Source of the DNA: Fragilariopsis cylindrus CCMP1102
Taxonomy: Eukaryota; Bacillariophyta; Bacillariophyceae; Bacillariales; Bacillariaceae
Length of the DNA: 64,000 nt
NCBI GenBank assembly: GCA_900095095.1
Contig: FMBT01000435.1
Location: forward strand, 1-64,000
Reading direction: 5' to 3'
Shown here: positions 1 through 64,000 of the stretch, one piece after another
Layout of the letters: every line of letters starts with the position of its first letter
Position numbering within the stretch: the stretch's first letter is position 1
Notes under the pieces: model-generated
The model's database searches: none
Seen by the model: only the letters and a program-made list of their open reading frames with translations
What the model was told of the DNA's origin: nothing
Position numbers and translations under genes: made by a program

Positions 1-76
1 TTTATATAGTCATAAACGTATTTTTCAGCTGTATAACTAATTGTCTAGGTCTGTGATTCTTAGACTGTCGCTTTAT

Positions 77-2812
77 TCACTGTAGAATAAATGCATCTTC
101 TAGAGCAATAACTTCAATTCGATTTTTACTGGAAAAATTGTGACCTCCTTCGCTCTGAACCTCAAGAAAGACGCGTTGATAATTGTTATTCTTCGCTGTA
201 GTACCGTTGCTGCCTTCTCCGCACTCTTTTTCGATATTACGTACGAGCTTTTTAAAGTACAGGATTGCATTGCGATGCGCCGGCACATTGGGATCGTCCA
301 AAGTTCCTATCAAAAGAAATCGAGTTGATGTTTGTAATTCAGGTTTGAGATTGTATATAGGGCAATAAGACCGAATCGTTGTATCCGCTTTTGGATCTAC
401 CGATGGATTGCCAAACTCGTCATATTCGTGTTCCGTAAGAAATAGATTTGAATTATTCATTGTACTTAATACGTCAACAAAAGCATTAGTCAACACAACC
501 TTGTCAAATAGGCCAGGATGACGATTGACAGCAGCTCCTACTAAAATTCCACCTGCAGAAAACACCTTACCAGTCAACGATGCACCCTCAAATCTATCAT
601 ATTTTAGGTATTTTGCACAGGCTTCGTAGTCTTCTATACCTCGGACTTTGTTTTCTCGACATCCTGCCAAATACCATGCCCTGCCAAGATCACCTCCACC
701 CCGCGTGTGCGCAAAGGCTAACACCACTCCTCGATCTAGCAAAGGACGCCAACCTGGATTGTATGAGAAATCCGTCTGTTCTCCATACGCTCCGTATCCA
801 ACAAGTACAACGTTTGCGGCTTTTTGGTTTGGATGAGACGATGAGGAAACATCACACTCTTTGTTGTAGAAGAGACTCAGCGGGACGTCGGTACCATCGA
901 TGCTTTCAACAACGACCTGCTCTTTCACGAGCACGTTATCCGCGCTAGTAATACTGTTGGCGGAATTATTGCTTGCACCAGAAATATTCTTTGTTTTTTT
1001 GGTATCAAAATTATATTCATAGACAACCCCTGGAAACACCGGCGATTCTAATTCAAATCGAAAAAAGTTCACATCGAAGCACATATTACCTACCGGTGAA
1101 AGTTTACTCCAAAGTGGAACTGCCTTGCAATTATGATTCTCTAATGATGATGATGACAAATCAATGATGGTGTCTTTCAATGCTTTTTGTTCTCGAGTCA
1201 ATGATGATGATGATGATGATGTCAATGTTGACATCGCATCTTCTTGAAGTTTGAAGGCATCACGTCGATGACGCACCCGAATGCGTTGATTACCATTTTT
1301 CTTAGATCTTTCGTATAGAACAGTATGATCTCGGAATAGATCCATATCTTCTATAAAGAAATTCCTTCCTTCATCATTCTCATCATCCTCATCATTATAG
1401 TCGCTGTCCTTGTCGTTTGTATGCCAAATCAGGGGCAGAGAATCAACGGAAATCTCGGTCAACGAATAATCTCCGTCATTTTTTCGTTCATTACTTGTCA
1501 ACATTATCAAATCTTGGTCGACTCCTACATCGATATGATACAAGACACCGTTTCGTCGTGGTTTCACCAATAAAAGTGGTTCTTTGACGGTCGGATCGGA
1601 ACATAAAAATATTTCATTACTACTCTTAGACATGGCTCGGATAGCAACATAATGACACCCCTTCGTTCGTTGAACATCTACAAATACTGTTGGATCATCG
1701 TTTTGATATACCAACGTTGGTTCAGTAACAATCGATAACAATGAAGGGTCGACCTTACATCCGACAACTCGATTTGGACGGCCTTGATTATCGGCAGATA
1801 CAAAATATAGTGATTGATAATAATAATCACAAACATCTTTTTCTTTTTTACGTTGCAGAACGGGTCCCCATTCAAGACTTATGGGATTGCTACTACTCGC
1901 GACATCATCGTTTTGATGCATAGAGGAAAATAATAATTCAGTTGAAATAGTGGACTCCATACCGGAATCGATATTGCGTATCCTCGTCGATGATAATCCA
2001 GTTCTTTCATCATACACTAAGTATGCGACACAACTTTCATCGGGTGTTAGAGACATAGAGACAATTTCTATGTTCGGTTCTAACTCCAAAACCAACTCTG
2101 ACGACGAAGGTTCCATCGTCGACTCCTTCGATGAATATCGTTGGTAAATTCGACGATATATGTCCTCATTTTCCGTTCCGGTTCCAACCTCCATTAATTC
2201 GAAACGGTACAAAAATTTCCCAGTAGGACCATATTCAGGTGGCGGTGATGATGATGCACTCCTCGTCCATATATTGTTGATGTCATCTTGGATTTCACGT
2301 TGTATATCGTCCACATCTGGTAAATGATGTCTCGTACGTTGACTTTCATATCGAAATTCGTTAATCTCGTCGGACGTTGTCGTAATTGATGTCCTATATT
2401 TATCTTCCCAGCGATCATCATCATCGTACTCCTTTTCGCTTATGTTATTACGCATTGTGTTTTTCGTATCCTTCTCATCTATATTTTTATCATTCTCATT
2501 GTTGTTGAAGATAGAGAAAAAATATCGTCTCGAATTTTGTACAACTCGTCGTCGAGGATGGAAGGATGATGGATACGACGATAAATCAGACATGGACAAA
2601 AACCTCCTTTCGGTACTACATATACAACTGTTTATCTCTATCGATGTCGATATTGTTGAAATCATTCGAAAATCTGTCGTCGAGGATGACGACGTCCGAT
2701 TTAAGGTACATGTATGTGGAACAGTTACCGGCGTAGACGTGACTTGGCAACAACGGCGACGACTTCGAACGAATAGTTTCGTCGCCATCAACATAGTTTT
2801 TGTGTTGATCAC
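77..2812 (-). CDS. S9A prolyl-oligopeptidase family serine peptidase (oligopeptidase B-like)
   Basis: A 911-residue uninterrupted ORF. The first ~100 residues are Ser/Arg-rich and look like an organelle presequence, followed by an acidic low-complexity linker. The middle third resembles the beta-propeller of S9A peptidases and the last ~230 residues are the alpha/beta-hydrolase domain. The nucleophile is Ser752 in VFSAGGIL, the acid Asp839 or Asp840 in GTLDDPNVP, and the base His891 in SEGGHNFSS. The stretch GGGDLGRAWYLAG matches oligopeptidase B/protease II. The family cleaves small peptides after basic or proline residues; the exact specificity here is inferred. Oddity: the residue before the nucleophile is Phe where the family usually has Gly, so activity is likely but not certain. 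The start is the first Met of the ORF; mitochondrial or plastid location is a guess from composition. It is transcribed toward the left edge. Confidence 0.88.
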   Translation of the reverse strand: MINTKTMLMATKLFVRSRRRCCQVTSTPVTVPHTCTLNRTSSSSTTDFRMISTISTSIEINSCICSTERRFLSMSDLSSYPSSFHPRRRVVQNSRRYFFSIFNNNENDKNIDEKDTKNTMRNNISEKEYDDDDRWEDKYRTSITTTSDEINEFRYESQRTRHHLPDVDDIQREIQDDINNIWTRSASSSPPPEYGPTGKFLYRFELMEVGTGTENEDIYRRIYQRYSSKESTMEPSSSELVLELEPNIEIVSMSLTPDESCVAYLVYDERTGLSSTRIRNIDSGMESTISTELLFSSMHQNDDVASSSNPISLEWGPVLQRKKEKDVCDYYYQSLYFVSADNQGRPNRVVGCKVDPSLLSIVTEPTLVYQNDDPTVFVDVQRTKGCHYVAIRAMSKSSNEIFLCSDPTVKEPLLLVKPRRNGVLYHIDVGVDQDLIMLTSNERKNDGDYSLTEISVDSLPLIWHTNDKDSDYNDEDDENDEGRNFFIEDMDLFRDHTVLYERSKKNGNQRIRVRHRRDAFKLQEDAMSTLTSSSSSSLTREQKALKDTIIDLSSSSLENHNCKAVPLWSKLSPVGNMCFDVNFFRFELESPVFPGVVYEYNFDTKKTKNISGASNNSANSITSADNVLVKEQVVVESIDGTDVPLSLFYNKECDVSSSSHPNQKAANVVLVGYGAYGEQTDFSYNPGWRPLLDRGVVLAFAHTRGGGDLGRAWYLAGCRENKVRGIEDYEACAKYLKYDRFEGASLTGKVFSAGGILVGAAVNRHPGLFDKVVLTNAFVDVLSTMNNSNLFLTEHEYDEFGNPSVDPKADTTIRSYCPIYNLKPELQTSTRFLLIGTLDDPNVPAHRNAILYFKKLVRNIEKECGEGSNGTTAKNNNYQRVFLEVQSEGGHNFSSKNRIEVIALEDAFILQ

Positions 2813-4103
2813 CGTTTTACAACCGATATAGTATCAAATTAGAGTATATAGCGAGACTGGGTACAGTACTAACTAGCTTAATACTTTCTCGATGTGTACG
2901 ATGCGACAAGATCAAAATGCAGTATCATACGCATGTCCTACTTCATAATCAGAAAAGAAGACTCTTCTTCGGTGTATTTCGGCGTTTCTACAATTGAGAA
3001 CAGGTTCAAGGCATCTCGGTAGGTCTCAACTAGCTGGCTAGATAGATTCTACTATAGAACATCCGACGTAGTCTCAATGTTGTTATGTTCATTTCATTTT
3101 TCGTTTGTTTCTTTATGATGATGGATGATGGATGATGGATGATGTTTATTGTACTGGGAATCAATCAGTCCCGGATCCTACAAAAATAGATGGAAAGCAT
3201 CATAGCAGCATAGCACACTGAATACACATTGCTCCAATCCCTATACTAGTACTACTAGTATTGAGATACAACTTCTTCTTCTAACATTTTGGCTCAGTTC
3301 AAGGATAAGCTATCATATTGACCAGATATCTAATCTAAAATCCCATTCAATGGTAGTAAATACATGGCATCCTCCACCTCTTCTTGTATAGATGAGCTGC
3401 TACCTTACATGACAACAAGATCGTTGGACCACCAAACAGCTCCTCCTCCTCATTATTATTATTATTATTGTTATTATTGTTATTATGCCATCCACCCTGT
3501 TGTGATGCCTACGAGTAAAATACAGACTAGTTACAGCTGTAATAAAATACTTACTATTATATCAGTTAGTGATGTAAAATGTTGCTCCTGGTTTATTAGA
3601 GTGAGTAACATTGTGAACGGACATGTTTGGCATGTTTTTCATGGTTAGAGCATTGTCAAGGGATACATTGAGTGTATATGCTCTCCTGAATGAATATGAC
3701 GAGTTGTCAACTATGTCACTTTATCCATGATCTTCCATATTGTTTCAACAAAGCAATCACTGCTATGATATCGCTCTCACTACACTCCTTCATGATTCAG
3801 AATGATTGGTCCTCTTGCATGGGACTTGAACAAACCATGAATAAAACAATATTTACTACAGAAGTCTAATTCTAGTAGACTAAAGAGTAAGCGACTGTAC
3901 ATCTACTGATAAATAGCTAGTTGTAGAAGACTGTATTGTATTTGAGTGAATAAACATAAAAAATTAACTAGAATTGGGGGCCTTACAGTAGCCCTTACTC
4001 CATTTTTAAGATGTTAAGTGCTTCTACTTATTAATATAGAGATATAATTAGTAAAAGCAAAGGAGAGATCGCCAACGAACGCAGCAACACAAGAAGAAAC
4101 TCT
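2813..4103. other. Intergenic region with simple repeats
   Basis: About 1.3 kb between the peptidase start and the eL15 3' end. I see no convincing gene. It holds a GATGATG-type microsatellite at about 3116-3144 and a (TTA)n tract at 3452-3486. The one moderately long ORF (3364-3648) is built on the repeat tract and has no recognisable domain. The left part presumably holds the peptidase promoter and the right end the eL15 3' UTR. Confidence 0.6.
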
Positions 4104-4720
4104 CTAACGGAATCGCTTGAGTTTCTGTGTGTTGCGTCGAAGCCAGGCAGCCTTCCACGAACCACCGATAGTACCATTGGCACGGTGACCCTTCTTTCGA
4201 AGACCACGTCCCTTACGTCCAGCAGATGTAAGACCACGCATTTCACGATGTTTATGAACAGGATTCACGATCCAGTTAATACGTGGGTCGTTTCTGATCT
4301 TTGTATGGTTAGGATCGACAAGGATGACCTCGTAGTATTTCATGGTAGCATCTTGATTGACCCAGTATGAGTTCAATACACGTAGGTTACCGTATTTACG
4401 TCCAACCTTTTCTTCTGCAACATTCTGTAAATTACGTTCAAATTTCAATTGATTAATACCTTGATGTTTTGGTTTACCCCAAACCATACCACGATGGTTT
4501 TGACGTTTACGTCCACCACGACGGACACCGGCACGAACAATAACATATCCTTGCTTGGCCTTGTAACCGAGACGATGAGCCTTATCGGTACGTGTAGGCG
4601 GTTGCATGTAAGGATGTTAGGTCTTTGACGGTATTCCCATGCTCGGACACGCATAAGAAATCTGAGTGCATCAGATTGCTTATGACGCCATAATTCTTCC
4701 ATATACTTGTAGGCACCCAT
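4104..4720 (-). CDS. RPL15: 60S ribosomal protein eL15 (one-base frameshift)
   Basis: Cytosolic large-subunit protein eL15, a structural rRNA-binding protein. The N-terminus starts at 4720 ([20 protein letters not shown]) and reads to RQRPNIL. The rest ([17 protein letters not shown] through [21 protein letters not shown] to the C-terminus) lies in another frame down to 4104. Joined length is ~205 residues, as expected for eL15. The two frames meet at about 4597-4605, where the coding strand has CGCCT and the family expects Arg-Pro (CGC CCx), so one C appears to be missing from a C run. No GT-AG intron fits, because no conserved residues are lost. A sequencing or assembly deletion is far more likely than loss of an essential gene. 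It is divergent from eL28, 643 bp away. Confidence 0.95.
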
Positions 4721-5363
4721 GATTGCTGATAATGTTTTTTGAATTGACTAAAAGAAAAGGAGAGATAAAATACACAACGTGAGATACTATGGAGCTATTA
4801 CTATTGCTGGAATGTAAACATTATCTTAAAACTACTGTAGCACAAAGCTTTTCATCATCATCATCTTCATCGTTGTTCATCTTACCTTAAAAATTAAGTT
4901 ATGATTATTGAGTAGAAGTAGTTCTCGTGTGGAGTGGGTGGAGGCAAAACAAAGCGTTAAAAATATCGTGCGGTGTATACGCGGTATTCTACTAGGAAAT
5001 CGAATCCCGGAAAATAGGACTCACTTTAGTAAATGATGTAAAAGGTATGATGGTACTAATTTCTACGTGTTTCTACGTGACCGTAGAAATAATTTCTCAT
5101 TTTGATTTGATTCTCGTGTCGCGATTTTCAATTGTTTCAATCTGAATTCATATCGTTTTTTTTAAAGTTGTTGTAAGTAACTACGACCATGATGATCAGC
5201 AGAAATCAATAGTCAATTCTTCTAGTAAATCGTATACCGTCCATAAGACCTATCGTACTGCTTAAACTTGTTTCCTCACCTCTGTGCCATTGATTTACCA
5301 TTGATCAACAATTTCTTCACCAATAACAAAACAGATTTATATATTAAGAAAAAAGAAATCAAG
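4721..5363. promoter_or_regulatory. Shared divergent promoter region of eL15 and eL28
   Basis: A 643-bp spacer between two divergently transcribed ribosomal-protein genes, so both promoters must lie here. Its most structured element is the inverted repeat at 5070-5089. Control of both genes from this spacer is inferred from arrangement only. Confidence 0.55.
5061..5089. promoter_or_regulatory. Palindrome with overlapping direct repeat in the ribosomal-protein promoter
   Basis: TTTCTACG and CGTAGAAA form 8-bp perfect arms around TGAC at 5070-5089. TTCTACGTG is also repeated directly at 5061-5069 and 5071-5079. The symmetrical sequence suits a dimeric transcription factor, but no factor is known from the sequence. 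Confidence 0.35.
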
Positions 5364-5819
5364 ATGGTTCAAATTGCCGATTCACTAACATGGGAACTTA
5401 TTAAGCATAACAATTGCTTCTTAAAGAAAAAGTCCGGTAAGACTAAGCGAACTGGAACTATTTCATTCTCGTCCGAGAAGGGAAATATTAAATCATTGAG
5501 TCAATTTAAGTTTTCCGGAATTGCCAATTCCAAGGCATTTGATATTTCATGTACTGATGATAACAAGGCCCAACTTTTCATTAAGACAGCATCCAAATGT
5601 GGAACACAACCAAAGAAGTCGTCTGCAACTATTCCATTAAACAAATCTGATTTTAGAAAAGTTGAAGCCACCATCAAGAATACCACAAGCGGTGTATTTT
5701 ACCGTCGGGATTTGGAATCTGCTGCATTAGCCAAATGGACTAAGGTATACCAAGGTAACAAGAAGGCAAATGGTACAAAAAAGACACGCCCATGTAAGAA
5801 GGGACGTGGTACTCTATAA
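5364..5819 (+). CDS. RPL28: 60S ribosomal protein eL28
   Basis: A 151-residue basic protein starting MVQIADSLTWELIKHNNCFL and ending in a lysine-rich tail (KKTRPCKKGRGTL). It matches cytosolic eL28: the LxWELxKxNNxFL N-terminus, the central NLxxLxxFKxSGIAN-type segment and a basic C-terminus. The open frame extends upstream to 5268, but the Met at 5364 is chosen because it aligns with the family start and follows an AAG context. No intron is seen. It is the divergent partner of eL15. Confidence 0.9.
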   Translation: MVQIADSLTWELIKHNNCFLKKKSGKTKRTGTISFSSEKGNIKSLSQFKFSGIANSKAFDISCTDDNKAQLFIKTASKCGTQPKKSSATIPLNKSDFRKVEATIKNTTSGVFYRRDLESAALAKWTKVYQGNKKANGTKKTRPCKKGRGTL

Positions 5820-6496
5820 ATAGTTTAGTAAAATATAGATGATCAATATCAAACATTTTCAGTTTAATAACCATAATAATTTCCGAATGACAATCACGGC
5901 GGAGTTTGCTTGTTGGGCTGTCTTATTGATATCTCCTTCGTTTAGTACTTATTTTTGCCAAACAAAACATATTGTATATACATGTACTATAGTTTGTAGC
6001 GTAGTGAGAAATCCATAACCGGAAATATACGGACTCTTCATCATGGTGCTCATCTTTTCTTCAAACAATTGTTTTCTGATGGAATGTCTCCTTCTTTTCT
6101 GGAACTATAATTTCTTGCAGAAATAATTCACGAAAGTTGGATTTATTGCATGCTACCACCGGTATATTTTAATGATCTGACTATGCATTCATTCTCTTGT
6201 CCCATTATCAGCACTCCTCACACACATACAACTCATGGCAAAAACCTCAACCCCCTTATTGCCACATGAAGCAGAATTTTTTTATTAAAAAAACTTTTAG
6301 TTTGGAGAAGAGATGGTGTCTTCAAGACAAAGTATTGCTGTGAAATGAAGTCCATACATTACTAATGAAAACTATATTAGATTAACCCTCAATGTGTGTG
6401 TGAGCAGGGGTAATAATTTCAATACTGTCATTGAGCATTTAGTAAATTTATTTATAGGTATGATATCTAATCTAAAACGCACCGTCATTTGCTTGC
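5820..6496. other. Intergenic, convergent
   Basis: 677 bp between the 3' ends of eL28 (+) and the APE-type nuclease (-). AT-rich; no gene, RNA or notable repeat recognised. It should contain the two 3' UTRs. Confidence 0.5.
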
Positions 6497-8142
6497 TTAC
6501 GATAATGTCAATTTCACAGCACAATGATCCGAACCACAAAATAGTCCTTCCATTCGAGTACCGTATCCAAGTATATCACAGCTATCAACAACCAAACTAT
6601 TATTACCATCATTATCATCAGAAATTTTCGTCGTTCCCGTTCCCGTTGTCGAAGTCTGTTTTTGATTATTATTACAACAAAGTAGTTTGGATGCTGGTGA
6701 TAGTAAGAAGTAATCGATACGCTGTCCCCTACCTTGATATTTTGCATATTTACCAGGATTCTTTGACTGTTGTCCCCTCCAGGTATAATTGGCAAGTTCC
6801 CACTTCTTCTGCTGTTGATCACCATCACCATCATTAGCATTAGCATTAGCATTAGCATTACTACTACTAGAATCAGTAGCAATTCCCATCGGATGTAATT
6901 CCCTCCATATATCACAAAAGTCTCCCTGTTTCAAAAATTCACGGAATCGATCACGTTCACCTTGAGTAAAACCAGGCATCCCTACATCCTGTTTATCTTT
7001 CTTTAAAGTGGGACGTTTCACAAAACATTTCTTCTCATCTGTCCACCACTCGTAAATCGTACTACTAGTACTCGTATTATGATTATTATCCTCGTCATTA
7101 TTACTATTATTTTTACCAGTCTGTGGTCTACGTTCCCAATGAGTACCATCTTGGTAGTTGTTTGCTACATTCATATCACCAATCCACAACATTTTCCGAT
7201 CATCATCATCCATCATCTTGTTATCATTCTGTGTTACTTGTAATATTTTTTTCCGATCCATCATAAAACGTAACATATCTCGATCCCAATCACGTCGTCG
7301 TTGGAATGATTCTTCTTTACTTCCATTATTTGGTACATATGTTTGTACAACATCCATATCTTGAAAGAAAAAGTATTGAAATCGTCCTTCTATGTTGTGA
7401 CGATGACGATGACGGTTGCTGCTGTTACGTTTAGTTGCCGATGACGACGACGAATTATTCACATGGTCTTTTTTCGGTGCGAAGAAGGATTTCAACGAGG
7501 CCTGCTGTTTCTTGGGTTTTGAGGAAGCATCAACATTGGAAGCAGCAGCAGTAGTAGCAGAATCATCGAGCGAGGACGATGATACTTCTAATCCACATTC
7601 CGATCGTGTCTTATTGAAACGACGTAACATTAGATCGATCGCCGATTGAGGAGTAAAAGCAGCAGAATTATCATCAGTACCAAATATATTATTATTATGA
7701 TTAGCATAGCACCGACTATGAATCAAGGTGAGTGTTCCTGCATATTTCTTATCAGCTAATGACCAGAATGGACAATAATCAATAAAGATAGTATCAATAA
7801 CAGGTTGTATCGAATTTCGATATTCATTATCTTGCAATGGTTGACCACGTAATTGATCAGGACCGGATGCTTTTAATCTAGCTTCTTGAATACAGATAAC
7901 ATCTGGATAATTGGTATCTCTAATAATTTTTGTAGTTCTGTTTGATTATTTTTTGCACGAGATGAAAACCCATTGCAATTCCAGGTTACAAAAGAACGTG
8001 GATAGTTGTTATTTTCTCGTCTTGCTGGGTTTTGCTCGATCTTTTGACGCTTCGTCGCATTGGTAACATCATCAGGATGATCAGCATTATCGACGATGGC
8101 ATCGGCATTCATCCTATTTTCTTTAGCGCTATTAGAAGACAT
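6497..8142 (-). CDS. ExoIII/APE-family AP endonuclease with an internal PIP-box-like motif (frameshifted)
   Basis: Endonuclease/exonuclease/phosphatase-fold protein, ~549 residues, predicted to cut DNA at abasic sites in base-excision repair. After a polar N-terminus (MSSNSAKENRMN) the core starts with FVTWNCNGFSSR (metal-site Asn) and, after the frame change, DVICIQEARLKASGPDQLRG (catalytic Glu). It continues with GDMNVA (Asp/Asn pair), GFTxGERDRFREFL, YTWR, RIDYFLLS and the final GSDHCAV (catalytic His). The frame changes near 7915-7921, where the coding strand reads TTATTAGAG and one base is needed to give LLRD. A Ser/Asn-rich insertion splits the fold and carries QASLKSFF, which matches the PCNA-binding PIP box (QxxLxxFF). 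Other low-complexity insertions lengthen it beyond typical Ape1. Nuclear location is inferred. Start Met at 8142. Confidence 0.88.
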
Positions 8143-8417
8143 CTCTTGAATGATAGAATTGTATTGTGCTTTCCTGAATGTTTTTCATTGGTTGATTGTT
8201 GATATATTTGTAGATCCTAGATTATTGCTTGTCGGCCATTTCCATGAAATTTTGCACATTATCTTGAAAATAAACGAAATCCCCCAGATAGAAAACGAAC
8301 CCCCTTTTGTCAGCCGTGAATTGTCAGTCGTGAAGCGTCATTTATTATTCTTAAGTTAGTCAGATTTTGAAGGAAAAAACAAGAATGTCCGAGACAAAAA
8401 ATTACAAACAATAAGCG

Positions 8418-10731
<2,314 letters not shown>

Positions 10732-10962
10732 AATAAATACAAATACGAATACGAATAATAACGATGATGGATTAAACTAAGTACAGATGTAAAGATAATT
10801 TAATGTAAATCTGCTTGTTGTATGAATAGTATTAGTAATATCCATGAATTATTTATTTGTTTACTTTGAATTGATAGCACAACGCAGCAGGCCAAAAAAA
10901 GTTGCTATACATATGGTCTTTGTCGATGGGGATCGAAATGCAAGGCACTACTAGTAGTAAAA

Positions 10963-13053
10963 TTAGCTGCCTGTTGATTTAAAGAATTGATCCTTCCAGT
11001 ATCTGACTAGCATTTCTTTACTACCATCAACGTTGTGGATGCTAACACTTTGAAGCCGTTCACGGAGTGATGTCACATCTAAGTTGTCGACGTCCTCTTC
11101 TGGAGTACGATCAGCAACGCGAACATACTCCCCGCGTTCACCATTTGTATAATCCAAAAGCTCGATGACGAGATCCTTTGATTCCATTAATTTTGTATAT
11201 CCTTCAGTTTTCCTGACAGTCTTGGGATCAGTTGCGTACATGCCCATTGCGGCTTCTTTCAACAACGCGCATGAATGAGCATCTGCAAATAGTATCATAT
11301 CTGCAGCATTTGACGTATCAAGGAATCTTTCTGCAAGGACTGATTCTGCGTATAACTTCAAATGAGTACAATCAATTTTATCGGCCAAAAGGAGCATGTC
11401 CTTGGCGGAGTTTTCATTCCTTCGTACATATTTTGGCTCCGTTCCAGTATAGAGAAATTTGACAACAGCATCAAAGGCAACCTCGCTCACGCCTGGTAAT
11501 TCGATAGATAATGGTTCACTAGGCTTCATAAAGGTACAAAATGGTGACGGTGTGACGGTTTCCTCGTTGCTCCCACAATTCTGGCCCTGCTTTGATACAC
11601 ACCTTTTCCGTGGTCTTCGCTTCAAGATACGTTTTGCCATTGAGGTAGAACCTCCCCCTCCCCCTCCATCGAACACCAAGGGTGGCATGGCAGAAAATTG
11701 CGTTGTGTTTTGCTTTCCACTTTTCAAACCTCCACCGAAAAGACCACTCACCAACGCTAAACCTCCAGCTCCAATCGCTGAAGTTTTAGTATCTGTAGCA
11801 GTTGCTCCTCCAAAAGAAAAGCCTCCAGCTCCGATCGCTGAAGATGTAGCAGTTGTACCTCCAAATGAAAAGCCTCCCGCCCCGATGGAAGCAGATGACC
11901 CGGGAGCAGCTTTGACTGTTTCAGTGTTGCTTGCGGTCGCATCTTCAGCACCTGGACGCAGATTTTCACAGGCAACACATCGATTAGCACTATCATTGTT
12001 CCGAATTGAACAGATATCACACCTCCAACTATCTACATCAATCTTGAAAATATCTCCCAGACCTTCACTATTATTGACAGTATTAGTACCTTCATCACTA
12101 CTGATGTTATCCTCATCACTATCATCATCGCTACTGTCCTTATCAGATGGATTATTATCAGTAGTACTAGATGTAGTGACGGAATTAGCTGTAGTACCGA
12201 ATGGAGTTTTCGGTGGACATGGCGCAGACGACGAAACAGAAGAAGGTATATTCTTTGTTGATCGTGCAGGTGCATCTTCGTTTTCCTCTTCTTCTTTATC
12301 ATCATCGCCTTTATCATCATCATGATTTTCCTCAACAGAGGAGACAGGAACAAATCCTTCGGAACTGATTCCCTCCTGTTCTGATTCCTTTTGTTCAGCT
12401 GTTTCGCCCTTTGCAGCTGTAGTATCGATATCATCGATTTCTTCGGCTTTCGACAAGACAAGCCCGTACAGATACGGTGATGACATTTCAATAATACATC
12501 TGTGGCATTTGAATTTCCTCTGTTTAGTACCAACGATAAACGTAACGTCGGATGATTTGCTTGAACCGTGTAATTTCCGTAATTTTGAATCCGAAGTATC
12601 TTTAAGAGCTTCATTGGGATACCAGATCGACTTTCTTTGTTTTTCGACACTTATGTCAATCTCGATAGTTAGAACTTCTTCCTTGCAGGCATCATTCCAA
12701 TGTAACCAGTTGCGAAAACCCTTGCCTACTCCGTCAATCGTAGCAGTCACTCCGCATGAATTATTCACCCGGAAAATAGCTTTCGCGTCAACTGGAAACT
12801 CTTTGCGATCATGAGCATCACTGTCATAGATTAAAAAGCATGGTACCCAATCAACTTCGGATTCCTGATCTCCCCGAGGAAAAATGCGGATTTTCCACGG
12901 GTAACCATGTGCTATCATAGTTCTCGTTTCAAAGTATTCCCCCCTCTTCTCTTTCCGGTTGAGAAAATCAAAAATATCAACCCGGATTGTGGCAGCTTTG
13001 TCCGGATCCAATTGAGGTGGATTTCCAATCGTTGTACAGTCTACTAAACTCAT
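10963..13053 (-). CDS. MATH-BTB protein with inserted RanBP2 zinc finger and FG-like repeats
   Basis: A 696-residue uninterrupted ORF. Residues ~20-140 resemble a MATH/TRAF domain (DIFDFLNRKEKRGEYFETRT ... NWLHWNDACKEEVLTIEIDI). BTB starts at ~166 (SSDVTFIVGTKQRKFKCHRC) but is interrupted after ~205 and resumes at ~517 (LPGVSEVAFDAVVKFLYTGTE), followed by a BACK-like helical tail. The ~300-residue insertion carries acidic Ser/Asp runs and a RanBP2-type zinc finger (W343, C345, C348, C359, C362). It also has two near-identical IGAGGFSFGG units (~390-417) like nucleoporin repeats, and a basic NLS-like KRILKRRPRKR (474-484). MATH-BTB proteins are usually substrate adaptors for CUL3 ubiquitin ligases; the zinc finger could bind ubiquitin or RNA. 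Function is inferred; the architecture is directly visible. Confidence 0.82.
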   Translation of the reverse strand: MSLVDCTTIGNPPQLDPDKAATIRVDIFDFLNRKEKRGEYFETRTMIAHGYPWKIRIFPRGDQESEVDWVPCFLIYDSDAHDRKEFPVDAKAIFRVNNSCGVTATIDGVGKGFRNWLHWNDACKEEVLTIEIDISVEKQRKSIWYPNEALKDTSDSKLRKLHGSSKSSDVTFIVGTKQRKFKCHRCIIEMSSPYLYGLVLSKAEEIDDIDTTAAKGETAEQKESEQEGISSEGFVPVSSVEENHDDDKGDDDKEEEENEDAPARSTKNIPSSVSSSAPCPPKTPFGTTANSVTTSSTTDNNPSDKDSSDDDSDEDNISSDEGTNTVNNSEGLGDIFKIDVDSWRCDICSIRNNDSANRCVACENLRPGAEDATASNTETVKAAPGSSASIGAGGFSFGGTTATSSAIGAGGFSFGGATATDTKTSAIGAGGLALVSGLFGGGLKSGKQNTTQFSAMPPLVFDGGGGGGSTSMAKRILKRRPRKRCVSKQGQNCGSNEETVTPSPFCTFMKPSEPLSIELPGVSEVAFDAVVKFLYTGTEPKYVRRNENSAKDMLLLADKIDCTHLKLYAESVLAERFLDTSNAADMILFADAHSCALLKEAAMGMYATDPKTVRKTEGYTKLMESKDLVIELLDYTNGERGEYVRVADRTPEEDVDNLDVTSLRERLQSVSIHNVDGSKEMLVRYWKDQFFKSTGS

Positions 13054-13836
13054 GGTGATTGTATATTGTTGGATATCTGGTTATTCAGAGGAATAAAAAA
13101 TAGATTTGATCCAATTGTATACTACTGTGCTTGATTTGATGTGAAGAAATTTTATCGCGTTCGAATTGTATTATGCGATGATCGATCAGACGAATGAATA
13201 ATAATCATCATCGAAACATTCGTATTTTATCGTCTTATTTGAAACCAGGAAACGTGATGACAACTCTCATCGCCAACAGCTCCAAACGGCTCTATGCTTG
13301 GCGACGATGACACGACGATCTGTTGAGAATGTGCAAGTAGTCCCAGGTAAAACCTCGCCAACGGCTATTATAGCATTCACACAAAAACCTGAATGAAGAG
13401 AAAACGTAAAATAAATGGCAAAGCAAACAAGTCCCGCGTGACTTGAAAACATTCACATTCTCAATTAAGCCTTTATTCAGTCACGCGGACAACAATATTT
13501 TTCTACGGCGTTCTCTGGGGGCTACAAGAAAACATATTAATCTTTTACATGATAAACGTTGACTGATAAAAATAATTCCGTAATACGTAATAACGTACTA
13601 GATCGTCGCTCTAAGATTCGATTCCTTCATTCATTCCTTCATTCAACAGAGATTTCTTCTAAACAGCAACAACAAACAGCAACAGATCACACGGAGTTGA
13701 TGCTCAATTAATTTCCATTCTTCACAATGAAACACAGGCCGAAAACAAGCTCCATCGTTACAAAGTAACCATAGATAAAGGTAATATTACCAACAATAGT
13801 AAAGATACTACATTATCTACTGCTACTGTTACCTCG
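13054..13836. other. Divergent intergenic region
   Basis: 783 bp between the MATH-BTB start (-) and the RBR ligase start (+). It presumably holds both promoters. Tandem CATTCATTC/CCTTCATTC runs near 13630-13650 are the only pattern seen; no gene recognised. Confidence 0.45.
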
Positions 13837-16454
13837 ATGACAAACAACAGTGTCGACATGTCTTATTGTAGTCAGAACAACGGCAATGATGATTATGAGT
13901 CTGATTATGAATACAATGACGACAACGACAACAATAGCGTCCACGATGATGAGGGATCAACCGTTGCACTTAGTAATAGTATCACTCATAATGGTGATTC
14001 AGACGCTGACAACGACGATGAGAAGCAACATAACAACTCGAGTAAGGTGTCCAGCGACAATGACAATGACAACGACAACGTTGATGACAACGTTGACGAC
14101 AGTGTCAATGAAGAGGAGGATGAATACGAGTACAATTATTCCGACGACGATGACGATGACCATGACGATGATACAGGAATAAAGAAGAACCATTTAGTTC
14201 TTCCATTACCACTTCTTCTAGTAGCATGAGCTCTGCTACTACTGCCGCTGCTACTGCCGCTGCTACTGCTGCCTTATCATCAACGTCGTTATCATCATCT
14301 CCCACAAAAATCGCAACAATGAAGAAGAAAAATAAACGTAAGCAACCATCATCAAGTGCGAAAATTGAGTTAGTACCGGCCGGAGAATTACTGCCAGAGA
14401 TGAATCATCGAATACAAGAAGTCCACGAGGCATTGGGAGTGCCCCTCGAGGCTTCAAGTCCTCTGTTACGTATTCATGGCTGGTCAGTCCAATCTCTGTT
14501 ACAGAACTATTTTGATAATCCCGAAAAATTATTAAAAGAAGCTGGTGTATTTCAACGATGTTCTTCCCAGGAAGTAGAAGAACAAGACCCTGCTATTACC
14601 AAGAAGAAAGCCCTTCCCCAAGAAGAACCCGCTCAACAACATTGAAAGCATCAGAAATAGTAACATCATCAAGAGAATGTTCTATTTGTATGGATGGTAT
14701 TGATGTAGATGGTGGTGACAACAACAGCTCAAAAAAATCAACTAGTCTGAAAATGAATTGTGGACACGAATTTTGCTTAGATTGCTGGGAAGATTATATA
14801 ATAAATGCTATTGAATATGAAGGTGCAACTTGTATTTTAGCGACGTGTCCAGAATCGACATGTAATGAAGTTATTACCGAAAAGAAATTTCTTTTATTGT
14901 TGAAAATTCGTCAAATAGTAATAATTCAAATCAAGATGATGATGATGATAATAATAATGACGACGACGACGAACGACTGTCATTACTAACAAAATTTTAT
15001 CAATATCAATTACGTTCATTCGTCGATTCGAATGACTTAGCACGATGGTGTCCAGGGAAGGGATGTAATCGTGTTGCACATTTAACTTGTATCAGTCCAG
15101 GATTTAAATTTGGTCGTCATAATAATAATGAACCAGCACTTCAGTTTGTTATGAAATGTATTGAATGCAATGATAAGGATAATAATCCGAATCCAAATTC
15201 TGGTTTTTGTTTACCATGTGGCGAAGAACAACATTTACCAGCAACATGTCATCAAATATCAAGATGGAATGATAAAAATTCCAATGATAGTCAAACAGCT
15301 AATTGGATTACGGTAAATACAAAAACATGTCCTAAATGTCATACAAGAATTAATAAAGATGGTGGATGCATGTATATGACATGTCGAAATTGTCGTCATG
15401 GGTTTTGTTGGATATGTATGGGAACACATCATGTTATGTCATGTAATGCATTTAAAGAGGGGGATGCTGACGATGATACAAATCGTGCAAAGAATGAATT
15501 AGAACGTTACCTGCATCATCATGAACGGTACAAAGGGCATGCTGAAGCACAGAAATATGTCATTCAACAAATTATAAAATTAAATGAACTAGAAAAGGTT
15601 TCTGAACCAACAACATTTTCTTCTACGACTGCAGCTGCGGTTTGTACACCACCAAAAAGTTCTCCTACATCGTCACCTACAAAAACTGCAGCTACGACTA
15701 CGACTACGAATACGAAATCTACTACTACTGGTGGTAGTGGCGGCGGCGATGTTAGCAAAGAAGGAGGCGTCATCGTTGACTTTCCTGCTACTCCGAAAGA
15801 ATTATTTGATATACGGGTCAGACTCAAGCAAGCAAACGAACAACTATTGATTTGTCGTCGTGTACTAAAATTTACGTAAGTAGTATATAATTATCGATCG
15901 TTGTGCACGAACGCTAGTTTCGTTGACGTAACACCACCTGCAAATGAATTTTATTCCGCCCATATTACTGATGCAATACAACACACCATACTGAATCATC
16001 ACTAACTTTATTCCTCGCTTCTCTTCCATTTATCTCTGTACTCTTTTTCCATTTCATTCACTCCACTCCGCTCCACTCCGCTCCACTCCGCTCCACTCCG
16101 CTCCACCCTTCAAATAGATACGTATTTTCATTCTATAAATTTAAGGATGCACAACTCAAAACAGAAAGGAATTGTTTCGAACATCATCAAGGTATACTTG
16201 AAGGACTTACTGAAAGTTTATCTAAAATTTGCGAAACGAATTTAAATTTAGAAACAACTAGTACAGCTACAGTAGCTACAGTAGCTGCAGTAGCTGCAGC
16301 AAGTAGTACCGGAAACAACAACAGTAAAGAATCAGAATCACCTGAATCAACTTCAATGGATGATATTACTCAAGATATTGCAAATCAAACACGTTCCATT
16401 AAAGTTTTCACTGAGAATGTATTAGGTTACGTCGATAATGGATTACAACTTTAA
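13837..16454 (+). CDS. Ariadne-type RBR E3 ubiquitin ligase (one intron, three frameshifts)
   Basis: RING-between-RING ubiquitin ligase. An acidic Asp/Asn N-terminus (as in HHARI) is followed by a UBA-like segment (LPEMNHRIQEVHEALGVP). RING1 is CSICMD...CGHEFCLDCW and IBR is WCPGKGCNRVAHL...GFCLPCGEEQH. Rcat/RING2 is CPKCHTRINKDGGCMYMTC, with the predicted catalytic Cys in GGC, then HGFCWICMG. The Ariadne helices continue across a GT-AG intron at 15876-16117 (donor GTAAGT): CRRVLKFT joins YVFSFYKFKDAQLKTE and reads to the stop at 16454. One base is missing at each of ~14175-14182, ~14620 (C run before CGCTCAAC) and ~14898-14906 (A run); adding them restores one frame. The family transfers ubiquitin by a Cys-thioester relay with E2s such as UBE2L3, often with cullins. 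Start Met 13837 is the first in the acidic N-terminal frame. Confidence 0.9.
16060..16107 (+). repeat. Tandem CTCCACTCCG 10-mer in the RBR intron
   Basis: Four to five copies of a GC-rich 10-bp unit ending just before the intron acceptor at 16117. It may act as part of the polypyrimidine-like tract, as the C/T bias is strong. Confidence 0.85.
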
Positions 16455-16917
16455 AAAATATAATAAAAGCAGAAAGAAGGCAACTTTTGTGAACAAAGAA
16501 ACCATCATTGATCAATATCAATGAATTCAGAACCATAACTTATCATCATCATCCAGTTCATATTCATAATGTATCGTTGTCGCCACTGCCACCGCACCAC
16601 TACCGCTATCCTGTATTTGGGGCTAACACGAGCACGAGGAGCATTCATTACTACATTTTTAATAGGGGGGAATGTGTAATGATACATAACGCTATTGTAT
16701 AGCCAATACAGTGTATAGTTACAAGATTGTTGCCTATATTACAATAGATACCATACACATATAGTATAACAGTCATAAGATATAGTTGTTGATTAAATTT
16801 ATTCTTCTACAGTAGTAACACTATTCTTAAATTCATTTACACAAATACTGTATTCCAACAAATATATCTATATACGTACACCCACACCCACCCACCTACC
16901 CACAATCATTTGGATAT
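16455..16917. other. Convergent intergenic region
   Basis: 463 bp between the RBR stop (+) and the stop of the next gene (-). A CACCCAC-type short run is present at 16880-16900. No gene or RNA recognised. Confidence 0.45.
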
Positions 16918-17658
16918 TCATTTGGATATTAATTCAAATATTAATGCGATGTAGTTTGGCATGTTGGGTAGAATTCGTTTCTTCGCTATTTCCCATGCCG
17001 CAGGCGTGATATCAACATCCGGAGAAACATCACCATCGGAGTATTGGTCCAGCAAGCTATCCAAAAAGTCATTCAACAGGCACATATCATCCATAGACAC
17101 GGCTAGGGTAGCGGCAGCGGCACCGTTACCATTACTATCCTGGTCACGCCACACAACAACGGGACCAACATGGCTTTGCCATTCTGCTGGTGCTAATCCA
17201 CTTTGCAATCCAATCATCATCCATGTCACCCAATGGTTGTAATAATCGGAATTTGCACTAAGTGTCGTTCTCGGTTTCACTTTTGTTATCCAAAGAGGGA
17301 AACCGAGCTGGACCGATATAGGACAAATTACAGTATTAGGATACGATCGAAGAATCGCTAATGGCCAACGTACGGTTTGTCGAAATCCTCCAGTAAAATA
17401 TTCTTCCCCCGCCGATGCCATTCGACAAACCTTGGCAGTTTCTTCATCAGGAATTGTTTCGAGGTTTGTTTCCTTAAGGGATATAAGACCATCACTTCCA
17501 TCTACACGAACAGCAAATCGACCACTATTGTCGAGTTTTCGAATGATTTCTGCATACTCGCCATTTAATTCGTTTTTGTTTGTTAGACCCGTCAACTTTA
17601 TCCAACGATGACGACCAAAGAGGTCGCCCTCTCCCACACTTGTGCTGGCACTACTCAT
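16918..17658 (-). CDS. Hypothetical protein with an SH3/KOW-like N-terminal motif
   Basis: A 246-residue ORF not recognised as a named family. Residues ~14-70 (IKLTGLTNKNELNGEYAEII ... GRFAVRVDG ... ISLKETNLE) match a small beta-rich motif, GLxxxxxLNGxxGxI...GRxxVxxDG...LKxxNL. I associate this motif with many stramenopile proteins, often beside MYND fingers; no MYND cysteines are present here. The remaining ~170 residues are globular-looking with no catalytic signature. The start at 17658 (MSSASTSVGEG) is preceded by a CT-rich leader. Function unknown. Confidence 0.6.
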   Translation of the reverse strand: MSSASTSVGEGDLFGRHRWIKLTGLTNKNELNGEYAEIIRKLDNSGRFAVRVDGSDGLISLKETNLETIPDEETAKVCRMASAGEEYFTGGFRQTVRWPLAILRSYPNTVICPISVQLGFPLWITKVKPRTTLSANSDYYNHWVTWMMIGLQSGLAPAEWQSHVGPVVVWRDQDSNGNGAAAATLAVSMDDMCLLNDFLDSLLDQYSDGDVSPDVDITPAAWEIAKKRILPNMPNYIALIFELISK

Positions 17659-17788
17659 GTTTCTCTCTCTCTCGTTCAGACAGGCAATTAAGAATGGTGT
17701 TTATATGCGATGCAAGCTCAGCTGGTAACAAGCTAGCTTAAGACTCTCTATCGTAATAATTCGTAACTTCACACTTACAAATAAGATT

Positions 17789-17925
17789 AAAAAAAACGCG
17801 AAGAGTTGGTCAGTTCCAAGCAAAACCTGAGCCTTATACGAGGGTATACGGTAAATTTCGTAGACATGTTTTTTTTAATTCTAATGAATTTGTTATTTTT
17901 CGCGCTAATTCAAATTTGAAAATTT
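17789..17925 (+). repeat. Dispersed repeat R1, copy a
   Basis: An A-run, then CGCGAAGAGTTGGTCAGTT, then a ~75-bp block ending near GTAGACATG, then an AT-rich tail containing ATGAATTTGTT and TTTGAAAATTTGA. Copy b at 20170-20295 is in the same orientation. The core differs by about one substitution and one indel. Confidence 0.9.
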
Positions 17926-18421
17926 GAGAAAGTGACTTTCTACAGCAGAGAAGACAATGATGCACAAAAAGAACCTCGACGATGGAAAGATAGCATTAGA
18001 CACCGATGACGATGGCAGTTGTAATTCATTACAAAATAAATATTCATATTTGCGTTTGGATATACTGCATGCAAGTATGGGTGTGTTGGCGTTGCTTCTA
18101 AGAAAAAGGAAACAGAATAAAAAACAGATCATTAATCATTCCGTCGTCAAAAAAAAAAAACGGACACAGAATAGAAACGGATCATTTATCATTCCATTGT
18201 TGTATCTTCAGTTGTATGTACAGTACGGTACAAGTAGAGAAATAGGATGAAACGGAAAATTAAATGAGCGATACACAAACACAAAAGAGCCTATAGAGCT
18301 AGGAGATACTGGGTGAAAAATATCACAACCTGTCTATCATCGAATTATTTTCATAAAACGAAAACATATCACAACTTCAACTCTACCTTGTTGCAAAATC
18401 AACATAAAAAATCAATACAAA
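17926..18421. other. Intergenic, upstream of the LEA-like gene
   Basis: 496 bp between R1a and the LEA-like start. A 97-codon ORF at 17957-18250 has no domain and is crossed by an A-run, so it is not called. The region probably contains the LEA-like promoter and 5' UTR. Confidence 0.4.
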
Positions 18422-19174
18422 ATGGCAAGAAACTTTTTCAATAGATCACGACCAAATCTTTCGAGTACACCCGTCGACGACGACTTCTCGACACAAAACG
18501 ATGACAAAGACAACGGAAAAGTTCCTGCATCTATTCAATTATCACGAAGCGAAGATGAGAGTTCAAACAAATCAAACAGCGACGAAGACAAGCCACCCTC
18601 TCCGCTGAAGAATCATCGTTTTACGGATAGGGCTGCGCGTGAACTTCGTAAAGGGATGAAGGAAGCAGGTGACAAAGGCGGCAAGAACATCAAAGTAGGG
18701 ATGCAGGTTGCCGGCGAGAAGGTCAAAGAAGGGATGAAGGAAGCCGGCGAAAAAGTCAAGGAAGGGATGAAGGAAGCCGGCGAAAAAGTCAAGGAAGGGA
18801 TGAAGGAAGCAGCCGAAAACACCGGTGAGAAGGTCAAAGAAGGGATGAAGGAAGCAGGCGAAAAGACCGGCGAGAAGGTTAAAGAAGGGATGAAGGAAGC
18901 CGGCGAAAAAGTCAAGGAAGGGATGAAGGAAGCAGCCGAAAAGGCCGGCGACAAAGTCAAAGAAGGATTGAAAGATATATCAGTAGACCACAAAATATCA
19001 GCAGACCTCAAAATTATCACCACATCGAACAGGTTTATTGCGGTGATTGAACTGATTGCAGGACTTTCCTTCCTATCTAACATCAAATACGATATTGATG
19101 ATATTCGTTTTTTCATTACCTCGTGTTTGGGAGCTTTCCTTTTTTGGTTCTGTCTATACAAAAATCGTGTCTAA
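18422..19174 (+). CDS. LEA-like 11-mer repeat protein with C-terminal membrane hairpin
   Basis: A 250-residue ORF. After a polar, acidic N-terminus (1-65), residues ~78-190 are built from units of GEKVKEGMKEA: about seven near-exact copies, with a few 15-mer variants such as GEKTGEKVKEGMKEA. This Lys/Glu/Gly 11-mer periodicity is typical of group-3 LEA proteins and of amphipathic helices in apolipoproteins and synucleins, which fold on membranes or on drying. The C-terminus has two hydrophobic segments (~203-220 and ~229-246), suggesting a membrane hairpin. The 33-nt DNA repeats are almost identical, so recent expansion is likely. A role in membrane protection or lipid association is inferred. 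Start ATG 18422 follows an AAA context. The gene lies between the two R1 repeats. Confidence 0.78.
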   Translation: MARNFFNRSRPNLSSTPVDDDFSTQNDDKDNGKVPASIQLSRSEDESSNKSNSDEDKPPSPLKNHRFTDRAARELRKGMKEAGDKGGKNIKVGMQVAGEKVKEGMKEAGEKVKEGMKEAGEKVKEGMKEAAENTGEKVKEGMKEAGEKTGEKVKEGMKEAGEKVKEGMKEAAEKAGDKVKEGLKDISVDHKISADLKIITTSNRFIAVIELIAGLSFLSNIKYDIDDIRFFITSCLGAFLFWFCLYKNRV

Positions 19175-20169
19175 AACGTAATTCTCACATAATGTTTGTG
19201 AAAACCTGATGTATAATAATAATAGTAATGATAATGATATATAAACGATTTAATATTAAACAATTCGTTCTACATCATAAAATTAGATTCATATCAAACC
19301 AACATAACATGACAATCCAATTTGTCGTTCGATTTGTATACAACGTATAGTGCAGTCTTCTTTGGTAGTTGGCGTACGTTAACTAACAGATAAAAATGTA
19401 CCGCCAGCAGCTATAGGCTTGTTATTTTATCATCATCAGACTTCACAATCAAATCAAATTTATAATCTATTATCATCAATCAGACTAACTACCGTACATC
19501 ATCATCATCATCAAATTTTTAATCAAACAATCGCGCCATTGAGTCTCGTACGCGACTACAGTAGACTAGAAAGACTCACCTTGCTCGAGAGGCGTGGTTG
19601 TTGAAGAGAATAGACCAACTGCCGTTGAGCTTGTGTATTTCAATATAAGAGAGCAAGCCTTAGGAATTGTCTATATTTCACAATTAGTATAAGAAACGTT
19701 AGAAATAATTTAAGTTTTAAATGTCTTATTTATAAAGGTTTCGATACTATATACTGAACATGACATGATACATCAGCCAATCATAATACATTCACAAACC
19801 GCAGCACAGTGAACGTCCTCTTTCAAAGTGAAAGATGAAGGGACGATTGATAAGTGCACCATAGTAGAACATTTAATTTCTCTGTTAGAAATAGATATAT
19901 GAGTCCTCTCAATCTGATCAGTACAATGTGTTATTGAGAGATACAAAACTACCCATAGATGTTTGTCCAAGTGTAAAATGTACTGTACCGTCCTCTCCTT
20001 TCTTTCTCTTTTTCCGTGGCTTCTTGTGCGCCTCGTGAATAAATTTGTCCCATTTTTGTTTGTCTAGTCGTTTGATTGCTTCCTAGTTTTCTTTTCCTCC
20101 TGTTCCTATCCAGTTGATGACTGACTTTATTGTATACTTCAAAGTATATTATCTTTCCATAGAGATATC
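19175..20169. other. Intergenic region
   Basis: About 1 kb with no recognisable gene. Short ORFs on both strands (e.g. 19419-19604, 19773-19970) lack domains. Short ATC repeats occur at ~19499-19511. Confidence 0.45.
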
Positions 20170-20295
20170 TAAAAAAAAACGCGAGGAGTTGGTCAGTTCA
20201 AGCAAAACCTGAGCCTTATACGAGGGTATACGGTAAATTTCGTAGACATGTTTCTATTTTATTTTTATGAATTTGTTCATTTGAAAATTTGAAAC
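20170..20295 (+). repeat. Dispersed repeat R1, copy b
   Basis: Second copy of the R1 element of 17789-17925, same strand, ending ~150 bp before the start of the NlpC/P60-like gene. The poly-A left end, CGCGA junction and ~75-bp core are shared. Confidence 0.9.
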
Positions 20296-20444
20296 TGAAG
20301 TACAATTATTATTGTATGACAAATATTCTCGACAAAAGAGTGTTGACACTACTGTAAGAAGACACAGTCGTTCACTGGTTACTGTCGATAGCCGAGTGTG
20401 TTAGGGAGTCAATCATTATTATACCATCAGAGCCACATTTCCTG

Positions 20445-22023
20445 ATGGATTCGTTTGCAAGTAGACGAATAATTATTGCAGAGACGACACAACCAAAATT
20501 TTGTCGTCGTCGGTGTCGTCCAAAACGATCTTCCACACTATTTTCACAGCAAAAAATACTGTTGTTACTGCTTCTATCAGGAATAACGATACTTCAGATT
20601 CAAGTTGTTACTGTGTATAGCCTGTTTGTCTTACCGAATCAGGCTACGACCGTAATCCAACCGTATCCAAAATTGAAACTTGCAATAGTTGACGAATTGA
20701 ATAATAATTTACAGAATGAGAATAACAACAACAACAAAAATAACAATGATAATATAATCCAGTATGAGGGAGTATCGTATGAACCAAAAGAATTACAATT
20801 TGGTGATTTGACTTCACATAAGACATTAGATGTAAAATTTAAGACACCGATGACAAAACAAACATTTGATTTATTGCAATACAAATATTGTAATTCATGG
20901 AGTGAAACAAAATCACAGGTTGAATACCAACCCGACATATTATACAAATTAACTGATTTTTTACCACCATTATTACAAGCAACAAACGGGTTAACATATA
21001 AAAGTACATCCTACAGAACACCATTGCCATCTTTCTTACCGAAGAACGATAATGATGATTTTAATTTTATGTTTGACGACGATGACGAAGATCAACAAGG
21101 GAATGATGATGTACGATATAAAAATCAATGGGTATTATTGACATGTAATTGTTGGGGATTTGCATGGGATGTATTAGTACAAGCTGATAATGATCACAAC
21201 AACAATATGAACAAGAACTATGAATCACCAGCATTTACGATATCATGTGGTAATCAAAAAGTGTTGGGGATGCATTTTTAGGTTCACGATTTGATTTGAT
21301 ACAAGATTCAAGAACATTAGAACCAAGATATTAGTCGATGATGATGATGGTCCAAATCAGGTTCAACTACGGAATAAAGCTTTGAAACCGGGTGACATAC
21401 TGTTACTATGGGAGAATGATAATGATGATCATGGCGATCATAACAAATTGATACATGTAGCTATTTATATCGATGATGATTTGTATTATGAAAAAGCTGG
21501 TGGTGGAGATAATCTACCCTTTCGTTTGTCGACATTGGAAATGATACGAACTAATTTTCCAATATCATCGTCATCGTCATCGTCATCGTCGTCCGATTCG
21601 TCGTCGTCATCGCTTTGGGAATGGAGACGATACTGCAAACAACAACAACAACAACAACAGCGAATAATGACGACAAAACAACAATAATAATGAACGATTA
21701 AAATCTGCGCAAGAAATATTCAGTGTCAACGACGTCAAAGAAGAAACAGAAAGAGATGCTATGCCTGCTGCTGCTGCCGAAATAATATTGATGCATTTAG
21801 TGGTGTCAAAATGTCTACACGTCGAAAGATTTCTATTGATATTGATTATGATAATAATGAAAAGGCAGTAGTAGTAAAGTCACAATTGTATACTGGAATT
21901 TTAAGCTTAGAGGGGATGGAATACAAATACAATGAACATCCAAATGATAAAAATGGACGTGCATGTCTTCCAAAATCAGCACTTTCAAAAGTATGGTATG
22001 AAGAAACATTTCTATTCGATTGA
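20445..22023 (+). CDS. Secreted or membrane NlpC/P60-like protein (several frameshifts)
   Basis: The N-terminus is basic, then strongly hydrophobic (ILLLLLLSGITILQIQVV, ~38-55), fitting a signal anchor. A later segment LLTCNCWGFAWDVLVQ (Cys-Trp-Gly-Phe) followed by LKPGDILLLWEN and HVAIYIDDDLYYEKAGGG looks like the Cys and His blocks of NlpC/P60 (papain-fold) hydrolases. To read through, one base must be added at ~21265 (G run), ~21333 (TATTAG) and ~21780 (GAAATAAT). The CAA/AAT repeat at ~21640-21690 also needs a frame change (two deletions or one insertion). The C-terminus (FSGVKMSTRRKISID ... EETFLFD) ends at 22023 inside repeat R2. A hydrolase role on peptides or lipids is inferred. Because of the number of breaks it could also be a young pseudogene. 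Confidence 0.6.
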
Positions 22024-22167
22024 AGGTACTAATTAACAACAATCGATGACGATTGGATCGTTATTGAATTGTGTTGAACTTTGAATCTAATTCGAGATAT
22101 ATACTGTCCTTTGATTTCGCTGTCAAACGAACGGAAAGAAAAAATGGAACGGAATGCGCACAAAAAA
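21998..22167 (+). repeat. Dispersed repeat R2, copy a (3' end of the NlpC/P60-like gene)
   Basis: About 170 bp covering the last codons (TTTCTATTCGATTGA) and the 3' flank of the NlpC/P60-like gene. It is about 90% identical by eye to 23116-23287. Confidence 0.9.
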
Positions 22168-22339
22168 GTGCTGTAGTTAAGAAGTCATATTCAGATACCA
22201 ATTGAACAGAATGGTTTGTCCTCTTATTTTATTTTCTATTATATATGATTCTGTCATTTGGTTTTTCTTTAGGTGCACCCTCCCTCCATTCGTAAAAAAC
22301 AGTGGAAGTTTGGATGTTTATTTCTCGATGCACATCAAT

Positions 22340-22633
22340 TTATATTCGGATCTTTCGTAATCCACCATAAAATTCCTTACACGTTTTACATCTACCACCT
22401 GATGCTAATTTTTTTGCACAATCCATACAAAAAGATGGACAACCACATGGATCACATTCAAATGTAATTGGATTTTTTCTGCATTTTAAACAATAGCCAT
22501 CAGCAGAACCAGAATTTCCCCCAACAGCTGGTGATGTAGTTGTCGATGGTAATGAGGATGATTTCGACGACTTTGCTGCTGCTGTCGCGAATCTGACCTG
22601 TTGTTGGGGTGGTTGCTGATCATTGTCGTCCAT
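22340..22633 (-). CDS. Small RING-type zinc-finger protein
   Basis: A 97-residue ORF. The first ~45 residues are a Gln/Ser/Ala-rich leader. The rest is a compact C3HC4-like RING: YCLKCRKNPITFECDPCGCP, then SFCMDCAKKLASGGRCKTC. It resembles the RING at the end of IAP/CGRF-type ligases but has PCGCPSFC where PCGHxxFC is usual, so the metal-binding His is replaced by Cys. It may be a stand-alone E3 or an interaction module. R3a lies ~280 bp upstream of its start. No intron seen. Confidence 0.72.
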   Translation of the reverse strand: MDDNDQQPPQQQVRFATAAAKSSKSSSLPSTTTSPAVGGNSGSADGYCLKCRKNPITFECDPCGCPSFCMDCAKKLASGGRCKTCKEFYGGLRKIRI

Positions 22634-22909
22634 TATGAAGTTTGTTTAGATTTAGATGACGGCGTGGGTAGGATATTATGTTATTTTTCCTTGTTGTTGT
22701 TGCTGCTGTTGCTACTGTTGCTGCTGTTATTGTTATTATAAGTGTACTAAAAGACACGTTGCAACAGGTCTATGGAGAGGGGCTGTGGAAGTGACTAGAT
22801 CTGATGTGAAAGTGATTAGATGATGTATCATGCACACGCATACTTAATACAGCCATTAAAAAGGGATTACTATTCGCTCTTTGATGTTTAGAATTTAGAT
22901 GAATCTTTT

Positions 22910-23042
22910 GTCTTCTTAATTTTGATGTCGTTGTTGTCGACGACGCGTGCCGGGACCTTGATCTACCTCGTGAATCGAATCGGTGAGTCACGGTACTACT
23001 TTATAAACAACTTCGAAACTTGCATTTTCATCATCATCTCAG
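22910..23042 (-). repeat. Dispersed repeat R3, copy a
   Basis: TCTTCTTAATTTTTGATGTC..., then GATCTACCTCGTGAATC, then AATCGGTGAGTCACGGTACT and a TTTTCATCATCATC end. Shared with 25863-25998 with several small indels. It lies upstream of the RING gene on the minus strand. Confidence 0.88.
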
Positions 23043-23048
23043 GGCATG

Positions 23049-23107
23049 ATTATTTCAGGGGAGGGATAAAATTCAGACATATTGGGGTATGAAACAAGGG
23101 AACACGG
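23049..23107 (+). repeat. Dispersed repeat R4, copy a
   Basis: ATTATTTCAGGGGAGGG, then an AGACATATT block, then ACAAGGGAACACGG. It matches 36641-36700 over ~60 bp with a few changes. Confidence 0.85.
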
Positions 23108-23115
23108 TGTTCTGT

Positions 23116-23287
23116 ATGAAAAATCATTTCTATTCGATTGAAGGTACTAATTAACAACAATTGATGACGATTGGATAGTTATTGAATTGCATTGAAGTTT
23201 GAATCTAATTCGAAATATATATTGTCTTTTGATTTCGCTGTCAAACGAACGAAAGAAAAAAAATTGAACGGAATACGCACAAAATAG
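23116..23287 (+). repeat. Dispersed repeat R2, copy b
   Basis: Second copy of the NlpC/P60-like gene 3' end, including the vestigial final codons and stop. It lies just outside the 3' end of the TRMT2A-like gene, which is on the opposite strand. Confidence 0.9.
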
Positions 23288-23349
23288 TTATGGCGGATAT
23301 TTCTTTTTCACTTCTTATACATATATATACACACACGCGCGTTGGTTTA

Positions 23350-25635
23350 TTATTTTAGTGTTTCTACTGAAGAAGGTTGGACAACGCTGTCTACGGAATC
23401 TCTTTGGATTTCTTCGTCTGTCATACGATCGAATGTCATAACCATCTCGCAATGCGGAGTTAAAGGGAACATGTCAACCGGCTGTGCTCTTGTGGGCTTG
23501 AACGGAAGTCCCCGATATTTCTTTGTCTCAGGACCACAAAGAATCACTGTATCTTTTACTAACGATCCGGTCGGATTACAACTGACGTACACAAGACGCT
23601 TGATTTCCTTCGTAGATCGTATTGCTTTGATTACATCAGGATGGAGTCCATCTCGCGCAGGGTCAACGACGGCAACAATCGATTTTGGAGGTACAGCATT
23701 GCTTTTCAAGCTGTTTATCCTTCGTAGTTCCCTTCCCATAACTAGCTCGGCCCTAGATGCAACAAACCGTGTCTTTGCCTCGCTTTCGTCATCACCAAAA
23801 CCATTCCGTTTCGCATTTGCCAAAGCATCTTCGATGGCAGGTTCTGAAATGTCGATCCCGACAACTCTCCCAACGACACCTTCAGCAAGACAATGCAAAC
23901 CTATCGTACCAGTGCCACAGCATACATCAAACATCAAAATATCTGATGGATCACTACTAACCTCTTTGACTCTATCAGCTACAACATTGTACAGAATCTC
24001 TGCTCCAGCGGTGGTCACCTGAAAGAAGGCCCCGGGACTAATTTGGTACGTATTTGGTCCAAGCTTCTCCTCTATGAACTTCGACCCATATGCATGCTGG
24101 ATCGGATGTGACACGGAAGGGTTCGATAATCCGTTATATTCTTGGAAAAATATTGATGTCACACGAAACGCAATCGTTTCCTTCTCTACCAGGCTTTTAT
24201 CTCGTTTATCCATCTCTTCATCCTCTCCCAAGTCTTTCTCTCTCACCATTTGCACAGGTGGTAGATCCCTCGTCGGAGTGATAAGGTTACCTTTCGTCAA
24301 AATCGAGACTAGTCGTTCTCTTTCCTTCTCAAACAAAATATTTTTCTCGTTTTTGAAATTTTCACATTCATCAGATGTTGGCTTTGGTTCTCCTGCCCCG
24401 CCCTCTGGAGATGCGTGAACCACGATTACCATCACCTGCTTTGTACGTTCCGAGCTCCGAATGGTAACGTATCTCCAAAATCCTCGATGAACTTTTGTAT
24501 CGTATACGGCGAAAGGACTTGTCAATAAAAACTCATCTATTAGATCAGTTATAGCACAAACTTCGTCAGGTATATTCTGTAGACAGTGGGGGCGAGCTAC
24601 CGAGTGACGCCATCCATATGGAAGAAACCCTAGAGCAGGAATACGAGAAGGGTTTGGTAGAGATATTGATTTATCAGCGTCTTCAATACTTTCTCCGTTG
24701 TCCTTCTCAGTTTTCTCGTGATTGCTATCGTGTTGGCTTTCATTTCCTTTCTCTTCTAACTGTGTATTTTTTTCAAGTACACTTTTTTCGCTTTCCTGAG
24801 GACATCGGTAGCCAAAAGTCAATTCGCATTTGTTACGATATCTCATTACTACTGGGCTAGGCACAACATTTTCTACCGGAATCGGTGGCTTCTCGTTTAT
24901 CCAGGAAAATATTTTTGTTTTTGTCTTCGTGCCGTGGTTTGGATTGCGTTTTGCTTCCATTTCCATAGTACGGAACTTCGATCGTATTTCTTTGATAATC
25001 TTAAAAGCACTTTGTCTGATCATGTCCGTTTTCTTGTGTTCTAACTGTTCAGGATAAGACTTCGACCACATAGCAGTTAATTTATCACGTATTTGTGAGG
25101 GCGTTGGACATACAGGTACATCGGGTCGAGCACGCTTGGTATCGGAAGTGCCACGATCGTCGTCTTCACCGTCTCTGGTGCGTTTGTTTCGTCTATTGCC
25201 CGATTCTTCTCCTGCCCTCCGTGCTACCATCGTTTGGCCTCGTTTGTTTGTCCTTTCAGTTCCATTAACTAAGTCAATGAACGGTTCAACCATGCAATCC
25301 TTTGCTACTGTCACGTTGATCCATCCGTTCCGAGGTGGTTTCTTGTAACGATCAATGACGAGGTCGAATCCACCTGGTTTTGCGGCATCGTCGAGCCACG
25401 ACTTGACAAGTGCGTCAATTTGTTTTTTGTCCATGAACTTCAGTACATTGTGGACAACAATCTTCCGAGGGGTTGAATCAAGAGCGCTACGATAAGGACT
25501 GGCGGTTTCATTTGTTGCGCTAGCGTCGACCCCTATCGTAGACGATATTGCAAGTGGTTGGCCACATTCTTTCTCCGTTGTATCTGGAGTAGAAGAAGAA
25601 GGGGCAACTTTATCTTCCGGCGATGACTCCCCCAT
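23350..25635 (-). CDS. TRMT2A: tRNA (uracil-5-)-methyltransferase, TRMT2A-like
   Basis: A 761-residue intact ORF. Residues ~45-140 form an RRM-like domain (RKIVVHNVLKFMDKKQIDAL ... GWINVTVAKD), as in animal TRMT2A. The catalytic part contains VVMRYRNKCELTFGYRC and LGFLPYGWRHS, then the SAM-binding motif MFDVCCGTGTIGLHCLAEGV, the VVGIDISEP loop, VVDPARDGLHPDV, the nucleophile motif VYVSCNPTGS and the C-terminal DMFPLTPHCEMV. The family makes 5-methyluridine (m5U54) in the T-loop of tRNA using S-adenosylmethionine. A long charged insertion lies between the RRM and the methyltransferase. Start Met 25635 (MGESSPEDKVAP). Repeat R3b sits ~230 bp upstream of its start. No frameshifts. Confidence 0.93.
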   Translation of the reverse strand: MGESSPEDKVAPSSSTPDTTEKECGQPLAISSTIGVDASATNETASPYRSALDSTPRKIVVHNVLKFMDKKQIDALVKSWLDDAAKPGGFDLVIDRYKKPPRNGWINVTVAKDCMVEPFIDLVNGTERTNKRGQTMVARRAGEESGNRRNKRTRDGEDDDRGTSDTKRARPDVPVCPTPSQIRDKLTAMWSKSYPEQLEHKKTDMIRQSAFKIIKEIRSKFRTMEMEAKRNPNHGTKTKTKIFSWINEKPPIPVENVVPSPVVMRYRNKCELTFGYRCPQESEKSVLEKNTQLEEKGNESQHDSNHEKTEKDNGESIEDADKSISLPNPSRIPALGFLPYGWRHSVARPHCLQNIPDEVCAITDLIDEFLLTSPFAVYDTKVHRGFWRYVTIRSSERTKQVMVIVVHASPEGGAGEPKPTSDECENFKNEKNILFEKERERLVSILTKGNLITPTRDLPPVQMVREKDLGEDEEMDKRDKSLVEKETIAFRVTSIFFQEYNGLSNPSVSHPIQHAYGSKFIEEKLGPNTYQISPGAFFQVTTAGAEILYNVVADRVKEVSSDPSDILMFDVCCGTGTIGLHCLAEGVVGRVVGIDISEPAIEDALANAKRNGFGDDESEAKTRFVASRAELVMGRELRRINSLKSNAVPPKSIVAVVDPARDGLHPDVIKAIRSTKEIKRLVYVSCNPTGSLVKDTVILCGPETKKYRGLPFKPTRAQPVDMFPLTPHCEMVMTFDRMTDEEIQRDSVDSVVQPSSVETLK

Positions 25636-25862
25636 TTCAGGATCTTCGCTTCTAATTTCTTTCTGTTTCTTGTTTCACTGATTCTCCAACAAGGTAGGTG
25701 TCGTCATTCAAAACGAAAGTTGAACAGATGAATACGAAATCGGTTCTCTCGATTTAATTTTTATCCTTTACCACTTCTTCTATTATCGCTTATTCACTAT
25801 CGATCTTATGTTCCTTTTTCTTTTTCTGTTTAGAAGTACTGTAACGTTATCATCCTTTGCAT

Positions 25863-25998
25863 GATCTTCTTATTTTTGATGTCGTCGTCGACGCGTGCTG
25901 TCGAGCTGCATGGGACCCTCCGATCTACCTCGTGAATCAAATCGGTGAGTCACGGTACTACTTAGAAAACTTCAAAACTTAATTTTCATCGTCATCAG
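25863..25998 (-). repeat. Dispersed repeat R3, copy b
   Basis: Second copy of R3, with GATCTACCTCGTGAATC and AATCGGTGAGTCACGGTACT conserved. It lies between the TRMT2A-like gene (-) and the PhyH-like pseudogene (+), so it could belong to either promoter. Confidence 0.88.
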
Positions 25999-26103
25999 TA
26001 ACAAAATCAAGACAAAAATCACACGATGTGTGGACGATAAGACAAGACTACTAGATAGTCGTCAAGGCAAGAAAACGAACTAGGAAAATACTAATGGAAT
26101 ACC

Positions 26104-27340
26104 ATGACAAGCATTCTACCGGATCTGCAACAACAACTAGTTGGAGAAGAAAATGATGGTCGTCATTTTAAAATACCTTAGTTAGATTCTGATTACAAAA
26201 AGTATGACGAATCATCATCATCGTCATATCCCGATAGAAATAATAATGGCGATAGCACTACTGTACAGGTACCACACCATATGATTAAGAGTTTATTGTA
26301 CTACCAAATGTTCTTTCAAACAATGCTGCGGGTGCATTAATGTTTAGGAGATGTATTACGGGGAGTGTACGATCGTGGTAGGAAACCAGATAAAGTTCCA
26401 CGTCTTATAAAAGGAAACAAACCACAATCCTAATCACATCAAACTACACCAAAATCAACATCAAACGATACAGATAATGATAATAATAGGCTAATAACAA
26501 TAGAAACGACAACAACAAATCTCAACGTCAGAAAATGGAAAAGAATAGTGGCACAAATAATATTAGTATTGGACCAATAGGATTTAGTGGAAATTATAGT
26601 GATGTGAAAGCATTACAAATTATTAATATTCATAAAGCTGATACATTATATCGTAAATTGGAAACCAATATTGATTTTAGGATCAATTGTTACACCAATA
26701 GCAGGTTTTGAGAACGGTGCACTATTAATCAAAGATTAAGTCAAGGAAAAAAAAACCACCAGGTGCATCATCATCATTAGTTTTTCATCGTGATACACCA
26801 TATTTTTTATGTTTGAAAAGACCGATGTTATTGCTGTTTGGATTGCATTAGATAATACGACGAAGGCTGTTGTTCCATTAGAATATGCTGTTGGTAGTAA
26901 TTTATGGGGTGATGGTCGAACTGGTTTATCGAATGAATCAATTCTTTACTACTCAACAAAAAAAGACTTCGAACAATGGCAAACAATAATAGTAGTAACC
27001 ATCTATCAAAATCTACAGCAGTACGTGAAGGTATAAAAGATCTCGACAAACAACTCAAGTATGTTAGTATGGCAGGCTTAAAGAAAGGTGAAATATCTAT
27101 CCATGATGGTAAAATCTGGCATGGTTCAAATTCAAATTCATCTAAGAGATAAATCGAGACATGGGAGAACTTGGATTACATTTTGTACTTTATAATATTA
27201 AATTTACTAAGAATGCATATAAAAGTAAATGATGGAAAGCAGACATTGTTGATGGTAAAGGTAATGGTGACGTTGATGATGTTGATCCATTTACAATAGA
27301 ATTAAATGAGAAAGATTTTCCAATTTCTAAATCAAGATGA
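26104..27340 (+). pseudogene. Phytanoyl-CoA dioxygenase-like gene, broken
   Basis: Pieces of a PhyH-family Fe(II)/2-oxoglutarate dioxygenase are visible in changing frames. GDVLRGVYDRGRKPDKVPRL is at ~26348-26407. GALLIKD... leads to VFHRDTPYF, where HRD fits the HxD iron motif (~26790). DVIAVWIALDNTTKAVVPLE follows, then VGSNLWGDGRTGL, and AGLKKGEISIHDGKIWHGSN carries the distal His (~27075-27130). The end is GLHFVLYNIKFTKNAYKSK...FPISKSR with a stop at ~27338. Stops or shifts occur at ~26180, ~26340, ~26450, ~26690, ~26810, ~27040, ~27150 and ~27232, too many for a simple error pattern. It is most likely decayed, or an intact gene with very dense base-calling errors. Repeat R3b is upstream. 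Confidence 0.65.
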
Positions 27341-27601
27341 AATAATGAATGTGAATAATAGTAACTAGTTATGGTAGTAACTACCACCGTAACGATTGTA
27401 TGTGAGCGTATGTGCGTATATTACGTGTGTTTATTAGTCTAGACGATTAAGAGTGAAAGTAGAGCTAAAAATTATTCTTATTCTTATCTTAGTATTGCCG
27501 ATAGTTGTGTTAGATTTGAAATTTCAATATCATCGCTATGAATATCGTCTTTGTTATTGTTGAGATACAATTAATAATAATAGTAATATTATTATCTTTA
27601 T

Positions 27602-28333
27602 TTATAGTTCTTGACTGACATTACTAATCATATCCTCTAATTCCCCTAATGCGTGACTTTGATCTAATTCTTTGTTACCACCAACATGTTGTTTACCAAT
27701 GAAGATATTTGGAAATGACCATTGACCTGTTATTTCTTGTAATTCTGTCATTATTAATGAACCATCCCATCCTGGTAATAAATCCACATCTAAAAATTCA
27801 GAATGACTGTTCAGATCTTTTGAAATTCTTTTCAATAATTCTTTGGCTTGACGATTATGTGATCCATAACTACGTGCAAATACCATAACCTAAAATATAA
27901 ATAGTTGAGGAAGGTAGAGTAAGTAAGTAAGTAAATGAATGAGTGAGTGAGTGACAGAGACGAGACTACGGGAGGTAGGCCAAAAATGGTAGATCGCCGA
28001 TATAGATATATAGATATAAATTCATTATATATACGCATATATTACAAAACTTCGTAACAACATTCCTCTACATTGCGTACTACATACTAGCACATTACAT
28101 GTTGTACTCACGTCATGAGAATCAATTTTATTTCGAACAAAGTCACTAGGGTTTTCTCCTGTAGACAATGCCTGAATAGGTTCTTCTTCTTCTACTTCTA
28201 TTGTGCCTTGAACTACTTGAATTGGCGCTATTAGTAAGATACTCAGAGATACTATTAGAAGTATCAATAAACATTTTATTGATATTGTCGCTGACGACAA
28301 TGATGAAAAGGATGGCGTTGCTGTTCGTCTCAT
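27602..28333 (-). CDS. Secretory glutaredoxin-like protein lacking the active-site cysteines (one intron)
   Basis: Two exons: 28112-28333 and 27602-27889, with an intron at 27890-28111 (GTGAGT...TTTTAG). Exon 1 starts MRRTATPSFSSLSS and has a strong hydrophobic signal (CLLILLIVSLSILLIAPI), then EPIQALSTGENPSDFVRNKI. Exon 2 continues VMVFARSYGSHNRQAKELL, then WSFPNIFIGKQHVGGNKEL and a C-terminal helix. The fold elements of glutaredoxin are kept: the TVP-like SFP with cis-Pro, and the GG glutathione motif. The CPYC/CxxS site reads GSHN instead, so neither redox Cys remains. It is predicted to be an ER or Golgi glutathione-binding or scaffold protein rather than an oxidoreductase. An in-frame upstream Met at 28417 would add 28 residues before the signal; 28333 is preferred. 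Confidence 0.82.
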
Positions 28334-28833
28334 ATTATTTGTTTGTCTTCGTATCGTACCGTATCGTACCGTATCGCTTTTTGTGAAGTACTGGGTTTCA
28401 CAAGTGGTAGTATTCAAATTTGGAACAAATACTAATATATATTTTTTGTCTATTCAGAGTCTCGTCGTTCGGTACAGTAGACTTGTTTTACCATAAGAAA
28501 AAAGAGACACGATGGATGTCGGTTTGATTTGTATCAATTTGATGGGCAATAAATGGTAACAGAAAGTATTAATTAATGTCTGATGTCTGTTTTCTCGGTC
28601 ACTAATTCTCTGATTGTTCACGACTGACATATACGACTCATAAGACTAAAAATACTCTCGTGACTCGACTCACTATGAAAAATGGTCAAAATGAAAATGG
28701 AATGAATGAATCATCTACTAACTAGTAGCATCGGCAGATAGCTACTTCGAAGTACAGTACAGTAAAAGCACAACGAACAACAAAACAACGACGACGACAA
28801 CACTAGCATCCTCACCGCAATCACCAATCAACA

Positions 28834-29706
28834 ATGCCATCTCTATCCCATTTTATCCTTGGGATTATCAGCATCCTAATACTAGCAGCAGAAAACACGG
28901 TGTATAGCTGGAATCTGTCTAACAATGGCCGTCACTACTCTCACCAACGACAACGACAACGAACATCGTCATCGGCGTCAACGTTACCATTTTCTTTTTC
29001 GTTACAAATGAATATGTTAACAGACGCAGGGGATTTTTTAACTGGTGGAAAATTAACACCAGTAACTGAACCACTTGTGTATGGTGAACCATTAGGAGAA
29101 ATGATGTCATCATCATCAGATGATGGCGTACGTACATTTGCTGTACAAGAACGAGCAATTTCATTTACGGGAGAAGATTTTGATATCTGTGATTTAGATA
29201 ATAATGGTGTATCCTATTGTCGTGTTCGTGGTGCGATGATGCATCTGCCCGGAAAAGACAAAATGAGAATCGTGACATCTTCTTCCAGCCAAGATGCTGC
29301 GACATTGGATCGTAAATTAATGGCAATCACACCCACCTATGATATATTACGTGGACGGGATGGTGAAAAAATTGGATGGTTAGAAAAGGCTGTCATTGCA
29401 CTCACAGATACATTTGAATTCCATGCCGAGAGTACAAAAAAGGATGGTTTTCTTGGACAGAAACCTGCACCAGCCTATAAATTAGAAGGTGATTTTCTTG
29501 ATCGACGATTTGTTATGAAGAATAATAAAGGTGAAGTTGTTGCAAAAATTACAAAAGATCGACTTATTGAATTTGATGCATTCGATCATTATCAAATTCG
29601 TGTATCGAAGGGAATGGATCCAATTTTAGTTGTTGCATGTGCCTGTGCTATCGATGAAGAATTCGATGAGGAACATAAAAAGAAACGTGAGGAAGAAAAT
29701 AGATAA
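28834..29706 (+). CDS. LURP-one-related (LOR/tubby-like fold) protein
   Basis: A 290-residue ORF. The N-terminus has a hydrophobic signal (SHFILGIISILILAAENTVY) and a Gln/Arg/Ser stretch that could be part of a bipartite presequence. The core fits the LOR domain: FAVQERAISFTGEDFDICDL, a VRGAMMHLPGKDKMRI strand pair, LDRKLMAITPTYDILRG, YKLEGDFLDRRFVMKNNKGE, VVAKITKD and the final YQIRVSKGMDPILVVACACA. LOR proteins share the scramblase/tubby 12-stranded barrel and some plant members act in defence. The role here is unknown; membrane or phosphoinositide binding is possible. It is divergent from the glutaredoxin-like gene. Confidence 0.78.
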   Translation: MPSLSHFILGIISILILAAENTVYSWNLSNNGRHYSHQRQRQRTSSSASTLPFSFSLQMNMLTDAGDFLTGGKLTPVTEPLVYGEPLGEMMSSSSDDGVRTFAVQERAISFTGEDFDICDLDNNGVSYCRVRGAMMHLPGKDKMRIVTSSSSQDAATLDRKLMAITPTYDILRGRDGEKIGWLEKAVIALTDTFEFHAESTKKDGFLGQKPAPAYKLEGDFLDRRFVMKNNKGEVVAKITKDRLIEFDAFDHYQIRVSKGMDPILVVACACAIDEEFDEEHKKKREEENR

Positions 29707-29861
29707 AATTATTGTTACTATCTTTTCCATCGTCTATTACTGTACAATAATAATCTACCGTCGGACACGTAAATTGTATCTATCGTGTTCAGTTCGCTAA
29801 GTCTGATAGTATGTGGTCGACTTTAAAGACAATATCAAAAGATTCAGTTATAACTTTAATT

Positions 29862-32313
29862 TTATATAATGCACTTTGTCAGGTTAGGATTGTGCAATGG
29901 AGGGAATCTACCCTCTTTCCAGATATGATTTCGTCGCTGGTATTCCATCGATTCAATAAGAATTTCTGTGTATGAGTTTATTGGACCAACAAATGCTGTC
30001 TTGGCTCTAGATGCAAAATTTATATCTCGCAATAATTGATAGAATCGTCGTCGTCGTCGTCGATTCTCGTCATCTTCGTCAGAAGTAGTAGCGTCAGCAA
30101 TAGAGATATTAGTAATATCGCTATTGTAAATTGCCGAATTGAAAACATTACAATTCCTATCAGATAACCACTGGTAGATGCTCCTCATCAAATCATTGTC
30201 TTCCATTGCATTTATATGTAGACATGGCAATTAGGTATACTAAAATCGATTGCTTCTTCCAAACATTTAAGCACACTGTTAATATTTGTACTGGTAGTTG
30301 ATTGGGAATCTAGATATAATGCAATTGTATTACGTTCAAACTCAATAGAAGGATCGTATCCCGTGGTATTATTACAGCATTGGTAATTGGTTCCCAATGA
30401 AATGATTCAGAAATAAGCATACCGTATAAAAAGTCAATCCCCTCGGTGAAAAGATTCTTTGTTGTATCATTCCCATCATATGATGATTGTGATAACGTCG
30501 TTGGGAGGGATTCAGATTTATCAACCCAGGTTGTTGGTATGGCAAAATTTGAGTCATAAATAGGAATCCAAGACCGCATAGACAGGATGCCATCACACAA
30601 AGATGATTCTTGAATTGTTTTGTTCACAAGAATAGTTCGATTCGTCGTAATCGCAAAGATCATATTGTTGAAGAATTGATGATTATTTCTGTTTACTTCT
30701 GTTTCAGTGCCATTTATTGAAACAATGCATTCGTAGTCGATTACAATATATTCACGTTCGAGTTCCATGTTAGATATTTGCGAAAGTGAATGCATTTTTT
30801 TGTAGTTCTTAAAGGCTTTAACAGGAGCAAGTGGTGGGCGGTAGTTATGCCGTATAAAGGTCGGAGTTCCTGGTCCATAATTGTAGCCATCTACTTTTCT
30901 ATTTGCAAGTTTACAAATATCTAATTCTTTCGTCGGACGATTCTCTCGCCAGGCTTCCACACGCTGCTCGTATTCTATGAGCTCTGCCAAAAGCATGAAT
31001 GAACTTCGTTTAGTATCACCAACTGCTGCGCTCCGAGCTAAGCTTGCTGATGCGATGTCTTCGATGAAACCGAGTCCACTCCAAGGTCCGTGCTCCATCT
31101 CTTGGACGTGACTAGTCTCATGTACAGCAATGACTGGTGTACAGTTGAATTCTGTTTTCACCCATGCGCTGAGTCGATCAATAGTAGATTTCCTGTCAGA
31201 CATTAGGTATACATGACAGCCCGTCAATTCCCCATCGATTGGACTATTGACATAATATTTTGCCAACAAATTTGAAAGACATTCTTTTTCTTCGTCAATA
31301 AAAGATCCATCGTCTCCATTTACTGGGTGTCGACTGTGTAGTGCAATACTAACTCCTTTTGGTGTTATGCTTTTTGTCGAATCCTTTCCCTCTAATATGC
31401 GTATCGCAAATGTTTCTCGGAATAAAAGCCCAAACAAGAAACTAACACCCTCGTCATACAGACTAACGGCACGACGAGTAATATCTGGTTCCATTGATTG
31501 TATACGATTTATATATTCCTTTGAATTCATCGGATGATCTCTCCAACTATTACGCTCTATTGATTTGTCCTTTTCAAAAACATCTGGTATTTGAGGAAAG
31601 ATAACCACTTGAGGGTTTGAATCTTCATTTTGATAATCAAAAAAAGATATCGCCTGTGGTTTCTTGAGGTCCAGTTTTTTAGACCACTCGTCCCATCCCG
31701 CTATCCAGTCGGATCTTTCCATTAGCTGTTGACAATCTTTTTCAGTGCTTCGATAGTTATCATAATGCCATAAAATTGTTCGATTCGTTAGAATTGCCCA
31801 AGCCATCGAGTTGAACATGTTATGTAGTATATTACCAGCTCTATCTGGACAAGAATATGTCACGAATGCGAATTTTCTATCATTGTTGTTGTCGGGATCG
31901 CGTAATAGCGATTGTCTTGAATGTTGTTGCTTGTATTCTTCCATGACCTTGACAGGTTTAAGAAGGAACTGTGTCCTATTAGCATACTCTGCTTTTGGGT
32001 TTGAAGTTATTTGATTTACGATTGGATAGGATTCGTTCCTAGTAAATGACGCATTGTACGCCGATGATTCTTTATTCTTGTCATGATTCTTTTCAGAGGG
32101 TGTTTCTTTTTCTTTTGAAGTGTTCGCACCGCTATTGACGTCAATAAAACTGATATTGCTACTTATTTTAAGACAATATACAAAGAAAAAGAACAGAACT
32201 GAGATGACTGGGAATATTGGAGGTCTACATGCCCCAGGGCGGAATTTAAATCCTTGCATGATTTTATTCTTTATATTTTTTTTCGCTCGAATCGTCTCTC
32301 CATTGTGCATCAA
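29862..32313 (-). CDS. Type II membrane protein, possibly a fucosyltransferase-like glycosyltransferase with an internal domain duplication (two frameshifts)
   Basis: About 815 residues after repair. A signal anchor at ~33-50 (IFPVISVLFFFFVYCLKI) precedes a Ser/Asn-rich stem, so a Golgi type II topology is likely. The first lumenal domain starts FAFVTYSCPDRAGNILHNMF, continues SMAWAILTNRTILW (like the GLGNQ...ALALAILTNRTLLW start of fucosyltransferases), and holds GVSIALHSRHPV and TGCHVYLMSDRKSTIDRLSAW. A second, weaker copy begins ~515: FFNNMIFAITTNRTILV, TEGIDFLYGMLISESFHW, NTIALYLDSQS and CHVY..NAMEDNDLMRSIYQW. In copy 2 the ALHSRHP basic motif has become ALYLDSQ, so it is probably inactive. 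One base is missing at ~30367-30374 and another at ~30212-30216. Several NxS/T sequons support a secretory location. The glycosyltransferase assignment is tentative. Confidence 0.62.
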
Positions 32314-32721
32314 GTAGTGATCTTGATCTATGATATCATTAACTGTTTCTGTTGAACTCGATTGATTCGATGATTCCCATTAAAATCTGGAGACGATACT
32401 ATTAGTAATACAGTACTCTGAAGTAGATAAATAATAATACGAAGTAAGAAAGGAAAATTCGAAAAAAAAAATCAGTAAAATTTAACCATAAAATAACGAG
32501 TATTAACGGCCGTAGGGTGTCGATGAAATGTGAATCAATTTTCCTCCGGGACTCGATGAAAAAAAATCAAAGAAGAATAGAAATCGACTTCAACAATTTT
32601 AATTGTCGTTTTGTTTCAAGAATCAAAACGAAATCATATCAATCAACGAAAGATGACGAACAATAAAGATTTCTTGGTTGGTTGCTTTTCAAGAGCTTAA
32701 GATATAAAGGAAACCAGAGAA

Positions 32722-33880
32722 ATGGATTCATCAACTCATGATGGCGATGGTCACGGCGATGATGATATCGTCGTGAGGGATCATCAAACAAAAATGAAAA
32801 ATAATGCCTTTGAATTTATGATGAAATCGGTGAAAATGCCTGGTACTTTTGACGCAGACCCTGAGATAAAGCGAGATAAAAAGGCTCATTACATTATGTA
32901 CAAATTGTATTCCAACCGAAATAGACTCTATAGATGGAATTATAGTAATCATAATCTTATGCAAAATTGGGATAGTAGTTCACAATAAATATCCTTGGCA
33001 TTGTAGGGATGAATTCAGAGAGCATTCAGTAGTTGTAAACGAGTATATAGGTGAAGAGTGGATGTATAAATATGATGAACACGGTCGAATTACTGAATTG
33101 TTTGTTGGTGGTTTATTGTGTGGTGATGACTGTCGACAACAATTGCAATATTGAACCCTACGAATTACCACCCATTATTGGACTTCTTGAAAGATTAAAT
33201 TACCTTGGAGTGATCGGGGACTGCCGATCACTTCCCGTGAAGGAATTATGCATGCACGAATCTCTTGAGAAACTTTCCCGTTGAAATGAAACTTAGACAT
33301 TTAATACTTATCGTTATCCGTTGCAACCAATTCCAGTTTCCAGGTCATTTCTTTAAATGGATGTTGAGGCAGCTACCAACCTTAGAAAATCTCCAATTTG
33401 ATACGATAGAAATATACTAAACCTACATATTTTTAGAATTTCTTCGTACTCTTGATCCGGTTTTCAAGATCAAGTTAAAGCGTTTGGATATGGTTAAGTG
33501 CAAGATAGACGAAGATCGCCTCAGGAGACTTATGTTTGAGATCGTACCAAAGTTTGAAAATTTTGCAGTCTTATCACTCTATAACAACGAGATTGAACGT
33601 AATCCATTCTGAGTCTTCTGAAAACTTACAAGAATCTTCATAATTTAGGACCAGAATTTGATAAAGCATTTGATAAGGACCCCCACATACACTATGCTAT
33701 GATGACCAATCAAGTTGGATGGAGTATTGTTGAGGATAATCGAGACCTTCCTTTATCGGTATGGCCCATTCTCTTGGAAATAGCCTACGAAAAATCTGGT
33801 GGTCATTCTAGTCATAGGGAGAAGGGAGAGAAAATCGAATATGCCTTCACTACTTAGTACGCAATGCACCTATATTCATA
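32722..33880 (+). pseudogene. Diatom-type leucine-rich-repeat protein, decayed
   Basis: An initial ORF (MDSSTHDGDGHGDDDIVVRD) runs to 32985, then related pieces appear in different frames: YELPPIIGLLERLNYLGVIG with DCRSLPVKELC (~33160-33250), VKLKRLDMVK-like LRR units (~33470-33600) and the C-terminal block LPLSVWPILLEIAYEKSGGH plus YLVRNAPIF (~33750-33870). This LPPxIGxL...SLP...LPLSLWPxxLExA architecture is a large family I associate with diatoms. Many stops and shifts, including clean in-frame stops, indicate a real pseudogene. The protein would have been an LRR interaction protein of unknown role. Confidence 0.6.
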
Positions 33881-35057
33881 TTGACTCATTGAGCTACTGA
33901 CAGCGATGTCAATAATACTGTTTCGACAATGGCGACGATCAACTACAGCAATAATCCATTCAAAAGTAAATTTGTAGAGACAGAAGGGCTTGTCGAATCT
34001 ATGAGCTCCGGGTAAAGGAGCTGTGAATGCGAATATAAAAACGGTTCAAGGATGGGAATGATACAATGAGTACCGACGAAGAAATATTATCATGAAGAAC
34101 GACATTAAATAGCGAACATATTTTGGTTGGTTCGAATCAGCTGCAAATGGATTTAGATGGTGGTTTTTAGAAGTAGCAACGACAGACTTCAATATGATGG
34201 TTATATCTATAAATGGTGATCCAGGTTTTACGGAATGCTGAATACTGGTCGGAAGTAAACAAAAGGGAGTCAGTCGAGAGAACGAAACTTTGTTCTTTTA
34301 TAGAGTGTATTAGATTCATTCAATAGCACGGTGCCTCTCCAAACCTGTAAAGGAAAGGGCGGTGGTGGATTTTTTCCATTCCAGTTCCATCTTCATAAAC
34401 GCAATGAGTTGCAATGGTAATGGCAGCATTAATTTTTCTCTCAAACAATAATACAATACAAATACAAATACAAATACAAATACAAATACAAATACACAGT
34501 TAGTTTATTTATCGCAGAAGGAAGGTATTGTGCGTGCTTTTGCTTGAATGAAATAAAATAGAAGCGAAATCAACTTTCACGATGGGATAAACAACAACAT
34601 CATGCCACTAGCTATACGACCTCGTACATCCATTAGAAATTGTCTAATACTAGAAATTAAGACAACCAGAATAATCTACATCGAACAATGAAGAAGAATT
34701 TTGATATGGTTAAATTGTATTATTCAAATTAATAAATTATGAATCCTGATATAATTAATTTATGACAATATTCCATATTTACATTAAATTACCACCAACG
34801 ACTTATTCTATAGATCTCGATATATATCATATGGATATATATCACATCGTGATAAAGTACGTAGTATTAAAAATTCGTTTTGTCTTCCTTCCCATATTAT
34901 ATATTATTGTTTTATATGGAATTCATCAAATAAATATTCTTGCGTTGTTGTCACTTCAATTTCTTCATTTTTCGTTTACAAACTACTCGTACTGTATACT
35001 CCTTTCCTTTCCTTTTTTATTTCATTCTATTAGTATTATTTTAATTATTCAATTAAA
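33881..35057. other. AT-rich region without a clear gene
   Basis: About 1.2 kb. An (ACAAAT)n hexanucleotide tract lies at ~34452-34497. A short frame at ~34126-34240 (WFESAANGFRWWFLEV) reads like part of a protein, but I cannot assign it. An ORF at 34762-35073 is Ile/Tyr-rich by base composition and is not called. The right end should hold the 3' UTR of the next minus-strand gene. Confidence 0.45.
34452..34497 (+). repeat. (ACAAAT)n hexanucleotide microsatellite
   Basis: About seven copies of a 6-bp unit in an otherwise unassigned region. Confidence 0.85.
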
Positions 35058-36135
35058 TTATTTCTTTGTATGACAGCAGCAGGAATAGGCTGTTTGTTGT
35101 TGTTGTTGTTGTTGTTGTTGGTTGGTGGTGCAAACGACAATTGACAATGAGGATAGTGGTAGTAGTGAATACCAGAGTGGTAGTACGGTAGAAATAGAAT
35201 GAACATGAAAATGGATAACGTTGGTTAGTTGACTAGAGAGAGAGAGAGAGAGATAATAATCAATCCAGAAATTCACATTACACAACATTGTATAGTAGAT
35301 CAATTCGGTTCGATCCACTAACATACCTTCACGAGAATAGGTTTCTTGACTCATGATCCCATTCTTGATTTCAGAAATCAATCCAATCACAGGATATAAA
35401 TATAATCCATTACAGATGGTCGAAACAACAAGACTGCCAATAACATTGCCAATGCCACCTTCCGCTACATCCGTCCAAGAATAATGGGAAATTTTGTTTC
35501 CGAGATCACAGGCATTATAAATATCAAATCCAAGTTGAATTAATATCACAAAGACCATTGTACTTAGCATACAAATATGGTACTTGAGGGCAGCCCACAC
35601 TGTTACAATATTACAAAATGAAAATAGGGCAAATAGCACAATCATCACACGCCAAGACCAGGATTCGACTACAAATGCTTCTGCCCCTGCAATTCCGATG
35701 GCTATCGAAATGATATCAATGCCATAAAAGATAAAACGCAATATCGACATTACCACAACCGCACGACGATAATCACAACAACAAAAACCTGTGTATTGTA
35801 GTATAATAATGATAATAAAGTTAGTAATACGAAGCAAATTTATAAAAAACGTACAGTATGTGTGAAAAAATCGAATCGCATCGATAGCGATTACAGAGAA
35901 TGATCAACAGTATTCGTCCCAAAAACTTTCTACAGTATATACTATCTACGAACACAAACGCAAACGCAACTACTTTGCTTTGCTTTGCTGTGTACTCACA
36001 ACATTTGGCACCTTGTTTTTCTTGATCGTCCATACCGATTGCCATTTCGGCAGGATATGCTACCGGAATGGCAAAAGTAGACGTTGCTACAGGAACAGCT
36101 TCCGTTGCTTCGTTGTTTTTGTTGGCGTCCGACAT
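35058..36135 (-). CDS. Multi-pass membrane protein with Cys-rich cytosolic motifs (two introns)
   Basis: Proposed exons: 36000-36135, 35327-35788 and 35058-35089, with introns 35789-35999 (GTGAGT...ACACAG) and 35090-35326 (GTATGT...AACAG). Exon 1 reads MSDANKNNEATEAVPVATST to DQEKQGAKC; exon 2 continues CFCCCDYRRAVVVMSILRF. Four hydrophobic segments follow (SILRFIFYGIDIISIAIGIA, MIVLFALFSFCNIVTVWAAL, STMVFVILIQLGFDIY, VIGSLVVSTICNGLYLYPVI) and the end is ETYSREAYSCCCHTKK. The CCCxYRRA and terminal CCC motifs suggest palmitoylation. This tetraspan layout is a recurrent stramenopile type of unknown function. The last exon is less certain: its acceptor lies in a CAACAACAA tract, and an alternative acceptor near the CT repeat at ~35244 gives only a few residues. 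Confidence 0.6.
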
Positions 36136-36369
36136 GATGTATTATGATTGACGATTGATAATTGATAGATTGATGAGGAAACTATTACGATTATACTGTG
36201 TTGAAAAGTGTATGATATGACGTCTCTATTAATGTGATGATGTATCCGAATGAATATTGTGAATGTGAATTGAATGAATACATTCTGGAACAGGTATCTC
36301 TTTCTTCATGCATTCTCGTCTTGTAATCAGAATAGACACGTTTTCAATAGGAATATGTTGTAGGTTTTG

Positions 36370-36470
36370 TTTCGGGTTTTAAATGCATACGTTTTTCTCA
36401 ACGGCGATATGTCCAGCATATTATTACTGTATTGTTTCAGGTTTTAAATTGTATACGTTTTTCTCAATGG
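36370..36470 (+). repeat. Imperfect direct repeat R5 (period ~65 bp)
   Basis: GGTTTTAAAT..., ATACGTTTTTCTCAA and (C/T)GG are shared by 36370-36404 and 36435-36470, with an ATATTATTACTGTATT-like spacer that also recurs near 36540. Confidence 0.75.
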
Positions 36471-36640
36471 TTCACATTCAATCGTATTTGGTTCATCATT
36501 GCATCGATCTGTCAGTAGACTAAATAATACAGTAGATATGCCAACATTACTGTATTATTTGCCGTGTACTGTATGTGATAATTTTGATGTGAATGATAAA
36601 AAAGAAGAGGGAAGTCAATCGTGCATTTTTCGGCGATATA

Positions 36641-36700
36641 ATTATTTCAGGGGAGGGGATAAATTTAGACATATTAGGGGTATGCAACAAGGGAACACGG
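36641..36700 (+). repeat. Dispersed repeat R4, copy b
   Basis: Partner of 23049-23107, ~13.5 kb away and in the same orientation. Confidence 0.85.
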
Positions 36701-37222
36701 CGACCCTTCTCACACAAATCAGCAAAAGGAAAGAGGTATGTGATGGTAATAGAGGACAGTGATGCAGGGCCAATCGTAGCAACCGAAATCCAATTGAGAA
36801 GTAAAGAACATCTTCTTATAGGATTCAGGCATCAATCCAATCATCCATCGAATTGACAAGGGTATAATCGCCACATTCGTTTGACATAGTCCGTGCACTG
36901 GGACTGATTCATTGTTTAGTCACGAGTAACAACTCGTAACTAAGGTAATACAACTACTACTTATGAGTAGTCTAGAAGTAGTCTAGAAGTAGGCATGGTA
37001 CATAGGTATGACTTATCAGAAGCGGTTATATCGCGGTTTGCTTATATGACATCATGAGTTCGCCATCGCGGATCACGTCGTCGCAGCATGTACTTAGCGA
37101 ACATTGAAGTGGGTGAGCGAGAGAGTGAGTCGATGGCTGTATCCTTCTCGAAAAAGCGCTAAAGGACACGGCATGCTATATTCCCCGCAGCACACTATTA
37201 GACAGGACTATTGATAACAGAT

Positions 37223-39220
37223 TTACCAATCGATTGGGAAATAATCTTTCATAAATTTGCCGCACCAGTGCTCTCCTCTGTTGATACCATCAATGAATGG
37301 ATCACATACACGTGCAGCACCATCAACTATATCTAGTGGTGGTTGAAAATCGTGTACTTTTACTTTTTCTGTAGCCAATTGGACAGGATCTTCATCTGTT
37401 ACCCATCCCGTATCAACAGCATTCATATAAATACCATATTTAGCTAATTCAACGGATGAGGTATGCGTCAACATATTCAATGCAGCCTTGGCCATATTTG
37501 TATGCGGATGTCTCGATGATGGTTTATGGAATGTATAGAATTTACCTTCCATTGCTGTTACATTAACAATGTGCTTGCATCCAGTATTATCACGTTTCAT
37601 CATTTGTGATAAACGATTACATAAAACAAATGGTGCAACTGCATTAACTAATTGTACTCTAATAATTCCATTGTAGAAATTTCACCCAACTGCAATCTCC
37701 AACTATTTGTTGTACGTAAATCAACTTGTTGCAAATCAACATCCAATTTTCCTTCAGGGAATACTTCACTATTTTGGATTTCACTACTGCCATCATAACT
37801 ATATGGAATTTGAGATAATTGTGCAGATGCTCTTAATCCAATTCCAGGTCCTTTTGTATTCCAAGTAACTGCAGTTGTTAGCGCAGAAACATCAGTAATA
37901 CCATCATCATCGCCATAATCCGTCGTCGAACCAGTTTTCAGAGCAGTATTCGTAATATCATCATCCATTGACCCTCTACCTGCAATTATATTGAGACATT
38001 TGTAATGACTAGTTAATAAACGTTGTACCTCAGGTGGGTGTTGATGGAATGGCAAATGTTCCTTTTCAAGCATATGGGCATAGTATCCTGGTGGACGTCG
38101 TACAGTCTCTGTATCATAATTTTGTATAAGGATGGAAAAATTAGGTCAGGTACTGAAGTGAACACGAAGGCAGTTTCCCAAAACAATTCAAAAACAATAT
38201 CATTATGACAAGTCATGCCATGGTACTTACGGGCAGCATTATTGATTAATATATCTAATCTATCATATGTTTGTTCGATATACATACAAAATAACTCGAC
38301 ACTAGGCGTGTGACGTAAGTCTAATCCATGGATATGTAATCGATGACACCATTCCTTATAATCTTTTTCTTTTGAAAATCGGAGAGCAGAATCAGCAGGG
38401 AATCGTGTGGTGGCAATGACCGTGGCGCCGGATTGTAATAACATTAATGTTACATGATAACCAATTTTAAGACGTGAACCAGTAATTACTGCCACTTGAT
38501 TTTCTAAATGAGCTCTTTGAAATCGTTTCTTATAATTCAGATCACCACAATTTAAACACATTGTATCATAAAAGAAATGTAATTTGGTATACTTTGCTTT
38601 ACATACATAACAGTTCCGATACGAAGTAAGTTCTGGTGGTATTTCTGTTGTCGTTATGTCTCCTTCATTGCCATTGCCACCTTCTCCACCTTCTGCTTTG
38701 CTGTTCCGTCATTATTATTTGTGAGTAGGAATTGTTGTTGTTGTTCGGGTGCCATAAAGACATCCGTCGTCCGGGCCACACGGATACCGGTCTTCGCACG
38801 TGCTTTATTATTCCGTTCGAATCGATCCGATGTTTTTTTCTTTCGTGCCTGTTTCTTTCTGGAAAATAAATCATCCTTCGATGGTTTTGAAAAGATCCCA
38901 GCGGCCTTAATTAACTCAATTTGTTCCTTTTTGGAGAGTACTTCAAACCCTTGTCGATTATTTGCTATTAAACTTTGTAATGTCACCAAACAAGATAGTA
39001 ATTCCTGTTTTGATGGTATGGGCAATTCTTCTTCCTTCTTCCTTCCTGCAGTTGGTGCATCCGATTCAGTGCCAGCACTATCGCCAACATTAGCAGCATC
39101 GGCATCTGAGGAGTCAGCAATAGCATTAGTAGCAGAGGAATCAACATCAGTGCCAGCATTCGCTTCCGCACCAACAGAGGAATCGATATCCATATTTTCT
39201 TCTTTCTCTTTGGCAATCAT
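37223..39220 (-). CDS. Zinc-finger short-chain dehydrogenase/reductase (one intron, two frameshifts)
   Basis: An N-terminal extension ([17 protein letters not shown] ... [20 protein letters not shown], Ala/Ser/Asp-rich, then basic) leads into a CxxC...CxxC finger ([20 protein letters not shown] then [11 protein letters not shown]). The Rossmann domain follows: [44 protein letters not shown] and [13 protein letters not shown] intron (38109-38230) joins INNAA to [20 protein letters not shown]. The C-terminal part is [64 protein letters not shown]. This finger-plus-SDR family occurs in plants, fungi and protists. The usual YxxxK site reads TNMAK, with Thr in place of Tyr, so chemistry is uncertain. 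One base is missing at ~38690 (AAAG run) and another at ~37660 (TTATTAGAG). Confidence 0.82.
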
Positions 39221-39664
39221 TGTCGCCTTTCTTAATTCTTACTTTTCTATTCAATTATGAGGAATGATCTTGTCGACATCGGTATACAAGTATAACCACT
39301 GGTTTGTAGAGGCGGCGATGAAACCAAGTTGTTCGATTTTGTCGTAGTTCTTGTTTTCAAATTTTTTAAATTTTTGTGTGGTTTTGATCCATTATCCAAG
39401 CGTGCTCTATACACGTCTGAGAAAAAAAGGGGGAGGACATTTCCCCCGTTTTCACAGCCGTTAGATTTCTCTTCACAAAAAAATCTGAAAAATGATTTTC
39501 CTCGATCTTTCATCGCATCAGACACACAGAAAAGTAACAACAGCATACAAAGCAAGAAGTAATCTAAACTACCGTACGGTTTCACTTACAGCCAAAGATT
39601 CATTTTGACAACAGTGCTTGCTATTATTAAAACTGGTATTGAAGTACGGGTAAAAGATTACTGA

Positions 39665-41607
39665 ATGTTTATTAGGTCATTAGCTCGTTCTTTGCCGTCA
39701 TCATCATCATCAGCATCATCATCGTTGTCTATTTCAAGACAAATCACTACCGGTAGCAGATCTCACTTCAGCCCTACAAGTATCGTCGCTTGTTACGCTG
39801 TTCTAGCCACTACACCAACAAATACAACAACTTCCTACGCATTTTCTACCTCTACTATTACTACTTCTTTAAGCAATAATAATAGAATGCCAGGATCACC
39901 ATATCAGTATGGCCGTGGTAGTAATAGTGATGGTTCCGCAAAAGTATCGTCGCCTGCTGCTGTATTAGATCTATCAGACTTTGGTAAAACAATTATGGAA
40001 ACGGCCACCAAACGGAATGAGGCATTTGATAAATCACGCAAAATTCAAATGGCTTTATTACAAGTACGAAATGATATTGAAGAATCGTCGTCAACATCAA
40101 CATTATCGGAAGATAATACAAATAGTATTACAGAATCATTAGTAAAGATACAAGATAGTATTGTTGAAGCTATGGGAAGAAATGTTGATGATGACAATAC
40201 TCATCGTGTGTCAAGGGATGCTAATTTAAATCAACGGGTAGAAGAATTATGCCGTCTCATGGCCTATCATCATTTTTTAACAACTGGTGCTTTTATATTA
40301 CCACCATCACAATGCAATAATGCATCAACAGGAATGATGGTAACGGATGAAGAATATTTAGGAGGTGCCTGTATGGGATTGTGTCAAGATTTATCACGGT
40401 ATGCAATGGGCCGAGCATGTGCACGTGATATTAATAGTGTCCAGCAGGCAAGAGATTTAGTGAATCAAATATTGGATTACTTACTGCAATTTGATTTTCG
40501 GAATGGTAATTTGCGACGTAAATATGATGGTACTAAGTATGCATTAAAGGTAAGAAAAGAAAAGTATATGAGTAAATACAGATACATATAAATATAGAGG
40601 ATCGACTTCAGGGTGTTTCCAAGTGTTCGTTTTATCTAACAATGATTTGCGTTTTTGCGTTGATCCCCTTATGTAATATCACTATGATTTATTCCGAAAT
40701 GTAGTCCTTAGAAACCTTGCTGTATGAATTGTCAGTAACGGGCACATCCTTAGAAAAGGTTGCCGTAGACACAGATGCAAATGCAGGAGGCGAGCGTGAA
40801 TCCAAAAAACCTCGTCTCGAAGAAGAAGCAAACACTGCCACAGCTACTGCGTCTACTACTACTTTAACAGTAGAAGAAGAACTAACTGCATTGCGTCAAC
40901 GTATGGAACATCGTGATAGTTTACGTGAAAAATTAATTAAGAAATGTCGTGATGGACAAAAAATGGCAAAGCAAGCAATTTATGCACTCCATAGGAACGA
41001 TTATAAAAAATCTGAATCACTTATTAAAGATTGTGAAAATTGTATCATTAATGAATTATTACCAATTGTGGAGGAAGAACCACCGTTACGGTATGGTTCA
41101 TTTGCTGCTGTTATTGAAGAATACGCCGAGGCAAAATTATTTTATGTTTGGTTATTAGGGAAACCAACAACAGCATCAACAGCAGATGATAAGAATAACA
41201 TGGATATTGAATCAGAATCATCACCAAAAACAACAACAGGTGGTGCTAAAGGGATACTGTTATTACCACATGAATTTGACCCAATTCAATTACAACCGGA
41301 AGATTATTTAGGTGGAGTATGTGATTTAACCGGTGAAATTGGACGGTATGCTGTCCAATGTGGTACGGCGCGAGACTATGATGGTGTATCATTATGTTTA
41401 GAAAGTAATTCGATTATATTAAAATCTATACAATTACTAGAACGATCGCCATCATCAATAAATAAGAAAATGGATCAATTACGTAAATCGGTACAAAAAA
41501 TTGAACGTATGACGTACGAAATGAGTTTATCAAAAGCTGCTGGGATGAATATTAATTCAGAAGTTAAAACAACAACTGAGTCGGACGTTGCTGATAATAC
41601 AGAATAA
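39665..41607 (+). CDS. Translin-TRAX fusion protein (single-chain C3PO-like ribonuclease)
   Basis: Two exons, 39665-40549 and 40705-41607, with a 155-nt intron (GTAAGA...TGTAG); 595 residues. Residues ~104-308 are a translin domain: DFGKTIMETATKRNEAF, RVEELCRLMAYHHFLTTGAF, EEYLGGACMGLCQDLSRYAM and LRRKYDGTKYALKSLETLLY. The intron falls inside the last translin helix, so exon 2 is needed to finish it. The same frame then runs through an NLS-like ESKKPRLEEE (327-336) into a TRAX domain (~350-572). There, EEYAEA (E434, E437) and DLTGE (D502, E506) match the acidic catalytic residues of TRAX. In animals and fungi translin and TRAX are separate genes that assemble into C3PO, which cleaves RNA. The Ser-rich N-terminus (1-75) could be a mitochondrial presequence; Met75 is an alternative start. 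No frameshift is needed. Confidence 0.9.
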
Positions 41608-42013
41608 GAAAGGAAGACAATACAAACCTAAAAATAATATAAATAAATAATACTAGTAAAAGGAACTATAATATTCATGCCAATTTTCTTTCACTAACTA
41701 ACTAAATACTGTAACATCTACGAATTCATAATACACCTATGTTGCGTTTTTCAGTCGTGGTTTCCGAATATGATCGGGGGAAAGGTGAATCTCGAAATAT
41801 TTTGCTCTATTTTTATTTTCGAGCAAACGCGGATGATACATAAGATAGATTCATTCATTCTTTTATGGCAATTTGCAATCCAAACAAAATCATAAAATTA
41901 TAATAACATAACTACCATCCATTATATCTTTAGCATCAGGAACACTTCAAAGTTGATTGTAGGGTGGCACAAGTTGTGCGTGTTGCCGTGAACGTCGAAC
42001 GAGATCAGTAAGG

Positions 42014-43216
42014 ATGTTGATAGTTTCGCCATTACTTACTACTAATAGTGTACTATTATTACTTTCTTCACCATTGAATAAAATTCCAAATTATTTGACA
42101 GGTAAAGTAGCATTAGATGAACGAGTTATATTTTTTCCAACAGCAGCAAATCAACTCAATTCAACTCATTGGAATATACCGATTCATGGTTGGATATTTG
42201 AACCAGAATATGAAAGTAAAAAACGTAAAGCATTTGTAAAAATTCTTCAAACATTTTTTCGAGTCAAAAATAAAGAAGAGAAACAAATTATGAAAAGACG
42301 TGTTATGCCATTCGTTGTTGATAATCAATCATTAAAGTTTGTTAATATAAAAATTTCTGGTGGAACTAATAATAGTAATAGTAATAATAAGATTCATCGT
42401 ATGCCACGATCTGCAAAAGATGGTCACTTTTTTCATGATTTAATACTACACGAGAATGAATTGAATCCGAATAAGGATGGGATCGTTACTTTCCACACCA
42501 TCGATGGTGTGGGTGATTATGCTCGAAGTAATAATGATAATAACGATAATAAAGATGATAATAACAAAGCAAGAATTTTTACAGGACACGTACATTTGAT
42601 ACCACCAACGGGGATATCAATTGTTTCCGATATTGATGATACAGTCAAAATAACAAATTATTTAGATAAAAAAGAGTTCTATAAGAATACATTCATTCGA
42701 GAATTTAAGGTTGTACCTGGAATGGTCGAATTGTATCAGAAATTATACAACAACAACTACAAGTCGTCACAATCACAACAATTCTCTGATAATGAAATCA
42801 ATAATTGTTCCTTCCATTATGTATCGGCATCACCGTATCAATTATTTGAAGAATTATACAAATTCTTGATTGAAAAGGTTGGTTTTCCATACGCAACATT
42901 CCATTTAAAGAAGATACGTGTAAAAGATAAAACATTACTTGAATTATTATCAGATCCACAAGATTATAAGATACGACAAATTGAACTATTACTACAAAAA
43001 TTCCCCAGTCGTAAATTTATATTGGTTGGTGATAGTGGACAAAAGGATATAGAAACTTATATTGAATTATATAATAAGTATCCAAAACAAATACATAAAA
43101 TTTGGATACGGAATGTCAATAATGCTACTGATGATCGATTCCGTAGCTTGCTAGAAAATGATGATTCAAATAATATTTGGCAATACTTTAATGACGGTAC
43201 AGATATTATAGTATAA
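42014..43216 (+). CDS. App1-family (DUF2183) phosphatidate phosphatase-like protein
   Basis: A 400-residue ORF. The N-terminal part resembles the App1 beta-rich region (RVIFFPTAANQLNSTHWNIP, IHGWIFEPE, VTFHTIDGVGDY, FTGHVHLIPPTGISIVSDID). The DxDxT nucleophile motif of the HAD-like fold is SDIDDTVKIT, followed by FKVVPGMVELYQKL, FHYVSASPYQLFEELYKFL, TFHLKKIRV and the acidic FILVGDSGQKDIETYIEL. Yeast App1 is a Mg-dependent phosphatidate phosphatase linked to actin patches and endocytosis; lipid dephosphorylation here is inferred. Asn/Asp-rich loops are inserted. A weak hydrophobic N-terminus is present; Met 42014 is the first of the frame. It is convergent with the GNAT gene, 75 bp apart. Confidence 0.85.
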   Translation: MLIVSPLLTTNSVLLLLSSPLNKIPNYLTGKVALDERVIFFPTAANQLNSTHWNIPIHGWIFEPEYESKKRKAFVKILQTFFRVKNKEEKQIMKRRVMPFVVDNQSLKFVNIKISGGTNNSNSNNKIHRMPRSAKDGHFFHDLILHENELNPNKDGIVTFHTIDGVGDYARSNNDNNDNKDDNNKARIFTGHVHLIPPTGISIVSDIDDTVKITNYLDKKEFYKNTFIREFKVVPGMVELYQKLYNNNYKSSQSQQFSDNEINNCSFHYVSASPYQLFEELYKFLIEKVGFPYATFHLKKIRVKDKTLLELLSDPQDYKIRQIELLLQKFPSRKFILVGDSGQKDIETYIELYNKYPKQIHKIWIRNVNNATDDRFRSLLENDDSNNIWQYFNDGTDIIV

Positions 43217-43291
43217 AACTCTCACACGACAAATTAGAATTACGAATATCTTACAGTGTTTGTTTTAAAATTATGAGCTACTACCGTAATA

Positions 43292-44761
43292 TCAATTTTC
43301 GTCTTCGCAATCTTCTGGAAGAAACACCTTTCTAAGATCACCCTCCCCATCATCACGGAAACCATGCCGTTTTTGGAGCCACCTCGATGCATATGATTCA
43401 GTATCATGAACAAAAAAGTATGCATCCTTAATATCATCTAAACTAATCGCCGCAATCACAAATGTACTATTGAAATACGTATACATTGCTTTTAGTAACA
43501 TAGATCCTAATCCATGACGATGCCATTCATTTGCAATTTCAATCATTTCAATCGTTGGTCCACATTCATCACTACTATCAAGTTTATAAGAACAAAGACA
43601 TTTACCAACAAGAATTTTGTTCATCTCACCTCCACAACGTGTAGCGCTACTACTGCTGTTGTTGATAAAGTACAGTTTGAACATAGTCATAGGACGTAGC
43701 CAACTAGTTCTATATCTAGTTGTATCATTGGTTTCTTCCCTTTTTGAAAAGATGGATGGTGAAAGACCCGTTACCATTTCCAAACGATATGACTCAGTAT
43801 CTATTATCTTCTTTTCTTCGATGGACTGGATAGATAATACTTCCTTCCATGACAAATATTTCTCCTTATGTGGAACTGTTCTTAAAATAAAGTATTGGTC
43901 GTTATCATTAGTATCGTAATAACTTTTTGCATCTCCACCATTGAACATCTTCATCATGTTGGACGTCGTTTCATCATTTTCACATCGGATAACAATCCAT
44001 GGTGTGTCATTTGTGCTACCTGTGGTGGTATAAACGGCCACGACTTTCTTCGTTTTCGCATCTCGAACTATAACAGTGATATCGCCATAGGTCTTTAGAA
44101 ACTCGAATTCACGCAGTTCGAGAATATTCATTTCTTCTTCTTTCGTCAACGTTGTTTTTGTATCTTCTGTTTTCTGTCGCTTACTAGTACCATTACGAAA
44201 TATAGCTTCCTTTTTCATCTCTTCCTTTACTTGCTTCTCAGCTTTGTTGTATTCGTCTGAGATAATTTGAACCTCATAGTTTTGACCACTTCTACGCAGC
44301 AATTTGGCTACAGATATGATAATATTATCGTCGTCGTCATCACTATTGTCGAATTCCTCATCAAATCTTGCTGATGGAGGACCCATTAAAGTAGTAACAC
44401 CTTCTTCGGCTACAGGATTTGCAGACATACCCCTTGCTTTTTCGCAGTAATTCCAATCGAGTTTAAATGTTACCGGTGTATCCGAATTTAAGATTTCGGT
44501 TCGAGGACGACGACGATCGTCCTCGTTTGATTCGTCGTCATCGTTTGATTCATTATCCGTTTCCTCGTCTTTAGACGAATAATGTTCATTATCGATGTCG
44601 TCGCAGTCTAATTCATTTACACACTCATCCATTATTTCTTGTAGAGAGTCATGATAAAATTTTAATGCTTGCGCAGCTTGAGCTGGAGGCATATATTGCC
44701 TAATTAATGCCGTAAACGTAACTTCGTTCATTGCCGTAACTTTGTCATCGGCCGTAGTCAT
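43292..44761 (-). CDS. GNAT-fold N-acetyltransferase-like protein with acidic N-terminus
   Basis: A 489-residue intact ORF. Residues ~1-45 are a helical segment (TFTALIRQYMPPAQAAQALK), then an Asp/Glu/Ser-rich region (~50-85). The C-terminal third contains the acetyl-CoA site of the GNAT fold, IEMIEIANEWHRHGLGSMLL (R/QxxGxG/A variant RHGLGS), followed by AISLDDIKDAYFFVHDTES and WLQKRHGFRDDGEGDL, the usual GF motif near the end. The middle (~185-330) has no family match. The substrate is unknown; a protein substrate is possible given the size. It is transcribed away from the cytochrome-b5-reductase-like gene's 3' end. Confidence 0.75.
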   Translation of the reverse strand: MTTADDKVTAMNEVTFTALIRQYMPPAQAAQALKFYHDSLQEIMDECVNELDCDDIDNEHYSSKDEETDNESNDDDESNEDDRRRPRTEILNSDTPVTFKLDWNYCEKARGMSANPVAEEGVTTLMGPPSARFDEEFDNSDDDDDNIIISVAKLLRRSGQNYEVQIISDEYNKAEKQVKEEMKKEAIFRNGTSKRQKTEDTKTTLTKEEEMNILELREFEFLKTYGDITVIVRDAKTKKVVAVYTTTGSTNDTPWIVIRCENDETTSNMMKMFNGGDAKSYYDTNDNDQYFILRTVPHKEKYLSWKEVLSIQSIEEKKIIDTESYRLEMVTGLSPSIFSKREETNDTTRYRTSWLRPMTMFKLYFINNSSSSATRCGGEMNKILVGKCLCSYKLDSSDECGPTIEMIEIANEWHRHGLGSMLLKAMYTYFNSTFVIAAISLDDIKDAYFFVHDTESYASRWLQKRHGFRDDGEGDLRKVFLPEDCEDEN

Positions 44762-45177
44762 ATTTTTATCAATGTTGTGTACTCTATAATTGTTTTCTGA
44801 CCAGACAATAAGGATTGTACAGTCTTTTCGCTGTTTTGTTGTTATTGTTCTTGTGCAATTTGTAAATATTTAGCTTTCCATTTTCCATGTGATTGGCGCG
44901 CAATTTCCGTTTTTTCATATTTACAAGGAAAATAAGACGACCGCAGACAGACCTACGGTAAGATCTATCTGTAGAGCTCAACTATTACCACAATAAACAC
45001 ACAAAGAAATAGAAATTTGAAGATTTAAAAAGAATAGATTTTCGTATATTGATATATATTTCTTTTGATTTATGATGCTAGATACTTTGATATTATAACT
45101 GAGAATATTATAATGCTGATTACTGTTTGTTTTTACTTTCAATTATTAGTCTAATTTCTTTTATTGCATTACAGTAT

Positions 45178-46254
45178 TTAAAATTTGATGACTTGTTTTG
45201 CAGAATAACCCATTTCTTTTAATACACCAGTTAATTCTGGTGCATCACGTGGTCCACATAATGCATTATACATTGGTGGTGGTCCACAAACGAAAATAAT
45301 TACATCCTCGTTGTTCGAGTCAGCAGCAGAGTCAGTACATGTAGTAGTAGGAGATGCATTAATTAATGATGCTGATTCTTCAATTAATTTTTGATTAATA
45401 TATCCATATCGTACATTGTTGTCATTCTTGACTGTAGATTCTTTTTCATCCGATAATACATGTACAATACTTTTAAATTTCTTTGGATATTGTTTGACCC
45501 ATGAATCAACTAATGAACGTCCTAATATATCATCTTCTGTACGACTGCCATATAACATAACAACTTCATTGTTGGCACTGTCATCGTCACCTAATATAGC
45601 ATGCAATGCTTGAATCATAGGTGTGATACCGGTGCCACCCACCAGCATAATAATTTTTTTCGATGCAAATTCAGGATATTGAATCTTAATATTAAATTTA
45701 ATATGTTTAAAATCGATTGTATCACCAACATTCATAGTGGAACATAAATGATTTGATAAACCACCACCGGTGTCTGCATTGGATGGTCCATAATCTTTGA
45801 CTAATAAATCAAAGTAACCATTTAGGTTGTTGGTACTGACAGGTGTATATGGTCGAATAACACTGGTGACCTCACCATCATCCTTCGACTTCTTATCAGT
45901 TTTAGCTAAAATGCATGCACATGTTGACAAATTTAATGGTGTAGATTTGTCAGGAAGTGGTCCAAATCGTAACACATGACTATTAGAAGTTACATTAATA
46001 CGTTCCAATAATGGTACAGATGTCCAATCATCTGTAAGTTGACATAAACCTGGGGGTACTAATGCTTTCACTGGTAGTCCGCTGAGTGCTGGTGGTTCGT
46101 ACATAGCTTTACTCATTTGTATTGAATGTGAAGTAGAATATAATGCTGTCAACAAGAGTGTCGTCGTTGCTGAATAAGATGATAAAAATATTCCTTTACT
46201 AGTACGACTTCTAATTGCTATTGTTGATCGAGGTAATAGATGTGAAGCAAACAT
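45178..46254 (-). CDS. NADH-cytochrome b5 reductase-like FAD/NAD oxidoreductase
   Basis: Starts at Met 46254 (MFASHLLPRSTIAIRSRTSK), with a basic presequence and a short hydrophobic segment (SATTTLLLTALYS) that fits a mitochondrial membrane anchor; an in-frame upstream Met at 46338 is less likely. The FAD domain contains VIRPYTPVSTNNLNGYFDLL (RxYTPxS flavin motif). The NAD domain contains KKIIMLVGGTGITPMIQALH, EVVMLYGSRTEDDILGRSL and IIFVCGPPPMYNAL (CGPPxM). The enzyme should pass electrons from NADH to cytochrome b5 or a related haem protein. The acidic insertion between the last strands (STVKNDNN, DSAADSNNED) lengthens it modestly. No frameshift. Confidence 0.88.
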   Translation of the reverse strand: MFASHLLPRSTIAIRSRTSKGIFLSSYSATTTLLLTALYSTSHSIQMSKAMYEPPALSGLPVKALVPPGLCQLTDDWTSVPLLERINVTSNSHVLRFGPLPDKSTPLNLSTCACILAKTDKKSKDDGEVTSVIRPYTPVSTNNLNGYFDLLVKDYGPSNADTGGGLSNHLCSTMNVGDTIDFKHIKFNIKIQYPEFASKKIIMLVGGTGITPMIQALHAILGDDDSANNEVVMLYGSRTEDDILGRSLVDSWVKQYPKKFKSIVHVLSDEKESTVKNDNNVRYGYINQKLIEESASLINASPTTTCTDSAADSNNEDVIIFVCGPPPMYNALCGPRDAPELTGVLKEMGYSAKQVIKF

Positions 46255-46830
46255 TTTATGTCCTCTTCGTCTTCTTCTTCTTTGTGTTATTATTTCAATT
46301 GCCGTACAGCACTGGTAAAGTAAGAAGTAAGCTACCACGATTTACAATACTCCTTTCGCTTCGGTTGTTTGCTGGCCGACTGACTAAGGATCTTAATCAG
46401 CCAATCTTCGTTCGTTCAGATCGCGATCTTGTGTCAGACACTAAACAAAGAATATGTGAATGAAAAAGTGTGTAAAACACGTGTTCGCGTACAGTACGTC
46501 GTACAGTAAGCACCAGTAACAAAAAAATAAAAGCATATCATTTATGCCCATTCTGAAAGTGACGTGTCATTATTTTTTTCATTTTTCTTTTTTTTTTAAA
46601 TCATGCCCGTTTCTTGCTTCCCCCGCCCCCTCACCACCAAGTTGTGAAAACGCCAATGCATCGATGCAAATTGAATGAATGAATGAAAGAAATCTAGGAT
46701 CGCTACAGAAGGAAAAACAGGCACAACAAGAACCTGTACAGAGCAGACAACCTTTGTGTGGATTGTTGCAGCATTAATCACCTTTTGATACCCGCCTCTA
46801 ACTAGCTAGTAAAGTAATTGTAAAGAAGGG

Positions 46831-47712
46831 ATGTGTGCACCTACAACAACGACGAAAAAAACGTCGTCGTCATCGTCGTCATCGTCACCTCCTCTTAGGT
46901 CTATATCATCATTATCGGATGAATCAATAGCAGCAGCAGCAGTAATAACTGACGAGAGCAATGATAAGAACAAATCAGAAGAAGCAAGTACAAGTAATAA
47001 TGGTACTACAGGTAGTACTATAATAGATAAGATATTGCCATTGCATCCATCAATTGTCATTGTTATTATGGCAATTTTCCTACCGTATAGTTGTTTCCTT
47101 AATAGAGGATTTACTATATGGTTTCATTGGATATCTATATTACATCTTGTGACACAATTTCAATCGAAATTTATTGAGAAATTTTTAATCTTATCGGGAA
47201 CATCTATATCATTAGGTTGGTATTCAACTTTATTATGGGAATGTATATATCATGGCCGATACTTTGATGCACTGTATAATAATGTGGATGTATTATATGA
47301 TTACATACCATCATCTATTATGTCATCACATCCGTTTACACCAATAATAATAATTCACATATTTGATTTACTAGGTCATCCTTTTTGACATATTACTTTT
47401 GGCGAAGGTATAACAATAACAAAAACAACAACAGCAGCAACAATTCTATTGCTACCACTCCTCCTCCTGATAATAGAGACAAAAATAATAATAAAAGTAT
47501 TCATATTGTTGATGAAATATGTACATGGCCGGTACTTATATCAGCATATATATTTTCAAGAGTATGGAGTATACCATAATTTTGGTTACTTTGGTTTATT
47601 TTATGTTGGATTTGATGTATATATTATTGATTCATTAGATATGTGGTATCCAGCATATACTACTGAAACTATTGTTTACAGTTCATTAATACTACGAAAA
47701 TTTATTAATTAA
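46831..47712 (+). CDS. Multi-pass membrane protein of unknown family (frameshifted)
   Basis: The first ~70 residues are Thr/Ser-rich, then hydrophobic segments IVIVIMAIFLPYSCFLNRGF, IWFHWISILHLVTQF, GTSISLGWYSTLLWECIYHG and TPIIIIHIFDLLGHPF. A frame change at ~47386 (T run, TTTTTG) leads into LTYYFWRRY and VLISAYIFSRVW; a second at ~47560-47578 leads into GYFGLFYVGFDVYIID and TTETIVYSSLILRKFIN. With repairs it is ~293 residues with five to six membrane segments. No named family was recognised. The second shift needs either one extra base removed or two added, so its exact site is uncertain. It shares a promoter region with the divergent b5-reductase-like gene. Confidence 0.5.
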
Positions 47713-47795
47713 TTAATAACTAAGTCTTTAAAAAGCAGAGCAATGTATAGTAATAGAAACAAAACCTAATAAAAAGTTAACCCATTCTAAAAATA

Positions 47796-50700
47796 TTATT
47801 CTATCTTATCAAACCAGTAATAACATATCCAATAAACTTTTTGCTTCGGCGCATAATTGACTTTGAGTTCTATCATTTCAGGAGAAGTTCCGTATTTGTT
47901 TCGTAAATCACTTTCTTTTGCACGACAACGATTGTATCGTTTTTGAGCTAAATCAATAGGTGTTCCAACTAATCTTTAATGCCCCGTTCACTTCTTCTGT
48001 TTGGATCAGCACCCAACCGTAATATTCTATGCAACAAAGATGTAGGAGCCATAAGTTCAATAGCAGCATACAATAATGAAGTACCATTTAAACCTCGAAC
48101 ATTTGATGTTAGCTTTAATGATGACGATACGGATGATGATGACGATTGTTCCTGATTGAACCTTTCAATAGTTTCAATCTGAGTTTTCAATGAATCGATA
48201 ATCTCTTTTTTCTTGATAGTGATATAGTCTCTCTCTGCACTACGATGCTTTGCAACAATACATATCACACCAACTGATTCGACACGTTTTGTTATATCAA
48301 CCGAAAATGAACCATCCTTTGGACATTTCTGTTCAATTTCGTTTAATGTAAATACAAACGATCCAAGCTTATTGGAGGAAAATTATCGTCCAGACTACCC
48401 TCGGCAATGTCAATCACCAGCCGTCGATTATCCAACGTAATATTGTGGTTGTTATTTACTCTACGATGAAATAACTCCTCGTCGTCGTCAATTTTGTCAG
48501 AGTATGATATATAGTCAGACATTTTGCGAACGGGTAGATTACCCAACTCCGAGACCGGAAATTGAGTTCGTACTGATCCACTGATGACATTACTTCTCCC
48601 AGAAACTACACTAGATTCGAATTCCAACTCAAGATGTTTTAACTCAAAGGAGATGACAGTCCAGGATCTCAAAGATAAAGCCTTCTCGATCAAGTGGGTA
48701 CTGTTAATGTATAACTTCAACACTTTCTTTTTAGCCTCAAGATCATTCTCCGTATGAATCGCACTAAACTGAGTGGAAAGTTTGATTTTCTCGATCTCCC
48801 TTCCAACGTAATTATACTGTTCACGTAGAACGGAATCAAATGACGCCTTGTTAAGAGCAGGCCCATTTTCGAGCACATATATTAAATCCCTGCATGACTT
48901 ATTCTGGACAGCATCCAGTAGAGTATCTTTAATAGGTGCCGCATGATGAGTTATACTAGGCATTTGTACTTGATTCTCTGTTTGGGTGGTTGGGTGTTGC
49001 TGGGTGGAGTGTTGCCATCCCCTTGATGATGAGCCCAGCGATTGCTTTGATTCGGATTTCCTTCTATTGTGATAACTCGACCCATTCATGTTCGAATTAG
49101 ATATACTTCTATTCGGACCTGACCTACTTTGATCCATTCTTCGATCCACACCAATACAATTCGCACCTCCGGCCCATCCGTGATAATTATTGCCAGTCCA
49201 GCTCCCCTTAGTGTTCCAATTGCTATCAGATACAGATTTGGATTCTGTATTTGATGATGAAGGATGATTATTTTCTAAAATGACACGCAACATCTGTCTC
49301 TTTTTGCTTGCATGAAGGTAGAAAGATTGAAGATCAGTGTGGCTTGACACCGTCTTGCGACGTTCTGCCACCATTACAGCCATCACTTGCGTTCCGACTT
49401 TAATCCTGACATCCATAGATAATTGGCCATCGGCAAATTTTGAGAAAAGAACGCATTTCGATCGTAAATTCTGCCCATATTCTGTTCTAAAATATCCCCC
49501 GAGAGGTCGTGTTGCATCGAAAGCAACTTCGAACGTTGAATTAACCGTGGGGTCAATGAACGATGGACGGGCCGTGGGATGAATAAACGAGGGGCGTCGT
49601 ATATCATTGTTGCTTACCGAGTGCGGGAATATAACCTGTCCTAGATCGACGTTCTTCGTCACATCAATTGATCCGTGTGAAGTCTTTCTTTCAGGTAAAC
49701 TATTCTGCGACCCTTTCGAAGAAGCCTTGTATGGCGGTCTCTTACTGGAAGAAGCTTGGACACTTCTGTCTCCTTGCTTCGCACCCCTACAAAAAATATC
49801 ATCCCATTCTCCTTCGCATCCACAACCTTCACTACATCGAACACCAAACATGCCATTATACATGCGATGCTTCTGATGTAACGACCACATATCAATCAAT
49901 CTATTGGTCAACTCTGCGTATGTTCCTGTTGGATATTCCTTCTTCAATAGAGGAACAAATCTTGGTACAAAATATTGAAAGATTCCGCAAATTCTTCCTT
50001 CTAACTCTTGTTCCGTCTCGACATTCTTCTTGCCCTTTATCTCTTGCTTTGAAATATAGTCTTTCACTACATTAGCAACCAGTTCGGGTAGTTGTGAGAT
50101 ACAATTACAACTGTCACCACAAGTTTCTCCAAATAATAGTTTGTGCTGCACCCACATGCTGGACAATATAGATCTTTCGTGTATTTCCGTATCTTTGTAG
50201 TCAAGATGGACAAGAGGTCTTAATTTCTTTTCAAATTCACCAAATCGTTGCAAAGGATTTTTTACTCTTGTTTCATTATGACTACTACCACTTTCTTGTT
50301 CATTATCATCGAAGTTGCCTGAATCTACATCTGCTAGAGGAAACTCAGCGTCGTCGTTTGTTGGGGTTACGGCGTGCGATTCGTTATCGTGAAGGTCATC
50401 TACAGAAGATTCACCTTGCACATCCCACCTCCGCTTTTTGACATTGACTGTCGCTACAGATTTCCCTTTCTTATCATCACCTCGATTTTCCTTGCAATCA
50501 TCGGATTGATTTGTCAACAATTCAGAGGGAAGAGGAGGAGGTGATGGTAGTAGTGGTGGTGCATTCAATGTCTGGTAAAAGTTTGGATCGTACGGCTTAC
50601 CATCACGTCTTCGAAGATTTTGTATCAATCGATTTGGTACACGTTCTAAGTTGGCATACCTTGAAAGACAAATAGTCATTATGACCAATTCCTTAGATTT

Positions 50701-52512
50701 ATCTTTCATAGCTTCAGTTACAATTCTTTTCAATTCTGATGCATCCGATATTTTTAGTCCATCAATTGATAGTATAGCACATCCATTTTCACATGCTTCA
50801 TGTCCACCTAAGGCTTGAGCTAACCCTTTGTCCGGTACAACCCGGTTCATCCAAAGTCCACCCGTGGATTGTAGTTGCTGCTGCTGCTGTTGTTCCCCAC
50901 CAACTATAGAAAATTGTGAAAATTTTATACCAATCACATCTTTATGTATATCTAATTCAACGTCAAGTTCCAACGAATAATCGTCATCTAGTATTCTTTT
51001 AAGATTAACAAATGCAATCCGTTTTCGTACATAAGCTTGTGTATGATCTTTCAACATGTCCAAATATTTTTCTCTTCCTTTATCATTATCATCGATGACG
51101 ATACAAGAGACACTGCGAGCTTCCAGTAAATACGAACTACCATGAGGATCATTCGGATCATGATCAGAGATATTCACCATCCAGGTAGAACTATTATTTC
51201 GGATATTAGTAGGTATCTTGTTTGATACAGGTTTGATGACATTGTAGCAAAACTCATCACGGGTAAATAGTAGCTCATTGTCATGGTAACCACCAGAATT
51301 TGTTGGAATATATTTTGGAAGAGTTTGTCGAATACTTTTGAATTTGATTTCATCTACTGTCCCGCTAACCTTCGACGACGATACCAACACTCCATTCGTG
51401 CTAGATCCTTCATGGAGCGCTCTCGTGAAGTGAACCATCGGACTATCATCCCCATCAGGACCTGAACTACTAATAGTTTTTCCTTCAGTATCTTTGGTGT
51501 GACTACAAGCAATAGCCACGCCATCGTTGTTACCGCAAGATTCTGAGGAAGAGGATGCTTTCGTTGTCGTTTTTTCCTGTATTGTAGGATGATGATTTCT
51601 TTTTCGTTTACGAATATTCTTCCATCCTAAATTATTTGATGTTTTATTCTCCGTTGTTTCATTTTCATTTATATTTCCATCCATACGACGAATAGGATAA
51701 GATTTCACAAACTCTAGATCTTCCGCTGCTGTTATGTTTTCTAATAAAGTTTGCATAATATCATTTTCTTCAGATATGGATATTTTTTTATCAAGTAAAT
51801 CCATTATGTATTGTTCCTCCTCCTTTTCTTCGGCACACGTAACTAATTCATCGAGTCGATTCATTACCCAATCTTCCACTAACTGTTGTTGTTCGTCATT
51901 CATCCACCATGGTTGTTCCTTCTTTTTTTCCTTCATTTTAGCATGGACGACTACATCATTGGGATTTCTTGGTCTTGGTCGTCGTCGCAAAATCGTATTA
52001 GTAAATTCATCGTCAGAAGAGTCCAAAACATAATCATCACACTCACCGCTGTCACAAGCAGACGACGATGATTGCTGTTGTTGTTGTTTTATTTCTTTGT
52101 CTTTGTTATTGCTACTGATATTATCTTTTTCTGGATTATTATTCTTTTCTCGTGAAACATCACTCGTCATCGTCATTGTTGGTTCTAGTTTGGTCGATTC
52201 TGGTAATGTAATTAAATTAGTAGTGTTGTGATCACTATCAGGAGTCTTAGCAGAGGAAGCTGCTGCTGCTACTGCTGCTTGTACTAGTATTTGTATTTGA
52301 GCTTCGAATGGTGATGCTTGGGGTACTGGGCCTGCTGAATGTGTTTGTGTTTGTATCTGTATTTGAGCTTCGGGTGGTGCTACAGCTGTAATTCCATCCA
52401 GATTAAATACTGCTCGAGGCCTCGAACCCCCCGGTCTGGGTCGACGTTGTGGCCGTGGTCGTCGAGCATGACGACCACCTTGTGCACCTTGTGGAGGTGG
52501 TATGTCTGCCAT
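47796..52512 (-). CDS. Large PDZ-like and ankyrin-containing protein (two frameshifts)
   Basis: A 1,389-residue ORF (48343-52512) continues after one missing base at ~48356 (T run in the coding strand). It reads DRFVFTLNEIEQKCPKDGSF, VDITKRVESVGVICIVAKHR and an ankyrin-like unit (GTSLLYAAIELMAPTSLLHR, GADPNRRSERG). A second missing base at ~47975 gives LVGTPIDLAQKRYNRCRAKE and a stop at 47796. The N-terminus is Arg/Pro-rich (RHARRPRPQRRPRPGGSRPR). A PDZ-like segment lies around residues ~545-640 (GGLWMNRVVPDKGLAQALGG, GCAILSIDGLKISDASELKR). A Cys-containing block (LLFGETCGDSCNCISQLPEL, GVRCSEGCGCEGEWDD) and another PDZ-like segment (RPLGGYFRTEYG ... VGTQVMAVMVAERRK) follow. Probably a scaffold; I do not recognise an exact family. 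Confidence 0.65.
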
Positions 52513-52947
52513 GATATTTGATTATGGTTTTCGATTGTTATTATTTTATGTGAGCTATAGAAGCGAATAACATCGTCGGTGTTGTGCACACGGGGTAACG
52601 TTACGGTACTGTGTATGTGATTTGAGAATGTTCAGGAGAAATTAAATTTCCTCCACAAGAAACAACGCCACAAGCCGTATTACTTTCACCGTAGTATGGA
52701 GATGTCACGCTAAAAAGAGCCTAAGGTAGTCTTTAAAATGTCAGTCGTGTACATTTGTAGCCTCGCGCAATTTTTTAAATTCATTATTTTTAATAAATCA
52801 TTTTTATCTACTGTAATTCACAAGAACAAGAATGACTCATAAACAAAACAGCAACAAGCAAACAGGAACATCGACGCCAATCGGAAGGATTGAGATAAAG
52901 ACTTACGATATACTAGTAGCATCAATCGTTATTACAGTTTCGTTTCA
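52513..52947. other. Divergent intergenic region
   Basis: 435 bp between two divergent starts, presumably both promoters. No repeats or motifs stand out. Confidence 0.4.
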
Positions 52948-53499
52948 TTGATTCTTTTTTGCTTCATCATGATATCACATTACCATCAGATGTTCCTTCG
53001 GTACGCCCAAACTCATCCGAAATCGTTAGGTCTTTCATTACTAGGTGGTACGACGTTGATGAGTATCATTCTTTTTAAGATTATTGATGATGGACATGAA
53101 GATTATAACTACGCCAAAAAACGTAGCAATGATCCGAATAATCAAACAAAAATGACCATGGATGGAGCACGATTAATTGCCATGTTAGAGAATGCGAAAG
53201 AAAGTTCATCAACAGAAAATGTAGAGAATGCTGTCAATGCACAAGAACAATTTATGTTACCGGGACGACATCGGAATGTACCAAAATTTATGGATAAAAT
53301 TGATCGACGAAGTTTAGAAATACTGGAAAAACAACATCACAAAATTGATAATGAGGATGATGATGAGTATGAAGAGGACTATGATTATGAAGATGATGAT
53401 GATGATGATGTTGATGATGAATGGAATAGCAGAAGAAAATTAAAAGAAGAAGGATCAGGATCAGCAGGAGAAGAAACTGCTATAGATTTTTGGAAATGA
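52948..53499 (+). CDS. Small single-pass membrane protein with acidic tail
   Basis: A 183-residue ORF. A hydrophobic segment (LGLSLLGGTTLMSIILFKII, ~27-46) is followed by a polar middle containing MTMDGARLIAMLENAKESSS and QFMLPGRHRNVPKFMDKIDR, then a strongly acidic Asp/Glu/Tyr tract (~130-155) and IDFWK at the end. Internal Mets at positions 8 and 15 (MISHYHQ, MFLRYAQ) are alternative starts and would give a shorter lead to the membrane segment. No family recognised. Confidence 0.55.
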   Translation: MILFCFIMISHYHQMFLRYAQTHPKSLGLSLLGGTTLMSIILFKIIDDGHEDYNYAKKRSNDPNNQTKMTMDGARLIAMLENAKESSSTENVENAVNAQEQFMLPGRHRNVPKFMDKIDRRSLEILEKQHHKIDNEDDDEYEEDYDYEDDDDDDVDDEWNSRRKLKEEGSGSAGEETAIDFWK

Positions 53500-54211
53500 T
53501 CATTATATTTGATTTGTTCGTTGTCGTTCTGAGTGAGCCACGTTATGTAAGGCATAATAAATAATACACTTCACTTTCTCAGTCAGTGTCCAAAAACATA
53601 CATTATGTTTGTTTATTTGTTTCGGTTTTTGCATTGTCTCGGAAATTAAAGTTTTGCAAACGAATAAGAAATAGCAAGAAAAATCTGATATGCACAACGT
53701 CGTCGATGCGTCTATCTTGATTCCTATGTGGGTTGTCAAATAATTCCGGGCATGTGTGTGTGAGTGTGTGTAACTTACATCAAGGATCATTCAATGCTAC
53801 TACTTTTTATTTATATTGTTGTGCCGCCATCGCTAGTTTACACTGCAATAATGCTGGCCATAACTACAGGTATTGTAGCGCCAACGTTGGCCTACTAGTT
53901 TGGTACACTGAAAACATTTCTCTCATTACAAGATTAGGATGGGGTATAAAATTATTATTATCCCCGTTCCCAGTCCCATCTACAGTATCGTAACGCTCTA
54001 ATAACGAAAACAAATATAACACTAGTTGATACAATAATAACAGATAAAAAATGTATTGTTACTTTAGTTATTATACATGTGATCTATTCGATCATTGTTG
54101 CTTCCCTATTGCGCACCCACCTTAGCGTGTCGCGTCATAATTTTATTATGTACTCGTATATGTTCTTAGTGTTTTGTAATCGTTTCTCGTGTAAATAGAT
54201 GTAAATTTGAA
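53500..54211. other. Convergent intergenic region
   Basis: 712 bp between two convergent 3' ends. Short ORFs lack domains; a GTGTGTG run occurs at ~53755-53770. Nothing else recognised. Confidence 0.45.
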
Positions 54212-57200
54212 TTATTTCGTGGTCGTGATTGTCAATGTTTTAGGTGGATGCTCCTTCTTTTCACTATGATGAGAAGAATGACGGCATTTATTCCAACTTT
54301 TTGAATATTCAAATGAGAACCGGCTGCCATAACCGACCATATGACGAAGTACCTCTCGTATACTGTCTAAGCTGCATGGCTTTGGTAGATACCCAGCCGC
54401 ACCATTGTCAATACAATATTGTCGGAATGAATCCGAAACATGAGCAGTGACAAAAATAACTTTTGGGATGGGGTGTCCACCATCACGTTTGTTGAGCGCA
54501 CGACAAGCTTCAACGCCATCCATTTTTGGCATTTGCATGTCCATCAGGACAAGATCAAAAGGTTGCTTGGCTTCCATCTCGACGGCTTCCAAGCCATTAT
54601 TGGCAATGGTAACCATCGTGACACCACATCGATTCAGAAGTCTCTTCATGACCTTTTGGTTCACAAGATTGTCTTCGGCAATTAATATTCTTAGCCCAGA
54701 AATCAGTTCATCCCCTTCATCGCCAAGAGCTCTCGAACATGCCTTGGCTGGATTTCCTAATAGTTCTTGGCCAAAGTCTCCCAGATACTGGATCAGGACA
54801 GAGGGGAAAACCTCCATTAGAGAGCGCCAATGCTTCTTTGTCTTTTCTATTCCATATTTAGGACCAAATGTTACCAAACACGACCTAGAATTTTCCTTTA
54901 AGAGTTCGAATGATTTTGCATCGTAAAGATCTTCCTGTACTAAACAAATATACGTCATTTCTGGCACTAGCGCCCCTTCCGAACTGATTAGTGTAACGAG
55001 ATCGTCCATATTATGGAAATGAGTACAGTTAACCTTGAACGCAGCAAAGATATTTTGAACCAACGTAGTTTGCGGGTCAGTTTCATCCGCCACAAAAAGT
55101 ATCGACGTCGAACCAAGCCTGTCGGAGAACTCTTTAATGTTAATAGGACGATCAACGAACGGAATTTCCACTTTAAAATCCGTCCAGCTTCCAACATCAC
55201 TGTCTACAGAAATCTTACCATCCATGGCTTCGACAAGCTTTTTTGTGATCGAAAGCCCTAGACCGGTGCCCCCAACTGTGTTAGTTAAACCAGTTTCGGA
55301 CTGACGAAAGGGCTCAAAGATCTTATCAAAGTCCTCCGATCCAATTCCTTTGCCATAATCTTTGACGGAAAGGACCAGCATTTTTTTGTCATCGGCAATA
55401 GTAACATTGAAATCGATTCTACTTTCTTCGTTACTAAACTTGATGGCGTTACCCAGCAAGTTGTATAGAATTTGTTGGACCCGTCGACTATCCGTAGCAA
55501 TGCATTCTGGGAGGAGAGGATCAAACGTAGCAATAATGTTCAAACTTTTGTCAACAGCTATCTGGCTTGTCTTCACTAAATGAATTACTGCACCAAGAGT
55601 TTCCTGAAAATTTACTTCTTTAACAAGAATTTCGACTTTCCCGCTCTCTAATTTCGAATCTATATGTGAGAAGAAAACAAAAATGGTTAGCAACAGCAAG
55701 CGATGGTAAGCTGGTGTTACAAAATACTATTAGGCTGATTCTACATATCGTAGTAATAACTTACAATCGAGAACATCATCTACAATCTGTCGTAGAAGTT
55801 TTCCACTAGATACGATCATTCCCATGCTCTCCTTTTGCATTTCATCAAGTTCCGTATCTTCAATCAAGCTCGACAAGCCGATGATACAATTCAATGGCGT
55901 CCGAATCTCATGAGACATGGATGCAAAGTGTTGAAGTTGCATTGCAGACGAAGACGCAATCTTGTTATTGGCTATCGCTAAATCCGCATTTAATGCCTCA
56001 AGACGAGATGTTCGTTCCTTGACCTTCATCTCGACTTTAAGAGTCATGTCGACGTATTCAGCTGAAGGACGCTCTAATGGGTCACGTGCGAAGCATTCGT
56101 TCATAAGTTTCGCCACCTTTGATGGACAATGTAATGGAACAGGTGGGCGTTTATTAATTTTTGGATTACAAACTTGTTTTACAACATCGCTATACCTTTC
56201 TCCCTCATATGGTGGCCGACCAGAATAAATTTCATAAATAACGATACCAAGCGCATAAATATCTGATTCGGGGCTATTCACACAGTTCCCCTGTAGTAAC
56301 TCTGGGCTCATCCAAAACGGTGTACCAACAGCTCCAATATGTGTTTTGCCGCCTGTGATACAAAACCAGATCAATATACAAGTTGGGTGAGCCAATTAGT
56401 GAGAAATATGAAGAATGCTGTGCTGTGCTGTGATGTGTTGTGCGAGACAAAATGAAACAAGAGAGCGACTAAGACTTACTCAAACCAAAATCAGTGACCT
56501 TAGCACAAAGATTTTCATCAACTAATACATTCTGACTCTTCAAATCGCCGTGTATAACTGGTGGATTGGCACTATGCAGGAATCGTAATCCTTGTGCGAC
56601 GTCTTTGAGTATATCTAAGATCTGTTCTGGTTTTAATACAATCGAATCATCTTGTAATACATCAAACAAACTTCCGTATCGCATGTATTCCATAATTAGC
56701 ATCGGATCATCTTTCCGTGACGGCATGACCGCTCCCATAACGGTTGTAATACAAGGATGTCGAAGGCGTGCCAACTGACGGATCTCTGCTACAAACTCCG
56801 ACTTTAGATATAATTGAGTGTTATCGTCTCCTTTGTTGTCAAAGCAAAATCCTAACACACCACGTTTTTGATTGTATTGGCCACTCATCATTACTTTGGA
56901 TTGCATCATGCTGTTCATGATTGTATTTGGAGCACGGCTTTTCATACCACGATTCATCGGACCAGTTATTGCATTACCTAGAGAGAGAGAGAGAGATGAA
57001 TGTGAGTGAATGTCGTCGGTTAAAACTTGAATATGCAAATAATGAATTGTGTTACAATGATTATATACTCACCGTTTTCAACATCTTCGAGGATGCTACC
57101 ACCACCACCCCACGAATCATTAGATGCGGACCATTTACTACTAGATTTACGAGGATCAAACAATGAATCACGTTCAGTTCCAGGAGGGATCACACGCTTG

Positions 57201-58999
57201 ACAGCAACTTGTGTACCTCTATATTCTGCTAATAGAACCAGTCCGAAGGTACCCTGACCGATAATCGTAGCAGATCCATCACCGAAGTCTAATTCATCAA
57301 TTTTAACAATCCATACCGAATCGGATTGTTTACGTTTATATTCAACGTAGTAATGAACAATGATGCCGACCAAAAGAAGTATTGGTAGAATAATACTCGG
57401 TATAAAGATGTACAATTGAACGCATGAATCACCGATCGGTACTGAATCAATACATTGGAGTTCATTGGGGATTTCACATGGTCGGCATAAACATTGGAAT
57501 CCTTCACCACAATCCAATCCAATAACAGCACATGCAGTGTCAACTACCTCTTTCGATTTAAGGAAGGACCCCTCCGGACATGAAATTGCATCATACAATT
57601 CAGCCGAACGGATACATCTCCATGTTAATGATTCTGGGTCCTTCTTGATAAAACCAACAGCTTCTTGCATACTACGTAATTGCATATATGAAAGTGACGT
57701 TGTCCATTCAGCGTATTTGCCATTCGTTTGTGCCTTCAGAGCCTTCACAGCAATATCATGTGTAACACCACAGGGAATTGGTCCAGATGTATATAATTCT
57801 GATAGTGGTATTTGATTACAAGCAACTGTTGTTGAATTGATATTAGATTGATAACATTGATCAACAGATATACCGATATCAGCATACGCTGCAACATTCA
57901 GCATAGCCTGTTGTACTTCTCTTGATACATCCTGACTAACATGCGTCAATGCTGCTATATTCCATTCAGCATATAATTCTGTTGAACTTTGAAATGGGAA
58001 TGGCACACCATTAATTTCTAAACCTGGTTGTGGATTAATAATCTTAAATTTATCTAAATCAACAGGATTACCATCAGCATCCTTACTTCGTTCAAGTTGA
58101 TCAGTTCTAATAAAGCCCACATCAAAATCACCTGCCAATAATCCTTTCACAACTAATCCTTGATTACTTGTAAATACAAGTTGCTTTGGATCATCTAAAT
58201 AATTCATACCGTTGTCAATCATTGCCTTAAATTGCATCTGACCTGATCCTAATCCAGAAATAGATGCAGCAGCAACCCTTTGATCTTTTAAATCTAATAC
58301 AGAATTAATATCATCTCGATTAGACAATGTTGCAATCACACCACCAAATTTTTCTAAATCATATATCTGACCAGATACTTTCCTTCGTGATACCTGACTT
58401 GCTAATGAATATGATTTATATTCACTTTCAATACAGGAATATGCGGATGGATTCACATAGATGAAATCAACTTTTCGTGATTCGGCATCGGAAAATAATG
58501 TTAAAAAATTTAATGGCTTTAATTCAAATTCAATGGGTGGATCAAATTTTTGTCCAGCAGTGGCTGTTAAATATTCATTAAATGTGGCATTAAATTCAGC
58601 ATAGGCTGCATCAAAGCCACGTATCGCTAACACACCCACTGTATACTTTGGTTTGATCGCAATCGCACCTCCCCCGCCCACTGCCTCGTCTGGATCCCAA
58701 TTGGTTGGTATATGACATACTTTATTATTATTATTATCGTCTTCGAGGAGGTTCATGACCTCATTATCATTCACAGTTACTGTTACAGTTTCTGTCTCAT
58801 TCACACCAGAATCCTCCTGTAAGTAACGGTGAGATTGTTCCGCCCAGTTGCTGTTGTTGTTTTGATAGTAGTTATTTGTTTTAGCCTTTATAGAAGACGT
58901 TACTACGCCTGCTACTAAAGGTGGTGAAGATAAGCATAACGTCACCACAACAACGAAAGCTAACGAATACAAAAGTAAAAAAGTTTCACCACCGAACAT
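54212..58999 (-). CDS. Receptor with PhnD-like ectodomain, Ser/Thr kinase, histidine kinase and receiver
   Basis: Four exons (57073-58999, 56480-56977, 55765-56352, 54212-55659); introns 56978-57072, 56353-56479, 55660-55764, all GT-AG; 1,486 residues, no frameshift. A signal sequence (~5-31) precedes a periplasmic-binding-protein domain like PhnD phosphate/phosphonate binders (~118-375: VGVLAIRGFDAAYAEFNATF, VDFIYVNPSAYSCI, GSGQMQFKAMIDNG, GDFDVGFIRTDQLE). A Cys-rich stretch (~462-526) and a TM (529-551) follow. The kinase has GQGTFGLV (581-588), VAVK (K601), HGDLKSQNVLVD, DFGLS and GTPFWMSPE. The linker KERTSRLEALNADLAIANNK leads to the H-box SHEIRTPLNC (His ~955), N-box LLGNAIKFS (~1075), DYGKGIG, GGTGLGLS, and a receiver with EDN, VLMDMQMPKMDG (Asp ~1378) and Lys ~1431. 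All core catalytic residues are present. It should sense an extracellular ligand and signal through two kinase types. Confidence 0.93.
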
Positions 59000-59850
59000 A
59001 ATTATTCTTGTGCGTGACGTGATTGTTGTGTTGTGTTTGTTTTGTGATATGAAACTAACTGTTGGGCGTATTCCACCTTATTCTTGCTACTCGTTTGGGT
59101 ATTCGTCTCGTTCCTTTTATTAGTTCGTCTTCCCCTTCTCCTTTTGAATTCTGATTCAGTCGATCGTATAGTAATACTAATTGTAGATTGTTGTGGGTAC
59201 ACAGATGATATTTCTCAGTCCTAATCTCTGTTTTCGCTTTGTTCTCTTCGTGTTCTAGTAAGGATGTCACCGTGTTTTGTTCGCGACATAATAAAATAAT
59301 ACATACATTTCGTTTAAAAATAACAAAAAAAATCTGCTTTTGTTATTAGCGGAAAAAGAATACAGACGTTTTTCCGCGGAGTATATAACCCCGTCACGTT
59401 AGCGAACCATCCAATTATTTTATGTACAGTACTGTATTATTAAGTAACTTCAACATCCATCCAATTAATTTATGTATTATTAAGTAACTTCAACGGGAAG
59501 TGTGTCACTGACTCATAAAGTACGAATGAGGACAGTGCTCTTAATTAATTATGTTCTACGTATGAGTATATACACCGTAACATACTCCTAACACGCCCCG
59601 AATAAACCCTTATTTCAGTCGTGGACATCATCTTATCATCACGTACGTCGGCTACCATGATACTGTAAAAGGTACCACCATAGCGGGCATCAAACAACAA
59701 TCGTCAATCTTCCTACAAAAATATATACAGGATTGCTGATCGGACGAAGTTTCTTCACAGAAGGAGGTTCGGGTTATTAAGGTGTGTCGTGTGGTGAAAG
59801 CTCTCCTGTTTTTTTTCTCATCAATCGATTGACGCGCCCAGTTCGCGATC
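59000..59850. promoter_or_regulatory. Divergent promoter region with tandem repeat R6
   Basis: 851 bp between the receptor start (-) and the FKBP start (+). It contains two copies of a ~40-bp unit (59407-59454 and 59457-59494: CCATCCAATTA...TATTATTAAGTAACTTCAAC). No gene recognised; promoter function is inferred from arrangement. Confidence 0.45.
59407..59494 (+). repeat. Tandem repeat R6
   Basis: Two copies of CCATCCAATTA(T/A)TTTATGT, then TATTATTAAGTAACTTCAAC. The first copy carries an extra ~10 bp (ACAGTACTG). Confidence 0.85.
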
Positions 59851-60606
59851 ATGAAGGTGACAAGCATCCTATTCGTTGGTGCTGCAGCCATCACGGCAGT
59901 GGCGGCGGAGCTCCAGATCAATATCTACGAGGGTCCAAGGGAGTGCGACGAGTCCAATAAAGTCAAGGTGGGTGATAAGGTTGGGATACACTACACCGGG
60001 GCGATCGATGAATCCTCAAAGAATGGAATACTCGGACAGCAATTCGATTCCTCCCGTGACCGCAATATTATTCTTGATGTAACGGTTGGTTTTGGTGATT
60101 TAATTGATGGATGGGACATTGGTCTCATTGGGATCTGCAAGGGTGCAAAAGCAATCCTCGTTATTCCTCCCGAGATGGGGTACGGGTCCAGTGGCGTCGG
60201 CGACGGCGATCTCATCCCTGGCGGCGCGACGCTCAAATTCGACGTGGAGGTTGTCTCTGTCACTGAGCCTCCGCCACAGCTGAACCTCTTTAATGAACTT
60301 GACATTGACCAGGATGACGTACTCACGCCTGCAGAGATTCATGTGCACTTCCGAAAGGAGAATCCGAATGCCGAAATGCCACCAGATCTAATGGAAAAGG
60401 AGGACAAGAACAAGGATGGCGTCGTATCTAGGGAAGAGTTTGGTGGGCCGCGCATGCCATGGGATATATGCTTAGAGATGCTCCATGGGAATTCAAAATC
60501 AACTGAAATAACTGTCCTTAAACTTACGGTACTTTGGCTGTGTCAGCGACCTCGTAACCTCGAACTCGAGGGGTACAATGATGACAAGGGCAATGAAGAA
60601 CTCTGA
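59851..60606 (+). CDS. Secretory FKBP-type peptidyl-prolyl isomerase with EF-hands
   Basis: A 251-residue ORF. A signal peptide (MKVTSILFVGAAAITAVAA) is followed by an FKBP domain (~38-137): KVGDKVGIHYTGAI, QFDSSRDRNIILDVTVGFGD, LIDGWDIGLIGICKGAKAIL, PPEMGYGSSGVGDGDLIPGG and TLKFDVEVVSV. Two EF-hand loops follow, DIDQDDVLTPAE and DKNKDGVVSREE, giving the FKBP14/FKBP7-like ER layout. It should speed proline isomerisation during folding in the ER and bind Ca2+. The codon usage is more GC-rich than its neighbours. The tail after GGPRMPWDICLEML (STEITVLKLTVLWLCQRPRN) has no family match, so an unrecognised intron or changed reading frame near 60490 is possible. It ends GNEEL, not a clear HDEL. 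Confidence 0.85.
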   Translation: MKVTSILFVGAAAITAVAAELQINIYEGPRECDESNKVKVGDKVGIHYTGAIDESSKNGILGQQFDSSRDRNIILDVTVGFGDLIDGWDIGLIGICKGAKAILVIPPEMGYGSSGVGDGDLIPGGATLKFDVEVVSVTEPPPQLNLFNELDIDQDDVLTPAEIHVHFRKENPNAEMPPDLMEKEDKNKDGVVSREEFGGPRMPWDICLEMLHGNSKSTEITVLKLTVLWLCQRPRNLELEGYNDDKGNEEL

Positions 60607-61874
60607 TGTGTTATATTGACGGTCTATCCGAAGAGGATTAATTTATTAACTAATATATGCTTCCATTGCCCCGAAACATTCTTTTTGGCGTTTTGTAAGA
60701 ATAAGACTGTTGTCTATTTTTAAGTTGTCATTTGAATTACAAGTTCTTATCACTACATAATTTCTGCTTGTGCATGATATAGCCCACCACATGTTGGTGC
60801 TATTTTCCTTCGTTGTTCTTCGAAATTATACAAGGAGTTGCAGTTGAAAGTGTACTAAAGGAATTATCAATAGAGATTACATAATTTAAAATAGGAAAAT
60901 AAAGTCATGAAAAGATAAGATATGTAGTGAACAGTAAACAGTGAAATAAGGAGCTGGTGTCCTGCCATGGTGTATCAATTAGATATTGAATTGTGATAAT
61001 ATCTTTATCAGTTAACTAGATGGGTACTACTCGGGGATAACAGAGAGAATAGCATTGCCAATTTATTCCATCTCCATAACCATCATGTGCTGTTGTCACC
61101 GTCGTCACCATCGTCACCATGTTTCTTGAAGGTATGCTAGGGCTTCAGAACGGAAATATCTGATATATTAATTGAAAACGATTTGTACTCAATTTTGATA
61201 CTATACTATGGTGTCTGATATGACGGTATAGTTGAAGAAGGATATTCAAAAGAAATTATCAGCAGCAACATTGTAACAACAACAGCAAAAACAACTGTAC
61301 ACTACTACAGGCAAGTTAATATTTATCATTCGCAGTACTGTAAGGATTATTGATAAAATACTACAATGAAAAAAGGCAGGAAAGCTGCGACGATGAGAAA
61401 AATAAATAGATAATTAAGTATATTATAAAAATAAATAAATTTGAATATGTGGATGATTGTTGCTTTATCAATTTTATCATTAAGTGGTATTCATACTTGG
61501 CAACTGTAATGTTGTAGTTGTAGTTGTTGTTGTGTTATTTTTTCTTCGTTCCGTGAGTTTATCGTTTAAGATGAATTATAAAGAGATGATTTGGTGGTCC
61601 AGCCAGATACAGTGTAGGTTATATGTTGCATGATGTTTTTATTACTACGTTTAGTATTCGGAATCGACAAGAAAAGAAAAAAAATAGATACGATCCTTCA
61701 CCTTGCAATAGCTGACAGTTCACATCCAAACCAAAACTGTCCAAGCTAAAATTTGCAAATTTTAAATAATGTTCGTTCTCACTTCACTTCACTTCACTCC
61801 ACTTCATTCCATTCCATTTCATTATATCATTTCGTTTTGTTTGTAAAGTAATACAAAAGACGGAGGAAACCTTC
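60607..61874. other. Convergent intergenic region
   Basis: About 1.27 kb between two convergent FKBP genes. AT-rich with CTTCA-type simple runs at ~61778-61820 and a GTTGTAGTTGTTG run at ~61512-61530. No gene or RNA recognised. Confidence 0.45.
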
Positions 61875-62699
61875 TTAAAAGTATCCTGATAGGCATTCGT
61901 TTAGTTCGATGTCGTAGGTGAGTGGTACACCTGGTGGAAGTTCGACTCCGGCTGGTGCAAGATTCGCGGGAATTTCAAGCACTCTTTTCCCTCCGACTTT
62001 CATCCCCTTGATACCCTCTTCAACACCCTCACAAATAACATTTTGGAATGGTCTTTGACCGTACTTGAAGGCTACTGGTTTTTCTCCATCTGCAGTTTGA
62101 TATATCACGGAGTCACCAATCTTAACTGTAAGTTTAAGACCAATGATATATCCAGGTAGTGGTGTACCTCCAGCTTTACCGATGAGGATATCTGTAATTT
62201 TAAGCCCAGATGCTGTCGTAATAGTTTCACCGTTTCCTTGTAAGGGTGTTGCATCGCCAAAGCCCTTAATAATTTCACGACCCTCAACGAAGGCTAATCC
62301 AGCAAAAATTGAGAGACCACCAATGATACCAAACCGTCTTGATAGAAAACCTGTTGCAGATAGAACGGGATCAAACTGATTAAATCCATCTTCATCTCCA
62401 TCTCCCTGTCCACCTACAAGTTTGGAAACATCGTACTGCCCAGATTTAGTATTACTACTACTACTATCTTCTAACGGAGTGTCCTCGATATCTTCTTCTT
62501 CGTCGACCATCTTCAAACCGATATTTCTACTATTACTTGTAATGGGCTGTGATAACAAAAACGATTGCGGCTGCTGCTTAGACAACATCGAAAATGCATC
62601 AGCTTGTTGGTCGCCGAATAAGCAAAATACAGCCGTGCCAATGAGACCGAAACTTAGGAAATCATTCATGTTTTTATTAAGATTTGTCAAGCGATGCAC
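61875..62699 (-). CDS. Plastid-targeted FKBP-type peptidyl-prolyl isomerase
   Basis: A 274-residue ORF. The N-terminus carries a hydrophobic signal (FLSFGLIGTAVFCLFGDQQA) followed by ADAF at the predicted cleavage, close to the ASAFAP motif that directs diatom proteins through the four plastid membranes. A transit-like Ser/Gln region and an acidic linker follow, with a membrane-like segment FGIIGGLSIFAGLAFVEG (~125-142). The FKBP domain then reads TTASGLKITDILIGKAGGTP, LTVKIGDSVIYQTADGEKPV, GVEEGIKGMKVGGKRVLEIP and VELPPGVPLTYDIELNECL, as in thylakoid-lumen FKBPs. Active-site aromatics are partly changed, as in many lumenal members, so isomerase activity is uncertain. Met1 at 62699 or Met11 could start it. 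Confidence 0.83.
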   Translation of the reverse strand: MHRLTNLNKNMNDFLSFGLIGTAVFCLFGDQQADAFSMLSKQQPQSFLLSQPITSNSRNIGLKMVDEEEDIEDTPLEDSSSSNTKSGQYDVSKLVGGQGDGDEDGFNQFDPVLSATGFLSRRFGIIGGLSIFAGLAFVEGREIIKGFGDATPLQGNGETITTASGLKITDILIGKAGGTPLPGYIIGLKLTVKIGDSVIYQTADGEKPVAFKYGQRPFQNVICEGVEEGIKGMKVGGKRVLEIPANLAPAGVELPPGVPLTYDIELNECLSGYF

Positions 62700-63357
62700 C
62701 TAGAACTAACTTATTGATACTGATTTTAAATATATGCGATGCGGTAGTTGTATGATTGTAACCGATGATGTCCAAATGTACTGTTGTCGAGATACGAGGT
62801 GTCAAGAGTGGCGATGGGCGATGATTATGAATAAAAGTTTAATGAGCAAATAAATTCGTGTAACTTACAAGTTCAAAAGTACGTACTAATTTGCCATAAG
62901 ACTCGACTCACTCGTGACTTACCAAGGTATGTATTGACGAGACAATAATAGGAAGGTAGGATATTCGAAGTCGCGTTTTATTGATTTGGAACAGCCGCCG
63001 AAGAATTTTCTCTCATATCTCTCATCTTCACATAGATCCTAGTGCCATTTAATGCATTTCACTATTCAATACAGTACTGCATTAAAAGTTTCAAAAGAAC
63101 AATTGTATATGCTCGGACAAAGAAGAAATTGCTTTCGATACGGCGTTAAAGATGAATTTGTTGATATTGTGAAAGAAAAACTAAGTGAACGATAGCGTGG
63201 GATCCGTACTTGATGAACTCAATTTTTAATACTCGTCTAAGTCTCTACTAGCGTAGCTTGTAAAGCAGTGACTAGTTAAGTAAGCCTCTAGAATCAAGTA
63301 AGGTCTATAAGCACAAACGTATTAAACCTACTCTAGCTGAATTGAATCTTCAGTAAT
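62700..63357. other. Intergenic region
   Basis: 658 bp between the plastid FKBP start and the CCCH gene stop, both on the minus strand. It should hold the FKBP promoter and the CCCH gene 3' UTR. No gene recognised. Confidence 0.4.
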
Positions 63358-63969
63358 TTATTTTCGAGGACGGCCGTAGTGGTGATTGTGATCGTGATGA
63401 CGACGGTGGTCACAACGTTGCTCGTTCCGTTGATAGTGTTGCTCATTGCGTTGATGATGATGAGGAAATCGACCATTTTGCTGACCCCCTCTTTGCTGTG
63501 AGATCGGCGGACGCCATTGACTGTGTCTGATAAAAACTGTGTATCGTAGATTATTCAGTGCTTCAACTTTCGAACGAAACCAGCTGGTACCATATTCGCT
63601 TACGTATCCAGATTTCAAAAGATTCTGTGCGTATACAATCGTTTTTGACGAGTGGTCAATATGTGCTGCTGTCCACCATAATTCAGATCCGAGAGGCATA
63701 GACTTGAAGTCCACTACATTTTTTTTAAGTACTGGTAACTGATTCCAAGGTGGTATCGTTGGTAACGATTCAGTCTTCAATGGTGAAAAATCATCATGCC
63801 AAAAACGGCAACTCCGAGTTTTGAAAAATCTACAGGAATTGCCATCCTTACAGCGTCGCATATTTCTGTTGTAAATGACCCAGGTTTGAGATTTGAGAAA
63901 CGGTAAGATCGGGCGTGACAAGTTGTCGGATTGCTGAGATGCTGAATCATTGCCAGATGACGATTGCAT
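63358..63969 (-). CDS. CCCH zinc-finger protein with His/Arg-rich tail (may be 5' truncated)
   Basis: A 203-residue ORF from Met 63969. The same frame stays open to the window edge (preceding codons read ...SDTDTSEV), so the true start may lie outside. A C-x5-C-x5-C-x3-H zinc finger (RRCKDGNSCRFFKTRSCRFW followed by H) is at ~38-58, typical of RNA-binding CCCH proteins, but the usual loop aromatics are only partly kept. The middle (PLGSELWWTAAHIDHSSKTI, VEALNNLRYTVFIRH) has no family match. The C-terminus (~150-203) is a His/Arg/Gln repeat tract (RNEQHYQRNEQRCDHRRHHD). A role in RNA metabolism is inferred. Confidence 0.6.
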   Translation of the reverse strand: MQSSSGNDSASQQSDNLSRPILPFLKSQTWVIYNRNMRRCKDGNSCRFFKTRSCRFWHDDFSPLKTESLPTIPPWNQLPVLKKNVVDFKSMPLGSELWWTAAHIDHSSKTIVYAQNLLKSGYVSEYGTSWFRSKVEALNNLRYTVFIRHSQWRPPISQQRGGQQNGRFPHHHQRNEQHYQRNEQRCDHRRHHDHNHHYGRPRK

Positions 63970-64000
63970 GACTTCGCTTGTATCCGTATCCGACCTCTTA

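Follow-up and report, generated by a model that had tools for sequence, protein, structure and literature searches.

Receptor guanylyl cyclases are built, in this order, from a PBP-like ectodomain, a helix, a kinase-type domain, a coil and a dimeric catalytic output. The receptor described here, predicted from the genome of the diatom Fragilariopsis cylindrus, has a similar layout; however, the cyclases use another type of PBP, a pseudokinase and a cyclase output in the place of the diatom histidine kinase, and Pfam matched no cyclase domain in the diatom protein at E<=1. To our knowledge, few diatom receptors have known ligands.

In bacteria, sensor kinases of the TtrS/ThsS type (NF040750; available portions of PMC5408782 and PMC11293645) join the same kind of PF12974 sensor as that of the diatom to HisKA and HATPase domains. 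The diatom protein differs from them in its TKL kinase between the membrane helix and HisKA, its fused receiver, a histidine kinase core that groups with diatom histidine kinases and different pocket residues, in contrast to the lack of an extra catalytic domain before HisKA and the TtrS-like core that define that type. AioX, ArrX, PtxB and PhnD, as presented in the available sections of PMC5908839 and PMC5700983, are separate periplasmic proteins, unlike the fused diatom domain. Among eukaryotes, Candida albicans CHK1 (PMC9069115) and Physarum histidine kinases with protein kinase domains (PMC4758236) show the same pairing of a eukaryotic protein kinase and a histidine kinase in one polypeptide; the available parts of both papers do not mention an extracellular binding-protein domain such as that of the diatom, and CHK1 has AAA and GAF domains, neither of which was matched by Pfam in the diatom protein at E<=1. 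Rice CHARK, in the available text of PMC7814049, likewise places a histidine-kinase-type sensor domain on a protein with a Ser/Thr kinase, but its sensor is a CHASE domain and a Ser/Thr receptor kinase replaces the histidine kinase. Every pairwise fusion of the constituent domains has precedent. No description of the full combination was found in the open-licence literature searched, a scope outside which most subscription papers fall.

The diatom locus is a clear case of a eukaryotic kinase recombined with a bacterial-type sensor domain. Taken jointly as one explanation, it probably encodes a single-pass membrane receptor built through domain shuffling, comprising flytrap, stalk, helix, TKL-like kinase, coil and hybrid histidine kinase.

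Gene model and second haplotype

The window, a stretch of 64,000 nucleotides, was found to contain four minus-strand exons (58999-54212) that predict a protein of 1,486 residues. The coordinates 54212-58999, the three introns and the length proposed in the sequence-only reading agree exactly with the predicted gene model, the features of which are as follows.

57073..58999, minus strand: exon 1, from the signal-like segment to the start of the kinase N-lobe (one open frame, Pfam, hydropathy, motifs, structure); signal-like peak 6-24, PhnD-fold ectodomain ~113-413, Cys-rich stalk ~410-526, membrane helix peak 530-548, GQGTFG at 581, VAVK at 598, Lys601
56978..57072, minus strand: intron 1, GTGAGT..CTCTAG, 95 bases, in the kinase N-lobe insertion
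56480..56977, minus strand: exon 2, remainder of the N-lobe insertion, alpha-C Glu707, HGDLKSQN (Asp787), DFG (Asp805)
56353..56479, minus strand: intron 2, GTAAGT..TCACAG, 127 bases, splitting the Ser codon of DFGLS
55765..56352, minus strand: exon 3, kinase C-lobe (to ~909), coil (~913-945) and most of HisKA, including His956
55660..55764, minus strand: intron 3, GTAAGT..ATATAG, 105 bases, within HisKA
54212..55659, minus strand: exon 4, end of HisKA, HATPase_c (1061-1172), the 1181-1325 stretch, receiver (1329-1442, Asp1378) and tail

A Pfam search of the spliced protein matched all five expected families, namely Phosphonate-bd (PF12974) at 139-370 (E 5.4e-17), PK_Tyr_Ser-Thr at 700-909 (E 4.9e-47), HisKA at 947-1011 (E 3e-17), HATPase_c at 1061-1172 (E 7.5e-26) and Response_reg at 1329-1442 (E 9.2e-26). 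An open frame of 685 aa spans the PBP, the membrane helix and the start of the kinase N-lobe, another of 221 aa joins the kinase C-lobe to most of HisKA, and a third of 504 aa carries the HATPase and the receiver. All three introns have GT..AG ends; two lie within the kinase and one within HisKA, leaving every domain boundary internal to an exon. The Pfam order, these shared open frames and the frame kept in a second haplotype bear out the succession of ectodomain, kinase, histidine kinase and receiver that had been proposed. A gene model that artefactually fuses two or more adjacent genes is extremely improbable, since adjoining domains occupy common open frames and the exon frame is kept between alleles though intron lengths vary; wrongly joined separate genes were rejected on these grounds. 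Judged from the sequence, the four-part join in one polypeptide looks real.

The second haplotype is represented by contig C385, which shows ~97% identity across the gene and encodes an allele with an intact frame of 1,489 aa. Its introns measure 147, 152 and 105 bases (against 95, 127 and 105), the first two also bounded by GT..AG and the third having the same length and ends. Comparison over 1,486 codons revealed 24 amino-acid differences, 46 silent differences and 3 codon gaps, with a dN/dS of ~0.15 between the alleles. A further contig, C280, matches along 9.9 kb at 99.98% identity. Because C280 reads as a redundant contig and C385 as the other haplotype, multiple genes were rejected, and the genome is read as holding one locus, the one found here. 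The same genome carries silicon transporters, which mark it as that of a diatom.

Ectodomain fold, relatives and candidate ligands

Hydropathy analysis revealed two hydrophobic regions, one signal-like (peak 6-24) and one membrane-type (peak 530-548). Together with the Pfam match and the structure, this supports a putatively secreted PhnD-like ectodomain followed by one membrane helix, as first suggested. The ectodomain is predicted to adopt a Venus-flytrap, two-lobe binding-protein fold of the PhnD/PtxB type, and the fold comparison proposed earlier likewise showed a modelled resemblance to such substrate-binding proteins. Phosphite-binding PtxB and PhnD are among the top hits by profile and by fold, the PDB profile having been built from 55 bacterial rows plus the diatom row and thus describing the family more than the diatom. 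With phmmer, exon-1 residues 1-525 gave no match in the PDB at E<=1. A Cys-rich stalk (~410-526), absent from the earlier reading, separates the ectodomain from the membrane helix, and no Pfam match was obtained for residues 400-530 at E<=5.

Among the plasmids and the one pattern-scanned genome sample compared, the nearest sequence relatives found were sensor domains of the TtrS kind, at 22-36% identity, and the PF12974 ectodomain lies closest to histidine-kinase sensor domains of this type. Its placement within the family comes from a quick tree method and is weakly supported. The 525-aa exon-1 part scored 58.4 bits against the TtrS family NF040750, far below the curated cut-off of 750. The genome relatives are the best 80 of 230 from one peptide pattern, a sample to which the domain shares apply, and the Pfam tallies of bacterial relatives cover 25/31 and 25/30 families. 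Titles of sulphur-cycle bacteria, by eye, are common among these 80 loci. No relative was found in scans of viral contigs or in a genome contig scan with the single diatom protein as the query. The flytrap is of the type used by bacteria as an input for histidine kinases and cyclic-di-GMP enzymes.

The first reading had suggested a direct phosphate or phosphonate nutrient receptor, and this found no support in the comparison with the relatives and the pocket. That the flytrap binds a P-oxyanion (phosphate/phosphonate or phosphite) and conveys P status to the phosphorelay would agree with the Pfam name Phosphonate-bd and with the PtxB and PhnD matches. However, the phosphite site of PtxB, as given in the available part of PMC5700983, comprises STS-H and two tyrosines (Y, Y, S, T, S, H). 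The diatom differs at each of these six contacting positions, where it has F165, F218, G249, L250, G251 and Q280. The nearest relatives, moreover, are TtrS-kind sensors, and the fold itself leaves the ligand unspecified, because the fold-match entries listed include binders of arsenate, arsenite, hypophosphite and ATP. A phosphonate or phosphate ligand by family name was rejected on the missing PtxB pocket residues; sensing of phosphate, phosphonate or phosphite, a claim drawn from fold and family name, is not supported, and we consider a P receptor improbable.

A sensor of sulphur oxyanions or organosulphur compounds (tetrathionate, thiosulphate or related), retaining the TtrS/ThsS ligand class, is a little easier to defend, yet still unlikely. 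TtrS-type sensors are the closest characterised relatives, many of the best 80 of 230 genome loci bear the sulphur-cycle titles noted above, and the available text of PMC5408782 describes PhnD-like domains in tetrathionate and thiosulphate sensors. Against this, the identity is low, most relatives have no assigned ligand, and in a structure alignment that took in 51 of the 80 genome loci the diatom lacks both a Ser kept by 46/51 and a His kept by 45/51 bacterial relatives, so that kinship with TtrS leaves the ligand unspecified. Two Cys common to six plasmid sensors are replaced by D and F in the diatom. The gene nevertheless supplies an ectodomain of confidently predicted fold, suited to expression and ligand screening.

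Kinase domain and signal route

The kinase retains the Gly-rich loop, the catalytic Lys601, Glu707, Asp787 and Asp805, and its best matches are TKL kinases, placing it in that class. The initial description of a complete TKL-like kinase holds for these catalytic residues, but has to be amended for an N-lobe insertion, in which ~100 residues separate Lys601 from the alpha-C helix, and for HGD at the HRD motif. The kinase C-lobe shares one open frame with most of HisKA, and a coil (~913-945) lies between them. The histidine kinase and receiver were identified as proposed, with the phospho-acceptor His956, the HATPase boxes NLLGNAIKF (1071), VKDYGKGIG (1103) and GGTGLGLS (1134), and the receiver Asp1378, as expected of a hybrid histidine kinase.

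The kinase domain could be a structural relay, a pseudo- or scaffold kinase comparable to the kinase-homology domain found in receptor guanylyl cyclases, leaving the phosphorelay as the sole output. Its placement between membrane helix and coil, HGD in place of HRD and the long N-lobe insertion all point this way, whereas the retained Gly-rich loop and catalytic residues, and the C-lobe differences between alleles (0 replacement and 5 silent among 215 codons), argue against it. We regard a pure relay as doubtful; from its residues, the TKL-like domain looks active.

In the favored receptor, ligand-driven closure of the flytrap would alter the receptor dimer, and the signal would travel via the TKL domain and the coil, toggling HisKA between kinase and phosphatase; phosphate would then leave His956 for Asp1378, from which a separate HPt or response regulator would receive it. 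The layout resembles that of a receptor guanylyl cyclase in which a histidine kinase takes the place of the cyclase and the kinase looks active, making it plausible that the receptor has two outputs, phosphorylation of proteins and a phosphorelay. A tentative possibility is that the flytrap was co-opted for a novel, non-phosphonate ligand and drives an active, also gating TKL kinase together with the His-Asp phosphorelay. If true, kinase signalling of the plant and animal style would be linked to bacterial phosphorelay within a single molecule, possibly for sensing bacterial compounds or dissolved organic matter. The protein lends itself to asking, by way of mutants, whether a eukaryotic kinase domain can be placed in line between membrane helix and histidine kinase and relay a signal.

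Origin of the histidine kinase core

The histidine kinase core is nearest to two other histidine kinases in the diatom genome (211 and 205 bits), with which it formed a 100/100 clade in a tree that included three other diatom loci (one, C184, fell elsewhere), left out the TtrS-type L049-L051 and dropped rows with HSPs <180 residues. Of the starred sets that enclose the three diatom rows, the smallest comprised 10 rows labelled as PhnD-kinases and 5 others; 26 rows in the tree bear the label PhnDHK, 4 of which (L068, L072, L109, L122) are kinases outside their locus's PhnD frame. In a rival history, a bacterial PhnD-sensor histidine kinase would have been taken up intact, and a TKL kinase would have entered between its membrane helix and HisKA at a later stage. 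This history would be in line with this starred set, with the existence of bacterial proteins in which a PhnD-like domain occurs alongside HisKA, HATPase and, in some, a receiver, and with the 157 bits scored by the core of one such kinase (L080). It is at odds with the grouping of the core with the two diatom kinases, whose frames, as far as read, showed no PhnD-like domain, and with the TtrS locus L051, which gave no match to the core at E<=1e-3. Based on the tree grouping, this history was set aside as the less likely one, and we give it little credence relative to domain shuffling. A bacterial PhnD-kinase could still be the remote source of the entire diatom histidine kinase group.

A Phaeobacter row headed the best 20 of 1,972 matching plasmid records for the core (154 bits), and its kinase gene adjoins a gene for a PhnD-like binding protein; co-inheritance was dropped because BLAST at E<=10 matched nothing in this protein to the diatom one. 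Between the HATPase and the receiver, residues 1170-1350 gave no Pfam match at E<=5; the stretch 1181-1325 within them aligns with a bacterial hybrid kinase at the latter's first receiver and is possibly a degenerate receiver.

Structure and integrity of the receptor gene

The sequence-only reading had placed the receptor gene at 54212-58999, with three introns and a product of 1,486 residues, and this model was reproduced exactly. The introns have GT..AG ends and measure 95, 127 and 105 bases. The proposed domain order of PBP, kinase, HisKA, HATPase_c and receiver was likewise borne out by Pfam on the spliced protein.

58999-57073, minus strand, exon 1
56977-56480, minus strand, exon 2
56352-55765, minus strand, exon 3
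55659-54212, minus strand, exon 4
Residues 139-370, Phosphonate-bd (Pfam, 5.4e-17)
Residues 700-909, protein kinase (Pfam, 4.9e-47)
Residues 947-1011, HisKA (Pfam, 3e-17)
Residues 1061-1172, HATPase_c (Pfam, 7.5e-26)
Residues 1329-1442, Response_reg (Pfam, 9.2e-26)

The Gly-rich loop of the kinase (at 581) and Lys601 come before the Pfam kinase match, from which a stretch of ~100 residues separates them. Hydropathy revealed a single N-terminal signal-like segment and a single membrane segment, peaking at 530-548. Residues 1181-1325 have no Pfam match; they align with the first receiver of a Phaeobacter kinase and may form a degenerate receiver.

The coding sequence lies in open frames of 685 residues (from the ectodomain through the membrane helix into the beginning of the kinase N-lobe), 221 residues (kinase C-lobe and most of HisKA) and 504 residues (HATPase and receiver). 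The introns interrupt the kinase and HisKA, and therefore an exon spans every inter-domain boundary. A protein search of the assembly, which is a diatom's because it holds 27 silicon-transporter matches, found the receptor in three places. Contig C280 is 99.98% identical to the receptor locus across 9.9 kb and was read as a redundant contig, and contig C385, ~97% identical over the gene, was read as the other haplotype. The C385 allele encodes 1,489 residues and retains GT..AG at all three introns (147, 152 and 105 bases), two of which differ in length from the reference allele. Across the 1,486 codons compared, the alleles show 46 silent and 24 amino-acid differences and 3 codon gaps (dN 0.0075, dS 0.0497); 11 of the 24 replacements fall in residues 1-115, and the PBP-to-receiver region carries 12 replacement versus 40 silent changes. 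This is the pattern of a single coding gene under purifying selection. The assembly holds 22 HisKA matches and 94 matches to the receptor kinase; only at the receptor locus do the two lie within 100 kb of each other on a contig, a comparison made by eye that a fusion with a dissimilar kinase would escape.

Relatives of the two kinase modules

The histidine-kinase core scored 211 and 205 bits against two other diatom kinases, 170 against Phaeobacter, 157 against the best bacterial kinase with a PhnD-like sensor (L080) and 56 against an Azospirillum one. In the tree, the core and the two diatom kinases form a clade (support 100/100); a third diatom kinase (contig C184) is placed elsewhere. Of the 18 rows in the next starred set (96/87), 10 bear the label PhnD-kinase. 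One of the two nearest diatom kinases has an upstream match to HNOBA, a domain known from guanylyl cyclases. Judged by eye, an RT..L..N/AN-type coil precedes HisKA in both of them and in the receptor.

Among the loci compared, the diatom histidine kinase at L026:1-3174 (contig C80) has its HisKA preceded by a match to HNOBA (haem-NO-binding associated). L047:4062-8945 (minus strand, contig C265) encodes another hybrid histidine kinase of the diatom, 1,628 residues long; it carries two receivers, begins with a long low-complexity N-terminus and has a block of no assigned domain ahead of the coil. The highest-scoring core match among the plasmid matches listed, L166:933-4057 of a Phaeobacter inhibens plasmid, lies directly 3' of a PhnD-like binding-protein gene, the product of which gave no BLAST match to the diatom ectodomain.

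As the sequence-only reading had held, the Ser/Thr kinase retains its catalytic residues (Lys601, Glu707, Asp787 and Asp805); its HRD motif reads HGD. From its best matches (CTR1 at 1.8e-35, followed by Roco4, a reconstructed ancestor of Src and Abl, and TAK1) it looks like a TKL kinase. Its nearest match in the genome outside the locus (contigs C60/C314, 41% over 145 residues) is by eye of the CTR1/MLK kind.

Each pairwise fusion has a precedent. UniProtKB was counted to hold 838 sensor kinases with PhnD-like domains (PMC5408782), protein and histidine kinases are combined in Candida CHK1 (PMC9069115) and in Physarum (PMC4758236), and in rice CHARK a histidine-kinase sensor is placed on a Ser/Thr receptor kinase (PMC7814049). 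We found no description of the full combination in an open-licence library of papers; the receptor joins known parts in a new combination.

The ectodomain and its pocket

When residues 110-400 were searched by tblastn against 72,556 plasmids, 60 records matched. The annotation at the match is sensor histidine kinase or TtrS (the tetrathionate sensor kinase) in 48 and PhnD/SsuA/transferrin-family protein in 4; in the other 8 the matched stretch is unannotated. Among those 4, the Ideonella gene spans 1.8 kb and has a response regulator after it. NCBIfam gave a TtrS match at 4.7e-16, well below the TtrS cut-off; a weak adenosine-deaminase match (0.0057) was taken as chance. Of 230 relatives that an alignment-guided scan detected in the genome collection, the best 80 were kept; all 80 carry PF12974, with HATPase_c in 30, GGDEF in 28, HisKA in 25 and a receiver in 16. 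Frames of <370 residues make up 14 of the 80, and a search for a Ser/Thr kinase motif was negative in all 80. A quick tree of 90 rows placed the diatom ectodomain among these relatives on a long branch with no supported sister, and two other diatom PF12974 proteins outside them.

Elsewhere in the diatom, L044:3735-6530 (contig C608) and L045:3700-6498 (contig C29) are frames of 932/933 residues. In L044 a PhnD-like domain (73-218, 1.9e-10) is fused to a segment that matches flavin-binding monooxygenase (404-646, 3.1e-35); L045 has a similar reading and probably represents the other haplotype. A short PhnD-like frame (L043:4091-4747, contig C356; 219 aa, PF12974 5.6e-13) lies ~0.5 kb upstream of an 825-residue frame, transposase-type by eye, and the match at C470:23692-24069 contains a stop codon.

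Trichodesmium PtxB holds phosphite by Y55, Y100, S130, T131, S132 and H160, and S124, T125, S126, H155 and Y94 are named for Pseudomonas PtxB (PMC5700983); Ser, Ser, His, Tyr and Tyr are common to AioX and PhnD (PMC5908839). These residues were located in the Pseudomonas sequence, with the sixth, Y49 (counterpart of Y55), matched by position. The receptor has F165, F218, G249, L250, G251 and Q280 there, in agreement between two alignment modes. Most of the 51 bacterial relatives retain the first Ser (46) and the His (45), whereas all 51 carry Gly in place of the second Ser and the majority have Phe at each of the two Tyr positions (37 and 48). Two Cys common to six plasmid sensors are Asp and Phe in the receptor. 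These residues therefore point to neither phosphonate/phosphate nor tetrathionate as the ligand, and the proposed role as a phosphate or phosphonate nutrient receptor failed this residue test.

Putative signal path and other features of the window

Taking the parts, their order, the catalytic residues, the predicted sensor fold and the selection as established, we envisage that the flytrap would close within a receptor dimer, and that the signal would pass through the TKL domain and coil to control HisKA, with relay from His956 to Asp1378. Receptor guanylyl cyclases would be the nearest working plan, from which the receptor differs by its histidine kinase output.

In the window, two further features were noted.

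59833-60606, plus strand, FKBP-type peptidyl-prolyl isomerase (EF-hand matches weak)
48343-52521, minus strand, 1,392-residue open frame

The isomerase gene is the divergent upstream neighbour of the receptor gene. The 1,392-residue frame has no Pfam match above cut-off and contains, by eye, a PDZ-like stretch.
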